A DNA stretch of 64,000 nt, taken from Hesseltinella vesiculosa (taxonomy: Eukaryota; Mucoromycota; Mucoromycetes; Mucorales; Cunninghamellaceae). Positions 1 to 64,000 of this stretch are shown here, in pieces. A program made the translations under genes and the position numbers. Below the pieces are notes generated by a model. It was not told the DNA's origin and did not search any database. It worked only from the letters and a program-made list of their open reading frames with translations. Numbering within the stretch: position 1 is the stretch's first letter; each line of letters starts with the position of its first letter. Location: contig MCGT01000056.1 of the NCBI GenBank assembly GCA_002104935.1, forward strand, positions 32,412 to 96,411, in the 5' to 3' direction.

Positions 1-22
1 GGGTTTTCCCAAACAGGAGTGA

Positions 23-451
23 CGAATAACGCAGTTGTTCAGGCTTCTTCGGATATGGAAGAAGGTCCTAGACGGTGCGGATATCCCAGTAGACACGGAG
101 CCTGATGCTGACGTCTTGAAGGTTCCTGTTAATCCGACTGCCACCCCGAAACCTGCAAGTATCCTCGCTAGAAACGCAACCTCCATGAAATCGACAAATG
201 AAGACGCCTCCTCTGCGTCCTCGAAGCGTAAATCGACAGTGACACCTCTGCGTAACGAACCATACACTAAGAGGTCTCTAAACTCAACCAAGGCAGCACT
301 ACAGATCTCCTCTGCATCGCCTACGGCACGCAAGAGATCCATTTTGGCCTCGCAGAGATCGGAACACAGTCGCCCAACAAAAGAAAATCAGCTGGACTTA
401 TCCCAGACTGATTTCCTCCCTTCAGACAACAAGTACCAGCAATATGAGTAA
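23..451 (+). pseudogene. LINE ORF1 remnant (3' part)
   Basis: An open frame running from an in-frame stop at 20-22 to TAA at 449-451. It has no ATG near its beginning; the first in-frame methionine is about 50 codons in. The peptide is rich in Ser, Thr, Pro, Lys and Arg, as in the disordered part of a LINE ORF1 nucleic-acid-binding protein, but no zinc knuckle is visible. Its stop overlaps the ORF2 start (ATGAGTAA, 444-451), an arrangement used by LINEs for re-initiation or coupled translation. I take it to be the end of ORF1 with its upstream part missing or frameshifted. Confidence 0.6.
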
Positions 452-3215
452 ACAAACTCATATCCGCATAGCCACGTGGAACACGCGTGGCCTCCTTAAA
501 CGCACAACAGCACCCGCCTCGTCCTCGACTGCCAAGCAAGTCTCCACCTTTATCCGTTCACAAGAACTCGCGGCTGATATTGTCTGCCTGCAAGAAATCA
601 AGCTGGCTTCAGCTAACAACCTATCTGAAGACCTCCTCCATCGTCTACACCTATCTTACCAACAATTCTCCCATTTCTTCACCAAACACGTTGGAATTGT
701 AATCCTCAACAAACATCTCGAAGTCCAAAACGCCTTCGTATCCCTGGACCAACGCATCATGGTCGTTAAAGTGTACCACAGACAAACACAGCAAAGCCTC
801 ACTGTCGTCAATGTCTATGGCCCCTCAGCTGCCCCCGGGGATGTTAAATGCCAATTCTTCGAGAACCTTTACTCACTACCTCCATTTGCAGATGGGTCTA
901 TCAACAATGACTCGATTGTCTGCGGTGACTTCAACCTACATCTTTATGACCCCAATCCTCCTAAATGGCAAAGACATTGGACACTACGCCTTCAAGCCCT
1001 TATGGTAGACTCTGCCCCACACGCAGGAGACGTTACTAGGGAGGCTGGAGGCTCCTCTTCCTGTATCGACTATCTCTTCGTGTCGAAAAACCTGGCGCAT
1101 CGCACCGCAAACCCTCGCAACTGGTCCCTCCCTTCGGCGTGGTCTGACCACCACCTGTTGGCCTGTGACATAGTCACCCCTCGCTCAGATATCGGTCGTG
1201 GCACCTGGCGTTTCAACACATTCCTTCTCCAAGACCCAGATTTGGCAGACCTGCTCATTACCTCGGTCAACCTACATCTTCAATCCCTCCCACCTAACCC
1301 TTCTCCGGAGGAAGTGATCTCTATCTGGGAAGACCTCAAGCGCATCATTCAGGCGGTGGCCAAGAACAGAGGTCCAACTCTGGCTAAACAACGACGGCGC
1401 CGTTGGGAACTCCTCCAAAAAGAAAGGAATGCGCGACCCAATCTGGAAAAGCCAGACCCTGAAGTCGATGAAAAAAAGTATGCCAGCTCAATATCCAGAC
1501 GCCAATCCTTACAAAGTCAGATCGATGAACACATCTCCCAGGACATGCAACGTCTAATTACCAGATCTGCCACCCGTTGGGCGGAAAAAGGTGAACGTAG
1601 CAACAAGTACTTCTTTAACACAATCAAGAGGAGAAACTCCGAGCAGACCATCCACAGCCTGAAGAACGCAGAGGGTTCCAAGGTTACGGGCACCTCCAGT
1701 ATACTGCAGCTAGCGCATTCATTCTACAGCAATCTCTATGCGGCAGAACCCGTGAATGAGATGGCCATTCGACAAATGGAAGAGGCTATCCCCAGCCAAA
1801 CTCGCCTCGATGACAATGAACGAGACCGTCTGCTATCAGCCCCCTCCCCCGAGGAGATCGGCATTCTACTGAAGAGATCTCCTCGCGACCGCAGCCCTGG
1901 TATGGATGGCATTCCCTTCGAGGTCTATACCTTCCTATTTTCGGCCTCGGCGGCTTTCCAGAACATCCTCACGTGCCTGATTGCGAACGCTTATGCCGGA
2001 TTTCTACCGCCAAGCTGGCAAGAAACGCGCATGATCTTACTTTTTAAGAAAAATGACCCAGAGGACCTACGGAACTGGCGCCCACTCTCTCTGATCAACT
2101 GTGATGCGAAACTCTTCACAAAATGGCTGGCCAACTCCCTAAGAGATATGCTGGGGAGAATCATCAATCCATTGCAGACAGGCTTTATGCCTGGTGCCCA
2201 AATGTCAGATAACGGCTTGATCCTACAAACATTCAGAGACCAGCAACGCGGCCTTCTTTCTACCCGTGGCGCTGAGCGACTAAGCCCTTGGGTGGCTGCA
2301 TGCCTAGACCAAGAAAAGGCATATGACAGGGTACACCCGGTATACTTTTACAGAATCCTAACTCGCTTTGGCTTCCCGTCCCCCCTGGTCAAAGTGCTAT
2401 CAACCCTGTTTTTCAAGACGAGCATCCATGTGTCCATCAATGGCTCATTGGGCTCTCCCTTCCAGCAAAACCGAGGCCTCCGACAGGGCGACCCTTTGTC
2501 TCCCCTCCTCTTCAATCTCATGATCGAACCCCTGCTGCGGTCTATTCAACAAACGCCCTCACTCAAAGGTTATAGCCCTTTCAGAGAAGGTCATCGTATA
2601 CCGCCCAATGCCCCTCCATCCAGCGTAAATGCCAAAACTATGGCATACGCTGATGATATGGTGGTTTTTTTAAGAGATCCCTCGGAGTGGGATATCCTCC
2701 AGAACTTGTACTCTGTATATGCTGCTGCCTCGAATGCCAGACTGAATATCCAGAAGACGGAGCTCATCTCCCTGTCAGGCCACCCTTGGCACCAATGGTC
2801 ACCTATCCGGCATATTACATCCGCGTCTTGGCATGACAAACATAGCCCTAATGTGGTCAAGTACCTGGGTTTTCCCATATACTGCTCCAAAGCTCAACTC
2901 CGTACATTTTGGGACAACTGTGCCATAAAGATTGACAGACAATGCCAGATCCTCCGGGAGCGTAAACTTTCCATTCGTGGTACCAGCCTCCTCTGCAATT
3001 CCGTCATCTTAGCCTCTCTGTGGCATACCCTCCGTATCACCCCGATCACGGAGGCAAATACCGGTATCCGCCCAATTGGGGCTAGTATACGCAAATTTGT
3101 GATGCCTTTCCATCCTGCTCCCTCATGGGTCACTGCTACTCGTCCCCGTATGCAAGGTGGTCTAGGCGTCATAGACATCAACTCCCAACAGTTGGCTCTA
3201 CAAATTCGTCTAGCC
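444..3215 (+). pseudogene. LINE ORF2 N-terminal part: endonuclease and reverse transcriptase
   Basis: About 924 codons of ORF2 before the LTR element interrupts it. The apurinic-like endonuclease (residues ~5-240) shows ATWNTRG, CLQEIK, CGDFNLHL and the terminal SDHHLL motif. The reverse transcriptase (~480-800) shows NWRPLSLIN, DQEKAYDRV, GLRQGDPLSPLLFNL and the catalytic YADD box near residue 735. Beyond 3215 the frame reads into the inserted LTR and stops at 3264-3266 after about 16 foreign residues. The product would lack the C-terminal zinc-binding region, which lies at 9305-10323. Target-primed reverse transcription needs both parts, so the copy cannot move on its own. Confidence 0.9.
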
Positions 3216-3390
3216 TGTGAACTTGAAGCCAATCAGCCGCCCTCACATAGCTTGTGCAACTACTGAGCCCCTGCCTGTAACACAATATTTATTAGTCACA
3301 GTCAGAGGACTCTGTTATGATTCCCTCTTCTTCCCCATCTGATTCTATAATCATATAAAAACCAACCACTTCGAATCTCGTATTCTTACA
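3216..3390 (+). repeat. 5' LTR of the Ty3/Gypsy element
   Basis: 175-bp direct repeat of 9130-9304. It starts TGTGAACTTGAAGCC and ends TATTCTTACA. The solo LTR at 59244-59396 has the same two ends in inverted orientation, which fixes the boundaries. An AATATTTATTAG segment and a TATAAAA-like stretch near its 3' end may carry promoter function. Confidence 0.92.
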
Positions 3391-3435
3391 TTTTTTTTTT
3401 ACGAATATTCACGAATCGACAACCCCGACATCAAG

Positions 3436-6400
3436 ATGAATAACAACAACTTTCAACCTGCCCGCATGGGAAGAGCCAACTCTCCCATCCCTGATGGTTT
3501 TGTGGAGGCCGACTTCCCGGCCATCCCCAGTAGCCCAACAATGGCTACTTCGTCCAGCGGCTCTACGAGAAGAGTACGCGCTCCCGAGGGAACTGAGGGC
3601 CGGCACGGTGTGGTGGGTACCACACCGGTACAAACAAAAAAGGCCCGGGGAACTGATGTCCTCGAGCAGAGTGACGCCTCCTCCACGGAGAGCAGCCCAA
3701 TCTCTGCCATGGCTCGGATTCCTTCCCCCGCTCTACCTTTCCAAGAGGTAGACGATGATGTCGTGATGAAGGAGGCACCCGCCCCACATACTCCCATCAT
3801 CGAGGTAGATGGTGACTTTGCCGAAGCCCTCGCTGCTGCTAGACAGGAGCTTGCGGCCAAAGGCAGACTCTACCTGACGATCAGTCAGAGTAGACCCACT
3901 GACCCAACCAGGCTTGCGGCAGTGAGGAATGATATCTTGAATATCAAGGACCATATCCAGGTACTGGAGACCGTTGTCGCCTGCTTGCGAACAGAGCCCA
4001 TACCTGAAGAAGCAAAATGCAAGAAGGAAAAAGACGTTCCTAGGAACAAACCTGTCATTCCAGCTGTATTACCGGCATTGCGCCTAATCGGCATGGATAC
4101 AGATGGTTCCCCTGATGACCAAAGCCAAAGCAAGTATAAGTCCATGGACGAATACTTCTATGCTTTACAAGGCAAGGCACAGCTCACTACTGAAGCATTG
4201 AACCAGAATTGGCAGAGCGTCCTCCAAATCTCACTTGACTATGACCAGTATACCAGTTTTATTGAGTTCGTCAAGAAGAAGAAAGGGAAGGGTACTAAGC
4301 TTTCCAACCTCTCATGGTCTAGAGTCAAGACCATGATGACTGATTGTTTCGGTTCTAAGCCGTCGATGAACAATCGCTTGTTGAAAGAGTATGAATCCAT
4401 GACGATCAGGCGTTCTGAATCTGTGGATGATTACCTGAAGCGTTGGCGTATCGCTGCTATTGCGGCAAAAAAGGACAAAGATCCCATGGCAGCCAAAGCG
4501 TTCATCGAGTCCACCAAGACAAATCGGGCCCTTTACAGAGCGTTGCATCTAAAAACAGCCGAGTTAGCTGATTCAGCGAAAGGAGCTCCCACCTTGACAG
4601 AAGTCACGAAAGTGGTGGACGCCATTAGTGCCGCCTGGAATTATGACAAACTGTATGGTAGCCATGAACCAGAGCGTCACGGTACCGCTTCCAGTCAGAA
4701 AAAATCACTGAACAAGAAGCAGTTGAGCAGGCATAGTGCTAAACGCCGTCGGGACGAACCCAGACCGGAAGATCTATGTGATCGTCACGGCAACAATCGG
4801 GTCGCCCATACCAAGTCGGAATGCTGGAGCAACAACGATTCAGCGAGCAAACGGTACAAGCATGGCAAAGATACGAGACCTGAGACTTCGTTCAGCGCTC
4901 GCAATCGACCATCGCCTAAGCAGCCGTATAGCTTCGCCAAGAAGCCCTCGCAGAACCCCCACGCCAGACGATACATCGTAGACAGTCGGGCCATGGAGGC
5001 GCAATGCACACTTTGCGGTTGTCACTTCCGGGACAAGTATACACTTCGTTCCCACCTCAAGCTTTCCGGTCATAACATGCCCAGAGCATCGTCGGACAAG
5101 AAACCCAATTATAGGGACGCCTTGCCAAGTGACGATGAAGAACCAATGGAAACAGATTCCAAAGGTAAAAAGCATGATGCACCGATATTCTTCAGAATGT
5201 CAAGTGTAAAAAAACAAAAAAGAAAAACAAAAAGGGAGCAAGCGCCGATGTCTGAAAATATATTTTTTCCCATTACCATACAGGGCATTGAGACAATGGC
5301 ACTTTTGGACACTGGAGCCACACATAGCTCCATTAGCCCAATCTTTTGCTCCCGTAATAAAATCAAAATTTACGAAGCTGAAGGGCTCGTCCATCTCGCT
5401 GTTGAAGGTCTTGTTTCCAAGAGACTAGGGACTACAGAAAGGTTATGCGTCAAAACCGACACCACCGAGGTTCATTGCGTTTTTGAGGTCATGGACATGC
5501 CTCAAGGCACAATAATCACCATCGGCATGGATGTAATGTCTGACCTTGGTATAGCAATCACTGGTCTACCCAGATGGCACGCTTCCTACAACGCAGACGA
5601 AATAAGAAAACGCATTACACCAGTTGAAGAGGACGTGATCCACCCAGTGGCTAATGACTCACCAGTGGGAAGCTCGCATGAAAGGACAAGAATGATGGCT
5701 ACCATTGAACCTTTCATGGCAAGAAATCAAGCCATACCGAAGGGCACGTTTTGCAACGTACCAGAGTCGGTTGTTCATCTCGACACTGAGCCAGGCAAAA
5801 CGGCATACAAGCGCCAGTACACAGTACCTTGGGCTTTATCCTCACGGATGGAAAAATTCATTCAGGACGGTCTCGACGATCTTGTCATTCAAGAAATGAC
5901 ACAAGTGGACACCGCATGGAATTCACCTATTACCTTTGCGCCAAAAAAAGACGCACAAGGCAACAAGACAGACATGCGCCCTTGTTTAGATCCTCGACAC
6001 ATCAACCGTCTATTGCCTGATGATCGGTTTCCATTACCCATCATCGACGACATTTTCGAGCAGCTGAGAGATGCCTCTATATTCTCCACGCTAGATCTCA
6101 AAAGCGCATTTAATCGCTTCAAGATTTATGAGCCGCACCAACATAAGACCGCTTTTACATATCAGAACAAGCAGTACAAGTTTGTTGGATGCCCTTTTGG
6201 CTTAAAATCTATCTCAAGCAAATTTCAGAGGGTCATGTCGATCTTGCTCCATAAGCACAAAGATTTTGTACTCAATTTCGTAGACGACATTATCATTTAT
6301 TCTCGGAATTTGGATGAACATACAAAACACATCTGCACGGTCATAGACATACTGACCAATGCAAACCTGATCTTGAACGCAAGCAAATGTCATTTTGCGC

Positions 6401-8823
6401 AGGCCTCGGTCACACTCCTTGGATTCCAAGTTTCCAAACAGGGTGTCCGAATAGACCAAAACAAGCTTGTCAATCTCGATGAGTGGCCTATCCCTCGATC
6501 AGAGAAAGCGGTTCGTAGCTTCCTAGGTTTCGCCAACTACTTCCGTAAGTTCGTGCCTTCGATGTCTGCCCTGACCAGTCCACTTGATGACCTTCGCAAC
6601 TGCAAGGACGTACCGGGTAACTGGACGCCCAAGCATACGGAATGCTTCAAAGAAATTAAGGCTCGGCTACTACGCAAACCCATACTCGCTTACCCTAACT
6701 TCCAGTGGCCCTTCAAGGTAGCCACGGATGCGTCACAACACGGCCTCGGTGCAGTATTGTACCAACAGGACCCCGTGGATACAACTGTCGTTCACTACAT
6801 TAGTTTCATGGCCAGGTCGCTATCGAAATCTGAACGCAACTATTCTGCCACAAAGAGAGAGCTATTAGCTATTGTCTTTGCTCTCAGACGCTTCCATCAT
6901 TACCTATGGGGTAACCACTTCACTCTCTACTCTGATCATCGAGCCTTGTCGTACCTTCATACGCAAGAGGAGATCAACCCTATGATGAGCAACTGGTTAG
7001 AGACCATTTTGGACTACAACTTTGACATTGTGCACATCCCTGGTCACGTTAACGTGTTACCGGACCACCTATCACGCTTCTTCCTCACGAGCCAACAGCC
7101 GGAGGGGGGTAATAAGCGTAGCAACCGCACAGAAGATGTTGAAACAAAGCCAGGGTCACAAACCACAAAAAAGCACAAAACTCAGAAGTGCAGCAAAAAA
7201 GAAAAAGAAAAAAGCGAAAAAGTAGAACCTCAAACAATCCTAAGCCGCTCTTGGCACGTGCACCCTGATATGACTCCCATGGATCTCGACACCTTCGAAC
7301 CCACTGAGGATCTCGCACAGGACCACCCAGAATACAATGCAGCAACGGACATCAAATCCAGAGCATCACACATCAGAAATCTGGAAAATGAGAGTTACTA
7401 CATACCACCGCTTAGCGAAAGAAAGAAAATACTTGCCACTCAACACTTGGCCGGACATTTCGGAGCTGATTCCATGGTACGAGCCATTCGCAAAAGGCTA
7501 GGTATCGACTGGCCAAAGATCCGAGAGGATGCAGTCAGAACCACTCAAGCCTGCGACAAGTGTATGAAGCATAATATCGTGCGCCACGGGTATCATCCGC
7601 TCAAATCCATTGAAGCTAAATGGCCAGGCGACCACTACGCAATTGACCTAGCGGGACCATTCCCCACGTCGCATAGCGATAACCATTACCTATTCGTGCT
7701 CATAGACATCCACAGCAAATATGTCATCTTGGAAGCAATTCCAGATAAAACATCACCCACGATCGCTAAAGTGCTGCTGAAGATATTTCTCACACGTGGC
7801 TTTCCAAAGGTACTGCAATCGGATAATGGCACTGAATTTGTAAATTCACTGGTAAAGCTGCTGACATCCTCATGCAAAGTGGATCACCGCCTGATTACCC
7901 CGTATCATCCACGAGCAAATGGAGCTGCTGAAAGGGCTGTACAGACCATTACACGCATGCTAGCTAAACTCGTAGACAGTCAGTTGAAAGACTGGGATGA
8001 ACACGTTGATGCAGTTGCATTCTTTTATAATACGCAACCTAATAGCACAACAGACTCAGCACCACACGATTTATTTCACGGCTGGAGGCAAAATAGCTTA
8101 ATTGATTATCGCAAAGACCATGAGGACTCTGTTGAGCACAACATTCCTACAGGTAACTACGATCAAGAGCATATCCAAGACCGAATCCGAGAGCTGCAAA
8201 TCGTTCACGATGCAGTGAATGAAAAAGTAAGCCAAAGAAGAAAGGTCGTGAAAGCAGCCTACGACAAGAAACACAAGATGATAGAATTCTCGACTGGGAC
8301 GCTAGTCGCTATCGAAGACCCTCTCTTGACACGCAAACTGGAGCCTAGGTACCATGGCCCATATCGAGTCGTGATCGTTACAGAAGGAGGTTCCTATGTG
8401 TTGGAGGACACCATCACAGGTGAAAGATTGCCAGAGAGGTTCGCGCCCTCGCAACTAAAACCAGTATCGGATGATCCTATATTCAAAGACGCAGAAGACG
8501 AAGATAACGAGCAACGCTACGTCGTAGAAAAAATAGTCGACCATCGCGGAGAAGTAGGGAAGAGGCAATACCTGGTAAAGTGGAAAGGATACCCTTTTGA
8601 CGAAGCCACATGGGAGCCCTCGAACAGCTTCGACGACACCGCACTAATTGATCGCTATTGGAGACGTCTCGAACGCGAAGCCATAGCCGCCGATAAGCCC
8701 AAAACCTCTGTTGTACCTACCGGTAACGTCAATAGACAAAAAAAGGATAACAAGTTAATGCGCAAGGGACACAGGCAAAGTCAACGTCAAAACACTGGAC
8801 AAAGAAGATCCACACGCCAATGA
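3436..8823 (+). CDS. Gag-Pol polyprotein of the Ty3/Gypsy element, with chromodomain
   Basis: One 1795-aa frame with no stop between gag and pol. Residues ~230-420 form a capsid-like region. A C2H2 finger (CTLCGCHF...HLKLSGH, ~524-546) sits where many elements have CCHC knuckles. Then follow protease (LLDTGATHSS, ~624), reverse transcriptase (STLDLKSAF ~885; FVDDIIIYS ~947, an F variant of YVDD), RNase H (VATDASQHGLGAVL, ~1094), integrase with an HHCC zinc site (~1336-1375), and the D,D,E core (AIDLAGPF ~1402, SDNGTEF ~1462, ANGAAERA ~1498). A chromodomain (YLVKWKGYPFDEATWEP, ~1710-1730) would tether integration to modified chromatin. The first ATG lies 46 bp after the LTR. All catalytic motifs are intact, so it may still be active. 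Confidence 0.95.
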   Translation: MNNNNFQPARMGRANSPIPDGFVEADFPAIPSSPTMATSSSGSTRRVRAPEGTEGRHGVVGTTPVQTKKARGTDVLEQSDASSTESSPISAMARIPSPALPFQEVDDDVVMKEAPAPHTPIIEVDGDFAEALAAARQELAAKGRLYLTISQSRPTDPTRLAAVRNDILNIKDHIQVLETVVACLRTEPIPEEAKCKKEKDVPRNKPVIPAVLPALRLIGMDTDGSPDDQSQSKYKSMDEYFYALQGKAQLTTEALNQNWQSVLQISLDYDQYTSFIEFVKKKKGKGTKLSNLSWSRVKTMMTDCFGSKPSMNNRLLKEYESMTIRRSESVDDYLKRWRIAAIAAKKDKDPMAAKAFIESTKTNRALYRALHLKTAELADSAKGAPTLTEVTKVVDAISAAWNYDKLYGSHEPERHGTASSQKKSLNKKQLSRHSAKRRRDEPRPEDLCDRHGNNRVAHTKSECWSNNDSASKRYKHGKDTRPETSFSARNRPSPKQPYSFAKKPSQNPHARRYIVDSRAMEAQCTLCGCHFRDKYTLRSHLKLSGHNMPRASSDKKPNYRDALPSDDEEPMETDSKGKKHDAPIFFRMSSVKKQKRKTKREQAPMSENIFFPITIQGIETMALLDTGATHSSISPIFCSRNKIKIYEAEGLVHLAVEGLVSKRLGTTERLCVKTDTTEVHCVFEVMDMPQGTIITIGMDVMSDLGIAITGLPRWHASYNADEIRKRITPVEEDVIHPVANDSPVGSSHERTRMMATIEPFMARNQAIPKGTFCNVPESVVHLDTEPGKTAYKRQYTVPWALSSRMEKFIQDGLDDLVIQEMTQVDTAWNSPITFAPKKDAQGNKTDMRPCLDPRHINRLLPDDRFPLPIIDDIFEQLRDASIFSTLDLKSAFNRFKIYEPHQHKTAFTYQNKQYKFVGCPFGLKSISSKFQRVMSILLHKHKDFVLNFVDDIIIYSRNLDEHTKHICTVIDILTNANLILNASKCHFAQASVTLLGFQVSKQGVRIDQNKLVNLDEWPIPRSEKAVRSFLGFANYFRKFVPSMSALTSPLDDLRNCKDVPGNWTPKHTECFKEIKARLLRKPILAYPNFQWPFKVATDASQHGLGAVLYQQDPVDTTVVHYISFMARSLSKSERNYSATKRELLAIVFALRRFHHYLWGNHFTLYSDHRALSYLHTQEEINPMMSNWLETILDYNFDIVHIPGHVNVLPDHLSRFFLTSQQPEGGNKRSNRTEDVETKPGSQTTKKHKTQKCSKKEKEKSEKVEPQTILSRSWHVHPDMTPMDLDTFEPTEDLAQDHPEYNAATDIKSRASHIRNLENESYYIPPLSERKKILATQHLAGHFGADSMVRAIRKRLGIDWPKIREDAVRTTQACDKCMKHNIVRHGYHPLKSIEAKWPGDHYAIDLAGPFPTSHSDNHYLFVLIDIHSKYVILEAIPDKTSPTIAKVLLKIFLTRGFPKVLQSDNGTEFVNSLVKLLTSSCKVDHRLITPYHPRANGAAERAVQTITRMLAKLVDSQLKDWDEHVDAVAFFYNTQPNSTTDSAPHDLFHGWRQNSLIDYRKDHEDSVEHNIPTGNYDQEHIQDRIRELQIVHDAVNEKVSQRRKVVKAAYDKKHKMIEFSTGTLVAIEDPLLTRKLEPRYHGPYRVVIVTEGGSYVLEDTITGERLPERFAPSQLKPVSDDPIFKDAEDEDNEQRYVVEKIVDHRGEVGKRQYLVKWKGYPFDEATWEPSNSFDDTALIDRYWRRLEREAIAADKPKTSVVPTGNVNRQKKDNKLMRKGHRQSQRQNTGQRRSTRQ

Positions 8824-9129
8824 GAACAACGTTCCCTTGGTAAAACTGCATTCAAGTAGCTCAAGTACATTGCAGGACAATGATGATATAAGACTACAAT
8901 CAAAATGATTCAAGAAGTGATGAAATACGAGACTAAACTTTGGAAGAAGAAGCCAAGCACAACAAACACGTAACTCCGACCTGTGGAAGATCTGCAACTT
9001 GGTTCTCCGGTGGCCACCAATTTTGGAATCAGCCGCATTGACGCCGCAGCAAGGATCAAAGTTACGAATCTTAATACTTTCACCAGTATGTCTTTGAGCA
9101 TCAAGCATGTCAAGGTCTGGTGGGGGTAA
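8824..9129 (+). other. 3' untranslated part of the Ty3/Gypsy element with polypurine tract
   Basis: Noncoding stretch between the Gag-Pol stop and the 3' LTR. The last ~15 bases (GTCTGGTGGGGGTAA) are purine-rich directly next to the LTR start, as expected for the primer of plus-strand DNA synthesis. No gene is seen here. Confidence 0.6.
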
Positions 9130-9304
9130 TGTGAACTTGAAGCCAATCAGCCGCCCTCACATAGCTTGTGCAACTACTGAGCCCCTGCCTGTAACACAAT
9201 ATTTATTAGTCACAGTCAGAGGACTCTGTTATGATTCCCTCTTCTTCCCCATCTGATTTTCAAATCATATTAAAAACAACCACTTCGAATCTCGTATACC
9301 CACA
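9130..9304 (+). repeat. 3' LTR of the Ty3/Gypsy element
   Basis: 175-bp repeat of 3216-3390 with few differences. It ends TATACCCACA where the 5' LTR and the solo LTR end in TTCTTACA, so its terminal bases have changed or it was joined by recombination. Confidence 0.9.
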
Positions 9305-10323
9305 ATTCCCATCCTTTGCAGCTGGGGTTGCCAAAGCGTTTGATCTCATCCCATTGCCGTGGCACAAGACCATCATCACTCCCTCACTACTCATTGATTG
9401 TCCGGTTGCCCTCCTCTGGCGTGGATCCAAAATCCCAAAATCCTTGTCGCGGGCGGCAAAAGCCATCGGTGCCCTCCCTTTCCAAGACGTGTTCAATCTC
9501 TTCCCTGATCGCTCTGGTCCACTGTTGGCACGTCGTCCTCGATCGGAACTTCGGTTCCCGTTCATGGCACAACGACTTTGGTCCGCTTTGGCTCCCCCTT
9601 CTGGCCCCCCTCCTCCTTGGCTGAACCCTGCCATGATCTCACTCTGCTTCAATTCTTGGTCCAGCTGTCGTCACCATCCTGTCGCCCTGCTCAACCCGCT
9701 TGACTATTGTTGGCTGGACGTGATTGCACAGTGTCAACTTTTCGATCCTTCCAAATTCCTATCTTCCAAACAACTAAGGAGTTTGATCATTCCCGCTCAC
9801 CGCTCCCAGTGGCACCCACCTCGAAACCCCCCACCACCATCCTTCTGGTCCCGTTTGTGGGCGGCTCCCATGATCCACCTTGGCCGCACCATCTTGTACA
9901 GGTACGTTCATGGGAAGATTTACCACGCCTCCTTACTCCACAAGAGGTTCCCCAACGACCACACCTCCCCGCTTTGTCGCCACTGCCAGCTCGAGCCCGA
10001 CTCTCTCGACCACTTTTTTTTTCTCCTGCCCGCTTCGGTTCGCCGTGTGGCAGGAATGTTGGCGCCTACTCTTTGACGTTCCTTCCCCGTCCTGGCACTC
10101 TATCAAACCAGCCTTGGTAACCCAGTCATGGCCTGATCTCCACGAGCCCCTGACTCTCAGTCCTCCCTCCCTGCTGGCAAGTGCGATCATAGTTGGACTA
10201 TGGCGAGCCCATTGGGCTTCGGTGTTCGACTTCTCCTCCTTCATCCCTCATAATGTAGTGACCTCGATCCACCGCAATATAATTTCCATCAACCGTGATT
10301 CCTCCCACTTCCCACCTACTTGA
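9305..10323 (+). pseudogene. LINE ORF2 C-terminal part (zf-RVT zinc-binding region)
   Basis: Continuation of ORF2 after the inserted LTR element. The frame ending at 10076 carries a C-x2-C plus DHFFF segment (LCRHCQLEPDSLDHFFF), which matches the zinc-binding zf-RVT domain at the end of L1-like LINE proteins. The conserved SCP that should follow is only read after a frame change in the T run at 10013-10022, then continues to TGA at 10321-10323 with Trp-rich residues. That single-base slip is either a real inactivating mutation or a homopolymer error. The length between the two LINE halves is not a multiple of three, so the frame would not be restored by simple removal of the insert. Confidence 0.82.
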
Positions 10324-10428
10324 TGTAGTCGTTCTCTCCCTAACTCCTGTCATAGCCTCTTCAGTCACTTTTGTTCGTACGCTATCGTCAAATAAAATTT
10401 TTGGTCGGATAATCAGACCTCAAAAAAA

Positions 10429-10868
10429 ATTTTTTTTTCTTCTTCTTCATCTGAATACTCAATAAAAAATCGCACCACCTTTGGTCCGATCATTGGCGTA
10501 TTCTACATCCTCCAAAATAAGTTTCTTTCACATATAGTCATATGTCCCTTTATCCCATACATGCAATAAACTAACTCCGTACAAAAATAAAAATAAAAAA
10601 AATTGTGTTACACCTCTTTCCCCATAATGCTGAAGCTCATAAATCAGACAAGCGTTCTAGATAAATCTTTGTATAATGATAGAAAAAAACACTACTTTAA
10701 ACTGGTTACGTGTATTTATTGCTGTAAACACATCGAGTAGGCATTATTATGGAATGGGATCTCTAACTGATCAAGCTAGATTCGATCGGTTCTAGTAAGA
10801 AATAATATGGAGGCTTTATACGCTAGCTAAGGCGCATGCTACAAGCCCGTTCACAATGTGACCTTGGT
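10429..10868. other. Intergenic, AT-rich, no gene seen
   Basis: Sequence between the LINE 3' end and the eS19 promoter. It has several A or T runs and no open frame with a recognisable product. Confidence 0.6.
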
Positions 10869-10958
10869 ACCGGTGATTTGTTTGGGTAATTTCTGGCGAG
10901 AATTTGAAAAGAAAGGAAACAGTATAAAAAAACCTTTATTCACATTCTCCAAGCAAAC
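10869..10958 (+). promoter_or_regulatory. eS19 promoter and short leader
   Basis: ACCGGTG with TTTGTTTGGGTAA (10869-10890) is followed by GGAAACAGTATAAAAAAACC (from 10915), a TATA-like core 30-40 bp before the ATG at 10959. Nearly the same arrangement precedes the hairpin repeat at 53121-53220 (minus) and, more loosely, the one at 46567-46658. Because eS19 is a ribosomal protein gene, the shared block may be a growth-regulated promoter type (inference). Confidence 0.6.
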
Positions 10959-11393
10959 ATGGCTGGTATTACTGTCAAGGACGTCGACGCTCACGCCTTC
11001 ATCAAGGCCTATGCTGCCTACCTCAAGCGCACTGGTAAGCTCGAAGTTCCCAAGTGGGTCGATCTTGTCAAGACCGGTACCTTCAAGGAATTGGCTCCTT
11101 ATGATGCTGACTGGTACTACATCCGTGCCGCCTCCGTTGCCCGCCACATCTACATCCGCAAGAGCGTTGGTGTTGGTGCTTTGAACAAGGTCCATGGTGG
11201 CCGTATCAACCGTGGCAACCGCCCCTCTCACCACGTCGAAGCCTCCGGCTCCGTCAACCGCAAGGTCCTCCAATCCCTCGAAAAGATCGGTGTCTTGGCC
11301 AAGGACAAGAAGGGTGGCCGCAAGATCACCCAAGACGGTCAAAGAGATTTGGATCGTATTGCCATGACCTTGATTGATGAAGACAGCGAATAA
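10959..11393 (+). CDS. RPS19: Small-subunit ribosomal protein eS19
   Basis: An intronless 144-aa protein, the usual length of eS19. It begins [14 protein letters not shown] and contains the family signatures [14 protein letters not shown] and [17 protein letters not shown], then [13 protein letters not shown] and a C-terminal helix-turn region with [19 protein letters not shown]. eS19 binds the head of the 40S subunit and is needed for 18S rRNA 3'-end maturation. The first ATG is chosen because the conserved N-terminus starts there. GC content and codon choice (AAG, CGT, GCC, ACC) are more biased than in neighbouring genes, consistent with high expression. An AATAAA signal lies about 45 bp after the stop. 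Confidence 0.98.
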
Positions 11394-11654
11394 GCGCCAA
11401 CAGTCAGAATGCTGTATATCGATTTTTCCCTCCCTCGTCAATAAACTCTCCAAAAAGACTGTTCATTTTGATTCAAAAAAAAAAAAAAACCCCTTTATTC
11501 CATGTTTGTGCACTAGCGATATGCATTGACGAGTTACAATAGGAAACGATTTATTGACGTCTTTTAACCGATAAGATAAGAAGCGAGAGTTACTGTAGAT
11601 AGCAGCAGAGCTGATGAAATGATAAATATTAAATCTGCAGCAAAATCATTAGGT

Positions 11655-12369
11655 TCAGTTTATAGGCAATTGGTGTTGTTGTCTGCGTTTACGAATGGAC
11701 TGTAGAACATGTTTTGCTGTCTCTGTTACCGATGATGAGGTGGGCTCTGAGTTGCAATAAATTGTCGTTGTCGTTGAAGTATCTGTTGACGTACGGTGTT
11801 CATGGGTATCACCCAAAGGTGCCCAGCTGTCCCGCAGTGAATCTAAAAAAACCCCAGTAACCCTGTCTGGTACGTTTGGTGAGCGAAAGTCGAATTTATG
11901 AAGAAGCGAGCGACGTCGCTGGATCAAAGCATCGCTATCACGACGAATCACGGTCAGCGATTCATCATCTAGTTTATGTCTGGTAACGTTTTTCAGATGA
12001 GCTGTGTGCGCTCTTGATGGCTCCATGAAGAATTGTTCGATTCCGGTTGGCACAGGTGAATGCCTGGAGAGGATGTGGCTGCTAGACGCTGGATCAGTCA
12101 TATTAATCCACTCAGCCATGTAATCTTTACTATGAATGTCATCTGTAAAAGATTAATGATCAGTTACAAAGGATTTTTATGGTGCTGGCATTACCGATGT
12201 AATTGAAGATGGCAGCACTTTCACAGCGGTCTGTCGCCGCAGCCTGTTGTTCTTCATTTGCACAATGCTCATATTCATGTGACAAAGGTGTCACCAATGA
12301 ACGAATGACATTTTGTAATTCTTCTTCATTCACAGATTCTAGTGATATTGTTGTATAAAAGTCCTCCAT
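11655..12369 (-). CDS. Unknown protein, two exons, divergent from VPS13
   Basis: Exon 1 is 12195-12369 and exon 2 is 11655-12142, with a 52-bp GT-AG intron (GTAATG...TTTACAG); joined they give a 220-aa frame. The start is the ATG at 12367-12369 (MEDFYTTISLES); upstream codons lack an ATG. The protein is hydrophilic, Ser/Thr- and Arg-rich, with an acidic N-terminus and a basic C-terminus (QSIRKRRQQH). It has no signal peptide or membrane segment. I do not recognise a family. Its start codon is only about 90 bp from that of VPS13 on the opposite strand, so the two probably share a bidirectional promoter. Confidence 0.7.
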
Positions 12370-12458
12370 TCCAGAGCAACTACGTTGTTGCACAAGATAA
12401 CGTTAAAAAGAAAAAACCCAGACACTTTCTGCTTCTTTCTTCTTGCAATTGTACAAAG
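12370..12458. promoter_or_regulatory. Short bidirectional promoter between the unknown gene and VPS13
   Basis: Only 89 bp separate the two divergent ATGs. It holds an A-rich block and a pyrimidine-rich CTTTCTGCTTCTTTCTTC stretch next to the VPS13 start; no clear TATA box. Confidence 0.45.
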
Positions 12459-15400
12459 ATGCTGGAATCGTTCGTTTCGACGTTACTGAACCGATTTATT
12501 GGTGCATATGTTTCAAATCTTAATTACAGTCAGTTGCAAATAGGAATTTGGTCCGGTAAAGATATAGAAATCAATATTAAATAGTGTTTAGAGTAACATT
12601 GATATTTATTAATTATAAAATGTAGGTGAAGTCGTTCTCCGTGATTTAATGCTCAAACGGGAAGCACTAGATAGATTGAACTTGCCTATAGATGTGCTAC
12701 AAGGTAAACATTGTTTGTGGTTGGTTAAATTTTGATAAATCTGACATTGTGTATGCATGTTTTGTTTTTTTTTTAACAGGCTCTATTGGTGAATTGATTC
12801 TACGTATTCCCTGGTCCAACTTAAAAGGGCAATCTGTTACAATTGAAATCAAGGATGTTTTTTTATTGGCAGTGCCAAGAAGCCAAGGGGCCACGCCGGA
12901 AGATTTGGAAGAACGTGAATATCAGGTCAAAATGCGCAAGATTGCAAATTTGGATCAGGCCAAGCTTGGCCATCATGACGCTAAAGCGCTGGACATAAAA
13001 AATGAAACTTTTGTCGATCAGCTGATCACCAGAGTTATGAATAACATTCAGTTTTCTGTCAGCAATATCCATTTACGTTATGAAGACGACCAGTCCTGCC
13101 CTGACCACAGGTTTGCAATTGGCTTAACGCTCGTAGAGCTTTCTGCAATAACAACAGATGAAAATTGGATTCCAAAAACTATAGACGACATTGTGAATCA
13201 AGTTCATAAACTTGCAACCTTGGAAGCTTTGGCAATATACTGGGACACAAACGCTACACCGACGCTTCCTTCTGATGGCGCTCAGGGATCGGTACGTGTA
13301 AGACTCTGTCACAAATTTAGCCAACTTTTTTTTTTTTTTTTCACAAGACAAAGAAGTCTCAGCAATATCTTTTGAAGCCAGTATCTGGCACCGGAAGAGT
13401 AATCCACTGTCTTAGAAAAAGGGCACCTACTTATTCCGGTTGTTGCGCTTAGATCAAACTAAGCAAGTCATTCGATAGTTCAACTCCAAAGGTTGATGGA
13501 ACATTATTATTTGATGAACTTGCCTTTGCCTTGGATAATGAGCAATATAAAGACATGGTTTGGATGCTAGACGCGTTTCATTCTCGACTCAAGAAGCAAA
13601 AGGTAACGGCATGGTTGTATAGTTAATCTGGAAGAGCTAAAAGCTTGCTTCTGAAAAAGTTTCAGCATATGCGACCACCAAACGAGATGACACCGAAGTC
13701 AGATCCCCTAGCCTACTTTCGATTTGCAGCAAATGCTGTCCTCTCCGAAATCCATGAACGCAACTCCCAATGGACCTGGGAAGCACTGAGAAAGAGAAGG
13801 GATGACCGAAAACAATACATTCAATCGTTTGTGGCCATTCAGCTTGGACGAGGAACATCTGATGAATCTCAACAACTGACTGCTCTGGAACGGCGCTTAA
13901 CTTTTAATGACATACGGTTTTACAGAAATCTAGCTTTGCATCAGCTGAAGTGTGAAAAAGCCATACTGGATGCGGAGCTAAAGCGCAATGAGCAGATTGC
14001 GAAGACCCGTGGTCAGCAACAAAGTTGGCTAAGCTCGTGGTGGTATGGGGAAGAAGCCAATGTGCAAAGTGTGGTTGTAAATATGCAAATGCAAGCATTA
14101 CTTTTGACAGTCTGTTAACCGCCTCACTTCTCAGGAAAGCGATAGGCTAGCTTTGTCGGAAGAGCAAAAACGAGAACTATACGAAGCCATTGACTATGAT
14201 GAAGACCGAGCGGCTATAGCTGAATCTGTAGTCATACCCGAAGATGTAAGGTATCTATCTCCTTAGCAAGAAAGACCGGTTGACACTTTTTTTCAGGCGA
14301 AGTTTATGGTTTTGCAAATCTCACTGAACAAAGGGTCGTTTACAATCATGAACCACCCACACAGCCATAATACCACGCAGCTGTCCTCCATAATTTTTGA
14401 CTCTGTTCTTCTTGGCACGACAGCTTACAGTAATTCTTGGAAAGTCTCTGCGGCATTGGGAGACCTTCAGCTTTATGACGGTATCACAGCAAGCACAAAT
14501 TACCCGCAGTTGGTTGGTGTCAACAGAAACGCTTCACAAGACCACTCTGCTATTACGAATAATGATTGCTCTGAAGTGGTTTCTGATTTGGTGAGCCCAT
14601 TCTTCTTCGTCGAATACGAATATCAACCACTTCACAGACAAGGAGATAATGCTCTCACATTGCTTATGCGCAACATTGATATCGTGTATAATCCTTATTT
14701 TATTCGTGAAGTCTTGGCCTTCTTCAGAACACCTGCCACTCATACAGACAGCCTTCGAGCGCTGGTGGAAGCTGCTGGTGAGACGCTGGAAAACATCAAG
14801 AAACAGACTAGATCCACGCTGGCTGTGGCAATAGAGCAGCACAAAACGCTCAACTTGCACGTTGATATGGATGCACCAGTGATTATCATTCCGGAAAGGT
14901 AAAAAGGTCGCGTAAACGTATTGAATTCTGATGTATTTACGTTGCTTTCTCTCCACGCTAATAATCAGCTGCACTCAAAGTGTCACAAGTGGGGTAGTTG
15001 TTGACGCTGGTCATATAAATATTGAAAGCCAGCTTGCACCGCCATCGAAAGTCAAGTCAATGAGACCAGAGGAATCAGTGGATTTCACAATAATATACGA
15101 CAAGTTCATAATGAAGTTGAGTCAGACAAAGGTGATGGTGGGTGGTTCTGTGGACAAATGCTTGGAGCAGATCAGACACCCTAAACAAGAGCTGGACTAT
15201 CTTCACTTGCTAGAGAGAATTGATATGAACTTCCTGCTTGAGCTATGTATCCTGGACATGGCCCATGATGTCCCAAAGCTCAAAATATCTGGCAATCTTC
15301 CTCTACTCTCTCTCAATTTTTCAGATGTAAAATATCGTGTACTTACTCAACTCCCTGGTTTGATTGCAGCCTCTGGACTGATTGGCGAAAGACCGCCCGA

Positions 15401-18400
15401 TGATGTGATGGATGAACAAACAAAAGCAAACGATGACATTAGCTTCAATGGCACCAAATTTTGGGACAGCGAGTCAGTCGATTACTTTGTAACTTCTGAT
15501 AGTGAGTTTAGCATCGATGAAACTGGCCCCAGCCTTCCTGAATCCAAAAGAAAAAGCAAACCAAGTGACCTCAATGAGCATCAGGAAATCTACAGTATCG
15601 CACCTCGACATGACTCAAAACTGTTAGATATGCATTTCCAAGTGGAAAAAGTATTAGCAAATGTGTTCCAGGCCAATGATAGCAAGGAAGAGCTCTCCCA
15701 CTCTGGCCAGAAAAAGCTGTGCAGTTTACGACTTAATGACTTGACGTTTGATTATTTTGCTCGGCCTTTGGATACAACCTTGGATCTCAAACTCCGTTCT
15801 TTGGATGTTGTGGACACAATGAAGCATGGAAATGAGTTCAAATATCTTGTTACGTCAGATCCGGATATGTTACATTGCTCTTCAACCAGCCAAAGTAATC
15901 TGTCCGAAGAACCTCGTCCTCTCTTCCATTTACATGTTATTGACGTTGACAAGAAGAATCCAAGTTTCCACAAAGTACACCACGGCTGCGATCGAGCTGT
16001 AAACCTGACATTGTCGACACTGAACTTTATAATTACCAGCAGCTCTGTCCTGACATTGTACGACTATACTATGAAGACGTTTGTACAGCAAGAGGGCGAG
16101 CCAGTACCTTTACCAAACGTCAGACCGTCACCTTTCCAAGGGCATTCCAGCAAAACTACTTCTTCACTATCTCTGGATCGAATACGGCAACCTCAGACAC
16201 ATACAATCCAAACGCAAGTAGATGTTTATCTTGACAGTGTCAATTTCATTATGAATGATGATGGCTGTCGTATCGCCACCGCCGAGCTTTCCCACGGAGA
16301 TTTGAGCATATTAATGCAGCCAAAAAAAATGGATATTCGGGCAAAATTTGCAAACTTCACGTTAACAAATGACGATTGCTCACAAATCGAGCCTCAGCAC
16401 AATCTGCATAACTGTCTGCTCACAATACAAGGAAACGAACTAATCGATTTACATTATGAAACGTTCCCAAGTGTTGACGAGACTTCGCAACATCCTGGGT
16501 ATGATCAATCGATGTACATGAGGATGGGATCTGCCCAATTTACATTCCTCGAAAAACCTGTCAGCCAAGTTCTACTATTCCTAAACAAATTTGTGACCAT
16601 GAAGAATATATACGACAAGGCGAGACAAGCTGCCCTGGATACAGCAAATAGCCAATTTACTGGTGACATGACAAAGATGCATTTTGATATTGTTATCCGG
16701 TCCCCTGTCCTAATATTTCCCGATGAACGTGGCCATGCGCTGGACACTGTTGTGGCTCATCTAGGCGAAATTTGGGCGTCTAACGCCTTCATCGTGGAAA
16801 AGGATGGCTATACGAATAGAATCAAAGCTGGCCTCCGTGCAATGAACCTCACGTCAAAGTACCACTATGCTGATGGAATTGCTGATGGCCGAAAATATCA
16901 TCTCCAGTCTCTTCCAATTGTTGGCGATATTGATCTTGACTTGGATATAACTATCCTGCTCTCTTCAATCGACAAGCAACAGACACAGCCTCGTTTGGAT
17001 ATTCAAGGAAAGCTCAACGATATAAGGATGTATCTTATTGGCCGTCAGTATAAATTCTTACTCGACACGGCCCAGGCAGTGTCCAGGGTGTATGGACAAC
17101 TTCAAGAGGTTGAGCATGGAGAAAGTATCCCCCGCAACGAATTGGCACGCTTCAAGTCATCCGATGGATCAGATGGTGTGCTCAGCCCAATTCTTAGCGA
17201 TGGACGAGCCGATGATTCACTCAATGTTTGCATAAATGTAAAGGCCGCAGTAATAGAATTAGAACTATTCGCCGATGACGGGAACCTCCTTTCCACAAGT
17301 CTCAAACCCGTCAGCTTCTCTACATTTGCGCTTAACAACTCGTCAATTGCTGTGTTCATATATATGAATGGTGGAATGGAGATTAAGTGGCAAGTTGAAA
17401 CGTTAGCAATGAACGATACTCGACCAAATATTCGCAGCCAGTTCAAAGAAATTGTGCCGCCTGTTAGACATGGCCACCAAATCATTGCTCAGTGTGATAT
17501 CTCCAGCCCTTCTGAATTTGGAAGTTCTCAAGGCGCTCGTCATGGGATCATATTGCTGACTATCAATGAGCCAAAAATGATTCTTTCTTTGGATCACGTA
17601 CTTTTGTTGGCTAAATTTTTCACAGAACCAGCCGAAGACAATGTGTCGCATCATACAGCTGGAACGCGTCGATTATCAGTAGGGGGACAACCCCCGGGCA
17701 TAGATTTCTCGTATCGCCTGAATATCACCAATGTCGAATTCATATTGCTCGATAACCCTGACAACCGAAATTCAGAAGCAATGATCCTTTCGGCAGACAG
17801 GGTCATGATATCGCAGCAAACAGTCATGGCTTTCGCAGTGAAGCAGGTGGGCATGTTCTTGTGCCGCATGGGCAGCCGTGATACGTCGACATTACGTTTA
17901 ATCCAGCCTTTTGACTTCTCTATATCGATGAACAACAACGCCGAATATGTCAATGGTCAAATGCAGAAGGTCGAATTAGAGCTGGACGTGGATCTGCTTA
18001 TTCTACGGCTCTCGTATCGCGACCTTGTACTGGTGGCTTCAATTTTCAGCAAGGCATTTGACTTATACAAGCAAACTACGGATATGGGCCAAACGAACCG
18101 GCCAGATCAGTCCCACGCTGACCCTCGTACTGGTATTTCAAGACTCCGCTTCAAGGATGAGGCAGGTTTCAAGCCACATGGCCGAAGAAGACACGAAACA
18201 GTAGGAAGAATTTGCAGACGTGACAAACAATCTTAATTCACGGTTTCGTTTTGCAGATGCGAGCTACGTTTCAGGGGATGCAAGTGATTTTAATCGAAGA
18301 TATTCACGAATTCCCGATGATTGATATGACGATGAAGGCATTCCACATCGAAGCAGCAGATTGGACCCGTTCAGTAAAAATCAATGAAAAGAAATTGGTC

Positions 18401-21400
18401 AAAAACACGACTAATTTATTGTATTATCTACACAGCTATCAGCCGGTGTAGATTTTTCTACCTTTGTGAATTATTTCAATGTAAAAAACTCACATTGGGA
18501 GCCGCTGATAGAACCCTGGCAATTTACCCTATACGTATCGAAAGACTGCGATCAATCACCGCTAAACACTAAGATTTTATCGAATTTGGCTCTGAACATG
18601 AATATAACACATGCATTTTTGGAAAACTCGATGGCTTTGGTGTCTGCATTTGATAAGCAAAAAAACGTATGTTTTACCACTTTCAGGCTCTCATTCCGGT
18701 GTTACTGAAACAGATTTCTCTTTCAACAGTTGATATATGCAGGTGAACGTGGCCACGATTCTTCATACCGAGTGTGCAATCGAACTGGATATGATATTCA
18801 TGTTTGGAACAGTAGCCCAGAAGGTGACGTTTCTGTTAAAAAAATCGAAAATGGCAAAGAAATTCCCTGGAGCTTTGATGACTGGCGTAAACGACGAGAG
18901 GTATTAAGCTGGATGGGGGTTAGATTACTGTACATAATATATGCTTTTTTTGCTTTTTTTTTAGATGACCGACGTTGTCAGCAACATCATGAATGTTCAG
19001 GTGGAAGGGGCACTTTGGGAAACGCTGCGCAATATCCATGTTGACACTGAAGGTGAACATATGTATCCTTTACGCCCCGTTGTTCGTAGCGTCCAGCATC
19101 ATGTTGTGTTTGATGTTAAACTTGTGAACTACATGAAAGTTGTCACTATTCGTTCCGCCATGGTAATTGAAAACCTTACACTACTGTCAGTAGATATCAC
19201 GCTTCTTGACGCTCGTGGTTACTCTGATGGCACATTTGCCAAAATTGGTAAGGCTGTTCATTTTCGAAAAACGGCGGTAATATATTCAGCCCGTCCGTAT
19301 TTGCTTAGCACCTGGTGACACTTATGCGCTTCCTATTGAGCGTGCATACCATAACCGCTTTTGCGTTCGCCCTGATGGTAAGTGCATATTCATACACAGT
19401 ATATATTTAACTTAAACACACGATCTATCTCGAATCATAGCTGGCTTTGGCTACAAATGGACTAGTCATGCCATCCATTGGTCTGACTTTGTGAGCAATG
19501 GGGACTATAAAAAAACCATCAACTGCGTGTCTGAAGACGGAGGAAATGCTCTACCCCCGTTCACATTTCAAATTTATGCCAAAACTGACCGACGAAACCC
19601 GTTATATGGTGCTTACTGTGCCATGAAAGTGCGCCTCTCTGCTCCGGTGGAAATTGAAAATTTGCTCCCATATGATATCAATTTCCGAATTGTTGACAAG
19701 ACTGCACAGCAAGATTACAACTCTTTCTTGCGTAAGAGTGGTTCAATCCCGCTTCATGTTGTTGAGAATAATCACCTTCTGCTACTGAATATCCATTTAC
19801 CTGATGCTGGCAAGTTTGGTTTTTTTTTTCCTTTTGTGTGTGTGTGTGTGCGTGTGCAAAACTAATGCCGTACATCATAGGTTTTGATGCCAGCGACTAT
19901 GCAATCATCAGTACAAAAGGATCCGAAGACATTGAAATAGAAGACAAACTGCAACTGAAAGATCAAGCTGGCAATTTTCTGTCGTTGCAAATCAACAATT
20001 GGTAAGCCAACTTATTGCTAGACCAGCTGCTGACGGATGACCGTTTTTTTTAAGCGAGCTCCCCGAAACTGGCGGGGCGCGCAAGTATAGCATATTCAGT
20101 CCATATGTTATTATCAACAAATCTGGTTATCCGCTATCTTTGAGACCTAAACTACCTTGGCAAAGCTCTATGTTTTTGTCCCACACCCAGATATGGAGGT
20201 GCCTACCCGCACAAACGGTAAAATAGTACAGCAAACTCAAATCCAACGCGTTTATTCACGAGCACCATTCATTAATTGATTTCCAGTCAAAACCATTCAT
20301 GTATTCATACCCCAAGCCCGATAATCACAATCGATCTGTGATCCAAATCCCAGGCTCGGATTGGAGTCAAGTAAGAGTGCAAAACATAGTATGCACAACC
20401 TCTTTTTTAATCCCATATTTTTTGTTCATCATCGAAGCCTCTAAGTTTTGAAGCTGTTCACAGTGTCAGTGATGTCACATTGGTGACTTTGGATCAGAGC
20501 GAAGAGGTCCATATGGGCATTCACGTACAGGAAGGTGTTGGCAAGGTGCGTCCATCTCTTTTCATATTCAAACTAACATACACAATGAAAATAGCACAAG
20601 CTTACCAAGATTATTACCATCACTCCAAGATTCATACTCTCAAACAGGCTGTGTACAAACCTGAGGTACAGGGAGTCTGAATCAAGAGCTGGCTATGATA
20701 TCCAAGCACAGGTGCGAATGGCACTGTATCAAATGCGGAAATGCCAGGATAAGCAGTTATGTGTGAAGCTACCTGGTGTCAATAACGTGTGGTCGTCTCC
20801 ATTCGATATACAGAATATAGGAAAAGTTCATGTCCGTTTGAACGATGGTCAGGGGAACACTACAATGCTTGTTCGGGTGACAACCATTCTTCAGGAGGCC
20901 ACGATTTTTATTATACTCGATGAAGAAAAACAGGATCACTGGCCATATCTCTTGGTGAATCAGACGGACGAAGATATTACAGTATTTCAAGAAAACCCAA
21001 CGGCTGTCGCAGCGGATGGTTCTGAGTTTACATTTTATGAGGCAGCAAGTCAGCCAAAACGGTACCATCTAGCTGCCCACTCGGTTCTTCCTTACTCATG
21101 GGATATACCAGCAATGAAAGAGAAACACCTCATCCTTGGCATAAATGGTCGTGAGCGTTCTGTAAGCCTTCAAGAAATTGGGGTTCAGCCACCCTTTCGT
21201 TATAAGGTAATGTATAGTATCTCAAATGCAAATTTTTCTTATCAAGTATCCCATCCCAGACCACTTTAGGCAGACCTGCAATTGCAGCAATCGATGTCAA
21301 AACTCAGAAATCTCGGCAAATTTTACTGCTCTCACCATTTAATCAGAACAGTAGTTTGTTCCGCCCTCTTCGCACAGATTTGCAGCCTTCAGCATCATCA

Positions 21401-23669
21401 TCTGAAATGACATCTAATGCTTCAAAAGATGGATTTGAAACAGTTGATATGAAAGCGGTGATAAGTCTCAAGTTTGAAATCAAGCTTGCACAAATTGGTC
21501 TGTCATTCATCAACAAAAATTTGCAAGAATTAGCCTATCTCTCTTTGAAAAATGTGGAGCTGCGCCTCACTGACTCAAGCATGTATCAATCTGTTCGCTG
21601 TAAAATCGAATGGGTGCAAATTGACAATCAGCTTTACGAGACTGCTTTTCCGATTCTCTTGTACCCGAGCAATACAACCAAGCATAGCACAGAAGAACTG
21701 GTCCCGACCTTCCAGCTTGCGTTTGACCGGGTTAAAGACAATTGTAAGTCAATTGACCTTTTCATTCTCATACTTAGCTTATTCTATTTGGCTAGCGCAT
21801 GGTGTGCTATATATCAAATATTTTTCGCTTTTATTGCAAGAGCTGAAGATAGAAATGGATGAAGAGTTCGTTCATGCTATGGCTGATTTTGCAAATTTAA
21901 ATGGCCCAGGTTGGAAGGAAAACGTCGGTTGGTAAGGCTATGAATTCTTTAGAAAGAAATACCGAGTTTATACAGATTTGGTTTTTCCCGTTTTAGCCAC
22001 ATTTGGGAGTATGATACTGATATTGCTGATGCTAAAGAAAACGAGGACAATCCCCTTCTGTACTTTGAATTGCTCACTATTCAGCCTATCCGAATTGACC
22101 TATCGTTCCTCCGATCTCCTCAGGCTATTGCGTTGGACAGACAGTAAGTAACGTGCCATTGACTGTAGCATTCTTTGGTTCTAATGATTCTTTAGGAACA
22201 ATGCCAGTCCGCATTTTTTTATGTTCTTCGCTAATATTTTGACATTGGCTATTGGAAATGTAAACGTAGGTTGTTCAAAATCAAATAACGGGTAGAATTT
22301 GCTGAATGTATGTATAGAGCGCTCCAATTCGGTTCAACGCACTTGTTATCGAGAATATTATGGCTACCCAAGGCGATTTGTCAAATCGGATCTATTTGCA
22401 TTACAGCGATCAACTCATTTATCAAATCCATCGAATGATAGGTTCTGCTGATTTTTTGGGCAATCCAGGTGAGCTAACCCTCATCCCTAAACTAAAATAG
22501 AAAAAGACTTATATCCAAATGGTTTACTCTAGTTGGACTTTTTAATAATCTCAGTTCTGGTGTTGCCGAACTATTCTACGAACCGTGGCAAGGACTGATT
22601 ATGAGCGATAGACCCCAAGATTTAGGTCTTGGTTTAGCCAGGGTAGGTAACTGAATGCACAGGCACTGTATTAACTATCATTTACTATTTTCTAGGGCTT
22701 CAGTGGGTTTATCCGAAAAAGCGTCTTTGGTGTCACAGACAGCTTTACAAAATTCACCGGGAGCATTGGCAAGGGTCTTTCTGCTGCAACAATGGACCGT
22801 CAATACCAAGAGCGCAGACGTATGACAATGGCGCGGAATCGTCCCCAGCATGCACTTGGTGGTGTTACCCGAGGCGCCAATTATTTTGCAAACAGTCTAG
22901 CCAGTGGCGTGTCCGGATTGGTGGTAACAGCTTTTGATATATCATACCAAACGCTAATTCTCATCGTCACTTATTTTACCCAGACACAGCCGATTGAAGG
23001 TGCTTCCAAAGAGGGAGTGGGCGGCTTCTTCACAGGTGTTGGCAAGGGTTTAATTGGGTAATTCCTCCTCCATCGTCAATCTGATTTCCTTATTAACTTG
23101 TTTTGATTAGAGCTGTTACCAAACCAGTTGTGGGTGTCTTCGACCTGGCCAGCAATGTTACCGAAGGCATACGTAATACAACTACGCCGTTAGACACAAA
23201 TGTTATTATGAAGGTCAGGTACCCAAGGTTTATTGGTCAATCTGGAGTCTTGAAGGTAGGCAATTCGCGATTTGAACTGCCGCCGTTTTTTAACAAATTT
23301 TTAAAGCCCTTTTCAGCCAAAGAAGCCCAAGGCCAGCTGTGGTTGAAAACGACACAAGGTGGTAAATACTTTGACGACGTCTACATTGCCCATTGCCGAG
23401 TCCAAACCGACAGTGACAGAATCGCAATGCTCACTTCCAATCGCCTTATGATGATGCGAACCAACCACACGACAGTCGAGTGGCAAGAACCATTTACTGA
23501 TATCCAAACAATCAAATGTGAACCAACTGGCATAGCTGTATACTTACGTAGTATGACCTGGGAGCCGTTTTTGATGATCCCTGATAAGAATACGCGAGAT
23601 TGGATTTTCAAGAAAATTGAGGAAGCCGTTTTGGCGTTTAACGCACATCAAAAGTCGGCTTCGAAATAA
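12459..23669 (+). CDS. VPS13: VPS13 bridge-like lipid transfer protein, ~30 exons
   Basis: Vps13 forms a long hydrophobic groove carrying phospholipids between membranes at contact sites. Readable exons include 12459-12555, 12626-12703, 12780-13291, 13348-13398, 13453-13602, 13666-14076, 14135-14245, 14297-14898, 14969 to ~18130, 18257-18373, 18436-18666, 18730-18900, 18965-19247, 19310-19377, 19441-19809, 19881-20001, 20055 to ~20200, 20287-20370, 20438-20545, 20595-21206, 21260-21743, 21796-21931, 21997-22143, 22196-22265, 22318-22468, 22533-22642, 22696-22923, 22984-23057, 23111-23255 and 23307-23669. They sum to about 3130 aa, close to yeast Vps13 (3144). The N-terminus shows the chorein signature ([22 protein letters not shown]), the middle PIIIPES-like and VDAGHI motifs, and the end [29 protein letters not shown] and a PH-like tail. 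The intron after 19809 uses a GC donor. Exon ends near 18130 and 20200 are uncertain. Confidence 0.96.
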
Positions 23670-23715
23670 AGTTTTTTTCCCACTCCCTTTTTCAGTTTTA
23701 TCCATAGTGCACGTC

Positions 23716-25510
23716 ATGCTTGGTCTTGATACAAGCGGCAATCTCTCTGTTAGTGGTCTGATATTGGTACTTTTATGTTTTTACCTTTTGATTGGAAAGA
23801 TGGTTAAGATGTATCTTGATCAACCGGTCACTTCGAACATCCGACCTCGATTAATTGCACAGGTTATAGTTGTTGGCGACATTAGTCGATCTCCAAGAAT
23901 GAGAAATCATGCCTTTTCACTTGCAGATGCAAATTGTGTTGTTGATCTTATTGGATATATAGGTACTCCATTATCCTTATAGATGCCATGTTCTTACGGT
24001 GCGCATGTTCACTAGATACCCCTTTGGAAAAGGAATTGTGCCAACATCGCTCAATTCGCGTACGTCCCCTCAAGCAACCTTGGTCTGTGCCAAAAGGAAT
24101 GCCCAAGTTGTTTTACTTGCTCTGGGCACCTTTTAAAACTGTATTCTTGGCTCTCCAACTCTTTTGGTTGATGTGCTGTGTCACGCAATGCCCTCATATC
24201 ATTTTTGTTCAGGTAAGCTGACGGTTTAAACACTTTTTTTTTTTTTTTTAAAAAAAACACATGCTTTTTATAGAATCCCCCTTCGATTCCGACCTTGTTT
24301 ATTGCAAAGTTGACAGCATTCATACGACAAACCTGGCTGATTATTGATTGGCATAATTTTGGATATTCTGTGCTTGGCAAGACATTGGGAGACCATCACC
24401 CGATTGTGAGCTTTGCTGAATCATTTGAACGTTACTTTGGTAGAGATGCTCGAGCCCACCTGACTGTAACAGATAAGATGCAAAATAAGTTGAAATCGTG
24501 GGGAGTCCAGTAAGGCTGTCTATCATGATTCCATCGAAAGCGCTTCTTTTCTCACAGTGCGTGTATTTTTTTTTTGTTTCTAGAGGAACAATTGTGACAT
24601 TAAGGGATCGGCCACAGGCAAATTTTAAACGGCTGACTTTGAACGAAATTCATGATGCAAGTTGCCTTAACGTAAAAGTGAGCGTAATGTCATTTTTACT
24701 AATGAAAATACCTACAGTTTTTAACGAAATACAAATTGGAAAACTTGGTCAAAATGCAAACCACAAGATCTGCCGAATTCCTTGGTCACATTCACGAAGC
24801 TGACACACTGTTAACATGCAAAGAAAATGGAGATGACGCAAAGTTTCGACAAAATAGGCCAAAACTTGTTGTGTCATCCACATCTTGGACGGAAGACGAA
24901 GACTTTTCGCTATTGTTGCAAGCGGCAAAGTTTTACGATGATGAAGCACCACCTGATGCTCCTAACATCCTGTTCGTAATCACTGGTAAAGGCCCATTGA
25001 AGGACTTTTATGAAAAAAAAATTTCGAAAATGCACCTCACCAGAACGAGAATTGTTACTTCTTGGTTGTCAAATGAGGATTATTCCTCGCTGTTGGGCTG
25101 TGCTGATCTTGGTGTTTCGCTGCATACAAGTACTAGTGGTGTGGATTTGCCAATGAAGATCGTCGATATGTTTGGATCTGGTCTACCAGTTTGTGCTGTT
25201 AATTTTGAATGGTGGGTAAAAAATACGAGGAGGAAAAAGATGAATTCATCCTGTCTATGACATTTTAAGCTTGGACGAGCTAGTGCAGCACAACAAAAAT
25301 GGACTCATTTTTGAAAACCCCAGCCAGTTGGCAGATCAATTTTTGGTATGAGATGTGCGGGATGCTTTACGGAGACTAATTGCTACTTTGCAGGGCTTAT
25401 TTTGCAAGAATCCTAGTAGTTTGGAGTTAATGCGTGCGAACGTAATTCTGGAATACTCCGTACTGAGCTGGGATAAGGAATGGAGGAACAAAGTCCCTGA
25501 TCTCTTCTGA
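23716..25510 (+). CDS. ALG1: Chitobiosyldiphosphodolichol beta-mannosyltransferase ALG1
   Basis: ALG1 adds the first mannose (beta-1,4) to GlcNAc2-PP-dolichol on the cytosolic face of the ER. Seven exons (23716-23962, 24016-24212, 24274-24509, 24584-24671, 24718-25211, 25270-25345, 25394-25510) join in frame to 484 aa, close to the human length of 464. An N-terminal membrane anchor (LILVLLCFYLLIG) comes first, then the GT33 signatures VVGDISRSPRMRNHA, WHNFGYSVLGKTLG and HHPIVSF. The C-terminal glycosyltransferase fold has SSTSWTEDEDF, LFVITGKGPLKDFY and the donor-site region GVDLPMKIVDMFGSGLPV. The ATG is only 47 bp after the VPS13 stop, a very short intergenic gap on the same strand. Confidence 0.96.
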
Positions 25511-25813
25511 TCCCTTCCTACATTTTTATGCACTGGCAATAACAAGACGTGGCTGTTTACCACTTGAAGAGACTGTTAATATCGAATATGAAATAAATCA
25601 CGTGCCAGCCTGATCAATTCGCATATGATTGATCCAATGGACGAATCTCTTTGTTGCAACAGACAATGACATTCTGACCCAGTGGATTGCCTACATGAGG
25701 GAAAGTCTTGATTTTGATAGAAGGGTCTTAGAAAATGTCGATGCATCGGAGAGGGAAAGGTCCCCCTTTTCGTCTTGCAACATGCAGGTGCCATGGCTGA
25801 TAGACGTGATAGT
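25511..25813. other. Intergenic 3' of ALG1
   Basis: No gene recognised. Open frames on both strands are short and lack family features. The stretch leads into the promoter-like and hairpin repeat at 25814. Confidence 0.4.
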
Positions 25814-25893
25814 ACAGTATAATAAAACCTGTGCATTATTAGGAATTAATAAAATAACTTACCACTGTAAGCGAGTGGTTTTTGTATACATGC
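25814..25893 (+). repeat. Dispersed promoter-plus-hairpin unit, copy 1
   Basis: ACAGTATAATAAAACC is followed about 30 bp later by TTACCACTGTAAGCGAGTGG, a hairpin with the stem ACCACT/AGTGGT and a 7-base loop, then TTTTTGTATACATGC and a long purine-rich tract. The same order occurs at 46567-46658 (+) and 53121-53220 (-). It could be a small noncoding RNA gene or a short mobile repeat. Confidence 0.6.
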
Positions 25894-26161
25894 AGAAAAA
25901 ATAAAAAGAGGGAAAAAGAATGAAGAAAAAGAAAGGGAAAGAGAAAGAGAAAAAGCAATAGACAGGGGAAAAGCGATCGACACTACAGAAAAAAATCCAA
26001 TGTTAGTAGCCAATCAGGCGCTTGAATTATTTTCATCTAAACTTACTTTATTCATTTTCATGACAAACCTGCCAATAAAAAAAATCAGCATTTCCTCTTC
26101 ACATTCTGCCTCAGGCTTACGTAAATAAGCTGGTTTATTGGCCAGCGAGGTAAGGTATTCA
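25894..26161 (-). other. 3' flank of the Fanzor gene: candidate guide-RNA region
   Basis: On the minus strand this directly follows the Fanzor stop codon. In studied Fanzor and TnpB loci the guide (omega) RNA overlaps the 3' end of the gene and ends at the element boundary. Here the first ~100 bases contain CCTTACCTCGCTGGCCAA and ACCAGCTTATTTACGTAAGC, which can form short stems. No boundary or terminal repeat is obvious by eye. Confidence 0.3.
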
Positions 26162-29100
26162 TTAGTTAGGGTCCCGAGACGAAGAAGCAACTGCTGAATT
26201 TTGTTGGTGTGGTGATGATTGGTCGGTGGAGGTGGATGGTGGTGGGCAGAACAACGCTGGGCGAGGCAATCCTTGGAGGGCAGTCTTACCAAGACGCAAC
26301 ATATTCCAAGCCGCAAGCTTGTCCCTGTCCCAGTTGATTTTACAGTGTTGGCACTGTAGAACCGACCACAAAGGCATGCTTGCACCTCGCAGGAATGGGT
26401 CACCGACGGTCTTGTGTTCAAGGTCTTTTTCATCACACATTGGACAGACCTGTAAAAAAAAATGAGATAGAAAAAAAAGGTCATTTTGCGCTTCATTTTT
26501 CCCTCTCCTCATGATTTACCTTGCTTGTGTTGTATTCATTTGTTTTTGTAACAAGAAGTAACCCTTGCTTTTCCGCTATTTTGAGTGCTTTGTACACTTT
26601 TCCGGAGCGAGTGGACTTTTTCCCTCTACGGGTTTGCGCAAACAATGCACCACCATAGGCAATCACTGGAAGTTTGCGGCTATAAAAAAAGTTAGTCCAG
26701 GCATCACACCTTTTTTTGTGTAGTGCATACCTATCATAGTCATCCTTCTGGTGTTTGTACTTGTTACCGCCATGGACGAAGTGGTTAACGACTTCTGCGC
26801 ACATCTTCTTGTCCCCACAATAGTCCAGGAACCGATGCAGGGTATAGTCGTCAGCAAAATGTTCGGTGATGTCATCAAGGTGTTGGAATACGTAGATGGT
26901 GCGCTGAATGAAGCGATCAGGATGACTAGTTTTTGCTGGTGGTATACGCGTGAGGATCTCCTCCATGCCAGAATCTTTGAGCCAACGTTTTCGAATGCAT
27001 GAGCGCCCATGTCGACCAGAGAGTGATAGCCATTCATTATTCGAGAATCGCATGTACCGACCATGCCAACCGTTGGTGCTGTTGCTGCTGTGTTCAGTGC
27101 CTGGGGCAGTGCGATCATTCCCCGGGAGGTACTTGACTTCTTGAGCAGATGTGTAAAGCTCACTATGTCCTGGATCGACTCCATACAGCTGCATACGTTC
27201 TTGTGGTTCATCATGCAAGTCGTCCATTTCGAGATCGGGAAGTTCAATTTGGGGTGCGCGCTTGCCATAAATAAATTCCAATTGAAGCCCATCAGTGCGA
27301 ACACGATTGGAAAATACCAAGGAGGCAGGATCATCATCTTCCTCTTCATCGCTATCGCTACTATTGATTTCAGTCAATTGAGTATCGCTGTCATCGTCCA
27401 GGCGTGTTGTCTCGTCAGTAAATCTGCCTTGATCTTGATCACCATCGTCGATTTCGCCCTCCGATGGGGTATTGTGAGCACCATCAGAACCGCCAGCAGG
27501 GTTGCCGATGTCATTAGCCTCTCCATCAGTAACACTGCCACTATCATCTTCGGCATCACCGTTGTCAACATCGGGATCAGCACCACCAGCGTCATCATCA
27601 CTGTCGCTGTCAGTTTCAGTGAGCGTTGGATAATGCAAAAATGCGGCAGTACTAAAAAAAAATCAGTCACGATTCCTGCCATCACAATGTTCCTCAGTTA
27701 CCATTTTCGAAGACGAGCCTTCTGAAAGTCCAGGTAGGTGAAAAAGAGAGTGGCATCGCGAGCAAGGCGAATATAAGGATGAGAATGGTCACCCGACGGC
27801 ACAGTCACGTTTATACCGGCTTGCTTGAGAATTGACCGAAATGAGTAGGCATCCAAAGTGATAAACCGGCGACGAAAGGCCAGAGTCGGCACAAGGGAAA
27901 AGAGGGCTGTTGACTTGGATTGCCTCATGGTGGAGGAGGAGAAGCAAAGGTCTGCTGATATGTCAGTGCCAGCCAGTTTCGCCTTGGAGTTTGCCAACTT
28001 TACACGAAGGCCAAGGACGAGATCTGACAGCCAGGTCTTAAATTCTTCCGGTAGACTCCAGGGGATGTCAATTGGATTGTATGGGTGCTCCAGCAATTGC
28101 ATCATGCCCTTGAATACTCTTTGGCGACAGCGACGAGGCAGCACCTGATAGTCCATGTTAGATGATAGTAAGAGCTTCATGGTGATTGTGTCCATTTGAT
28201 CATGCACATCGTCATGCCCCATCTCAGATGGTTCCAGGTCGTTGCTTTGTTCCATTTCTTGCAATAGTCGGTAAAGTACTTGCAAATATGTTCCGGGGCT
28301 TGCAGTAAGTTCCTTCAGCGTAACTGGACTTGGACCAAAGTTCAGGGTTGAGATAAATGTTGATACGATCGTTCGCAAGAGATCAGGGCTATTTTCTGAC
28401 AGTGGCTCAACTTTTTCTTGACGGGTGACAGTGTCGTAAATACTCTGGCATGCGTTCATAATATAACCGGACTTTGGCATTTCCTATGTCAAAAAAAAGT
28501 GAGCAACTCGCGCCTTCTTATTTTCTCTCTCTTTCTTACTGACCTGGCCGTCAGACAGCTGATCCTTGAGGGTGTTGACCAAGCGAAAGCGAATATACTT
28601 GATACACTTTTCTTCAAAACGTTCAGTCACAGCCAAGAGATTGATTTGGGCTAACTCATCCGCCATTTCAGAAATCATGTTACTAGCACCCTTGATCCAA
28701 TATAATTCGAAGCGGCAGTCACCCAAGAGAGACTGGTAATGGTGATAAATTGCTGTAGGATCAGGTATGTTCGAGTTGGGGGAGGTCACAGCCTTGCCAG
28801 TCACCAGTTGGCAGATCCCATAGAAAAAATCTTTACAGAATACAGTATCGTTGACCACAGAACCCTCAGACATGACATGAAGTACATAATAGTTGAAGAA
28901 CGACTGGGCGCAGATGGAGACATAGCGGATGTGATCGACCCATAGGAGGATGGTTTCTTGGACGTCCATCTTTGCTTGGCGTTGGTCTTGGATATTGTCT
29001 TGGGTCATGTTAAGAGCATGACAAAGAGATATCTTGCGAACACGGGTTTTGAAATTGGTACCAAGCAAGAGAGACTGGAGATCCTTCAACTTGAATTTCT

Positions 29101-29493
29101 TGGCCCTTTTTTTCCCATCAGGGTTCTTCTGCTTTTCCTTGCGGGCCATGGAGCCAGCCTTACGTAGAAGCTTTCTGGCCCTTTTGAGCTGGGTTTTGGA
29201 CTTTCGTTTGCCACCTTTAAAAGTAAATGTTAGAAACTGGCAATGTAGGGGCTATCAATACTAACGGTTGAAAGGACAATCTGCTCGCTTGTGCCCTAAT
29301 CCATGGCACAATGTACACTTTAAACCTAATGGAAGAGAATGAGATCATGAAGCAACGCGTTTTAAAAAATAAACCAACAAGGTCAATAATAGGATTTACC
29401 TTTGAGAATGTAGTATTTCCTCATTTTCAAGTTATACAGCCAAGTCTTATTTGCATCTATTCGTAATTGCCTTCTTCTTATATGACGCCCCAT
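26162..29493 (-). CDS. Fanzor-like (TnpB-related) RNA-guided nuclease, seven exons, apparently intact
   Basis: Exons 29400-29493, 29266-29325, 28544-29214, 27702-28483, 26731-27651, 26520-26679 and 26162-26449 join in frame to 991 aa. Exon 2 encodes a CCHC knuckle (CTLCHGLGHKRADC, residues ~34-47), and residues ~545-645 are strongly acidic. The RuvC site is complete: motif I LYGVDPGHS (D~695), the Fanzor/TnpB-type TNEYNTSK (E~891), a zinc site (C898, C901, C929, C932) and motif III WDRDKLAAWNM (D~939). Fanzors are eukaryotic TnpB relatives shown to cut DNA with a guide RNA encoded at the element's 3' end. All introns are 50-85 bp GT-AG; the one between exons 5 and 6 keeps the frame open if retained. 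No stop or frameshift was found. Assignment to the Fanzor family is strong; activity is inference. Confidence 0.85.
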
Positions 29494-30136
29494 TTTAAAT
29501 GTAAATAAATGCTGAAGCAAGGTTGTAAAAAAAAAGTAAAGAATGAAAAAGAACTCTTTGAACGCGCAGCACCCTTTTCAATAAACCCCGCTCGTTGTTT
29601 TTCTTGCCTCTGACACCCTCTCTCTCTCAACTTTTGTCGAGTCTTTTGTCGACAAAAAAAAACCTTGTCAGCACAACTGGCCATGCTTTTTTGACCTTGC
29701 TACAATTTTTATTACCTTTAACACTGTCCTCCTCCCACGCGTGATATCCATCTACAAGGAATAAGTGGGGCATGATACTTTCAGATCACGAGATGAAAAG
29801 TCAAACGACGAATATCCAGTTTGGTAACTTGAAAAGGCTTGAAGTGGAAAGTATTCATTTTTGTATTGATAATAAATATAACCCATTGAATGCGAACTTA
29901 AAAGGAAAAGTACATGCAGCAACTCTCACTTTTTCTTTTCTCCATTCACGTCGCCTTCATGAACCAGTGCTAATCTTCATGGTATTTTTGTACCTCGTTT
30001 CGTTGGTTTAATCGCGCTTCCTCACTTTAGTATTATCAATATTAAACCGTTTTTAATTGGCTCACCATTTCGCATTTCCCGTGAAGCGAGAAAAAGCTGG
30101 CATTCGAAAAATTTTCGCACTTTTTGTTTCTAAAAA
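29494..30136. other. Intergenic between the Fanzor gene and PNP
   Basis: AT-rich with runs of A and a CT-microsatellite-like stretch near 29610-29635. An open frame at 29772-30011 shows no family signature. It probably holds two divergent promoters and the left end of the Fanzor element, which I cannot place. Confidence 0.4.
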
Positions 30137-31150
30137 ATGACCACTGAAATTACAGACGACGTCTACGAAAGAAGCGTACAATACATTCGATCAAGTATCC
30201 CAGAATGCTTCAAGTCTGTTAAATTGGGAGTGATCTGTGGAACAGGTTTAGGCTCTTTAGTTGAGACTATTGATCCTTCCTCCAAAGTTGAATTGTCCTA
30301 CTCAGACATTCCCGGATTTGCAGTTAGCCAAGGTTAGCTTTAACAAAATTGCCTTGAATTCATAAATAACAACCTCTCGTTTATAGTGGTAGGACATGCA
30401 AGTAAACTTGTGTTCGGTCATATTGGTGAATCCTGCACTCCAGGTGTGTTTATGGTTGGACGATTTCATTTTTACGAAGGACATTCGATGCAGCAATGCA
30501 CATTGCCCGTTCGTGTGATGAAGCTCCTTGGCGTGGAAACCCTGTTGGTCACCAATGCTGCAGGGTCCTTGCACCCAGATCATAAGATTGGTGATTTGAT
30601 GGTGATCAAAGACCATTTGTTTTTCCCTGGTTTGGCAGGCAACCACCCACTTCGAGGACACAACCTGGATGTGTTCGGTACTAGATTCCCTGCCATGTCG
30701 GATGCTTACGACTGCAAGTTGCGAGAATTGGCATTCTTAGCTGGCCATTCCGTTGGGGTGTCGCTAGATGATATGCATGAAGGAGTTTACTGCATGGTGT
30801 CGGGACCAAGCTTTGAAACGAGCACGGAGAGCCGTCTAATCAGATGTTATGCTGACGCAGTTGGCATGTCCACTGTCCCGGAAGTTATTGTTGCTCGTCA
30901 TTGTGGTATGAAAGTCTTAGGCATCTCTCTATTGACGAACAAGGTCGTCGTTACTTACGGGAAAAACGCGAAAAAGAGTGCTTTGGAATCCCTTGGCTTA
31001 CCCTCGGATCATCTCGAAGATGAAGTCAAGGAAGCCGATGAAGTAGTTGTGGCGAATCATGAAGAGGTGCTGGAAACTGGCGCTGCCAGAGCTGCTGATA
31101 TGCAACGCTTAGTCGTAAAACTTGTCGATTTGATTTCTTTAAAGGAATAA
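30137..31150 (+). CDS. PNP: Purine nucleoside phosphorylase
   Basis: The enzyme splits inosine or guanosine with phosphate into base and ribose-1-phosphate in purine salvage. Exons 30137-30332 and 30387-31150 are joined across a 54-bp intron, giving 319 aa. Family motifs are clear: GVICGTGLGSLVE (phosphate loop), GHASKLVFGHIGE, GRFHFYEGHSM, LLVTNAAGSLHPDHKIGD, GVYCMVSGPSFET, ADAVGMSTVPEVIVARHCG and SLLTNKVV. The trimeric PNP family is usually ~290 aa. The extra length is a short insert (GKNAKKSALESLG...) before the terminal helix. The start ATG lies in good context after an A-rich leader. Confidence 0.96.
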
Positions 31151-31408
31151 ACCCTTCCTGAAATTTGCTCTTTTTGTGACGAATAAAATGCTGCCTCCAA
31201 CAAGCAATACTAATCCACCCACCCATGCCCATGTGCGTCATCAGCTTCCCCTTTGTGTGAAGTAGTGAGAAGTGGAAGCACCACGAATTTTTTTTAACAA
31301 CTGTTTTTCCTTTTTCGCCCTCGATTTTATTTTCCCACCCACCATGAATCTTTCTACATGCAAAAGCCGCTTTAGATCAGCTAATCAAGTGAGGGAAATG
31401 GTTTAAAG

Positions 31409-31901
31409 ATGAAAACGCTAATGGAAATACACTATTTGCTGAAACGAAAAGATCCGGTTGGTCTGCTCCACGTTACGTCTAGGTAAGTGACTAGTACTGT
31501 AAAAGCAGTAAACATATGCTCACTCGTTTTGGCGTAGTGTCGCCTTCTTACACTTCTGTAATCATGTTATGGCATCCGTCCTCTACAACACTTATGTGAC
31601 CACTGATATAAATATGGTTGGATTGGCTTGTAAGGTGAAAGCAACCTGCAAAGATGGCATTGTCACACATACAGCCAAAGGTGACATCACACGCCATTTC
31701 TTGTCTACTTCCGGATCTTCATCGGCATCCGAATCTCCAGCAACAACTGCTAAAGCATTCCCAGCTCCAACAACCTTCCAATCAGAAAGCAGAGGCAACT
31801 TCTTCTCATTCACCAACAGCCTCTCCATTTCCTGTGGTATTCGAAGTATATCCATCGGACGGTTAATTAGGTCGTTGTTTTTTATTTTTTCCATTGACTA
31901 A
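31409..31901 (+). CDS. Unknown small protein, two exons
   Basis: Exon 1 (31409-31482) and exon 2 (31538-31901) are linked by a good GT-AG intron (GTAAGTG...GGCGTAG) and give a 145-aa frame. The splice is exactly in phase with the downstream frame, which supports it. The first half looks folded (HYLLKRKDPVGLLHVT, SVLYNTYVTTDINMVG); the second half is Ser/Ala/Pro-rich. I do not recognise the family. It converges on the nucleoporin gene, whose stop is only 36 bp away. A further upstream ATG at about 31344 could be another start or exon. Confidence 0.45.
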
Positions 31902-31936
31902 GCGATCAGCATGGCTTGTGGCAGCTGAAGGCGATG

Positions 31937-33383
31937 TTAACCAGACATGGAAGAGTCACGAGAAACTTGATCCAGCTTTTGCTTCAATTCAATAGATGCG
32001 GTGTCAATCCATTGTAATGAAGAAAGGTGTGCATTGAGGATTTGAACGATCTGACCAACCTTTAAAGTCGAGAAACCAAACAAATATTAAAACATTGCTT
32101 TGCTAATAAAGCTTGCGACTATCACTTACGACGTCCCTATCACCGTGGCCAGCATGACGAACGTTATCCATTTTGTTAATCTCATCGATCATTACGGATA
32201 GATTGCGATTGATGTCGTCCATTTGCTTGTTCACATTTTCAGCCAGCCCATAAGTGCGCTCACGCTGAATATCAGCTGGTTGCATGGGCTGTTGGCCAGC
32301 ACTTTGTTGATACATGGTACTGATTTGCTTTTCGTAATTGTCCAGAAGTCGCTCCAGCTCGCTTTGTTGGGAATCAATATATTCAAGGTTTTGGTCGATT
32401 TCTCGTTGTTGGCCTTCCAATTGCTCTACACTTGTGTTAAGTTCAGAAATCTAAAGACAAGAGCGCGGAATCCGATTAGTTCCATTAGCATTACATTACT
32501 GTATTTTACCTTGGTGCCATTTTCAAGTAGCTGTTTGTCCCATTTAGCTATTTGAGTTGCTTGGTTGTGAAAATCACGGGAATAGTCTGCCATTTCCTTG
32601 TTCCAAGAGTTCAAGATTTCCTCCATGGATTTGTTTTTCAACGTAGATGGTGTGGGTACAGTGATATGCTTTTTATCCTGCTGTTGAGATACAGTGCTGA
32701 GCGGCAGAGCAGAAGGTGCAGCCATACTGGACATAACGGCAGGTTGAGTTGTCAAAGTTGGTCCAGGCATCCCTGGCGCCGAAGTTCCAGCTAAATGCGG
32801 GGCGGGTGTTTAGACATTCCATCCCTTTCATGTGAAATTCAATTACCACTCGTATTTAAATTGAAACCAGTGCCAAAAGAAGATGCAGTGGCTGTCGTCG
32901 TCGTTGTTGAAGAAGCGACAGGAGTGCCGAATGAGAATCCAGTAGCGGCCGCAGCAGTAGGAGCAAGGGAGGCTGTTGGTGCTGATAATGATGATCCAGT
33001 ACCAAGAGAGGCACCGATAGCAGGAGCAGCAGATGCTGACGTACCAAAACCAAGAGCTGTAGGAGGCTGTTGAGTTGTTGTGGGTGCACCAAAGCTCAAG
33101 GCAGGTTTGGTGTTGGTATTAAATGAAAATCCGGCGGTTGGGGTGGCAGCTGTGCTTGAAGATCCAAGAGAGAGAGGTGCACTGGATGCTTGTGGTGAAG
33201 CTAAATGTGATTACCGTTTAAAAGATGAGAATCGCTATCCTGTTCATCTTGGTCAGCTTACGCGTGCTTCCAAAAGTAAAACCAGTTGAGCCTGTGTTCG
33301 TGTTATTTGGAAAACTGAATGCTACGGAAAATAGATATAAAATAAATACAAGGCATATACAAGTAACACCAATGTTTACCCAT
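31937..33383 (-). CDS. NSP1: FG-nucleoporin NSP1/NUP62
   Basis: A central-channel nucleoporin. The N-terminal part is an FG-repeat region (FSFPNNTNTGSTGFTFG, GFSFNTNTK, LSFGAP, GFGTSAS, GFSFGTPV) cut by introns. The C-terminal part is the Nsp1_C coiled coil (SMEEILNSWNKEMADYSRDF, QATQIAKWDKQLLENGTK, ISELNTSVEQLEGQQREID, VGQIVQILNAHLSSLQWID). The last exon ends at TAA 31937-31939. The first coding exon appears to be only four bases (ATGG, 33380-33383), followed by an intron and then CATTCAGTTTTCC, which gives MAFSFPNN. It should assemble with Nup54/58-type partners and Nup82 in the pore. Confidence 0.9.
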
Positions 33384-33635
33384 TATCAAATTTAGTTAGA
33401 TTCCTGTTCAGGTGAAGAAAGAAAGAAAAAAAGGAAAAAAAAGAAACTCAACGTGATGCGGAACGTGACTGCTAAAGTTAGCAAACAAATGTGGCTGATT
33501 TCTTTCTGCACTGGTGCACTGTCCAAAATCGTTCAGGTTTCACCGGGCCATGGCCTTTGTGCCACCTAGGACGCGCGCAGAAAGTCCAAGATGCTTGCTT
33601 TCGTTGGGTTGATAGCTAAAATATATAAGGTTTGA

Positions 33636-33999
33636 CTAATTCATTACCATGACAACTTTCCATTGATTTGGAAGAGCTAGAACTACATGGAAGGGTAATT
33701 GTAAAAAATTAAGTAATAACGCTTCTGAGAAATATTGTTGATTACAGCTTTCATTCGTACTCATTGTTTCAGTACATTGAATGACATTTCCAGAAGTAAT
33801 AACATCTGAAAGCTCCTCTTGACAAGGCGGCGTATCCGGGTATACCAAATATGAGAAAGGATAACGCATGGCAACGATGTGTAAACAGCTTCAAACTCTG
33901 ACCTGTCACAATGGACTTGCACTTGATACGATTAGATTTTGTCACGGATTCACCAAACACCAAACATGCAGCCTGTCCTCTTGTAATAAATTGTGTCAT
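33636..33999 (-). CDS. Possible small cysteine-containing protein, two exons
   Basis: Exons 33903-33999 and 33636-33805 join across a GTCAGAG...CTTTCAG intron in frame to 88 aa (MTQFITRGQAACLVFGES...). Five cysteines are present. A different exon end using a second short intron would replace the hydrophobic tail with a Ser-rich one ending ...SCHGNELVKPYIF. I recognise no family; the call rests on splice phase only. Confidence 0.35.
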
Positions 34000-34087
34000 G
34001 GCAATTGATGCGCTGCCGATCTCAAAAATAAAATAAAAATAAGGAGGGGGGGTCTTAATGTATTTGCGTAGAAAAATAAAAAGGGAC

Positions 34088-34236
34088 AGGTAAAAAATAA
34101 CATCAGCGAGCTTAGCGTAACGGCACCAGCCCTATGTTACAACTGCAAGCTTAATGAAACGGCAGCGAGCCTTTGTAACAGCTGTGAGCCTTTGGAAGGG
34201 AAGCGAGCTTAATATAACGACAGCAAGCCTTTGTAA
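34088..34236 (+). repeat. Imperfect minisatellite, ~35-bp unit
   Basis: Degenerate repeats of AGCGAGCTTANNGTAACGGCA and CAGCGAGCCTTTGTAACAGC appear about four times. They are upstream of the bS21m gene and have no coding role that I can see. Confidence 0.6.
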
Positions 34237-34450
34237 CGATCACCTCAAAGTATTAGATTTAGCTGCTTCAGGCTGGCGCCTTGCCTTAATATTATTGCTC
34301 TACTCTTTGTTTCTTCCTGCTCTTGGTGCTCATCACCACAATAGATGCATGAACAATGTGGCTTTTTTATTTTCTCATTTCACGAATTGTTATTTTTTGC
34401 AATCCGACATTTTTTTTTTCTTCTTTTTCGCTTTATTGCTAGATTTGCTG

Positions 34451-34920
34451 ATGTCTCTGCGCAATTTATTAGGGAACGTAACTCAACGGTTCAATGCTAT
34501 CAGCATATCCACTCCCTTGAGACAAATGTCATCCATGAAAAATTCAAGTGACTCGCTCTCCCAAAGTCTACCTCGTATGCTTGCCACCAAATATCAAGAT
34601 AGTAAGGAGCTGTCAACATCACTCGAACCTTATTCTGGACGTTCCATTGGAAATGTATCCAATGTCAATGCTGCATACCGACGACTCAATGCAATTTTAG
34701 CCCAAAATAACGTTCGCCGAGAACTTCGAGCAAATATGTACTATGAAAAACCAAACGTAGCTCGAAGAAGGAAAAACATTGAACGAAACCGCAAACTCTT
34801 TGGAGCCATGGTACGAAAGAAGGTGGCCTTGATCATGCAAATGAAGCAACGGTAAGATTGAAATTTGCTGTAATACTCAAGACATCTAACAAATTCCTAT
34901 TTTCGCCCAGTGGAATGTGA
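34451..34920 (+). CDS. Mitochondrial small-subunit ribosomal protein bS21m
   Basis: The C-terminal half has the bS21 signature: AAYRRLNAILAQNNVRREL followed by YEKPNVARRRKNIERN and a basic tail (FGAMVRKKVALIMQMKQR). The N-terminal ~75 residues are Ser/Thr/Arg-rich, fitting a mitochondrial targeting and linker region. Main exon 34451-34851, then a 59-bp intron and a tiny last exon (34911-34920) giving R-G-M-stop, about 136 aa in all. The start at 34451 (MSLRNLLGNVTQRF) gives a good amphipathic presequence; the frame is open further upstream but that part is T-rich and hydrophobic and is probably leader. Confidence 0.85.
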
Positions 34921-36073
34921 TTAGAATCGACTTAATAAATTGCAGTACAAATCACCCGCACAGTTTTATGGACAGCAAAGTGAGAAGTACCTGGGTGCAG
35001 CCACAGCTTGTGGTTTATGTTCGCACTGCACAATTGAGTTGAATAATATGAGACGATTCCTGGTAATTTTTTTTTTGAGAAACAGAGAATGTTTGGTCGA
35101 CCGCATATTCTCATGAAGAGTAGAAAAGTGCTATTCTCGAGTGCATTGACGAGAGCCTTTCCAACGTCACATGCAAAGTGAGGAAGAGGTCGACAAAAAA
35201 GCTGCGTTTTAACCTATAGGTCATAGCAGCGATGGAAATATTCAAGTGCATCTGATTGACACGTACCGGCACCGTACAGTAAATGGGAGAAGACAGGCAT
35301 GAATTTTAGGAAAAACGGTACCTTCTTGAATCAGATCCTTCTCTGATTGCTTGGCCTAACCACCCTATAAACCAACTGATGACGCTCACTTCCCGACCAC
35401 CCTAAGAATCGAAGCAGACACCCTGCTATAGCCCTTTTCTGTGCTGGCTTTGCAAGCTCAGCCGCCTATCTACTACTTCCTAGCCCTTCCACTCCCCCCT
35501 GACCTCATCTTCTCCATTTTTTTATTTGACCACCCAGTGGTTTGTTTAAAGTCCCTCCTTCCATTTGACGCACTTGACGTAGCGATCAAAAAGTTGGGCC
35601 AAGATGGAGGCATGGGCGGTTTTTTTTTTTTTTTGTTATTTAACAAGGAGGCTATAGCCTGACTTTTTGAATAGCTTTTCGAATGGTGTTCAACCTCCTG
35701 CTAAAAGTTAATGAGCTCTGCTGCCTTTACCCTGTTGTCTGTGCTGGTAGGGCCCCCGAGCTGGTCTGCTGGACGATGCGCCGGTTCCGTCATTTTTTCC
35801 TTGGCATTAGCATTGGCAAGTCCTTCCTAATCCATTGTGTTTGGACTGGTGCTGCTGCGACTTGATCATCATTGTTCATGAATATTTCAGCAGGCGAAGA
35901 GAAAGAACGTGAAAAAAACGTTCCGCCCAAAAATAGGCTAATATGCCCCAAGTTGATTTAGGTAGATGTGGTGACACGAACAAAAGTTGTACTCCTTTTG
36001 TTTTATTGCATTATTATATCTGCCGAAGTCTCTCTCTTTCTTTCTCTCTCTCTTTCTTTCTTAGATTGTGTAG
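34921..36073. other. Intergenic region, no gene recognised
   Basis: 1.15 kb between bS21m and the anillin-like gene. Open frames at 35441-35662 and 35683-35865 are hydrophobic but without family features. A CT-rich tract at 36030-36062 ending in CTTAG just before the next ATG resembles a 3' splice site, so a 5'UTR intron is possible. Confidence 0.45.
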
Positions 36074-38507
36074 ATGGAGATGGATGCCATTGTTTCGCTG
36101 GTTCGAAAAAGCTCTGGTGATTTTCAGCAGTCTCTTGCCTTTGATGCACGCCAATTTCCAAAATTTAGAAAGCTGAAAAACGACCATGATCATGACACAT
36201 CAATACCAACACTTCATTTTGTTATCCTAACTGTTTTTGAAAAAAACATCCATGCTGATGATGCCCAAGCATTAATATTAGACTTGCTCAAGGTATTTTA
36301 TTTTTTTTATGAAGAAATTGGCAAGCTTAACCATTTCGAATAGGTTTTATCCCCGAAACAGCTCAGCACGTGTAAATGGGGTTCCACAAACATTACAGCT
36401 TTGGAGCTTGCACGCCTGACAGACCAGAAAAGCACTATTTCAATTTTAGAAGCATATGCCACAGAGGCCACCCATTCAAAAGTGGATAAGGCGACACCTG
36501 TGGATCAATTCCAGAGGCTTCGACAGTTCGCAGAAAATGCTGGACAAGCAAGACAGGCAAAGCGGCTTACGATTGCGGACAAAAGGCAATTGGAAATGGC
36601 CAGCATTGCAAAACAATCTCGTGTCAAGAACAATCCGCTATTCAAAGAGATTGAAGAAGCGCAGTCCTTGACAAAAGTTGTAAATTACCAGCAAAAATCA
36701 TCAAAAGACCTTTTGGACGGACGGGAAGTTGTTCGCCCAGCCGATACATCTAATTCGGCAGGAGTCGTGGCAGGCGGCGCCCTATTCAAAAAATCCAAGG
36801 GTAATTGAAAGTAAAAGTACTGCTGACGCAAACTTTTATTGATGAGCTAATCCTTTTACTTTAGCTCTGGGTCCCCGTACACTGTCAAAGCCACTGTCAG
36901 AAGATAGCATGATGTTTCGAAAAAGCTTGATCAGTGTTACAAGTGATACAGACAGTGAGCAGTGGTTTGATACATTCGAAGACTATGGTAGCAGTGATGT
37001 GCAACGATACACTAGGCTTTCAAGACAAATCTCGCCCTTGGCTTCAGCAGAAGAATTTATACCGACAGCACAATCGCCTTACTCGAAGGACCCGTCTATT
37101 GATTTGGAAGAGAGCAGCGAGAATTCAGAACTAACAATTACCACGACAGACACTGTAATTACCAGACATCCTTCGTGTGCATCTGACGAAAGCATCGATG
37201 GCCTAGCTTGCTACGATACAGAAATTTTGGTAGAACCGCAAGTGCAAGGATTTTCTCCGCCAACCGGAGATACCTACCATCCGATCATCAAGGCCACTCC
37301 CCAAGATTACATTGTGCGTCAATTATCTTACAAAAATTTCCAAGGGAAAGACGATTCAAGTCTAGCTGGATGGACCAAAGACAGCAACTTCACTGAATCC
37401 GATGCATTTCTCTGTGGCAAGTTATATCTTCGCATCACTGAAACACAAGACATTCTTTTACCATTGCCATCAAAGGCAACCTTTGCACGGTGCATCATAA
37501 GTGATGGCCAAAATGATTTCGTAACAGACTACATCCCTTTTGAAAACAACATACCTTTCCAATACGAGTGCATTATGGATAGTTCTCCCAACACGATCAT
37601 ATCCATAGGACTGCAGGTCAAGCCAGACATACACGTTAAGCCTTTGACAGGATTTAGCCGACTCTTCACTTCTATCCAGAAACAAAAAGAGCATCTCTCA
37701 GGTTATGTCCACCCGAGCGACTACTTGTTAGGACAGTCAAGATTTGCGTTACAGCATATGATGGATGCTTGTAACCAAAAAGTGTATAATGGATGTTTTG
37801 ATTTGTTTAATTCTTGGTACGTAAAATCAGCAAGAGAGAAACGCCGCGCATTGGACAGTGACATAGTCAAGATTATCGGAAACATCAAGGTGGACCTTTT
37901 GTACCTCCCCATGTCCCGATCGTCGGTAATAAGCGAAAAAAAAACCCCTCTCAATATGCGCTGAAGCAAACACATGTTGTAGACGCAGACGCAAATCCCA
38001 CGTACACTTAAAGAGTGCGATCTGGCTTTAAAGATAAGGCAATGGCATAACACTATGTGGGTTTGTGGTTATATATCTGTTCGACAAGCTGAGAAAACTG
38101 TATGAAAACACCAAGCAACATAAATCACTTGACAGTCCGAGTAATTTGTTTGTTACTTCATTTTGTAGGTTTGGTCCCGTTCATTCTACCAACTTGTTGG
38201 AAGCAGGCTGCTGGAATTTTCTAGCCATCGTGACACCGGTAATCTTGTGAATTTCTACGACATTGGTGACGTTGCCAAGCTAATCGTGGCCGCCGAACAA
38301 ACACTGGTGGATGTCCGTGGTGAAACCTTCACTCAAATTTTCACGCAGGATACTATTTGCGATGACAACTCCAAGGGTTTTTTTAGAATTGCATTTACCA
38401 ATGGGTCATATATTGACTGCATATGTGATCGCGTCGAAGATAGTGAGCTGTGGGTCTCTATGCTCAAGACTATGGTCGGAAAGGTTCCTGTGAGAAAACC
38501 TTTCTAA
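36074..38507 (+). CDS. Anillin-homology and PH domain protein (septum/cytokinesis)
   Basis: Five exons (36074-36292, 36344-36800, 36865-37925, 37983-38099, 38169-38507) join to 730 aa. The C-terminal half has the anillin-homology region (GYVHPSDYLLGQSRFALQHM, VYNGCFDLFNSWY, KIIGNIKVDLLYLPMS, TLKECDLALKIRQWH, YISVRQAEKT) running into a PH domain (FYQLVGSRLLEFSSH, FTQIFTQDT, WVSMLKTMVG). The N-terminal exons hold an ankyrin-like segment (TALELARLTDQKSTISILEAY), then a basic coiled stretch and an acidic linker. Anillin-type proteins link septins and the contractile ring to the membrane. Splice sites between exons 3, 4 and 5 were placed by family motif and phase. Full length and ankyrin content differ from Bud4 or Mid1, so I give no yeast symbol. 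Confidence 0.85.
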
Positions 38508-38665
38508 ACAATGCCTGGCGCTGAAACTCTATTGACATTCACATTGTAGTCAAAATTTATATTGTATAAGAATCCGTCTTAAATCTTGTTGAAAAGGATG
38601 GATTTTCCCCTGTGCACAATAGAAAATACATTCCTCCTCTCTTTGCATCAACGGATAAACAAAAA

Positions 38666-39605
38666 ATGAAGTGGCTTCCTTTAGAAGCTAATCCTGAAGT
38701 ATGACATCTATGCATAGTGCATGGTTTGCAGAATATTTATTGTCTCGATCCCTCTCATTTTTTACTTAGGTCTGGAATAACGTAAGCCATGCTGACCTCT
38801 CACCTTCCTAGATTGAGACTCAACTCTATGTCAACTAGATTATCCACAAAAACGGTATCAGTGAAAGTTTGAATTTTTCAGATGTTTATGGTATTCCTTG
38901 ACATTTTTTATTGTGTCTTGCTAATTAGTTTGTTTAGGCTTTGATCCAGAGCTTCTTGCATTTGTTCCTCAGCCAGTTGAAGCTGTCATATTCTTGTTCC
39001 CAATCACTGAAGCGTACGAATCTCATCGCTGTTTGACACATGAACAAATCTTGCAAACACAACCGAATGTTAAGGAGGACACGAAACATATTCAGTTTTT
39101 CAAGCAAACGATTTCAAATGCATGTGGAATCATCGGCTTGTTACATGCACTGGCGAACAATAAGCATAAGCCTGGATTGTTCAAGGATAGCAATGAACTT
39201 TTCCCAACGATAATTCGAGACACCGAAAATATGTCATCTGATGATCGTGCAGTTTACTTGGAAAAATGTAGTAGTTTGGCGGAGGTGCATGCGCAAGGTG
39301 CTCAAGAAGGTCAAACTGAAACGCCGTCCTTGGATGAACATATCAACTTGCATTTCATTTGCTTTGTGGATATCGATGGTGAACTCTATGAGCTAGATGG
39401 ACGCCAAGATTTCCCTATATCCCATGGTCCTATCAAGGCTTCATTGCTTGACGTAAAATGATTCTTCCTTGATTTACGACAAAAAAGACTCACCAACACC
39501 ATGTGGTTCTGCGACAACTAGGATACAGTGACTGTTATGAAAGCATTCATGAGCCGCGACACGCAAGAAACAAATTTTAGTGCTATTGCTTTGTCTTCTG
39601 ACTAA
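38666..39605 (+). CDS. Ubiquitin C-terminal hydrolase (peptidase C12, UCH-L3/Yuh1 type)
   Basis: A cysteine protease removing small adducts from ubiquitin or Nedd8. Exons 38666-38698, 38770-38781, 38839-38890, 38938-39452 and 39522-39605 give 231 aa; human UCHL3 has 230. It begins MKWLPLEANPEVWNN. The catalytic cysteine is in SNACGIIGLLHAL, the histidine in LHFICFVDIDGELYELDGR with the following Asp, and the end reads FMSRD...FSAIALSSD as in UCHL3. Exon 2 is a 12-nt micro-exon (VWNN) that is required to keep the conserved N-terminus. The stop is one base from the end of the convergent HTH gene (39606). Confidence 0.95.
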
Positions 39606-40067
39606 TCATGGGCCAGACGGGAAATGCAGCAAAATGAAGAGCTCGCTTCCCAAAATTTTAGCCAATGAACTTTGACACAGTTTCTCCAACAACCGCATAA
39701 AATATCCAAGGGTAAATTGATTCTTTTCACGCGGGCTAGAATATGTGGCCGTGCTTTCATCCTCCATTTGTCGACCAAATGTAAATATCATAGATTCCAT
39801 TGGAGGTGCCTTGATTTTGGGCTTCGGAGGACTGCAGACAGGGGGCTGGCACAACTCCTTCATCCAACGTTGTGCAACGCGTCGGTGCACGTTATGCTTC
39901 GCTGCAATCTTTGCAATTGATTTCTTGCCCTGATTATGGATTGCTTCAAGAAGGACTTCGTGTTTAATTTTTTTCGAATATCGGTTGTAATGTCTTTTCT
40001 GTTGGGTTGGCGGTCGCTGCTGCGTTTCTTCGTCTCTTCCCTTTTCTAATACAAATTGAATGTCCAT
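39606..40067 (-). CDS. Small helix-turn-helix protein, intact copy
   Basis: An unspliced 153-aa frame from ATG at 40065-40067 to TGA at 39606-39608. A basic segment (RHYNRYSKKIKHEVLLEAIH) precedes a clear HTH (SIAKIAAKHNVHRRVAQRWMKEL), as in transposase- or CENP-B/Psq-like DNA-binding domains. A Pro/Lys linker and a C-terminal helical part follow. A decayed relative lies at 40918-41352 on the other strand. Function unknown; possibly domesticated from a transposon, or a small transcriptional regulator. It is convergent with the UCH gene with no spacer. Confidence 0.6.
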   Translation of the reverse strand: MDIQFVLEKGRDEETQQRPPTQQKRHYNRYSKKIKHEVLLEAIHNQGKKSIAKIAAKHNVHRRVAQRWMKELCQPPVCSPPKPKIKAPPMESMIFTFGRQMEDESTATYSSPREKNQFTLGYFMRLLEKLCQSSLAKILGSELFILLHFPSGP

Positions 40068-40164
40068 GCGAATTTTCGAAGAGATTGAGAGAGACAAACA
40101 AATTTAGGAAGATGCGACTTCGCTCAGGAAGCGCTCTGCTTGCAATCAAAAAAAAAAAAAAAAT

Positions 40165-40307
40165 GGCAAGTCGAACGATGTCGAACGCTTCTTGCCTTTT
40201 TTTTTTTGGTCGCAAGTGGCGACTTGCCATTTGGTCGCAAGCGGAGCGTTCGACATCGTTCGACTTGCCTGTTTTTTTTTGGAGCGTTCGGCATCGTTCG
40301 ATTTGCC
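40165..40307. repeat. Perfect 25-bp inverted repeat with a third degenerate arm
   Basis: The arm at 40165-40189 (GGCAAGTCGAACGATGTC...) is exactly complementary to 40245-40269, and a third copy with two changes lies at 40283-40307. Poly-T tracts and repeated GGTCGCAAGTGG segments lie between them. A related TTTGGTCGCAC segment occurs in the minisatellite at 59700. Confidence 0.85.
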
Positions 40308-40628
40308 TTTTTTTTTTGGTCGCAAGTGGACTTGCCATTTGGCTCAAAAAGGTGCAACTCTTCTCAGAAGCAAGGTTTTCACCAAGGACCATACAACTCC
40401 GATATGACAAGATCTTGGAATGTTGGGCCAAAATCAAGGCAGGTGTGCGCCGGTCCCCCTTGGACAATCAAGATTCTTTGGCCCCAAGGGTGGATCCGGC
40501 ACTCCCTCACCTTTTTTGATTGTTGTTTGAGCAAGGAGGAGAAGCTCTAGTCGCTGCACCTCTTTTTTTTTTTCAAGTAAAATAAATGAAGGTACTTTTT
40601 TTTAAATTTTTTTTTTTTTTTTTTTTGC

Positions 40629-40880
40629 GTGCACTGGAGATCTGGTTTGCGTGAGGGGAGACTAGGTTTGCGGGTGGAGAAGATCAGGTTTGCGGTAGTC
40701 GGGGGTCTGGTTTGCGTGGCTGGAGAATCAGATTCACGTGCACTGGAAATGCTTTGCGGGCAAATCAGACCTGGTTTGCGTGCAATCAATTTTATTTTGC
40801 CTGTGAATTGGTTTTCTTTTGCCTGCTAAAATTTTTATCCTGCGCGCTAACCATCCATCACTAAAAATACTGTATAAAAG
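40629..40880 (+). repeat. Dispersed repeat family A, copy 1
   Basis: Contains repeated short units around GGTTTGCGTG, then a conserved block (CACGTGCACTGGAAATGC, CCTGGTTTGCGTGCAATC, TTTTGCCTGTGAATTGG) ending with CATCACTAAAAAT and CTGTA. It shares most of its length with 41862-42145 and, inverted, with 59480-59695. Confidence 0.85.
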
Positions 40881-40917
40881 CATTGGACATTTTTTACAAA
40901 TCAGGAAATACACGACA

Positions 40918-41352
40918 ATGCAATTTGTACAAGAAAACGGCAAAACCCGTGCGACCTCCAACTCAGAAAAAAAGGCAATATCAGCGATATTCAAATAAGG
41001 TAAAGCACGACACCCTTTTTGAAACCATCCAAAATCCCAATGTCTCGATTGCAAAGATTGCCCGTCGGCACAATGTGCATCAGCGCGTAGCGCAGCGCTG
41101 GTTTAACGAATTGAAACAGATTCCCCTCTCCCGCCCCGTGAAGATCAAACGCAATGCTCCAGACTGGAAACAATGATGTTCACGTTTAATACGCGAAATG
41201 AGGATCAACCATCAGTTTCTAGCTCTGGATCAAGCGTAGAAAATATCAACATTGAACATCTGATGAAGAAGCTTGGAGAAGCGGGGCTTAGGGAAGAACC
41301 ATGCGATGAACTGAGTTTGGATTTCGTACATTTGAAAATAAACTCTGCTTGA
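40918..41352 (+). pseudogene. Decayed copy of the small HTH gene
   Basis: Homologous in pieces to the HTH gene at 39606-40067. One frame from ATG 40918 gives MQFVQENGKT; the next frame gives RPPTQKKRQYQRYS and the HTH (SIAKIARRHNVHQRVAQRWF); after TGA at about 41173 a third frame resumes with MMFTFNTRNEDQ. Two single-base frame changes therefore separate the matching parts. A TATA-like TGTATAAAAG lies 40-50 bp upstream (about 40870), partly within the end of repeat A copy 1. Confidence 0.65.
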
Positions 41353-41574
41353 CTTTTGGGCATTTGTTTTTTTGTCATTTCTGGGTCGCACGGAAGTTTG
41401 CAAGAGTGGGCTGTTGCTCGAGCAATAAATACCTTCGTGATTTTCGACTTCGTAAATTACTACTTTAATTTCATACAATCATGCCCTTCAAACCTTACCC
41501 AAGCGGTTATACCAGCCCTGCTACCTTAAAGGATCTTGGACGACCTTGGCAAGGAAGCCCATCAACCAACTTCT

Positions 41575-41838
41575 ATGGATCCAAGCAGCTTTGTAATGGT
41601 GCCAGCTGTCGAAGAAGCGATCAGCGTTAGTCATTCGGCTGACAAAAGACTAAGCCCATTCGTACGCTACAAGATTTGGGAATGCATGTACATTCACAAA
41701 ATGAAGTATTCTGATATCGTGAATGTGACCGGTGCATCCCGTGCTTGTCACAATTACGCCAAGGAGTACCAGCGAAATCCTCCAGTAGATTTGATTTTGC
41801 AATTTAATCCTTCCCTGGTTGGTCTCCTACCTCTGTAA
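41575..41838 (+). CDS. Small putative HTH-like protein
   Basis: An 87-aa frame (MDPSSFVMVPAVEE...). The central part (SPFVRYKIWECMYIHKMKYSD, then IVNVTGASRACHNYAKEY) looks like a homeodomain-like helix-turn-helix. Another start (ATG 41481) in a different frame gives MPFKPYPSGYTS..., so a frame shift or short intron may join them. It lies between the HTH pseudogene and repeat A copy 2. Family unknown. Confidence 0.4.
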   Translation: MDPSSFVMVPAVEEAISVSHSADKRLSPFVRYKIWECMYIHKMKYSDIVNVTGASRACHNYAKEYQRNPPVDLILQFNPSLVGLLPL

Positions 41839-41861
41839 ATAAATAAATTGATTTACAGTGT

Positions 41862-42145
41862 TCCTACTACTTATGCCTTCACGCACTTCGAAATCAAGTT
41901 TGCGGGAGTCGGACATCTGGTTTGCGTGAGGTGGAGATCTGTTTGCGCGAGGTGGAGATCAGGTTTGCGGGAGTCGGAGGTCTGGTTTGCGGTGGGTAGA
42001 AAATCAGGTTCACGTGCACTGGAAATGCTTTGCGTGCAAACCAGACCTGGTTTGCGTGCAATCAATTTTATTTTGCCTGTGAATTGGTTTTCTTTTGCCT
42101 GCTAAAATTTCTATCCTGCGCGCCAATCATCACTAAAAATCCTGT
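41862..42145 (+). repeat. Dispersed repeat family A, copy 2
   Basis: The fullest copy. It starts CCTACTACTTATGCC, passes a CACTTCGAAATCAAGTTTGC segment, four GGTTTGCG-type units, and the conserved block ending AATCATCACTAAAAATCCTG. It resembles copy 1 (40629-40880) and the inverted copy 3 (59480-59695) along its whole length. Confidence 0.85.
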
Positions 42146-42284
42146 ACGTGCAGAAAAAAAAAAATAATTTAGCAGTTCGTCTGATTGGTTTGCCTGCTAA
42201 AAAAATTCATTCACGGCTTAAATAAAGTTTTTGCTTTTTTTTTTTTTTTTGCTTTTTTTTTTTTTGCCTGGAATTAGAACATCA

Positions 42285-43035
42285 ATGGTAATACCATAAA
42301 TCGTTTATGTATTGTTAATCTCATGTCTTTTTTTTTTACATCCGTGTATGCGCACTTTTTCAGCAAAGCGCTGACAATAGTAAACCTGAATGCCAGACAT
42401 ACGCATCGGGGCTTGATAATGATAAAGCATCCACAGAGCCTGCTATTTTAGATTTTAATAGCGATACTCTCGAAGAACCAAAGTCCCATGGAGAGCTGGA
42501 TTCTTTTATATTAGAGTTGTTAGCGAAGCCTACGGAGCGATTGTTTTTGCTAAAACTGGAGCATCATCTGCAAAAATTCATTCGCAATCACGGGTAAGGC
42601 TTGTGGCGTATATACTTTTACGCTGGCTCTCTAATTTTGCTAGATCCACATTACTTTTATAGACTTTACCGGTTGGATTTACCGCCTATGAACTCGTATC
42701 AGCGGCTTATGGTTCATAAGGTAGCGCCATACTTCTCCTTGTCTCATTTCTTTGATTCTTCTCGACAATCGTTATTCTTGTGTAAAACTCCATATACCAA
42801 TCTGCCATCCAAGAGTTTCTCCGAGTTGGTAAAGCCTCCTGGTGAACCAGAAGGAGCAAGTAACAACAGCTCTCCTACACCGTTTAAAATCATGAAACGG
42901 GAGCCATCTTCAGGACACCAACAGTCACTACAGCAACAGTCTAGCCCAAAAAGAGTATTGACCCTAGAAGAGCGCAAGCTGGCATATGAACAAGCAAGAG
43001 CTCGAATATTTAATGATGAAAAGACCACATCTTGA
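42285..43035 (+). CDS. R3H-SUZ domain RNA-binding protein
   Basis: Exon 1 seems to be just the ATG (42285-42287), followed by a GTAATA...TTTTTCAG intron. Exon 2 (42364-42593) and exon 3 (42663-43035) follow, giving 201 aa in frame. The R3H domain, spanning exons 2 and 3, is LELLAKPTERLFLLKLEHHL...IRNHGLYRLDLPPMNSYQRLMVHKVA with its R-x3-H core (RLMVH), which binds single-stranded nucleic acid. A SUZ motif follows (SPKRVLTLEERKLAYEQARA), which stabilises RNA binding. Similar proteins (R3HDM, ENC types) act in mRNA metabolism. The second acceptor (TTTTATAG at 42653-42662) rather than the nearer one keeps the R3H frame. Confidence 0.85.
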
Positions 43036-43162
43036 CAGCAGACAACATAGCAGCTCAGAAGTGTGCACTGTATGACAAAAGTCAGTAAATAAATACTGAC
43101 CGGCAGGGGTTCCAACGCAGATGTGTTGGTTGAAACATGGACGCGACAACTGCATTTTTATT

Positions 43163-43893
43163 CTAGCATGATGAAAGGAAATCCCAAATTTTAGAAGAGG
43201 CTTTGTAGAGTTCGCTGTCATTCAGAGGAACCATGTCAGCTGTTGGTGGATCAAACCGAACTGCAAGACAAAACCGGACCAAGTGTGTTAGAGCTCTCTT
43301 AAATATGTACGTGATTGTAACGTACCTAGTTTGGCTTTGGTTGGAGGAAGGGAAGTGTTGGGTATAGCTATCTGCACGCCGAGATTCACATAAAACGCAA
43401 GCTTGACACTTTGTTGGCATAGAAATCAGCCAAAACCTTTGGTTTCATATAATTTCACTTACGCATCACTTTCGGTTGTACTGTCAAAGTTATCCATATC
43501 TGCCAGGATTCTCAACCGATTTTGTAAAGCAGTCGCTTGTTGTACAAGCGAACTGTGCCTTCGTTCAAGGGTGATAATGTGCTGTCGTAATGCAGCTGTA
43601 TTTTGATGTAATCTACTCATCAGCTCATCGTCGGCAACTTCCCGAAATTGATTTTGAATGCTTTTGTCGCTTATGTCAAGATCATCTAGGACCAGTACCA
43701 AATCTAAAACGAACGTGGTTATTTGAGATAACCAAAAGGGCGAAGTACCTCTTTTTTCAGCATTTAAATTCCCCAATTGTTGGTCGTATTCTTTTGCTTT
43801 CTGCTTCATTTGATGATGCCACTTTGATAACGAATTGTTAAAATTCTTGTGATTCAACTTGGCCATTAATTCTTGCATATCTCCTGTCTCCAT
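43163..43893 (-). CDS. SPC24: Kinetochore protein Spc24 (Ndc80 complex)
   Basis: Several exons starting at ATG 43891-43893. The first ~120 residues are a coiled coil (NNSLSKWHHQMKQKAKEYDQ, LRQHIITLERRHSSLVQQ). After an intron the globular head reads VKLAFYVNLGVQIAIPNT, then across another intron VRFDPPTADMVPLNDSE and SSKIWDFLSSC to the stop at 43163-43165. This order, with K-L-x-x-Y-x-x-L-G and a terminal IW-D/E-xL helix, matches Spc24, which pairs with Spc25 to attach the Ndc80 complex to the inner kinetochore. About 190 aa, similar to the family. Intron positions were inferred from phase. Confidence 0.78.
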
Positions 43894-44398
43894 TTAACTT
43901 GGAAAAAAAAATAAATATTTTTTTTTGCGGTCGAACGGGTCAGACCAAAAATTTTATTTGCCGATGCCGGTTTACGAGGGGATTGCGATGAAAAAAGACG
44001 GTATGACAGGAGTTTTGGCGGGGATAGCAGCACTAAGGGTGATGGAGGATTGGGTAGAAATGCTACAGGCGATGGACGAAACTGCACAATATGGAATAAA
44101 GGGAAAGGGGTCGAAAATTGCTGCCTAGTGATTTCGTCAAAGACCAACGATGATATAGCTAACTGTCCCACCCGCCATTGGTTTTGTTGGGGGAGTGGAC
44201 AGTTGAAAGAGGCCACTGCAGCGTGGATGTCGTTCAGTGCTGGGCAAAGGTCGTCAAAGAAAATCACCAGCGCCCAAAAAAAAAAAAAAAGAAACGCGCC
44301 AGTTCCTCTTTTTCATTTGCTCTCCGTCTGGTGGCTGAACCCTGAAAAAAAAAAGGAAAAATTGTTAGGCAACTTTTTCTTTTACTACTGAGCAATAA
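43894..44398. other. Intergenic, Spc24/WDR12 divergent spacer
   Basis: Both flanking genes point away, so this holds two promoters. A purine-rich A run lies at about 44280. No coding signal. Confidence 0.45.
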
Positions 44399-46159
44399 AT
44401 GTCAAAACAGGAGCAAGTGCAGATCCGCTTGACCACTAAGCAACCCAAGTATAGTGTGAATGATGCTCCTATCTTAGTGCCAAGTACATTAAAACGATAC
44501 GGGCTTTCAGAGCTAGTAAACAATTTGCTTGATTTGGGTAGGCATGTCGTATATACTGGTGATCTGTCTAAACTGATTACCCTTTTTTCCTAGACACACA
44601 TGTCCCTTTTGAATTCCTGATTGATGGCGAGATATTACGAACAAGCATCGCCAAGTACTTGGCGGAACGTCATCTGTCCACTGTAAGATCAATTGAGATC
44701 GGCAAAATTGATCTAATCTAGTCGAATTTTGTCAATTTGATTACAGGAAAACATTGTCGTCATTGAATATATGGAATCCATGCTGCCCCCACAAAAGCTG
44801 GCTTCTTTTCAACATGACGATTGGATTTCTTCTGTGAAAGGTTATGCAAAGTACGTTTGGCAATTGGAATTAAACTCCAGCAACAATGATTTTTTTTAAT
44901 TTTTTTTTACCAGTAATTATTTGACAGGTTCATATGATAACAACGTACGATTGTGGAACGATTCAGGTGAATGTGTATATACGTTGACCGGTCACAAAGA
45001 CGCCGTCAAAGCCGTGGACATTGGCTTGAATCAAGGTAAGTTGCAAATGATTCTTCTGGTCCTTGGGCTGCCCATTACCCCCGCGAAATATCTAATGACT
45101 CTTCCTAGATGGTTTCCTGACCATCTTTTCTGCTGGCATGGATCGTAAGGCTATGGTGTGGCAAATCACCGGTGACGAACCGAATTTACTCTACGAATGC
45201 AATGGCCACAGCGACGGTATCCAATGTCTAACTGTGAGCAAGTCCCTCTCCCATGTATGATTCCAGACATGTTTATGACGACTGAATTAACGCTTGCTGC
45301 TTTGCACCCATATTTTCAAACATAGTTTGCAACTGCATCAAACGATTCTACAATCAGAATTTGGTCGAATTCAGCTCCCACAGAAGACGAAGCAAGTGCT
45401 AATGTGGCGCACACCAAAAAAAAGAAACGCGTGGAAAATGCGGGACAAATCAAGGTATTGTTGGATGCTACTAGTTCATTGAATGGGATCTGACGCCAAA
45501 AAATATATCTCTTAGACTTCTGCTACTCTCTTGGAAGGTCATATCGGGGCAGTGAATGATATTGCATTTAATGAAGACCAGCCAAACATCCTTTATTCCG
45601 GAGGTTGGGATCACTCTATCCGTTCCTGGGATATTGATCAGCAAGTTAACACCATGACGAAGGTAACTTTACTTTGCCTGCTCCCACTGCGAGACTGTGC
45701 CTCTGTCTAACCTCTTTTATTGTAGAATTGCGAAAAAGTAGTATTAGCAGTGGATTATTCTAACTACTCTGGTCTGATAGCCACTGGGCACACCGATTCC
45801 GATATTCGTTTATGGGATCCTAGATCCGAAGGTTTGGTTCATATCCATACGTCTTTGCATTTTCTCATGTTTCTCTGATTTTAGACGGCGTCAACGTAAA
45901 GCTTTCGCTACGCGGCCACCAGAAATGGGTCTCATCCGTGTCCTGGGCTCCCCAATCAGCTTATACCTTGTGCTCCGGCTCGTATGATGGTACAGTTCGG
46001 GTATGGGATATCAGAAGTAAAGGATCAGTGTACACTATGGAAGAAGGACAAGAAAAGATGTTTGCCGTGGATTGGTGCGATGGACGCATTCTTAGTGGCG
46101 GTGAAAGCCAAATGCTGTCAATTTTTGAAACTGGCTCCCTTTCTCTTAGTCAGTCATAA
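44399..46159 (+). CDS. YTM1: Ribosome biogenesis WD-repeat protein WDR12/Ytm1
   Basis: Nine exons. The N-terminal NLE domain (QVQIRLTTKQPKYSVNDAPILV...) in exons 1-3 is followed by seven WD repeats, for example LTGSYDNNVRLWNDSGECV, FSAGMDRKAMVWQIT, TASNDSTIRIWSNS, LYSGGWDHSIRSWDI, ATGHTDSDIRLWDP and LCSGSYDGTVRVWDI. Early exon bounds are 44399-44537, 44594-44682, 44747-44851 and 44914-45035. Ytm1/WDR12 joins Nop7/Pes1 and Erb1/Bop1 in the PeBoW complex for 60S maturation, and its NLE domain is pulled by the AAA ATPase Rea1. Introns are short; the stop is at 46157-46159. Confidence 0.93.
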
Positions 46160-46566
46160 CTTTTCTGTTGCCCTTACTCGGTACCACAGCGATCTGGACA
46201 GGCAAGATGTTCCTGTCTCGTCCTGACGACCCGTTGATCCTATCTATAGTTGCATTTTTTTTTTGTTCATTCGTACATTTATTAAAAAGCTAGAAAATGG
46301 CGACTTACTCGAAGTGTACTCAGTAACAAATAGATGGGCATCTGCGATAATTAATCCTGTACCAGGTCGAACTGTTTTTCAGTTTCTTCTTCATTCGAAT
46401 TTTTGAAGTAAAATAAACGTGCAAATAACGTATCATATTCATATTTTTTGTTCGCAAAAACAGAAAATATAGAGATAAACCTAAGTGGGGAGGGGGGAAG
46501 CAGCTCCTTTTGTCATTTTACTGTATTTGCACCTGTGATTTTTGTTTTGGCAGTGCTTTAAAAAAG
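46160..46566. other. Intergenic 3' of WDR12
   Basis: AT-rich; no coding signal. CACCTGTGATTTTTG at about 46531 resembles the upstream block found before eS19 and before the hairpin unit. Confidence 0.4.
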
Positions 46567-46658
46567 GGAACAGTATAAAAAAAACTTTTTGTTAGTGCCT
46601 ACTGTGTATGGATTATTAAAATAATTACCACTATAAGCGAGTGGTTTTGTATACGTGC
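46567..46658 (+). repeat. Dispersed promoter-plus-hairpin unit, copy 2
   Basis: GGGAACAGTATAAAAAAAAC, GTTAGTGCC, then ATTACCACTATAAGCGAGTGG with the same ACCACT/AGTGGT stem, then TTTTGTATACGTGC and a purine-rich tract. Homologous to 25814-25893 and 53121-53220. Confidence 0.65.
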
Positions 46659-46796
46659 GAAGAAAAGAGAAAGAGAAAGAACCCCCAAAAGATTACTTCA
46701 TTAGCACCGGTACGGGATTTCCAGCAGATATTTTTTAGCAGTCAAAAAAAGAGCGCATTGTTTTCGTTTCTTCACTATTCTGTATGCGATTTAACA

Positions 46797-47178
46797 ATGG
46801 ATTATGGAGCTAGACCACAACGACAAAAGATGGCATCGGCCGCAAAATTAGCAATGATATATGAAAAGCAGCAAGAGCTTGAAGAATTGCAAAAAATGAA
46901 AGAGCTCAGCGAACACCTGGTCCAACATTTTGAAAATCTTACGCAAAGCGTCGAAAGTTTAGCCATGGGATGCAAAGGCATGCTAGTGTATGATGATAAC
47001 AAAATGCACATATTTTCTAATGGGCAGCATTTACTTAGGTGTCGCACAATCCCTTGGTAATTGGGATTATGTTTTTCGAACTATGGGCTCCATCAACACT
47101 GAATCGAGTAGCTTTGGAAACAGCACCATTGTCAAACTCCCAGTTACAGTGCTCCCAAAAAATAAAGAATGTGATTAA
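46797..47178 (+). CDS. DAD2: DASH/Dam1 complex subunit Dad2
   Basis: Exon 1 (46797-46977) and exon 2 (47039-47178) give 106 aa. The helix YEKQQELEELQKMKELSEHL, then SVESLAMG and VAQSLGNWDYVFRTM match Dad2, whose signature is a coiled coil followed by a short segment with NW. The DASH ring couples kinetochores to microtubules and is found in fungi. The frame only joins with a phase-1 donor; the best candidate is a GC donor (AAAG/GCATGC), since no GT in phase is available. That makes it a probable GC-AG intron. Confidence 0.8.
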
Positions 47179-47605
47179 CAAATGGAATGCTTTGTTACTT
47201 ACTCATGCTTTTCATTCCCACAATGCAGCAGCAATTGTTTACGCAAATAGAGTTTTCATCATGGCATTGCCAGTGTCAAGTTTGCCTCCTACTTCATAGT
47301 TCCAAAAGGTATGCATTTTGAAAAAAAAAAAAAAAAAAAAAGCAAGACAAGCAGCTGAACACGTATGAATGTGAACAGAGGTTCTTATATGGGCGCAAAT
47401 GTATCCAAATCTCGTGCTGCTTTTACCATTTTGCTTGAAATGTTTATTGAATAAGTGTTCCACGCCCCTTTTGCAACCGTGAAGGAAGAATCAAGAGAAA
47501 TTTAGCCACTTTTTTTTCTCCAAAAATAAACCAAACAGGCTGAACTTCGAAATTTTTCGTTCCTAGTTTGGAATTTTCTCCATCTCATCTGAAGCGGGAA
47601 CAGGT
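47179..47605. other. Intergenic between DAD2 and the rhomboid gene
   Basis: Contains an A run at 47320-47341. No gene seen. Confidence 0.45.
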
Positions 47606-49189
47606 ATGGAGACCAGAAGTTACGAAGAGCTTAACACCCCAATCGCTTCCCACAGCAATTCTACAGCAATAAACATGCCTGAGACACCGCATTCAGCCAT
47701 TGGCATGCCTCCTCCTGCCTCATACCAATCGAGAACAACGGACTCTGGCGCCATACATCGAAGCAATTTTGCCATGGATACCTTTGATGAAAAAGCACAA
47801 CAGGAGCCTGCCGGTCGCGTGTTTGGGATGACTCCTGATAAGAGGAGTGACAGCTTTGATGAGCAAGATCTTCATGAAATGCATATCCGTGGAGGCGGCT
47901 TAAACGCACGCACTCTTGGTGGCCAAAACAGCGGCTTCATGCCCCTGGCCTCGCACGACGACAATGACGAGGGACAACAAAGACAGCTACCGATGGTCAA
48001 GAATCAACATGGTCGTCTTGGCACGCACAGATCTGCATGGCAACGTTTTTTTTTAGGACCGAACGAACGACCTTGGTTCAGTTGGATAACTGGCGGTGCA
48101 ATGCTGGCGGTTTTAATTTATGAGCTCATTCGTAACAGTGCCCTGACAGGAAGTGTCATATCCACAAGCCCAATGTTCAACCCAATGATTGGTCCTTCAT
48201 CTAGTGTAAGGGAGTTGGTTTGTTCGTCATGATGTCAAATGTTAACGCAATAAGCCTTTGCTCCGTACAGGTGCTGATCAACGTTGGTGCTAAATTCACG
48301 CCTTGCATGAGAACAATCCCTGAAATGACACCTTCATCAACCTTGTCTGACTGCTACACTTCTACGAGCACATGTACTGTAGAACAGGTGTGCGGGTTTG
48401 GAGGATTCGGAGGCAAGGCACCCAACCAGTCATTCCGATTCTTCACGCCTATTTTCTTGCATGCTGGCATTGTCCATTACATCATCAACATGCTCACCCA
48501 CTTGGGATTAGGAGCTGATCTTGAAAAAGGGATGGGGATACCCCGCTACACAGCACTCTACTTACTAGCTGGGCTGTTTGGAAACGTCTTGAGCTCCATG
48601 CTAGGAAGATATAATTCGCCCTCGATGGGCTGTTCAGGTGCTTTATTTGGGCTGATTGGCTACATGTTCATTGACACCCTGGCACATTGGAAATTGATTG
48701 ATAACCCTGGCAGGGAAATTTTGAAGCTCTTGGTTTCGACAATCATATCGCTGATTCTTGGCTTGCTGCCAGGTAGACTTAGCAAACAGGATGCAAAAAG
48801 TTTCTGACAAAAAATATCTTTGTAGGCCTCGATAACTTTGCACATCTTGGAGGATTTGTTGTAGGGTAAGTTATTCGCTTGTTCATGAAACGAAAGCTTG
48901 CTGATGATGAACCAATCTTTTAGACTTGTTGCTGGCGTCATACTTTGCCCAATGCCAATGCTGTCAAAAAAATCCATGTGGGTTAAATGGGTAGCTCGAT
49001 TGTCTGCTACTGTTGTTCTTGTCGTTCTTTTTGTTGTTTGTATCAATGTATTTTATAACTCTGCCGACCCTTCGCAGGTACAGAAAAAATAACCTCGACT
49101 TGCCTAAACTTACAACATTGCTCTTTTAGATTTGCCCTGGGTGCAAGTACCTGTCTTGTTTACCAGTGTCGAACTGGTGTGATTTTTAG
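47606..49189 (+). CDS. Rhomboid-family intramembrane serine protease
   Basis: Five exons (47606-48205, 48271-48772, 48826-48865, 48924-49077, 49130-49189) give 451 aa. The first ~150 residues are a disordered cytosolic part. Membrane segments start at WITGGAMLAVLIYELI. The rhomboid core has FRFFTPIFLHAGIVHYIINML, the catalytic serine in SMGCSGALFGLIGYMF (GxSG with Cys at x) and the histidine in NFAHLGGFVVG, split by introns. Such secretory-pathway rhomboids cut transmembrane substrates. The end has CPGCKYLSCLPVSNWC, a small Cys-rich tail. Catalytic Ser and His are both present, so it is probably active rather than an iRhom. Confidence 0.93.
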
Positions 49190-49767
49190 AATAAAATTTT
49201 TACACTATCTCCTTACATGAGTTAAGACCGCCATCGTTTCGAGATTTGCCGACTCTCACCAATTGCTTTTAGTAGGTAAACCATGCAATAGTTCATGAGC
49301 AGGCACAAAAGGACCTCAAGGACCTTTTCCAAAAAAAAAAAAAAACGACGTCATACCCATGCCACTATTTAATCTAAGAGCATAGTCGAAAACGTCTGTG
49401 TCATTGAAACAGGGATTTACACATCAAAGTGATCCGGTAGGTTCAATAAGCGCAGAAGTAGCAGAAGAGATTTGCTCTGTTCATACACTTTATTTAGAAA
49501 AGAAGTCTTAAGGTCAAAAAATACAACGTCGCAAATGAAACTACGAATATGGAAAAAATGGGATGCGTTTAGTATAAACCGGCGAATGGCACAGCAAATT
49601 GGGCTTACAATAAACCCAAGCATGGAAAACAGGCAAGCATGAAAAAAAAAATGAGCAAGAGATATTTCCCTAAAAGGTCGCTTCGAATACTGTTTTCACC
49701 GCTTATGCGAGAGCCGCCGGCTCACACTCCAGAGCATGACCATTGTTTGAAAAAAATTTTTGCCTAG
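49190..49767. other. 3' flank of the rhomboid and second-type Fanzor relic
   Basis: The Fanzor relic ends at 49768 on the minus strand. About 35-60 bp past its stop (plus 49708-49733) is a GC-rich palindrome, AGCCGCCGGCT, inside AT-rich DNA. This is the position where a Fanzor guide RNA scaffold would be expected. Nothing else recognised. Confidence 0.35.
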
Positions 49768-52700
49768 TCAAAATACTGGATCGTTTGTCATTAAGCCATA
49801 CGCTCGCAGAGCAATGCAAGTGGCGGAGATGGTGTCGCGGCCAAAGGAATTTCGACATTCTTTGACAGACGGGCATGCGGGGTAGATGCAACAGCTTGTT
49901 CCTAAACCGGTCTTGGTTTTGTTGGAGACCTTCTTGCGAGGATGAATGACACGTTGAAGGCAGTACGGACATGTCATGGACGTGCGGTTTTAATTCGTGA
50001 CGACAACAGCCGAATGCTGGCGTGCTAATCGTCGATGCCATATCCCTCCCAATCTCCAGTGGCCCTTGATTCGCAATCCAGCACTTGTGCCCGCATTGCC
50101 GATTGCCTGGATCAAACTTTTCTGCTTTCCGATTTCCTGCTTTACTTGCTTTACTGCCAGGACGGCGGCTGTCTTCACGGTCTTGGCCCGCCATGCAATC
50201 GTTCGCCGTTGCCTGTTGTATTTCATTTGGTTGTAGAAATCACGAACAGTTGGGTATTGTCCACGGTTTTTAGTAAACCGTTCCTGGAAAGTTTGCAAAT
50301 CACAAGCGGTTTTGAGGCTGTTACCGGAGATAATTTTCTCAGCCCGTTGTGCAGATTGGCCGTTTGCGGTCTACAGAAAAAAAAAAAGTCGGCTGGCATC
50401 AGTCATCGATCGTACGAATAATCTCCCGTCGGTCTTGTCATGCCTTTGCCTTGTCATGCTTCAGTCTTTTGCTGAATTGCCAGCTGCCAATCTTCCATGA
50501 CAGGTCGCGTGCAGTGATCTTGGTGGGTTTACGAAGCTTGACAAAATGGCCAACATTGACGGATTGCAGTTCAGGTACAGAATGAGCCACAGTTGTTGCC
50601 AGCGTGACAACGCCACAATCAATGCCAGAAATCATCAAATCGCGTGTGCTCATTGTCAAGGAGACATTGCGGGAGTCTTCTTCTACTGTGCCTGTTTTCT
50701 GCAACTGTATAGGTGGGATGCCAGGTGCCTTGCCCTTCTCTTTTGCTTGCCTTTCTTTTTCGAACCAGCTTCGTCTGCCTATAAAAAAACAGAAGAGCCA
50801 ATGAGTCATATTCTATTTATTCCCTGCCATTGTCTTCGATAGCACTAACCTTCTGGAGAGCAAATCTGATAGTGCGCATTTCGGCTAGCTGGTCTTGCAC
50901 GGCATGGGCATCTTGAGTTGATTTCTGGGCTGCTCTTTTTAATGAGTGTTCAGCTTTCATGTTCATGTACTTTTGGCTGGTTGGTGTATCTGTCGGTAAA
51001 AAAAAGTGCCCAGGTGAGTAAATCAGAGTGATTTATTGTGTTTGAATACCTTCTTGATGGCTACTGGATGCAAGGTGGACCAGCAATACTCCGCGTTGTT
51101 CTGACTGTCCAACCGGGAGAGGGTTTGGTGGAAGCTGAGACATGGGGGGCTGTGCAGTGTTGGCAGTCTTCATCACTTGGCGATGTTTTGCCAATGCATT
51201 CGTGGCCTCGCGCTTGATTTTAGCCAAACGGTCGCGTTCTTTTTTAGCATTGGTTATATCGACCTTCAAGGTGTCCAGAGTATGATGTGTGGGCGGAGGT
51301 TGAAAGCTGCCATGGCTTTGCTTCAATCGCTTTTCATAGACGGAAGTTTGTCGTGGTTTGTTGGTAAATCCTTGCAAAGACACGTCGTTGGCAGCATTGA
51401 TGTCTACCCGGTGGATGAATGTAATGCCATTCTTTTTACAGTTAGCGTGGATCACCGGCATGTCAAACAGGCATGAGAAGACCTGCTCCTTGTGATGACG
51501 GGCTTCCATAGCGGATGGGATGGCATGGTCGCGCTTGATACCAAGAGCTTTGCTGAACAGTTCGAAAATAGTAGCCGCATCGAGAGACAGAGAATAAAGA
51601 GATCCGGCGGATACGGTTGAGCAGTATTGCATGGTGAAATCAACATAACCGCAAAATCGTAGCAGGTGATTTCCCCAAAAGAGAAAGTTGACTCGACAAT
51701 AGCTAGGATTTTCTGATATGACGAATGGCTTGATGTGTTTGTATAGGAGCTTTAGAACACAACATTCATGCTGCGATAAGTCCAGGCTTTTGCTATATCG
51801 CGTCAGTACATCATCGGTTAAAGTGTTGGTCACTTCAGTCATAATAATTCTGGTCAACAAGCCTTGGAGCGATCCAAGTCTTCGAGCTGAAATGTCACCA
51901 TGGGTGAGGGTCAATGCGGCGTCATCCAATTCATAACTGGTTGCATCAAGATGGTCAGCCACAGCCAATTCCTCCAATACCTCTTGTTCACCAGCGTCCT
52001 TGAAGAAAAAAAGTGAGTTTTTGTTAATTGGTGATATGCGGCCCTACCTCATTGACCTTTTGCTGGGAAGATCCTTTTTTGGACTGATCAGGAACGGTAG
52101 TGCTTTCCTAAAAGAAAAAATAAAATCAGCAAAGATATGTTGAAGAAAGACGTGCGAAATACCTTGAGCTGGATTCTTTGACCATCCTCTTCCTTGAGTC
52201 CTTCGCGCTCCTTCTTCAACATGTCCTAAATAGAACGATAGTCAGTCGATATTAAAATAAGACGCCAATATACACTTACAACCACACCGCGTAGATAATC
52301 AATTCGGGCATGATATTTTTGACGTTGGTGGTCACTGAGCTTGTTCATGGAGTCCTTTTTGTTCAGCTCCCATTGTTGTTTTCGCATGGCGTTTCTGGCA
52401 TTGTTCCATTGACCCTTCAATTGCTTGCTCTTAGATTGTTTGTCAGCCTGTTTTTCAAAAAAAAAAAAAAAAAAAGTGAGTCTACTAGTCCATGGTGGCG
52501 AAATTTAACCTCTGGAGCATTACCTCGCGCTTCGCCGTTTTTAGCTTTGAGAAATTGGCCTTGGCTGCGTGGTACCTCTGTTCCCGAGTTGGTGCAAGGT
52601 GAAGACGGAGGAGGAGACGAATGACGTAGCGGAGCATCTTTTTGAAGGATGGGCCATTGAACAGGTTCTTCAAGTCGGTTTCAAGCTTGTTATTGTATAT

Positions 52701-53031
52701 GGCTTGAAGGCTGGTGGTCACCAGTGGGTTTATTGGGCCTGGCGTCCAGTCATCATCTAGGGAGGTCCAAACAAGATTGTTCGTGTTAGATTGCTGACGA
52801 CGACCGTAGTGACAGGACTTGAGGTGCTGGATGTGGCGCAGATCAAAAAGCTTGCTTGCGAGAGGTTTATCAGGAGGAGGAAGCCCTGGGAGATAGCCAT
52901 CGTTCAGTATGGTATTTTCACGCCAAGCAAAAGATGGTACAAGATCTATGGCTTTGGTGGGAAGCGGGACGGCTGAGGAGAAGTAAAAAAATCACCTGAA
53001 CACGATACCCTTCTGCTTTTTTTTTTTCATG
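49768..53031 (-). pseudogene. Second-type Fanzor-like nuclease gene, decayed and 5'-truncated
   Basis: Homologous to the gene at 60415-64000 with the same intron layout; exons lie at 52524-52972, 52280-52447, 52163-52225, 52048-52107, 51050-51998, 50850-50989, 50444-50778 and 49768-50370. RuvC-I (MISGIDCGVVTLAT) and the end part (CPYC, CPSVKEC, then RNSFGRDTISAT with the RuvC-III Asp) are present. Defects: the first exon and its donor are missing; the frame slips by one base near 50735; the 50444 donor is GC (AAAG/GCATGA); and TAA at 49990-49992 replaces the predicted RuvC-II glutamate codon (paralogue TNEARTSM, here TN-stop-NRTSM). The part at 52645-53031 is nearly identical to the other copy, while the rest is much more diverged. 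Confidence 0.82.
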
Positions 53032-53120
53032 TAAGAATTGACATCTCCTCCTTTCTTCGTTTTCTTATATATATTTTTTTATTTTTCTTTCCCTCTTTTT
53101 CCTTTTTTCTCTCTCTTATT

Positions 53121-53220
53121 GCACGTATAACAAAAACCACTTGCTTACAGTGGTAAGTCACATTTTCTACCCCTAATAGTGCACTAACATTGAATAAAGG
53201 TTTTTTTCTATACTGTTTCC
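53121..53220 (-). repeat. Dispersed promoter-plus-hairpin unit, copy 3
   Basis: On the minus strand: ACCGGTG with TTTGTTTGGGTAA upstream (about 53252-53275), then GGAAACAGTATAGAAAAAAA, CCTTTATTCA, TGTTAGTGCACTATTAGGGG, TGACTTACCACTGTAAGC, AAGTGGTTTTTG and ATACGTGC, then purine-rich DNA. The upstream part closely matches the eS19 promoter (10869-10942). Confidence 0.68.
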
Positions 53221-53466
53221 TTTTTCTTTTTCTATCAAGTCCAGCTATAAGTTTACCCAAACAAACACCGGTGCCGGTTCTGTATTTCTTTTTCCTATCC
53301 TCATTTCCGCAATTCATTCTGAGCTGCGCTTTAATTGATACACAGTAAACCAACCAAACAAATTTGCCGTAGATGTCCACTGCAAAAAAGCAGTTGCTGG
53401 AACGTCGTGAAAATGAAAATAAACTATTGTTCGATGTCAATGCTTTTTTATTCGGCTCCAAACTAT

Positions 53467-54756
53467 CTATAGTTCATTGCCAACTGTCACCCAGTAATCA
53501 CGCAGATTATTCTTGCGACCAAAGATTTCCAAGTATTTGCCTAGGGGGTATAGAGTTAGTGTGGCAAGATGGCGGACGAGTATATTTACCGTTGGGCACC
53601 AATTCCTCGATCAGTTCATACAATTCTTCAGGCTTCTGACTTTGGCCTCGTCGTTCCGAGAAAATAATGTCAGATCCTACTGAATGTCTGCACGAAGGTG
53701 GATCCACTCCCTACAAAGACAACATCAAAATCATCGTAACCATTTTAAGCGTTATACTTACCTTTTTCCCAACCAGGCAAGTTTCTTTTGCATGCTGTAA
53801 GTAATAACCATGTCCCTTGGCCATACGTCGATTGACAGTCTGCTTGACCCACGTTATATCATCGACGTATCTATAAAAAAGGACCTTTGAGTGAAGCTCT
53901 TGGGTTGTAATATTGCTAGTATAGGTACGTGTAGCCCCATTTTTCCATGAGTTCAAAGGCCTTTGCGTATTTGTTATTGATCACCCAAATGAAAATAAAG
54001 CCATTAGTTTGAAGCTTTTCAATGGGCAGGTCTTCAATGCACACATCTGGGAGCTGCTGGTAAGCAATGGCTACTCCTCTGGTGGGGGCGTGGGTGGCAA
54101 GCTGCCAAGGCGGATCTGCAACAATCACATCAAATTGTGTTTCACTGGCTAATTTCTTAAATACAATCGTCCGTCGTTAGGCAACATTCTTGTTCAGTGT
54201 CTTTAAGAAATGCCTACCTCCCAGTCAAATGTCATCACGTTGGCTTTGATAGGCACGCACCATTTAGGTGCTTCGAATTCTAAATACAAATACAAAATGT
54301 GGATCCAAATTGGGAAGAGACAATGCGTCCGTAAGTAGACTTACCATCTTCTTCGTCATTTCCGTCCTCGCTGCTGCCTTCATCGCTTTCGCTTTCGCTT
54401 TCAGACTCGCTTTTGTCAGCAGCATGTGGGCTCGATTTGACAGAGGCTATGTCTTCATTGCCCGAAACTTCAGAATCGCTTCCACTACTGCTATCATCAT
54501 CCATGGTTTCATCGCCATTCAGCAGATCATCATCTGCATCGCTTGAATCTTGGTTAGTGCTTAGATCATTAGCCGTCAATTTGCTGATTTTTCGCTGCAA
54601 TTGCTCGATATGCTCTTTCAGATTCATTTCCTTCAAGATCAATTGCTTAAGGTCTTCATCCGTCAATGACTGGACGTTCTCGATACCAGATTCCGAATTT
54701 GTACTGGAGATGGAGGCTGGTGAGGACTCTCTTGATATATTGCTTTCAGATGCCAT
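53467..54756 (-). CDS. MT-A70 family N6-adenine methyltransferase, MTA1-like
   Basis: Six exons (54345-54756, 54218-54280, 53939-54155, 53762-53870, 53590-53710, 53467-53540) join to 331 aa. The N-terminus has a coiled coil (DLKQLILKEMNLKEHIEQLQ) and an acidic Ser-rich linker. The methyltransferase core shows FDVIVADPPWQLATHAPTRG with the catalytic DPPW, then GFIFIWVINNKYAKAFEL, VDDITWVKQTVN, HAKETCLVGKKG, SDIIFSERRGQSQKPEELYE and YLEIFGRKNN...YWVTVGNEL. The DPPWQL and GVAIAYQQL segment and the short length fit the MTA1 group better than METTL3/Ime4 (from memory of the alignments). MTA1 is the catalytic subunit of a DNA 6mA complex in ciliates, with relatives in early-diverging fungi. An RNA m6A role is the alternative. 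Confidence 0.88.
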
Positions 54757-55030
54757 GAGGAGTAAAAGAGAGAAAAAAGTAATGGAGGGAAAGAAGGGAA
54801 CGTCGCGACAACCCGCGCTCTTTTTTTTTTTTTTTTTCTTCCTCCGAGAGGGCAGTCACCGGCACTTCCTGTCGCCACTGGAGCTCAGACTTCAAAACAA
54901 AAAAAATTGACACCTTTTTTTTTTCCTTGTTCAACAGTTTGTGGGTGACTGCCGCATTGTAATTCCACGAAAATACTAATGCCTTTTTTTTTTCTTCTTC
55001 TCTTCTTCTTTGGCTTAGCCACTAGTAATA

Positions 55031-55650
55031 ATGTCTACCAAGACCCCTAGTAATCTAGCATCGAATGCCTTCGTTGACTCGACTCCCTTGCCTGCAGATA
55101 TCCCCAAAGTTGACGAAGTTGGTGCCACATCCGCCCCTTTGAAGAGTGCTTCGTTTTTCATTGGTGCCTATTGTAAAGATTATAATGACGACTTCATGTT
55201 GTGCAAGAACGAAAATAACGACCCGAAGCATTGTCTAAAGGAAGGTCGCAAGGTCACTCGATGCGCTATTGATTTGTAGGTTAACTTTTCGTACTTGCCC
55301 AACCATGTGGCATCTATTCTTAAACTGGCTTTGGTCCCTGGCTAACCGCTATTTACTCCATAGGATTACCAAGCTTCGTGAAAACTGTGGCAAGGAATTC
55401 GAAGCTCATTGGCAATGCTTGGAAAACAACAACCAAGAATTATACAAGTGTCGTCAACCTGAAAGAGGACTCAATACCTGCGTGTTTGAAAAATTGGTAT
55501 GTGTATAAAGCAACGTTATTGAGTGTGAGCAGCAACTCATCCACCTGGATATGACTTTTATAGGGCTTGAAAAAGAACATTCCCGGGGCCCCAGAAGGCG
55601 AGCAAGTATTTGAAAAGAAGACCCCCATCTTTAGACCTGATTTGAAATAG
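55031..55650 (+). CDS. NADH:ubiquinone oxidoreductase subunit NDUFA8 (PGIV-like)
   Basis: Exons 55031-55275, 55364-55496 and 55564-55650 give 154 aa. The protein has repeated twin-cysteine (CHCH) motifs: YCKDYNDDFMLCKNENNDPKHC, CAIDLITKLRENCGKEFEAHWQC and YKCRQPERGLNTC. The order and the C-terminal PGAPEGEQVFEKKTPIF match NDUFA8, an intermembrane-space accessory subunit of mitochondrial complex I imported by Mia40. Its length is slightly below the human protein (172 aa). The promoter region contains T/C-rich tracts directly before the ATG. Confidence 0.92.
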
Positions 55651-56454
55651 ACTTATTTTTCTTTCCAGTCAAAAAAATAAAAATAAAAAGACATTGCCAG
55701 CAACGTTTCTTTTCGTTACGAGAGTGTTATTCGGCGGAACCAGAAGCATGTTTTTTGGCAAAGCACAGCAGGAGGGAAAAGGCGTTCCGCACCTCTGATA
55801 TGATAAAGAGCGTTCACTCCTTCTGACAACCGCAGCCGACTTTTTATATTCCTCCTGCCTTCCGAATCATATTGTTATTGTGCCTCAGCGACGTATCATG
55901 GTCATGTGGGAATAAATCATTGTGTCAACTGAGGATTTCCTCGGCTCGACGGTAAATCATCCCCCATCAAGCTTCCTCAATCATGACGTAAGGCCATCGC
56001 CACCACAACATCAGACCAAAGAATAACATTTGATGTGTTTCGAAACAGTGCTGCCGCGCAAAATGATGTATATCACGTGGAAGAGATATCGCGAAAGCGC
56101 AGCTCCGGCAGGTTCCGCTAGGCAAAACGAAAACCAAAAAGCACTGCTGACTGGGCACATGCAATGAACGCATTCTTTATAGAGAACATCTTAAAACTAA
56201 ATTCTAACTACGGGAATGATTGGATGGTGTCAGTGTGGGCAACTGACCACCGGGTGTTGCTTGTGTTGAAAGTTAGAAGAAAGGCTGGCCATGGCAGCTC
56301 CTACTTGATTTTATGGCTGACAGCGCTGTTTAAATTTTGCCAAGGGGCGGGCTCAATCATTGTTTTCCTTTCCCTGACAAGCGGCAGCTTTCCTTTGTTT
56401 TGTTTTCGTGCTTATTTTTTTTTTCCAATTCACATCTCGCACCTGTGTTTTCGT
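55651..56454. other. Intergenic, no gene recognised
   Basis: A frame open from 56164 runs into the PIP-box gene but is hydrophobic and T-rich before 56455 and probably represents leader sequence. No other signal seen. Confidence 0.45.
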
Positions 56455-57483
56455 ATGCCTACAGCGAAGCAATTGAAAGTGTCCAAGGGCAATCAAGTCA
56501 TCACAAAGTTTTTTCAACCTGATGCAAAGCGGCAAGTGGATGAAAACTTCAACAGCCAAGCCGTTGAAGAAAGCGACACAGACGACAATCATTTTGACAA
56601 GGACACGAATCAGAAACATGAACCAGCTCTTCAACAAAGAAAACCACTTGCTGACATTACCGATATTACCCGAGTCTTTGCTGTTAAGCCGTCAAAAACT
56701 GATACCCAAGATGCCTTCGTTGTTTTGCGAGATGAGGAGAGTGACACTGATGCACACGAAGAGCTAGTACCCATTGACCGTGGGCAAGTGACACAAACTG
56801 TACCTGTGTTAGACACTTTGCCTTCACAAGTTTCAGCGCAATCATCTCCATTTGATCTTGATACATCCGATAAGGAAGGCGACAGCGATGATTTGGGCCT
56901 TTTATTCACCTTGGATGCATTGGATGAAGAAGGGTCTGACCCTTTTTTGGACGATTTATCTGACCCCTTCATCACAAAGACCATCACTCGGTTTCCCAGC
57001 TCATTGCCAGCAAAACGACCACATGCAAGCTTAAACGAGAATGATGGCCAAGATGACGATGAGGATGAGGATGACGAAGTACTGATACCTGATTCATTAT
57101 TTGGGCCGTCCTTGAGTCCACCCAGCCGGTACAAACAAAGCAGCCAGCCAGACGAACCGTCCGCGAAAAACCTCTCTTCACAAGATGCCACATCAAACAC
57201 TTCTAGCCCACTGGACGAGCAGCTCAACGATTCGCCTGAACAGCCATTGTCTCCTAACCTTTTGCGGCCCTTTGAATACTCCAATAACAAGGCCCTCACA
57301 TTTTCCTTAGCATACGCCGATGACTGTGCCAGCCCCTCATCAGATACCCCTCTCACCCGTAAATCTGCTACCTCAATGGATTCTACAATTAGTATGCCAT
57401 TACAAGCCGAAGCTTCTTTGGAAACCCATGTCCCTTACCCCAACCCACGCGGGATAGGCACGGTTGAAAAATTCAGTGTTTAA
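56455..57483 (+). CDS. PIP-box (PCNA-binding) acidic protein with D-box-like motif
   Basis: An intronless frame of 342 aa from the ATG at 56455 (MPTAKQLKVSKGN). Residues ~15-22 are QVITKFFQ, a textbook PIP box (Q-x-x-I-x-x-F-F) as used to bind the sliding clamp PCNA. RKPLADITDITRV (about 60-72) resembles an APC/C destruction box (R-x-x-L with D-I-T). The rest is disordered, acidic and Ser-rich with SP/TP sites and ends RGIGTVEKFSV. There is no folded domain. It could be a cell-cycle regulated replication or repair adaptor; I cannot name an orthologue. The start at 56455 is preferred because the upstream extension is hydrophobic and atypical. Confidence 0.7.
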   Translation: MPTAKQLKVSKGNQVITKFFQPDAKRQVDENFNSQAVEESDTDDNHFDKDTNQKHEPALQQRKPLADITDITRVFAVKPSKTDTQDAFVVLRDEESDTDAHEELVPIDRGQVTQTVPVLDTLPSQVSAQSSPFDLDTSDKEGDSDDLGLLFTLDALDEEGSDPFLDDLSDPFITKTITRFPSSLPAKRPHASLNENDGQDDDEDEDDEVLIPDSLFGPSLSPPSRYKQSSQPDEPSAKNLSSQDATSNTSSPLDEQLNDSPEQPLSPNLLRPFEYSNNKALTFSLAYADDCASPSSDTPLTRKSATSMDSTISMPLQAEASLETHVPYPNPRGIGTVEKFSV

Positions 57484-57610
57484 TAAAAATGTCTGCTTTC
57501 CACAAGGCTTTGTTCCCGACAAGGTGTTGTTTAGATTTGGCGCCACTCTCGCAATACAGAGTTAAAATCGTTTCCTATTGCATAAGTTCATAAGTAACTT
57601 TCATGGAAAG
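57484..57610. other. Short intergenic stretch
   Basis: Convergent spacer between the PIP-box gene and the minus-strand locus; no feature seen. Confidence 0.4.
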
Positions 57611-58011
57611 GAGGGAGGTACCTGCTTCATTTTACCTTTAACATGTACTCTTGTTCGTACATACCAACATCCTGAAGAAAATCGCCCCTACTTGTCTCTG
57701 GTAATTCTTGTAAAAGCTGATGAAGGCGCACCAGAATCTGATGCACTAGAAAGAAAAGGTTAATTCTTTTCCTCTACTTATACAACTCTTGATGATTCCA
57801 TACAATTATCCTTGACCTCTTCTATGGCCTTCTTCACGGCTGGATTCTCTTGATCAAAACTCGAGAGTATATCGTAGCCTTTATTCTTCCATGTTGCCCA
57901 TGAATCGAAGCTGTTTATAACATTGAGGAAGTCAGTTACCTATCCTTTCTTTATTTACACATATTTATGTTCTTACCATTGAGGGAACGTATCCAATTGC
58001 CTGCGGCCCAT
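57611..58011 (-). CDS. Unresolved minus-strand gene: helical C-terminal exons
   Basis: A set of exons reads sensibly on the minus strand: 57977-58011 (MGRRQLDTFPQ), an exon ending 57910 (FDSWATWKNKGYDILSSFDQ, ENPAVKKAIEEVKDN) and, after a GTATGG...TTTCTAG intron, an exon from about 57766 (HQILVRLHQLLQELPETSRG, then DFLQDVGMYEQEYML). Together they look like a short helical protein of about 85 aa or the C-terminal end of a longer one. The ATG at 58009-58011 follows an AG that could be a 3' splice site, so the gene may continue upstream into 58241-58560. Family not recognised. Confidence 0.45.
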
Positions 58012-58240
58012 GACTTGTAGTAAATCGAGAGAAACAAAAAAAAAATATTTTATTAGGCAATGGCGCAGTTAGGAAGTGTCACGGAGGTATAGGGAGAACA
58101 AAAGATGGGCTTCGTCAGTAGTGACTGGGTGGTTTTTTTTGGCTATGACGTATGTATGGCGCCCACGAAGCAAAAATGGTGCCAAGGACGAGAGGTGCAG
58201 AAAGAGACGACCAGGGCGAACATGGGCCAAGACCAGGTGG

Positions 58241-58560
58241 CTAGTGGTTTTTCGACTGCTGGCTTGTTTGAAGCTGATCCAACCCCGTCTTTTGCGTTGC
58301 ACTGAAAAAATTGCGGCTGTAAGACTGAGCCATGTCATTAGCATCAAATACCGACTTGTTCATGTCAAACATGCTTTTCGTCGCAACTGCTACCGTTTCG
58401 CCATCAGCTAAAACAAAGTGTCGGTAAAATGTTACTTCGTTTTCAGAAATGTCCATTCACCACAGTCTAAATTTTCAATCACTTGCTCCACAATTATGTG
58501 ACGGAAGAAATGCAATTGTACACTCTTTCCATAAAGTAAATTCGCCTTTAACTGAAAATA
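58241..58560 (-). CDS. Unresolved minus-strand exons, possibly the same gene
   Basis: Minus-strand reading after an AATTTATTTTCAG acceptor (about 58555) gives LLYGKSVQLHFFRHIIVEQV, IENLDC, then across a short intron (donor GTGAAT, acceptor TTTTAG) ADGETVAVATKSMFDMNKSV and FDANDMAQSYSRNFFSATQK. The junction is in phase. A start codon is not clear. I do not recognise the family; it may be the N-terminal part of the gene at 57611-58011. Confidence 0.4.
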
Positions 58561-58701
58561 AATTCTTTCTGTTGGAAAATGAATTCATCTGATGGCCAGA
58601 ACAAAAATTCGTGTTGTACGAAATGTAAATTCGCCCTCGCTGACAAACGGGATGTCTTGTTGCCAAGAATATTTTGTAGTACAAGCCTTGGTATCCATAG
58701 G

Positions 58702-58709
58702 TATATAAG
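58702..58709 (+). promoter_or_regulatory. TATA box of the small gene at 58773
   Basis: TATATAAG about 65 bp before the ATG, at a suitable distance for a start site near 58735. Confidence 0.5.
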
Positions 58710-58772
58710 CGCACACCAAGTGCTCATAGCCGTTTTATTTCTTTTTCACAATTGCATCAGAAATTACAGAAA

Positions 58773-59033
58773 ATGAACATTCAATTCTTGTATGAAAATG
58801 GGAAAGGCTCTGCTGTCGACGAGTATGGCAGGCATGAACCAATGGACTATATAGTTGATGAGGACCAGTTTCGTCTTGAAACATTGAGTTCTCATACACA
58901 ATACTTAGCTCAACGGCCTCTGGAGAACGGGAAAATGGCAGAGGCAATGCAGGTGGAAAAGGAGGCAACGCCTGGTAGTGATACTGTTAAGAGGGAAACA
59001 TCTATGAAGCGGAATTATACAACAACGATATAA
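58773..59033 (+). CDS. Small unknown ORF with TATA promoter
   Basis: An 86-aa hydrophilic, acidic frame (MNIQFLYENGKGSAVDEYGR...). It has no cysteines and no membrane segment. The last codons overlap the first palindrome of the cluster at 59027. A TATATAAG box upstream supports transcription. Not recognised; could be a fragment of an accessory element. Confidence 0.4.
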   Translation: MNIQFLYENGKGSAVDEYGRHEPMDYIVDEDQFRLETLSSHTQYLAQRPLENGKMAEAMQVEKEATPGSDTVKRETSMKRNYTTTI

Positions 59034-59140
59034 CACCAGGCTGTTATATCAATATCGTGATATAACAACGATATAACGCCAGGCTGTTATATCATTGTTA
59101 TACCGGTATCATCAAAAACAGTCTTGTGTATTATACACAA
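59027..59140. repeat. Cluster of short palindromes
   Basis: Two 24-bp units (59027-59050 and 59070-59093), each GATATAAC, RCCAGGCT, GTTATATC with an 8-bp perfect stem, 43 bp apart, plus TTGTGTA/TACACAA at 59124-59140. Several other TATAAC/GTTATA steps lie between and after. Such spaced hairpins could be protein binding sites or remains of element ends. Confidence 0.7.
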
Positions 59141-59243
59141 CACAGGGATGTTATATACCACATCATGTAAGGTGGTGCATGTTGTCTATATAACGCATGA
59201 TATGACGATGACATAGTACCATAATGATGTATGTAAGTGTGGA

Positions 59244-59396
59244 TGTAAGAATACGAGATTCGAAGTGGTTTGTTTGTATGATTTAAAAATCAGATTTTTG
59301 GGAAAAGAAGAGAATCATAACAGAGTCCTCTGACTGTGACTAATAAATATTGTGTTACAAGCTATGTGAGGGCGGCTGATTGGCTTCAAGTTCACA
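59244..59396 (-). mobile_element. Solo LTR of the Ty3/Gypsy family
   Basis: Reverse complement of the LTRs at 3216-3390 and 9130-9304, beginning TGTAAGAATACGAG and ending TTCACA, with a 22-bp internal deletion beside the ACAAGCTATGTG segment. It is flanked by a perfect 5-bp target duplication GTGGA (59239-59243 and 59397-59401). Recombination between LTRs of an earlier full copy would leave this. Confidence 0.93.
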
Positions 59397-59479
59397 GTGG
59401 ATATCACGAGGACTGTTTTGTCAAACACCGACAGCTGACCAGATTTCCTTGCATTTTCGCTGTTTAAACCTGTTGTTAC

Positions 59480-59695
59480 AGGATTTTTTGTGATGATTTG
59501 ATTGGCGTGCAGGATAAAATTTTTAGCAGGCAAAAAGAACCAATTCACAGGCAAAATAAAAATTGATTGCACGCAAACCAGGTCTGATTTGCACGCAAAG
59601 CATTTCCAGTGCACGTGAATCTGGTTCTCCAGCCACGCAAACCAGACTTCCGACTCCCGCAAATTTGATTTCGAAGTGCGGGAAGGCTTGGATAG
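59480..59695 (-). repeat. Dispersed repeat family A, copy 3 (inverted)
   Basis: Reverse complement of repeat A (compare 41862-42145): minus-strand CCTACTATCCAAGCC, then CTTCGAAATCAAATTTGCGG, CACGTGCACTGGAAATGC and TTTTGCCTGTGAATTGG, ending near AAAAAATCCTGTA. It has fewer GGTTTGCG units than copies 1 and 2. Confidence 0.82.
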
Positions 59696-59699
59696 TAGG

Positions 59700-59866
59700 A
59701 AGGTGTCATCAACGTGAGTAGCCCGCCCAACCTTCTTTTTTGGTCGCACTAACGTTCAAGGTGTCATCAACGTGAGTAGCCCAACCTTTTTTTCTTGTCG
59801 CACTTACGTTCAAGGTGTCATCCAGGTGGGTTGCCCGCCGCCCAGCCTTTTTTTCTTGTCGCACTT
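59700..59866 (+). repeat. Minisatellite, three units of 54-58 bp
   Basis: Unit AAGGTGTCATCAACGTGAG, TAGCCC, CAACCTTTTTTTCTTGTCGC and ACTTACGTTC begins at 59700, 59758 and 59812. The third unit is slightly diverged. Confidence 0.85.
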
Positions 59867-60019
59867 CGACATTTTTTTTTTTTGGATGACTCGGTACGTT
59901 CAAAAATGTTCAAAAATTATCAAACTTGGGAGTTGACGACATCTTTTTTTTTTTTGAACGCACCATATGCATATGTCTATGAGAGCATAGGACCCCAAAT
60001 TTCGTCCTGAACTCCCAAC

Positions 60020-60253
60020 ATGGCCAGCAATGCTTGTTTGAAAGCCAAGGCCCAGAGCATTGAAATTGGTGATCTACGACTGCAAGCTATTGGACCCAGT
60101 GCTCCATCAAATTCAGCAAGAGCTACGAGAAACCCAACCTCAAGTAAGCTTTTGAATGAGCAAGCCCTGCAACATCTCCTACCACTGCTATCACCTCATC
60201 CTCCCAATGTGCCACTGTCATCTCTACATGAGTATGATCCTTTGAAGACGTAA
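60020..60253 (+). CDS. Small ORF upstream of the second-type Fanzor
   Basis: A 77-aa frame (MASNACLKAKAQSIEIGDLR...) with a good splice donor (TCAAGTAAGC, about 60142) inside it. It may be a separate short gene, an upstream exon or chance. No family recognised. Confidence 0.25.
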   Translation: MASNACLKAKAQSIEIGDLRLQAIGPSAPSNSARATRNPTSSKLLNEQALQHLLPLLSPHPPNVPLSSLHEYDPLKT

Positions 60254-60414
60254 TGCCGGTGGATATGACGGCATCTGCCTCAGCGGCGATTGGGTCCAGG
60301 TCACCTGCGGTTACAATCCTTTGTTGGATCTGTCTCGGACGTTCAAATAAAAAATAGACAGGTCGCGTTTTTTTTATCTTTCCCACTCTCAACTTTTTTT
60401 TATTGTCGTTCATC

Positions 60415-63400
60415 ATGGGTAGAAAGCGTGCGGCACAAAACGATGGCACGAAGTCTAACAAGAAGCCTTTATTGATACTTGATAACGAGAATGCTGCAAA
60501 GAATGCTTTGGTTGCTGAATTCGAACTGTACGTCAAGCGGCGGCTGTTGGACACAAAGCCTGAGAAGCTCAAGACTGAGCTGATGTCCAAGACCAAGGTT
60601 CCACGTGGCATCGTTGCTTCCATTGAACAGCAATGCAATTGGAATGCAGGCAGCTTCGGCAGCAAATTCCGAAGCCTGAAAAACATTGACGTTTGGCATG
60701 AGTTCATTCGCACCTCCTTTAATAATTTGGCCAGTCAAGTCCCCGCCGAAGTGTCCTCTACTTCCGAGAAGCCCTCCTCCTCCACTGTCGGCGTAGCCTC
60801 TTCATCCTCAAAGCCCTCGTCTCTGAGGAAAGAGGAAATTCGTAGTTGCCATAAGTCCCTTACTTCGATCTTGATGCCACTCATCAGAAACGACAATGAC
60901 TTGCAATCAACCATCTTTGCTACCATCAAGAACACTATGCAAGCAGTCACTCAATATTCCCAGGACATGGCTGCATTGGTACAAGCATCCATCATAAAAT
61001 TCGTTACGACACCGGAAGCAGACTGGTACAGCTGTAAGTCATGAAAAAAAAAAGCAGAAGGGTATCGTGTTCAGGTGATTTTTTTACTTCTCCTCAGCCG
61101 TCCCGCTTCCCACCAAAGCCATAGATCTTGTGCCATCTTTTGCTTGGCGTGAAAATACCATACTGAACGATGGCTATCTCCCAGGGCTTCCTCCTCCTGA
61201 TAAACCTCTCGCAAGCAAGCTTTTTGATCTGCGCCACATCCAGCACCTCAAGTCCTGTCACTACGGTCGTCTTCAGCAATCCAACGCGAACAATCTTGTT
61301 TGGACCTCCCTAGATGATGACTGGACGCCAGGCACAATAAGCCCACTGGTGACCACCAGCCTTCAAGCCATATACAATAACAAGCTTGAAACCGACTTGA
61401 AGAATCTGTTCAATGGCCCATCCTTCAAAAAAATGGTTCGCTACGTCCTGCGGCTCCTCCTCCGTCTCCACCTTGCTCCCCTCCGCGAACAACGATACCA
61501 TGCAGCCAAGGCTAAGGCAGCTAATGAAAAGGCTAAGAAAATAGAGGTAGTGCGACGCTACACTATTTGTATTTCCCAGATTTTGAAATGCTCACTTGTT
61601 TTTCTTTGGAAAAAAAAAAGGCTGTCTATCAATCCAAACAGAAGCAACTGAAAAGCAAATGGAATGGCGTCCGAAACGCTCTGCGACGTCAACAATGGGA
61701 GCTTCAGAAGAAGACTGAAAAGATCAAGCTCAGCGACCACCAACGTCAAGGCTACGAGGCTCGGATTGGACACCTAACGAAAGTCCTTGTAAGTTCATTG
61801 GCAGGCTAGTACACGTTCAGCTTTAACACACGGTTTTTTTTTTTTTGTAGGGTTCGCTGAAAGAAGATCGTGAACGCTTAAAGAGAGAAGACTGTGATGA
61901 ACAAGCAGAAAAGGTATCTTTCCACAATGTTTCCTAATATGTTTACTGAATCTTCTCTGTCTCTGCTTCTCCTTGTAGGATACCAGCTCCAGTTCCAAGA
62001 CAAGCTCTGGCTTTGCGGCAGAAGAAGCATCTCACAATGATGTCCCGGACAACGAGGTATGGCTACTTTCCCACCAAAGTGTATGATGTCTCATTTTTTT
62101 CTTTTAGGGTGATGATGTGAAAGAAGAGCTTGATGAAATGGCTGTGCATGACGACCTGAATTCGACCGGATATGAGTTGGATGAAATTGTTACAGACAAG
62201 AGCAATGATGATATCTCAGCACGACGGCTTGGCACATTGCAAGGTATCCTGACACGCATGATCTACAATGAAAACGTGTCTAGCTTGACAGAGGACGTGA
62301 TGAAGTCCTACACCAAGAAACTAGACCTTTCTGACAAGGAATCACAAGCCCTGAAGCTCATTTACAGCAACATCAAGCCGTTCATTATCTCTGTAGACCA
62401 GCCCAAGTACTGCCGAGTGAACCTACTGTTTTTTGGCAACGCCTTGCTTCGGCTCTGTGGATACCACCAATTCTGCATGCGCTATGCCCCAGCTGTGTCC
62501 ACCGGTTCGCTCTACGCTCTATCCATTGATGCCGCCGTTATCTACGAATTATTTGGCAAGCCCTTGGATATGAAGCGCAGTCAAGGTATTACGTCTGCCA
62601 ACGAAGCGCGCCGGCGAAAAGATCAAGTATTTGGCTGCCTTTTCGACATGTCTGCCATCAACTCCATCTGCCAAAAAAATGGTATTGAATTTATGCACAG
62701 GATGGACATTAGCCCTGCAAACGATGCGTCCATGCAAGGTCAAACAGTGAAGCCAAGGCAAATCTCCCTCTACGCACAGCGATTGAAGCAAGAACAGTCC
62801 AACCCCGTGCCTCCATCCACTCCACACTCACTTGACACTCTGATGACCAATATTGCTGAGAAGGAAAAAGAACGAGATCGACTCTCCAGAACCAAGCGGG
62901 ACTGCAGCAATGCCTTGATGAAGCATCGGCAATCGATGAAGAACAATGGTAATTCCAAAGAGTGAAAAGATATGTAGTCTCATCTGTACCTCTCATTTTT
63001 TTTATTTTTTATTCACTAGACCCTGCTGCACAAAAATTCGACGATGTGAAGGTCGAACGTACATTGAAGAACAGCCTCCAGCAAGCAACACGAGATGTGC
63101 ACAGTGTACAGGACGGTCTGGCAAACTTGCGGTCCACCCGCTATACTCTTCAAAAGGTATGCGTTTTGGTGGGGAGTTGGTTAGGAGCAGGACGAACGTG
63201 ACCCGATTGTTTTTTTTCCAAAGGCTGAGGAAGAACAAGCAAAGAAAGGAAAGAAGAAATCCAAGGACAAGGAATCGCCCCTCCCTCCCACTGAACTCAA
63301 GAAAACCACACGTGTGGAGGAAGATCCTCGGCACACCATCTTGAAAATCGATACCAATGACCTCCTGATTTCTGGAACTGACTATGGTGTTGTTACTCTC

Positions 63401-64000
63401 GCCACCACCGTGACCCATTCGGTTTCTGATCTGGAAGCAATCAAGGCTGGCCAGATGGTGAGACTTGGCAAGCCCACTTTGATCACTGCTCGAGACATAT
63501 CATGGAAGACTGGTCAACACCAGTTCAACAAGAAAATGAAACATGACAAAGCCAAGGTATACAACCTCTTTCACCTCGCTGGCGTGTGACCAAGCTCAAC
63601 TGTTGTTTTTTTTTGTAGTCCCCCAGTGGCCAAGCTGCACAACAGGCTGAGACTATCGTTGCCGAGAACATCCTCTCAACTGCTTTTAACCTAGAAACAT
63701 TCCAAGATCGATATGACCGGATCCGAGAACAGACCCAGCCATCCGTGCCTTTTACCACCAGCCCAAGTTTGAACGAAGGCGCCGCCTTATTGCTTGGCGA
63801 ACCAAGCTTGTCAAAACCAAGATCGTGGTCGAGAAGAAACGTCAACACCCTCAAAAAACTCTGATACAAGCTATCGGCCATGCAGGGACAGGAACTGGTA
63901 CTCGTATAAGGGGCATTTGCGATTAAGTGGAAAGTGGCATCGACAATTCACCCGGCAGCATTCCATCGCTCTAATCACCAACGAAGCACGGACCAGCATG
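60415..64000 (+). pseudogene. Second-type Fanzor-like nuclease gene, frameshifted near its 3' end, cut by the window
   Basis: Exons 60415-61033, 61098-61546, 61621-61788, 61851-61913, 61979-62056, 62108-62948, 63020-63156, 63224-63556 and 63619 onward, all GT-AG and in phase. The product starts MGRKRAAQNDG, exceeds 1000 residues and is rich in Lys and helical linkers. RuvC-I is LLISGTDYGVVTLAT (D~838). The last exon leads to GHAGTGTGTRIRG, then TNEARTSM with the predicted RuvC-II Glu at 63983-63985, just before the zinc finger that lies outside the window. Two single-base losses, near 63748 (paralogue PTVRDFYNQ, here PSV then a frame change to FYHQPKF) and near 63912 (TRIRG then HLRLSGKW), break the frame. 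They may be real decay or base-calling errors. Intron positions equal those of the relic at 49768-53031. Confidence 0.8.

What the first reader, a model, noticed from the sequence alone, without database searches (positions are those of the whole stretch)
26162..29493. Intact seven-exon Fanzor-like nuclease with a complete RuvC and zinc site
Splicing by eye yields one uninterrupted 991-codon frame with GVDPG (RuvC-I), TNEYNTSK (acidic residue before the zinc finger), C-x2-C...C-x2-C and DRDKLAAWNM (RuvC-III). Fanzors are the eukaryotic TnpB relatives shown to be RNA-guided nucleases. Together with the lack of decay, unlike the second-type copies in the window, this makes it a candidate active or domesticated system.
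Basis: partly seen in the sequence, partly recalled or inferred. Interest (0 to 1): 0.88.

Follow-up and report, generated by a model that had tools for sequence, protein, structure and literature searches.

The report
Multicopy Fanzor-bearing mobile element
A eukaryotic, probably fungal, chromosome carries a seven-exon gene for a Fanzor-type DNA cutter that sits in a mobile DNA element with many near-identical copies, and the scars these copies left give a testable clue to what such cutters do.

Summary
In detail: splicing six introns on the minus strand of 26162-29493 gives one open frame of 991 codons. It encodes a Fanzor-type nuclease with DPG, the alternative glutamate six residues before the zinc finger, four cysteines and RuvC-III. 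PF07282 scores above its cut-off. A two-sequence profile ranks SpuFz1 first in the PDB, weakly (E 0.08).

"Domesticated" is not supported. The genome holds at least 17 copies (mean pairwise divergence 2.6%), 5 fully open. The element spans 25979-30087. Changes shared between copies show constraint (omega 0.40); by region it is 0.32 in RuvC/zinc finger and absent in the acidic insert.

Insertion signature: the 3' end is exact in 15 of 15 readable copies. TCTC directly precedes the insertion in 14 of 15 copies with a recognisable 5' end; L014, truncated by 274 nt, does not fit. Target duplications are 0-5 bp in most copies and 10 and 12 bp where the 5' end is shortened. Chlamydomonas CRe-1 Fanzor1 elements behave alike after TTTT. 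TCTC is therefore my predicted TAM. No guide RNA, mobilising enzyme, empty site or activity was shown.

The parts
25979..30087 (-). whole mobile element (4.1 kb); 5' end at 30087, 3' end at 25979
   Evidence: boundaries from comparison of 17 copies with different flanks
26162..29493 (-). seven-exon Fanzor-type nuclease gene, 991 codons
   Evidence: PF07282 33.1 bits vs cut-off 26.3
29400..29493 (-). exon 1
29266..29325 (-). exon 2, N-terminal zinc-knuckle-like motif C35-x2-C38-x4-H43-x4-C48
   Evidence: the four residues are the same in the 33%-identical C12 paralogue and in 17 of 17 copies; named by eye, Pfam zf-C2H2_10 below cut-off
28544..29214 (-). exon 3
27702..28483 (-). exon 4
26731..27651 (-). 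exon 5: acidic insert (no purifying selection) then RuvC-I, GVDPG with D695 at 27176-27174
26520..26679 (-). exon 6 with alternative RuvC-II glutamate E891 at 26537-26535
26162..26449 (-). exon 7: zinc finger C898/C901/C929/C932 and RuvC-III D939 at 26323-26321
25979..26161 (-). 3' non-coding end of the element, exact 3' terminus ...CTGTAGTGTC; place where a Fanzor guide RNA would be expected (not shown)
   Evidence: 15 of 15 readable 3' ends end in GTGTC; the last 212 nt fold no better than shuffles
29494..30087 (-). 5' non-coding region of the element, ragged 5' end
30088..30091 (-). TCTC target tetranucleotide directly 5' of the insertion (predicted TAM)
   Evidence: 14 of 15 copies with a recognisable 5' end; not in L014

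Best explanation
A non-autonomous transposon whose only recognised gene is an intact Fanzor-type nuclease (Fanzor1-like by best match). SHOWN: intact gene with a full active site; at least 17 recent copies; constraint on the nuclease core during spread; exact 3' end; insertion directly 3' of TCTC; target duplications of 10 and 12 bp in two copies with a shortened 5' end and 0-5 bp in the others. INFERRED: a trans-acting enzyme inserts the element with a fixed 3' end. The Fanzor binds an RNA from the element's 3' end whose tail is the right-flank sequence, recognises TCTC (its TAM) plus that sequence in the empty site or allele, cuts it, and repair from the element-bearing copy restores or multiplies the element. 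This retention role would explain why the nuclease is kept under selection.
For: Gene and motifs (weakly 64). Copies. Selection: omega 0.54 for all distinct changes (binomial p 7e-8), 0.40 for changes shared by 2 or more copies (p 6e-7), 0.32 in RuvC/ZF, 1.56 in the acidic insert. TCTC at 14 of 15 left junctions with a recognisable 5' end, background 36 of 14183 positions. Right-flank matches anchored after TCTC sum to 13 over 14 copies, shuffled mean 5.3, 0 of 2000 shuffles reach it. Duplications of 12 bp (L013) and 10 bp (L007 left with L012 right). A like rule is in print for CRe-1 Fanzor1 elements (PMC3627910 section 8).
Against: No transcript or guide RNA seen; the 3' 212 nt fold no better than shuffles (z -0.23), and the 3' non-coding part changes as much as the introns (0.137 vs 0.135 distinct changes per site). 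L014, truncated by 274 nt, has neither TCTC nor a duplication at its left end. The 5-bp match of L003 comes with an unshortened 5' end, and most other anchored matches are 0 or 1 base, within chance one by one. Older relatives lack TCTC. No empty site found for the 10 copies searched. No mobilising enzyme with the same ends found. Sequence alone cannot tell a transposition enzyme's target preference from a Fanzor TAM.
Confidence: 0.5

Rival explanations
1. A Helitron-like (rolling-circle) non-autonomous element in which the Fanzor is a passenger; TCTC is the target preference of the Rep-helicase and has nothing to do with the nuclease.
For: Insertion rule like that of CRe-1, which shares ends with Helitrons. 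One Helitron_like_N match over cut-off in the genome.
Against: Helitron2 marks not met: the best exact inverted repeat between the ends is 7 bp (641 of 2000 shuffles reach that) and the ends fold no better than shuffles to any clear degree. The one Helitron match is partial, and the part of its surroundings that could be read shows no match to the element. A pure passenger would not explain omega 0.40 in shared changes.
Confidence: 0.28
2. CACTA/EnSpm-type cut-and-paste element with ends CAC(C/T)AC...GTAGTG and a 3-bp duplication TCN.
For: Terminal CAC...GTG and 7 Transposase_21 matches in the genome; a junction scan gave z about 2.5 for the N position.
Against: Duplications of 10 and 12 bp begin after TCTC or CCTC. 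A motif scan of the three transposase loci fetched, of seven, shows no end like this one. The first bases of the 5' end vary between copies.
Confidence: 0.12
3. Ordinary decaying repeat: the window copy is intact only because the family is young.
For: 10 of 17 copies are broken; singletons show weaker constraint (omega 0.65).
Against: Shared (older) changes show stronger constraint (omega 0.40), and the constraint is concentrated in the N-terminal and RuvC/ZF parts.
Confidence: 0.08
4. A domesticated host gene kept at this locus.
For: Intact frame; the element ends 49 bp upstream of the start codon of a gene read by eye as a purine nucleoside phosphorylase.
Against: At least 17 copies with element boundaries; four other copies are as intact.
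Confidence: 0.02

Closest known systems
CRe-1/2/3 Fanzor1 elements of Chlamydomonas (PMC3627910, section 8)
   Same: multi-exon Fanzor1 as cargo; insertion after a preferred tetranucleotide; 3' ends kept, 5' ends often shortened; variable duplications mainly in shortened copies
   Different: TCTC instead of TTTT; no shared ends with a Helitron found; no terminal hairpin seen; here only two shortened copies show long duplications and one (L014) does not
MCi-2 Fanzor1 family of Mucor circinelloides (PMC3627910, section 12)
   Same: multicopy Fanzor1 element, fuzzy 5' ends, near-identical 3' parts, transposition class unknown
   Different: duplications there are 11-12 bp with the pattern ATAATTNNNN(N); not seen here
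SpuFz1 of Spizellomyces punctatus (PDB 8GKH; PMC10432273)
   Same: best PDB match to the two-sequence profile, collinear over RuvC and zinc finger, same alternative-glutamate context
   Different: 991 aa against 633 aa (the length PMC3627910 gives for SPu-1-1p), six introns, N-terminal zinc-knuckle-like motif, acidic insert; the match is weak (E 0.082)
MuDR-type Fanzor1 elements ROr-4, PBl-3, MCi-4 (PMC3627910, section 12)
   Same: fungal Fanzor1 elements without their own transposase
   Different: those have MuDR-like terminal repeats and 9-bp duplications; no 9-bp duplication here, terminal repeats not compared

Membership tests
Fanzor (eukaryotic TnpB relative) | DPG motif at RuvC-I | tested here: met
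   GVDPG, D695, in 16 of 17 copies, deleted in L018; feature as given in PMC10711439, passages read
Fanzor (eukaryotic TnpB relative) | alternative RuvC-II glutamate six residues before the zinc finger | tested here: met
   E891-x6-C898; also in the C12 paralogue and E891 in 17 of 17 copies
Fanzor (eukaryotic TnpB relative) | C-x2-C...C-x2-C, then D within 4-8 residues | tested here: met
   C898/C901/C929/C932, then six residues to D939. The DPG-to-E and inter-knuckle spacings exceed those of the TnpB search pattern in PMC10711439
Fanzor (eukaryotic TnpB relative) | sequence similarity to Fanzor/TnpB models | tested here: met
   PF07282 33.1 bits, cut-off 26.3; SpuFz1 first of 177635 PDB sequences but E 0.082. 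Against: NCBIfam none, single-sequence PDB search none, no relative in the protein collection
Fanzor (eukaryotic TnpB relative) | bound RNA with a guide from the 3' flank and RNA-guided cleavage | not testable with these tools
   needs RNP purification and cleavage assays
Fanzor1 versus Fanzor2 | placement in the Fanzor1 branch | tested here: inconclusive
   the closest PDB match is a Fanzor1 and the protein is large, but no tree was built
Helitron2 | asymmetric terminal inverted repeats and terminal hairpins | tested here: not met
   7-bp match reached by 641 of 2000 shuffles; three end pieces fold at z 0.17, -0.61 and -1.21
CACTA/EnSpm | constant duplication of about 3 bp (recalled) | tested here: not met
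   duplications of 10 and 12 bp
MuDR Fanzor1 elements | 9-bp duplications | tested here: not met
   no 9-bp match among the 14 same-copy pairs; MuDR terminal repeats not compared

The most novel reading that the evidence does not exclude
The insertion rule (after one fixed tetranucleotide, exact 3' end, long duplications with shortened 5' ends) is the footprint of the Fanzor nuclease itself rather than of a Helitron. Two separate Fanzor families, algal (TTTT) and this one (TCTC), share it although only the algal one is known to have Helitron ends. The Fanzor would then take part in copying the element into TAM-marked sites.
Probability: 0.1. Interest if true: 0.8.

Novelty: new member of a known kind. 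Interest (0 to 1): 0.5.

Why it matters
What Fanzor nucleases do for the elements that carry them is open. Here a young family with intact copies, measured constraint on the nuclease and a predicted 4-nt TAM read from natural junctions gives a concrete, cheap prediction to test. It may also be a second case, outside the alga Chlamydomonas, of an insertion rule whose authors could not say whether the Fanzor1 protein causes it (PMC3627910, section 8).

Tried and rejected
First thought CACTA/EnSpm with 3-bp TCN duplications (z about 2.5, with one flank mis-cut by me); set lower when duplications anchored after TCTC fitted better. Guide-RNA structure at the 3' end: no signal, no Rfam family over its threshold. 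No synonymous change in the last codons looked like an overlapping RNA, but the tail has many amino-acid changes and few synonymous sites, so dropped. The last 90 nt of the element vary little (0.94% against 2.91% in the distal 5' part), which I do not count as proof of an RNA. Empty sites: flanks of 10 of 17 copies searched in the own genome, no spanning match; the right flank of L004 belongs to another repeat. Helitron locus on C9: no match to the element in the part that could be read. KDZ family: uninformative, no control rang. Insertion near gene starts: no bias with a crude ORF measure, 13 flanks away against 15 toward. Relatives in the protein, viral and prokaryote collections: none (the last two used two peptide patterns each). 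Structure prediction was not run: the tool takes unspliced translations and no deep alignment was on hand.

Full report
OBSERVATION. The reading frame is real. A sign that the splicing is right is that the same frame and most splice sites recur in other copies.

IDENTITY. Pfam gives one match over its cut-off, PF07282 Cas12f1-like_TNB (33.1 bits, cut-off 26.3, residues 878-946). NCBIfam gives none and a single-sequence PDB search gives none. A profile of this protein and its 33%-identical C12 paralogue (hand-spliced) puts SpuFz1 (8GKH) first of 177635 PDB sequences, collinear across RuvC and zinc finger, but only at E 0.082; the next three matches are at E 7.6. The features that PMC10711439 gives for Fanzors (passages read) are there: DPG, glutamate six residues before the zinc finger, two C-x2-C pairs, and D after six residues. 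D695, E891, the four cysteines and D939 are the same in both paralogues and in the copies: 17 of 17 for each residue except D695, which is deleted in L018. A CCHC motif (C35, C38, H43, C48) near the N-terminus is kept too. No relative was found in the protein collection (where only the 7993 candidates sharing most words were scored, 1495 candidates), in viral contigs or in prokaryote genomes. I do not take this to show that the family is rare.

A MOBILE FAMILY. The own genome (27.05 Mb, 85 contigs) holds 19 matching places that make 17 distinct copies, the others at 96-98% identity to the window; the tool says such counts are lower bounds. Mean pairwise divergence is 2.59%, and the closest pair differs by 0.59%. 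Flanks differ on both sides, which fixes the element at 25979-30087, 4.1 kb; I recognised no other gene in it. Five of 17 copies are fully open (L001, L002, L003, L005, L006). L010 is open but has lost its intron-1 donor, L004 has a 1-nt deletion in exon 7, and the other ten are broken.

SELECTION. Changes were counted once per site and allele and compared with the mutation spectrum of the element's own non-coding parts. All: 133 synonymous, 185 amino-acid, 6 stop, omega 0.54. Shared by two or more copies: 58 and 61, omega 0.40. Singletons: 75 synonymous, 124 amino-acid, 6 stop, omega 0.65. By region: first 110 residues 0.27, REC 0.57, acidic insert 1.56, RuvC/ZF 0.32, tail 3.8 (10 changes). 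So the nuclease core was kept while the element multiplied. Copies share ancestry and this is not a codon model, so the p-values are guides only.

INSERTION RULE. The 3' end is ...GTGTC in 15 of 15 copies where it can be read; L010 is truncated and L015 meets a contig end. At the left, 15 of 17 copies have a recognisable 5' end; L011 meets a contig end and L014 lacks the first 274 nt. In 14 of these 15 TCTC directly precedes the element or its duplication, 0-4 bases before the conserved CACRGG block in the copies that keep that block. L013 has CCTC there and TCTC three bases further left. L014 shows neither TCTC nor a duplication, which is against the rule unless it is a later deletion. The frequency of TCTC in the left flanks is 36 of 14183 positions. 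Matches of the right flank to the bases after TCTC sum to 13 over 14 copies; shuffled pairs average 5.3 and 0 of 2000 reach 13. Eight of the 13 come from L003 (5) and L006 (3); five copies score 1 and seven score 0. The long duplications are GTGACACAAAAA (12 bp) in L013 and AAACTTATGA (10 bp) shared by the left of L007 and the right of L012; L013 and L007 both have altered, shortened 5' ends. I read the L007/L012 pair as an exchange between two copies; an assembly join is not excluded. L003 (ACAGC) has the usual spacing, so it is not clearly shortened. In L003, L007 and L013 the motif lies outside the duplication, so it belongs to the target. Older relatives (L040, L042, L050, L065, L066) do not show TCTC there, so the rule is that of the young family.

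COMPARISON. PMC3627910 section 8 (read whole) describes CRe-1/2/3, Fanzor1 elements that insert after TTTT, have no duplication when the 5' end is complete and variable ones (about 7 to 19 bp, some longer) in most others, with 3' ends kept. Its authors could not say whether the Fanzor1 protein causes the difference from plain Helitrons. The present family resembles this with another tetranucleotide, on far fewer copies. It lacks the Helitron2 marks, and no Helitron with the same ends was found by the searches made. Section 12 describes MCi-2, a Fanzor1 family with fuzzy 5' ends in Mucor.

MECHANISM. In studied Fanzors the sequence beyond the 3' end of the RNA acts as guide (PMC10432273, passages); that the TAM lies on the 5' side of the target, next to the element's left end, is recalled and in part from a figure legend seen. 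TCTC stands where such a TAM would stand, so I predict it to be the TAM. That step, the guide RNA and the retention role are inference. The 3' end shows no structure beyond chance and no clear extra constraint.

LITERATURE. Only the open-licence library was searched. Fanzor with CACTA: 0 papers. Fanzor with EnSpm: 2 records, 1 listed, an algal preprint not read. Fanzor with purifying selection: 1, a piggyBac preprint not read.

VERDICT. A real, intact Fanzor-type gene, ordinary in kind, in a young and informative family. Its value lies in the testable TAM prediction and in the resemblance of its insertion rule to CRe-1.

Noticed in passing
L051/L052 with L053-L056 (contig C12, two copies): A second, 33%-identical Fanzor-like family in an 8.2-kb repeat that seems to hold two Fanzor-like genes in tandem, each with a zinc-knuckle-like motif near its N-terminus (the second gene by eye).
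   Followed up: partly
window 49703-52991 (-) and 60358-63563 (+): The 'second-type' copies read by eye as another TnpB/Fanzor-like family; near 49990 one reads VTN, stop, NRTSMTCPYC, a stop at or next to where the alternative glutamate would lie. No Pfam match over cut-off in the pieces scanned.
   Followed up: partly
L062/L068 (contig C12): A third, very different TnpB-type zinc-ribbon gene end (PF07282 just below cut-off) whose element shares a 3' end with the deleted relative L063 and, in part (ATTGGCTRCTAAC), with the present family.
   Followed up: partly
own genome: 46 places match PF07282 at E 1e-3 or better, most over the cut-off, and the present family is not among those listed: the genome is rich in Fanzor/TnpB-like genes.
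   Followed up: no
L040, L042, L065, L066: Older relatives of the 5' end have GGCTG just before it instead of TCTC, possibly an older target motif or end.
   Followed up: no
L007 left and L012 right flanks: Two copies on different contigs share one 10-bp target duplication, as after an exchange between them.
   Followed up: partly
window 282-3266 and 3343-8823 (+): Long open frames that read by eye as a non-LTR retrotransposon and a Ty3-type retrotransposon with a chromodomain-like end.
   Followed up: no
L004 right flank: This copy lies at the end of another repeat that occurs at many places, often as inverted pairs about 1 kb apart.
   Followed up: no
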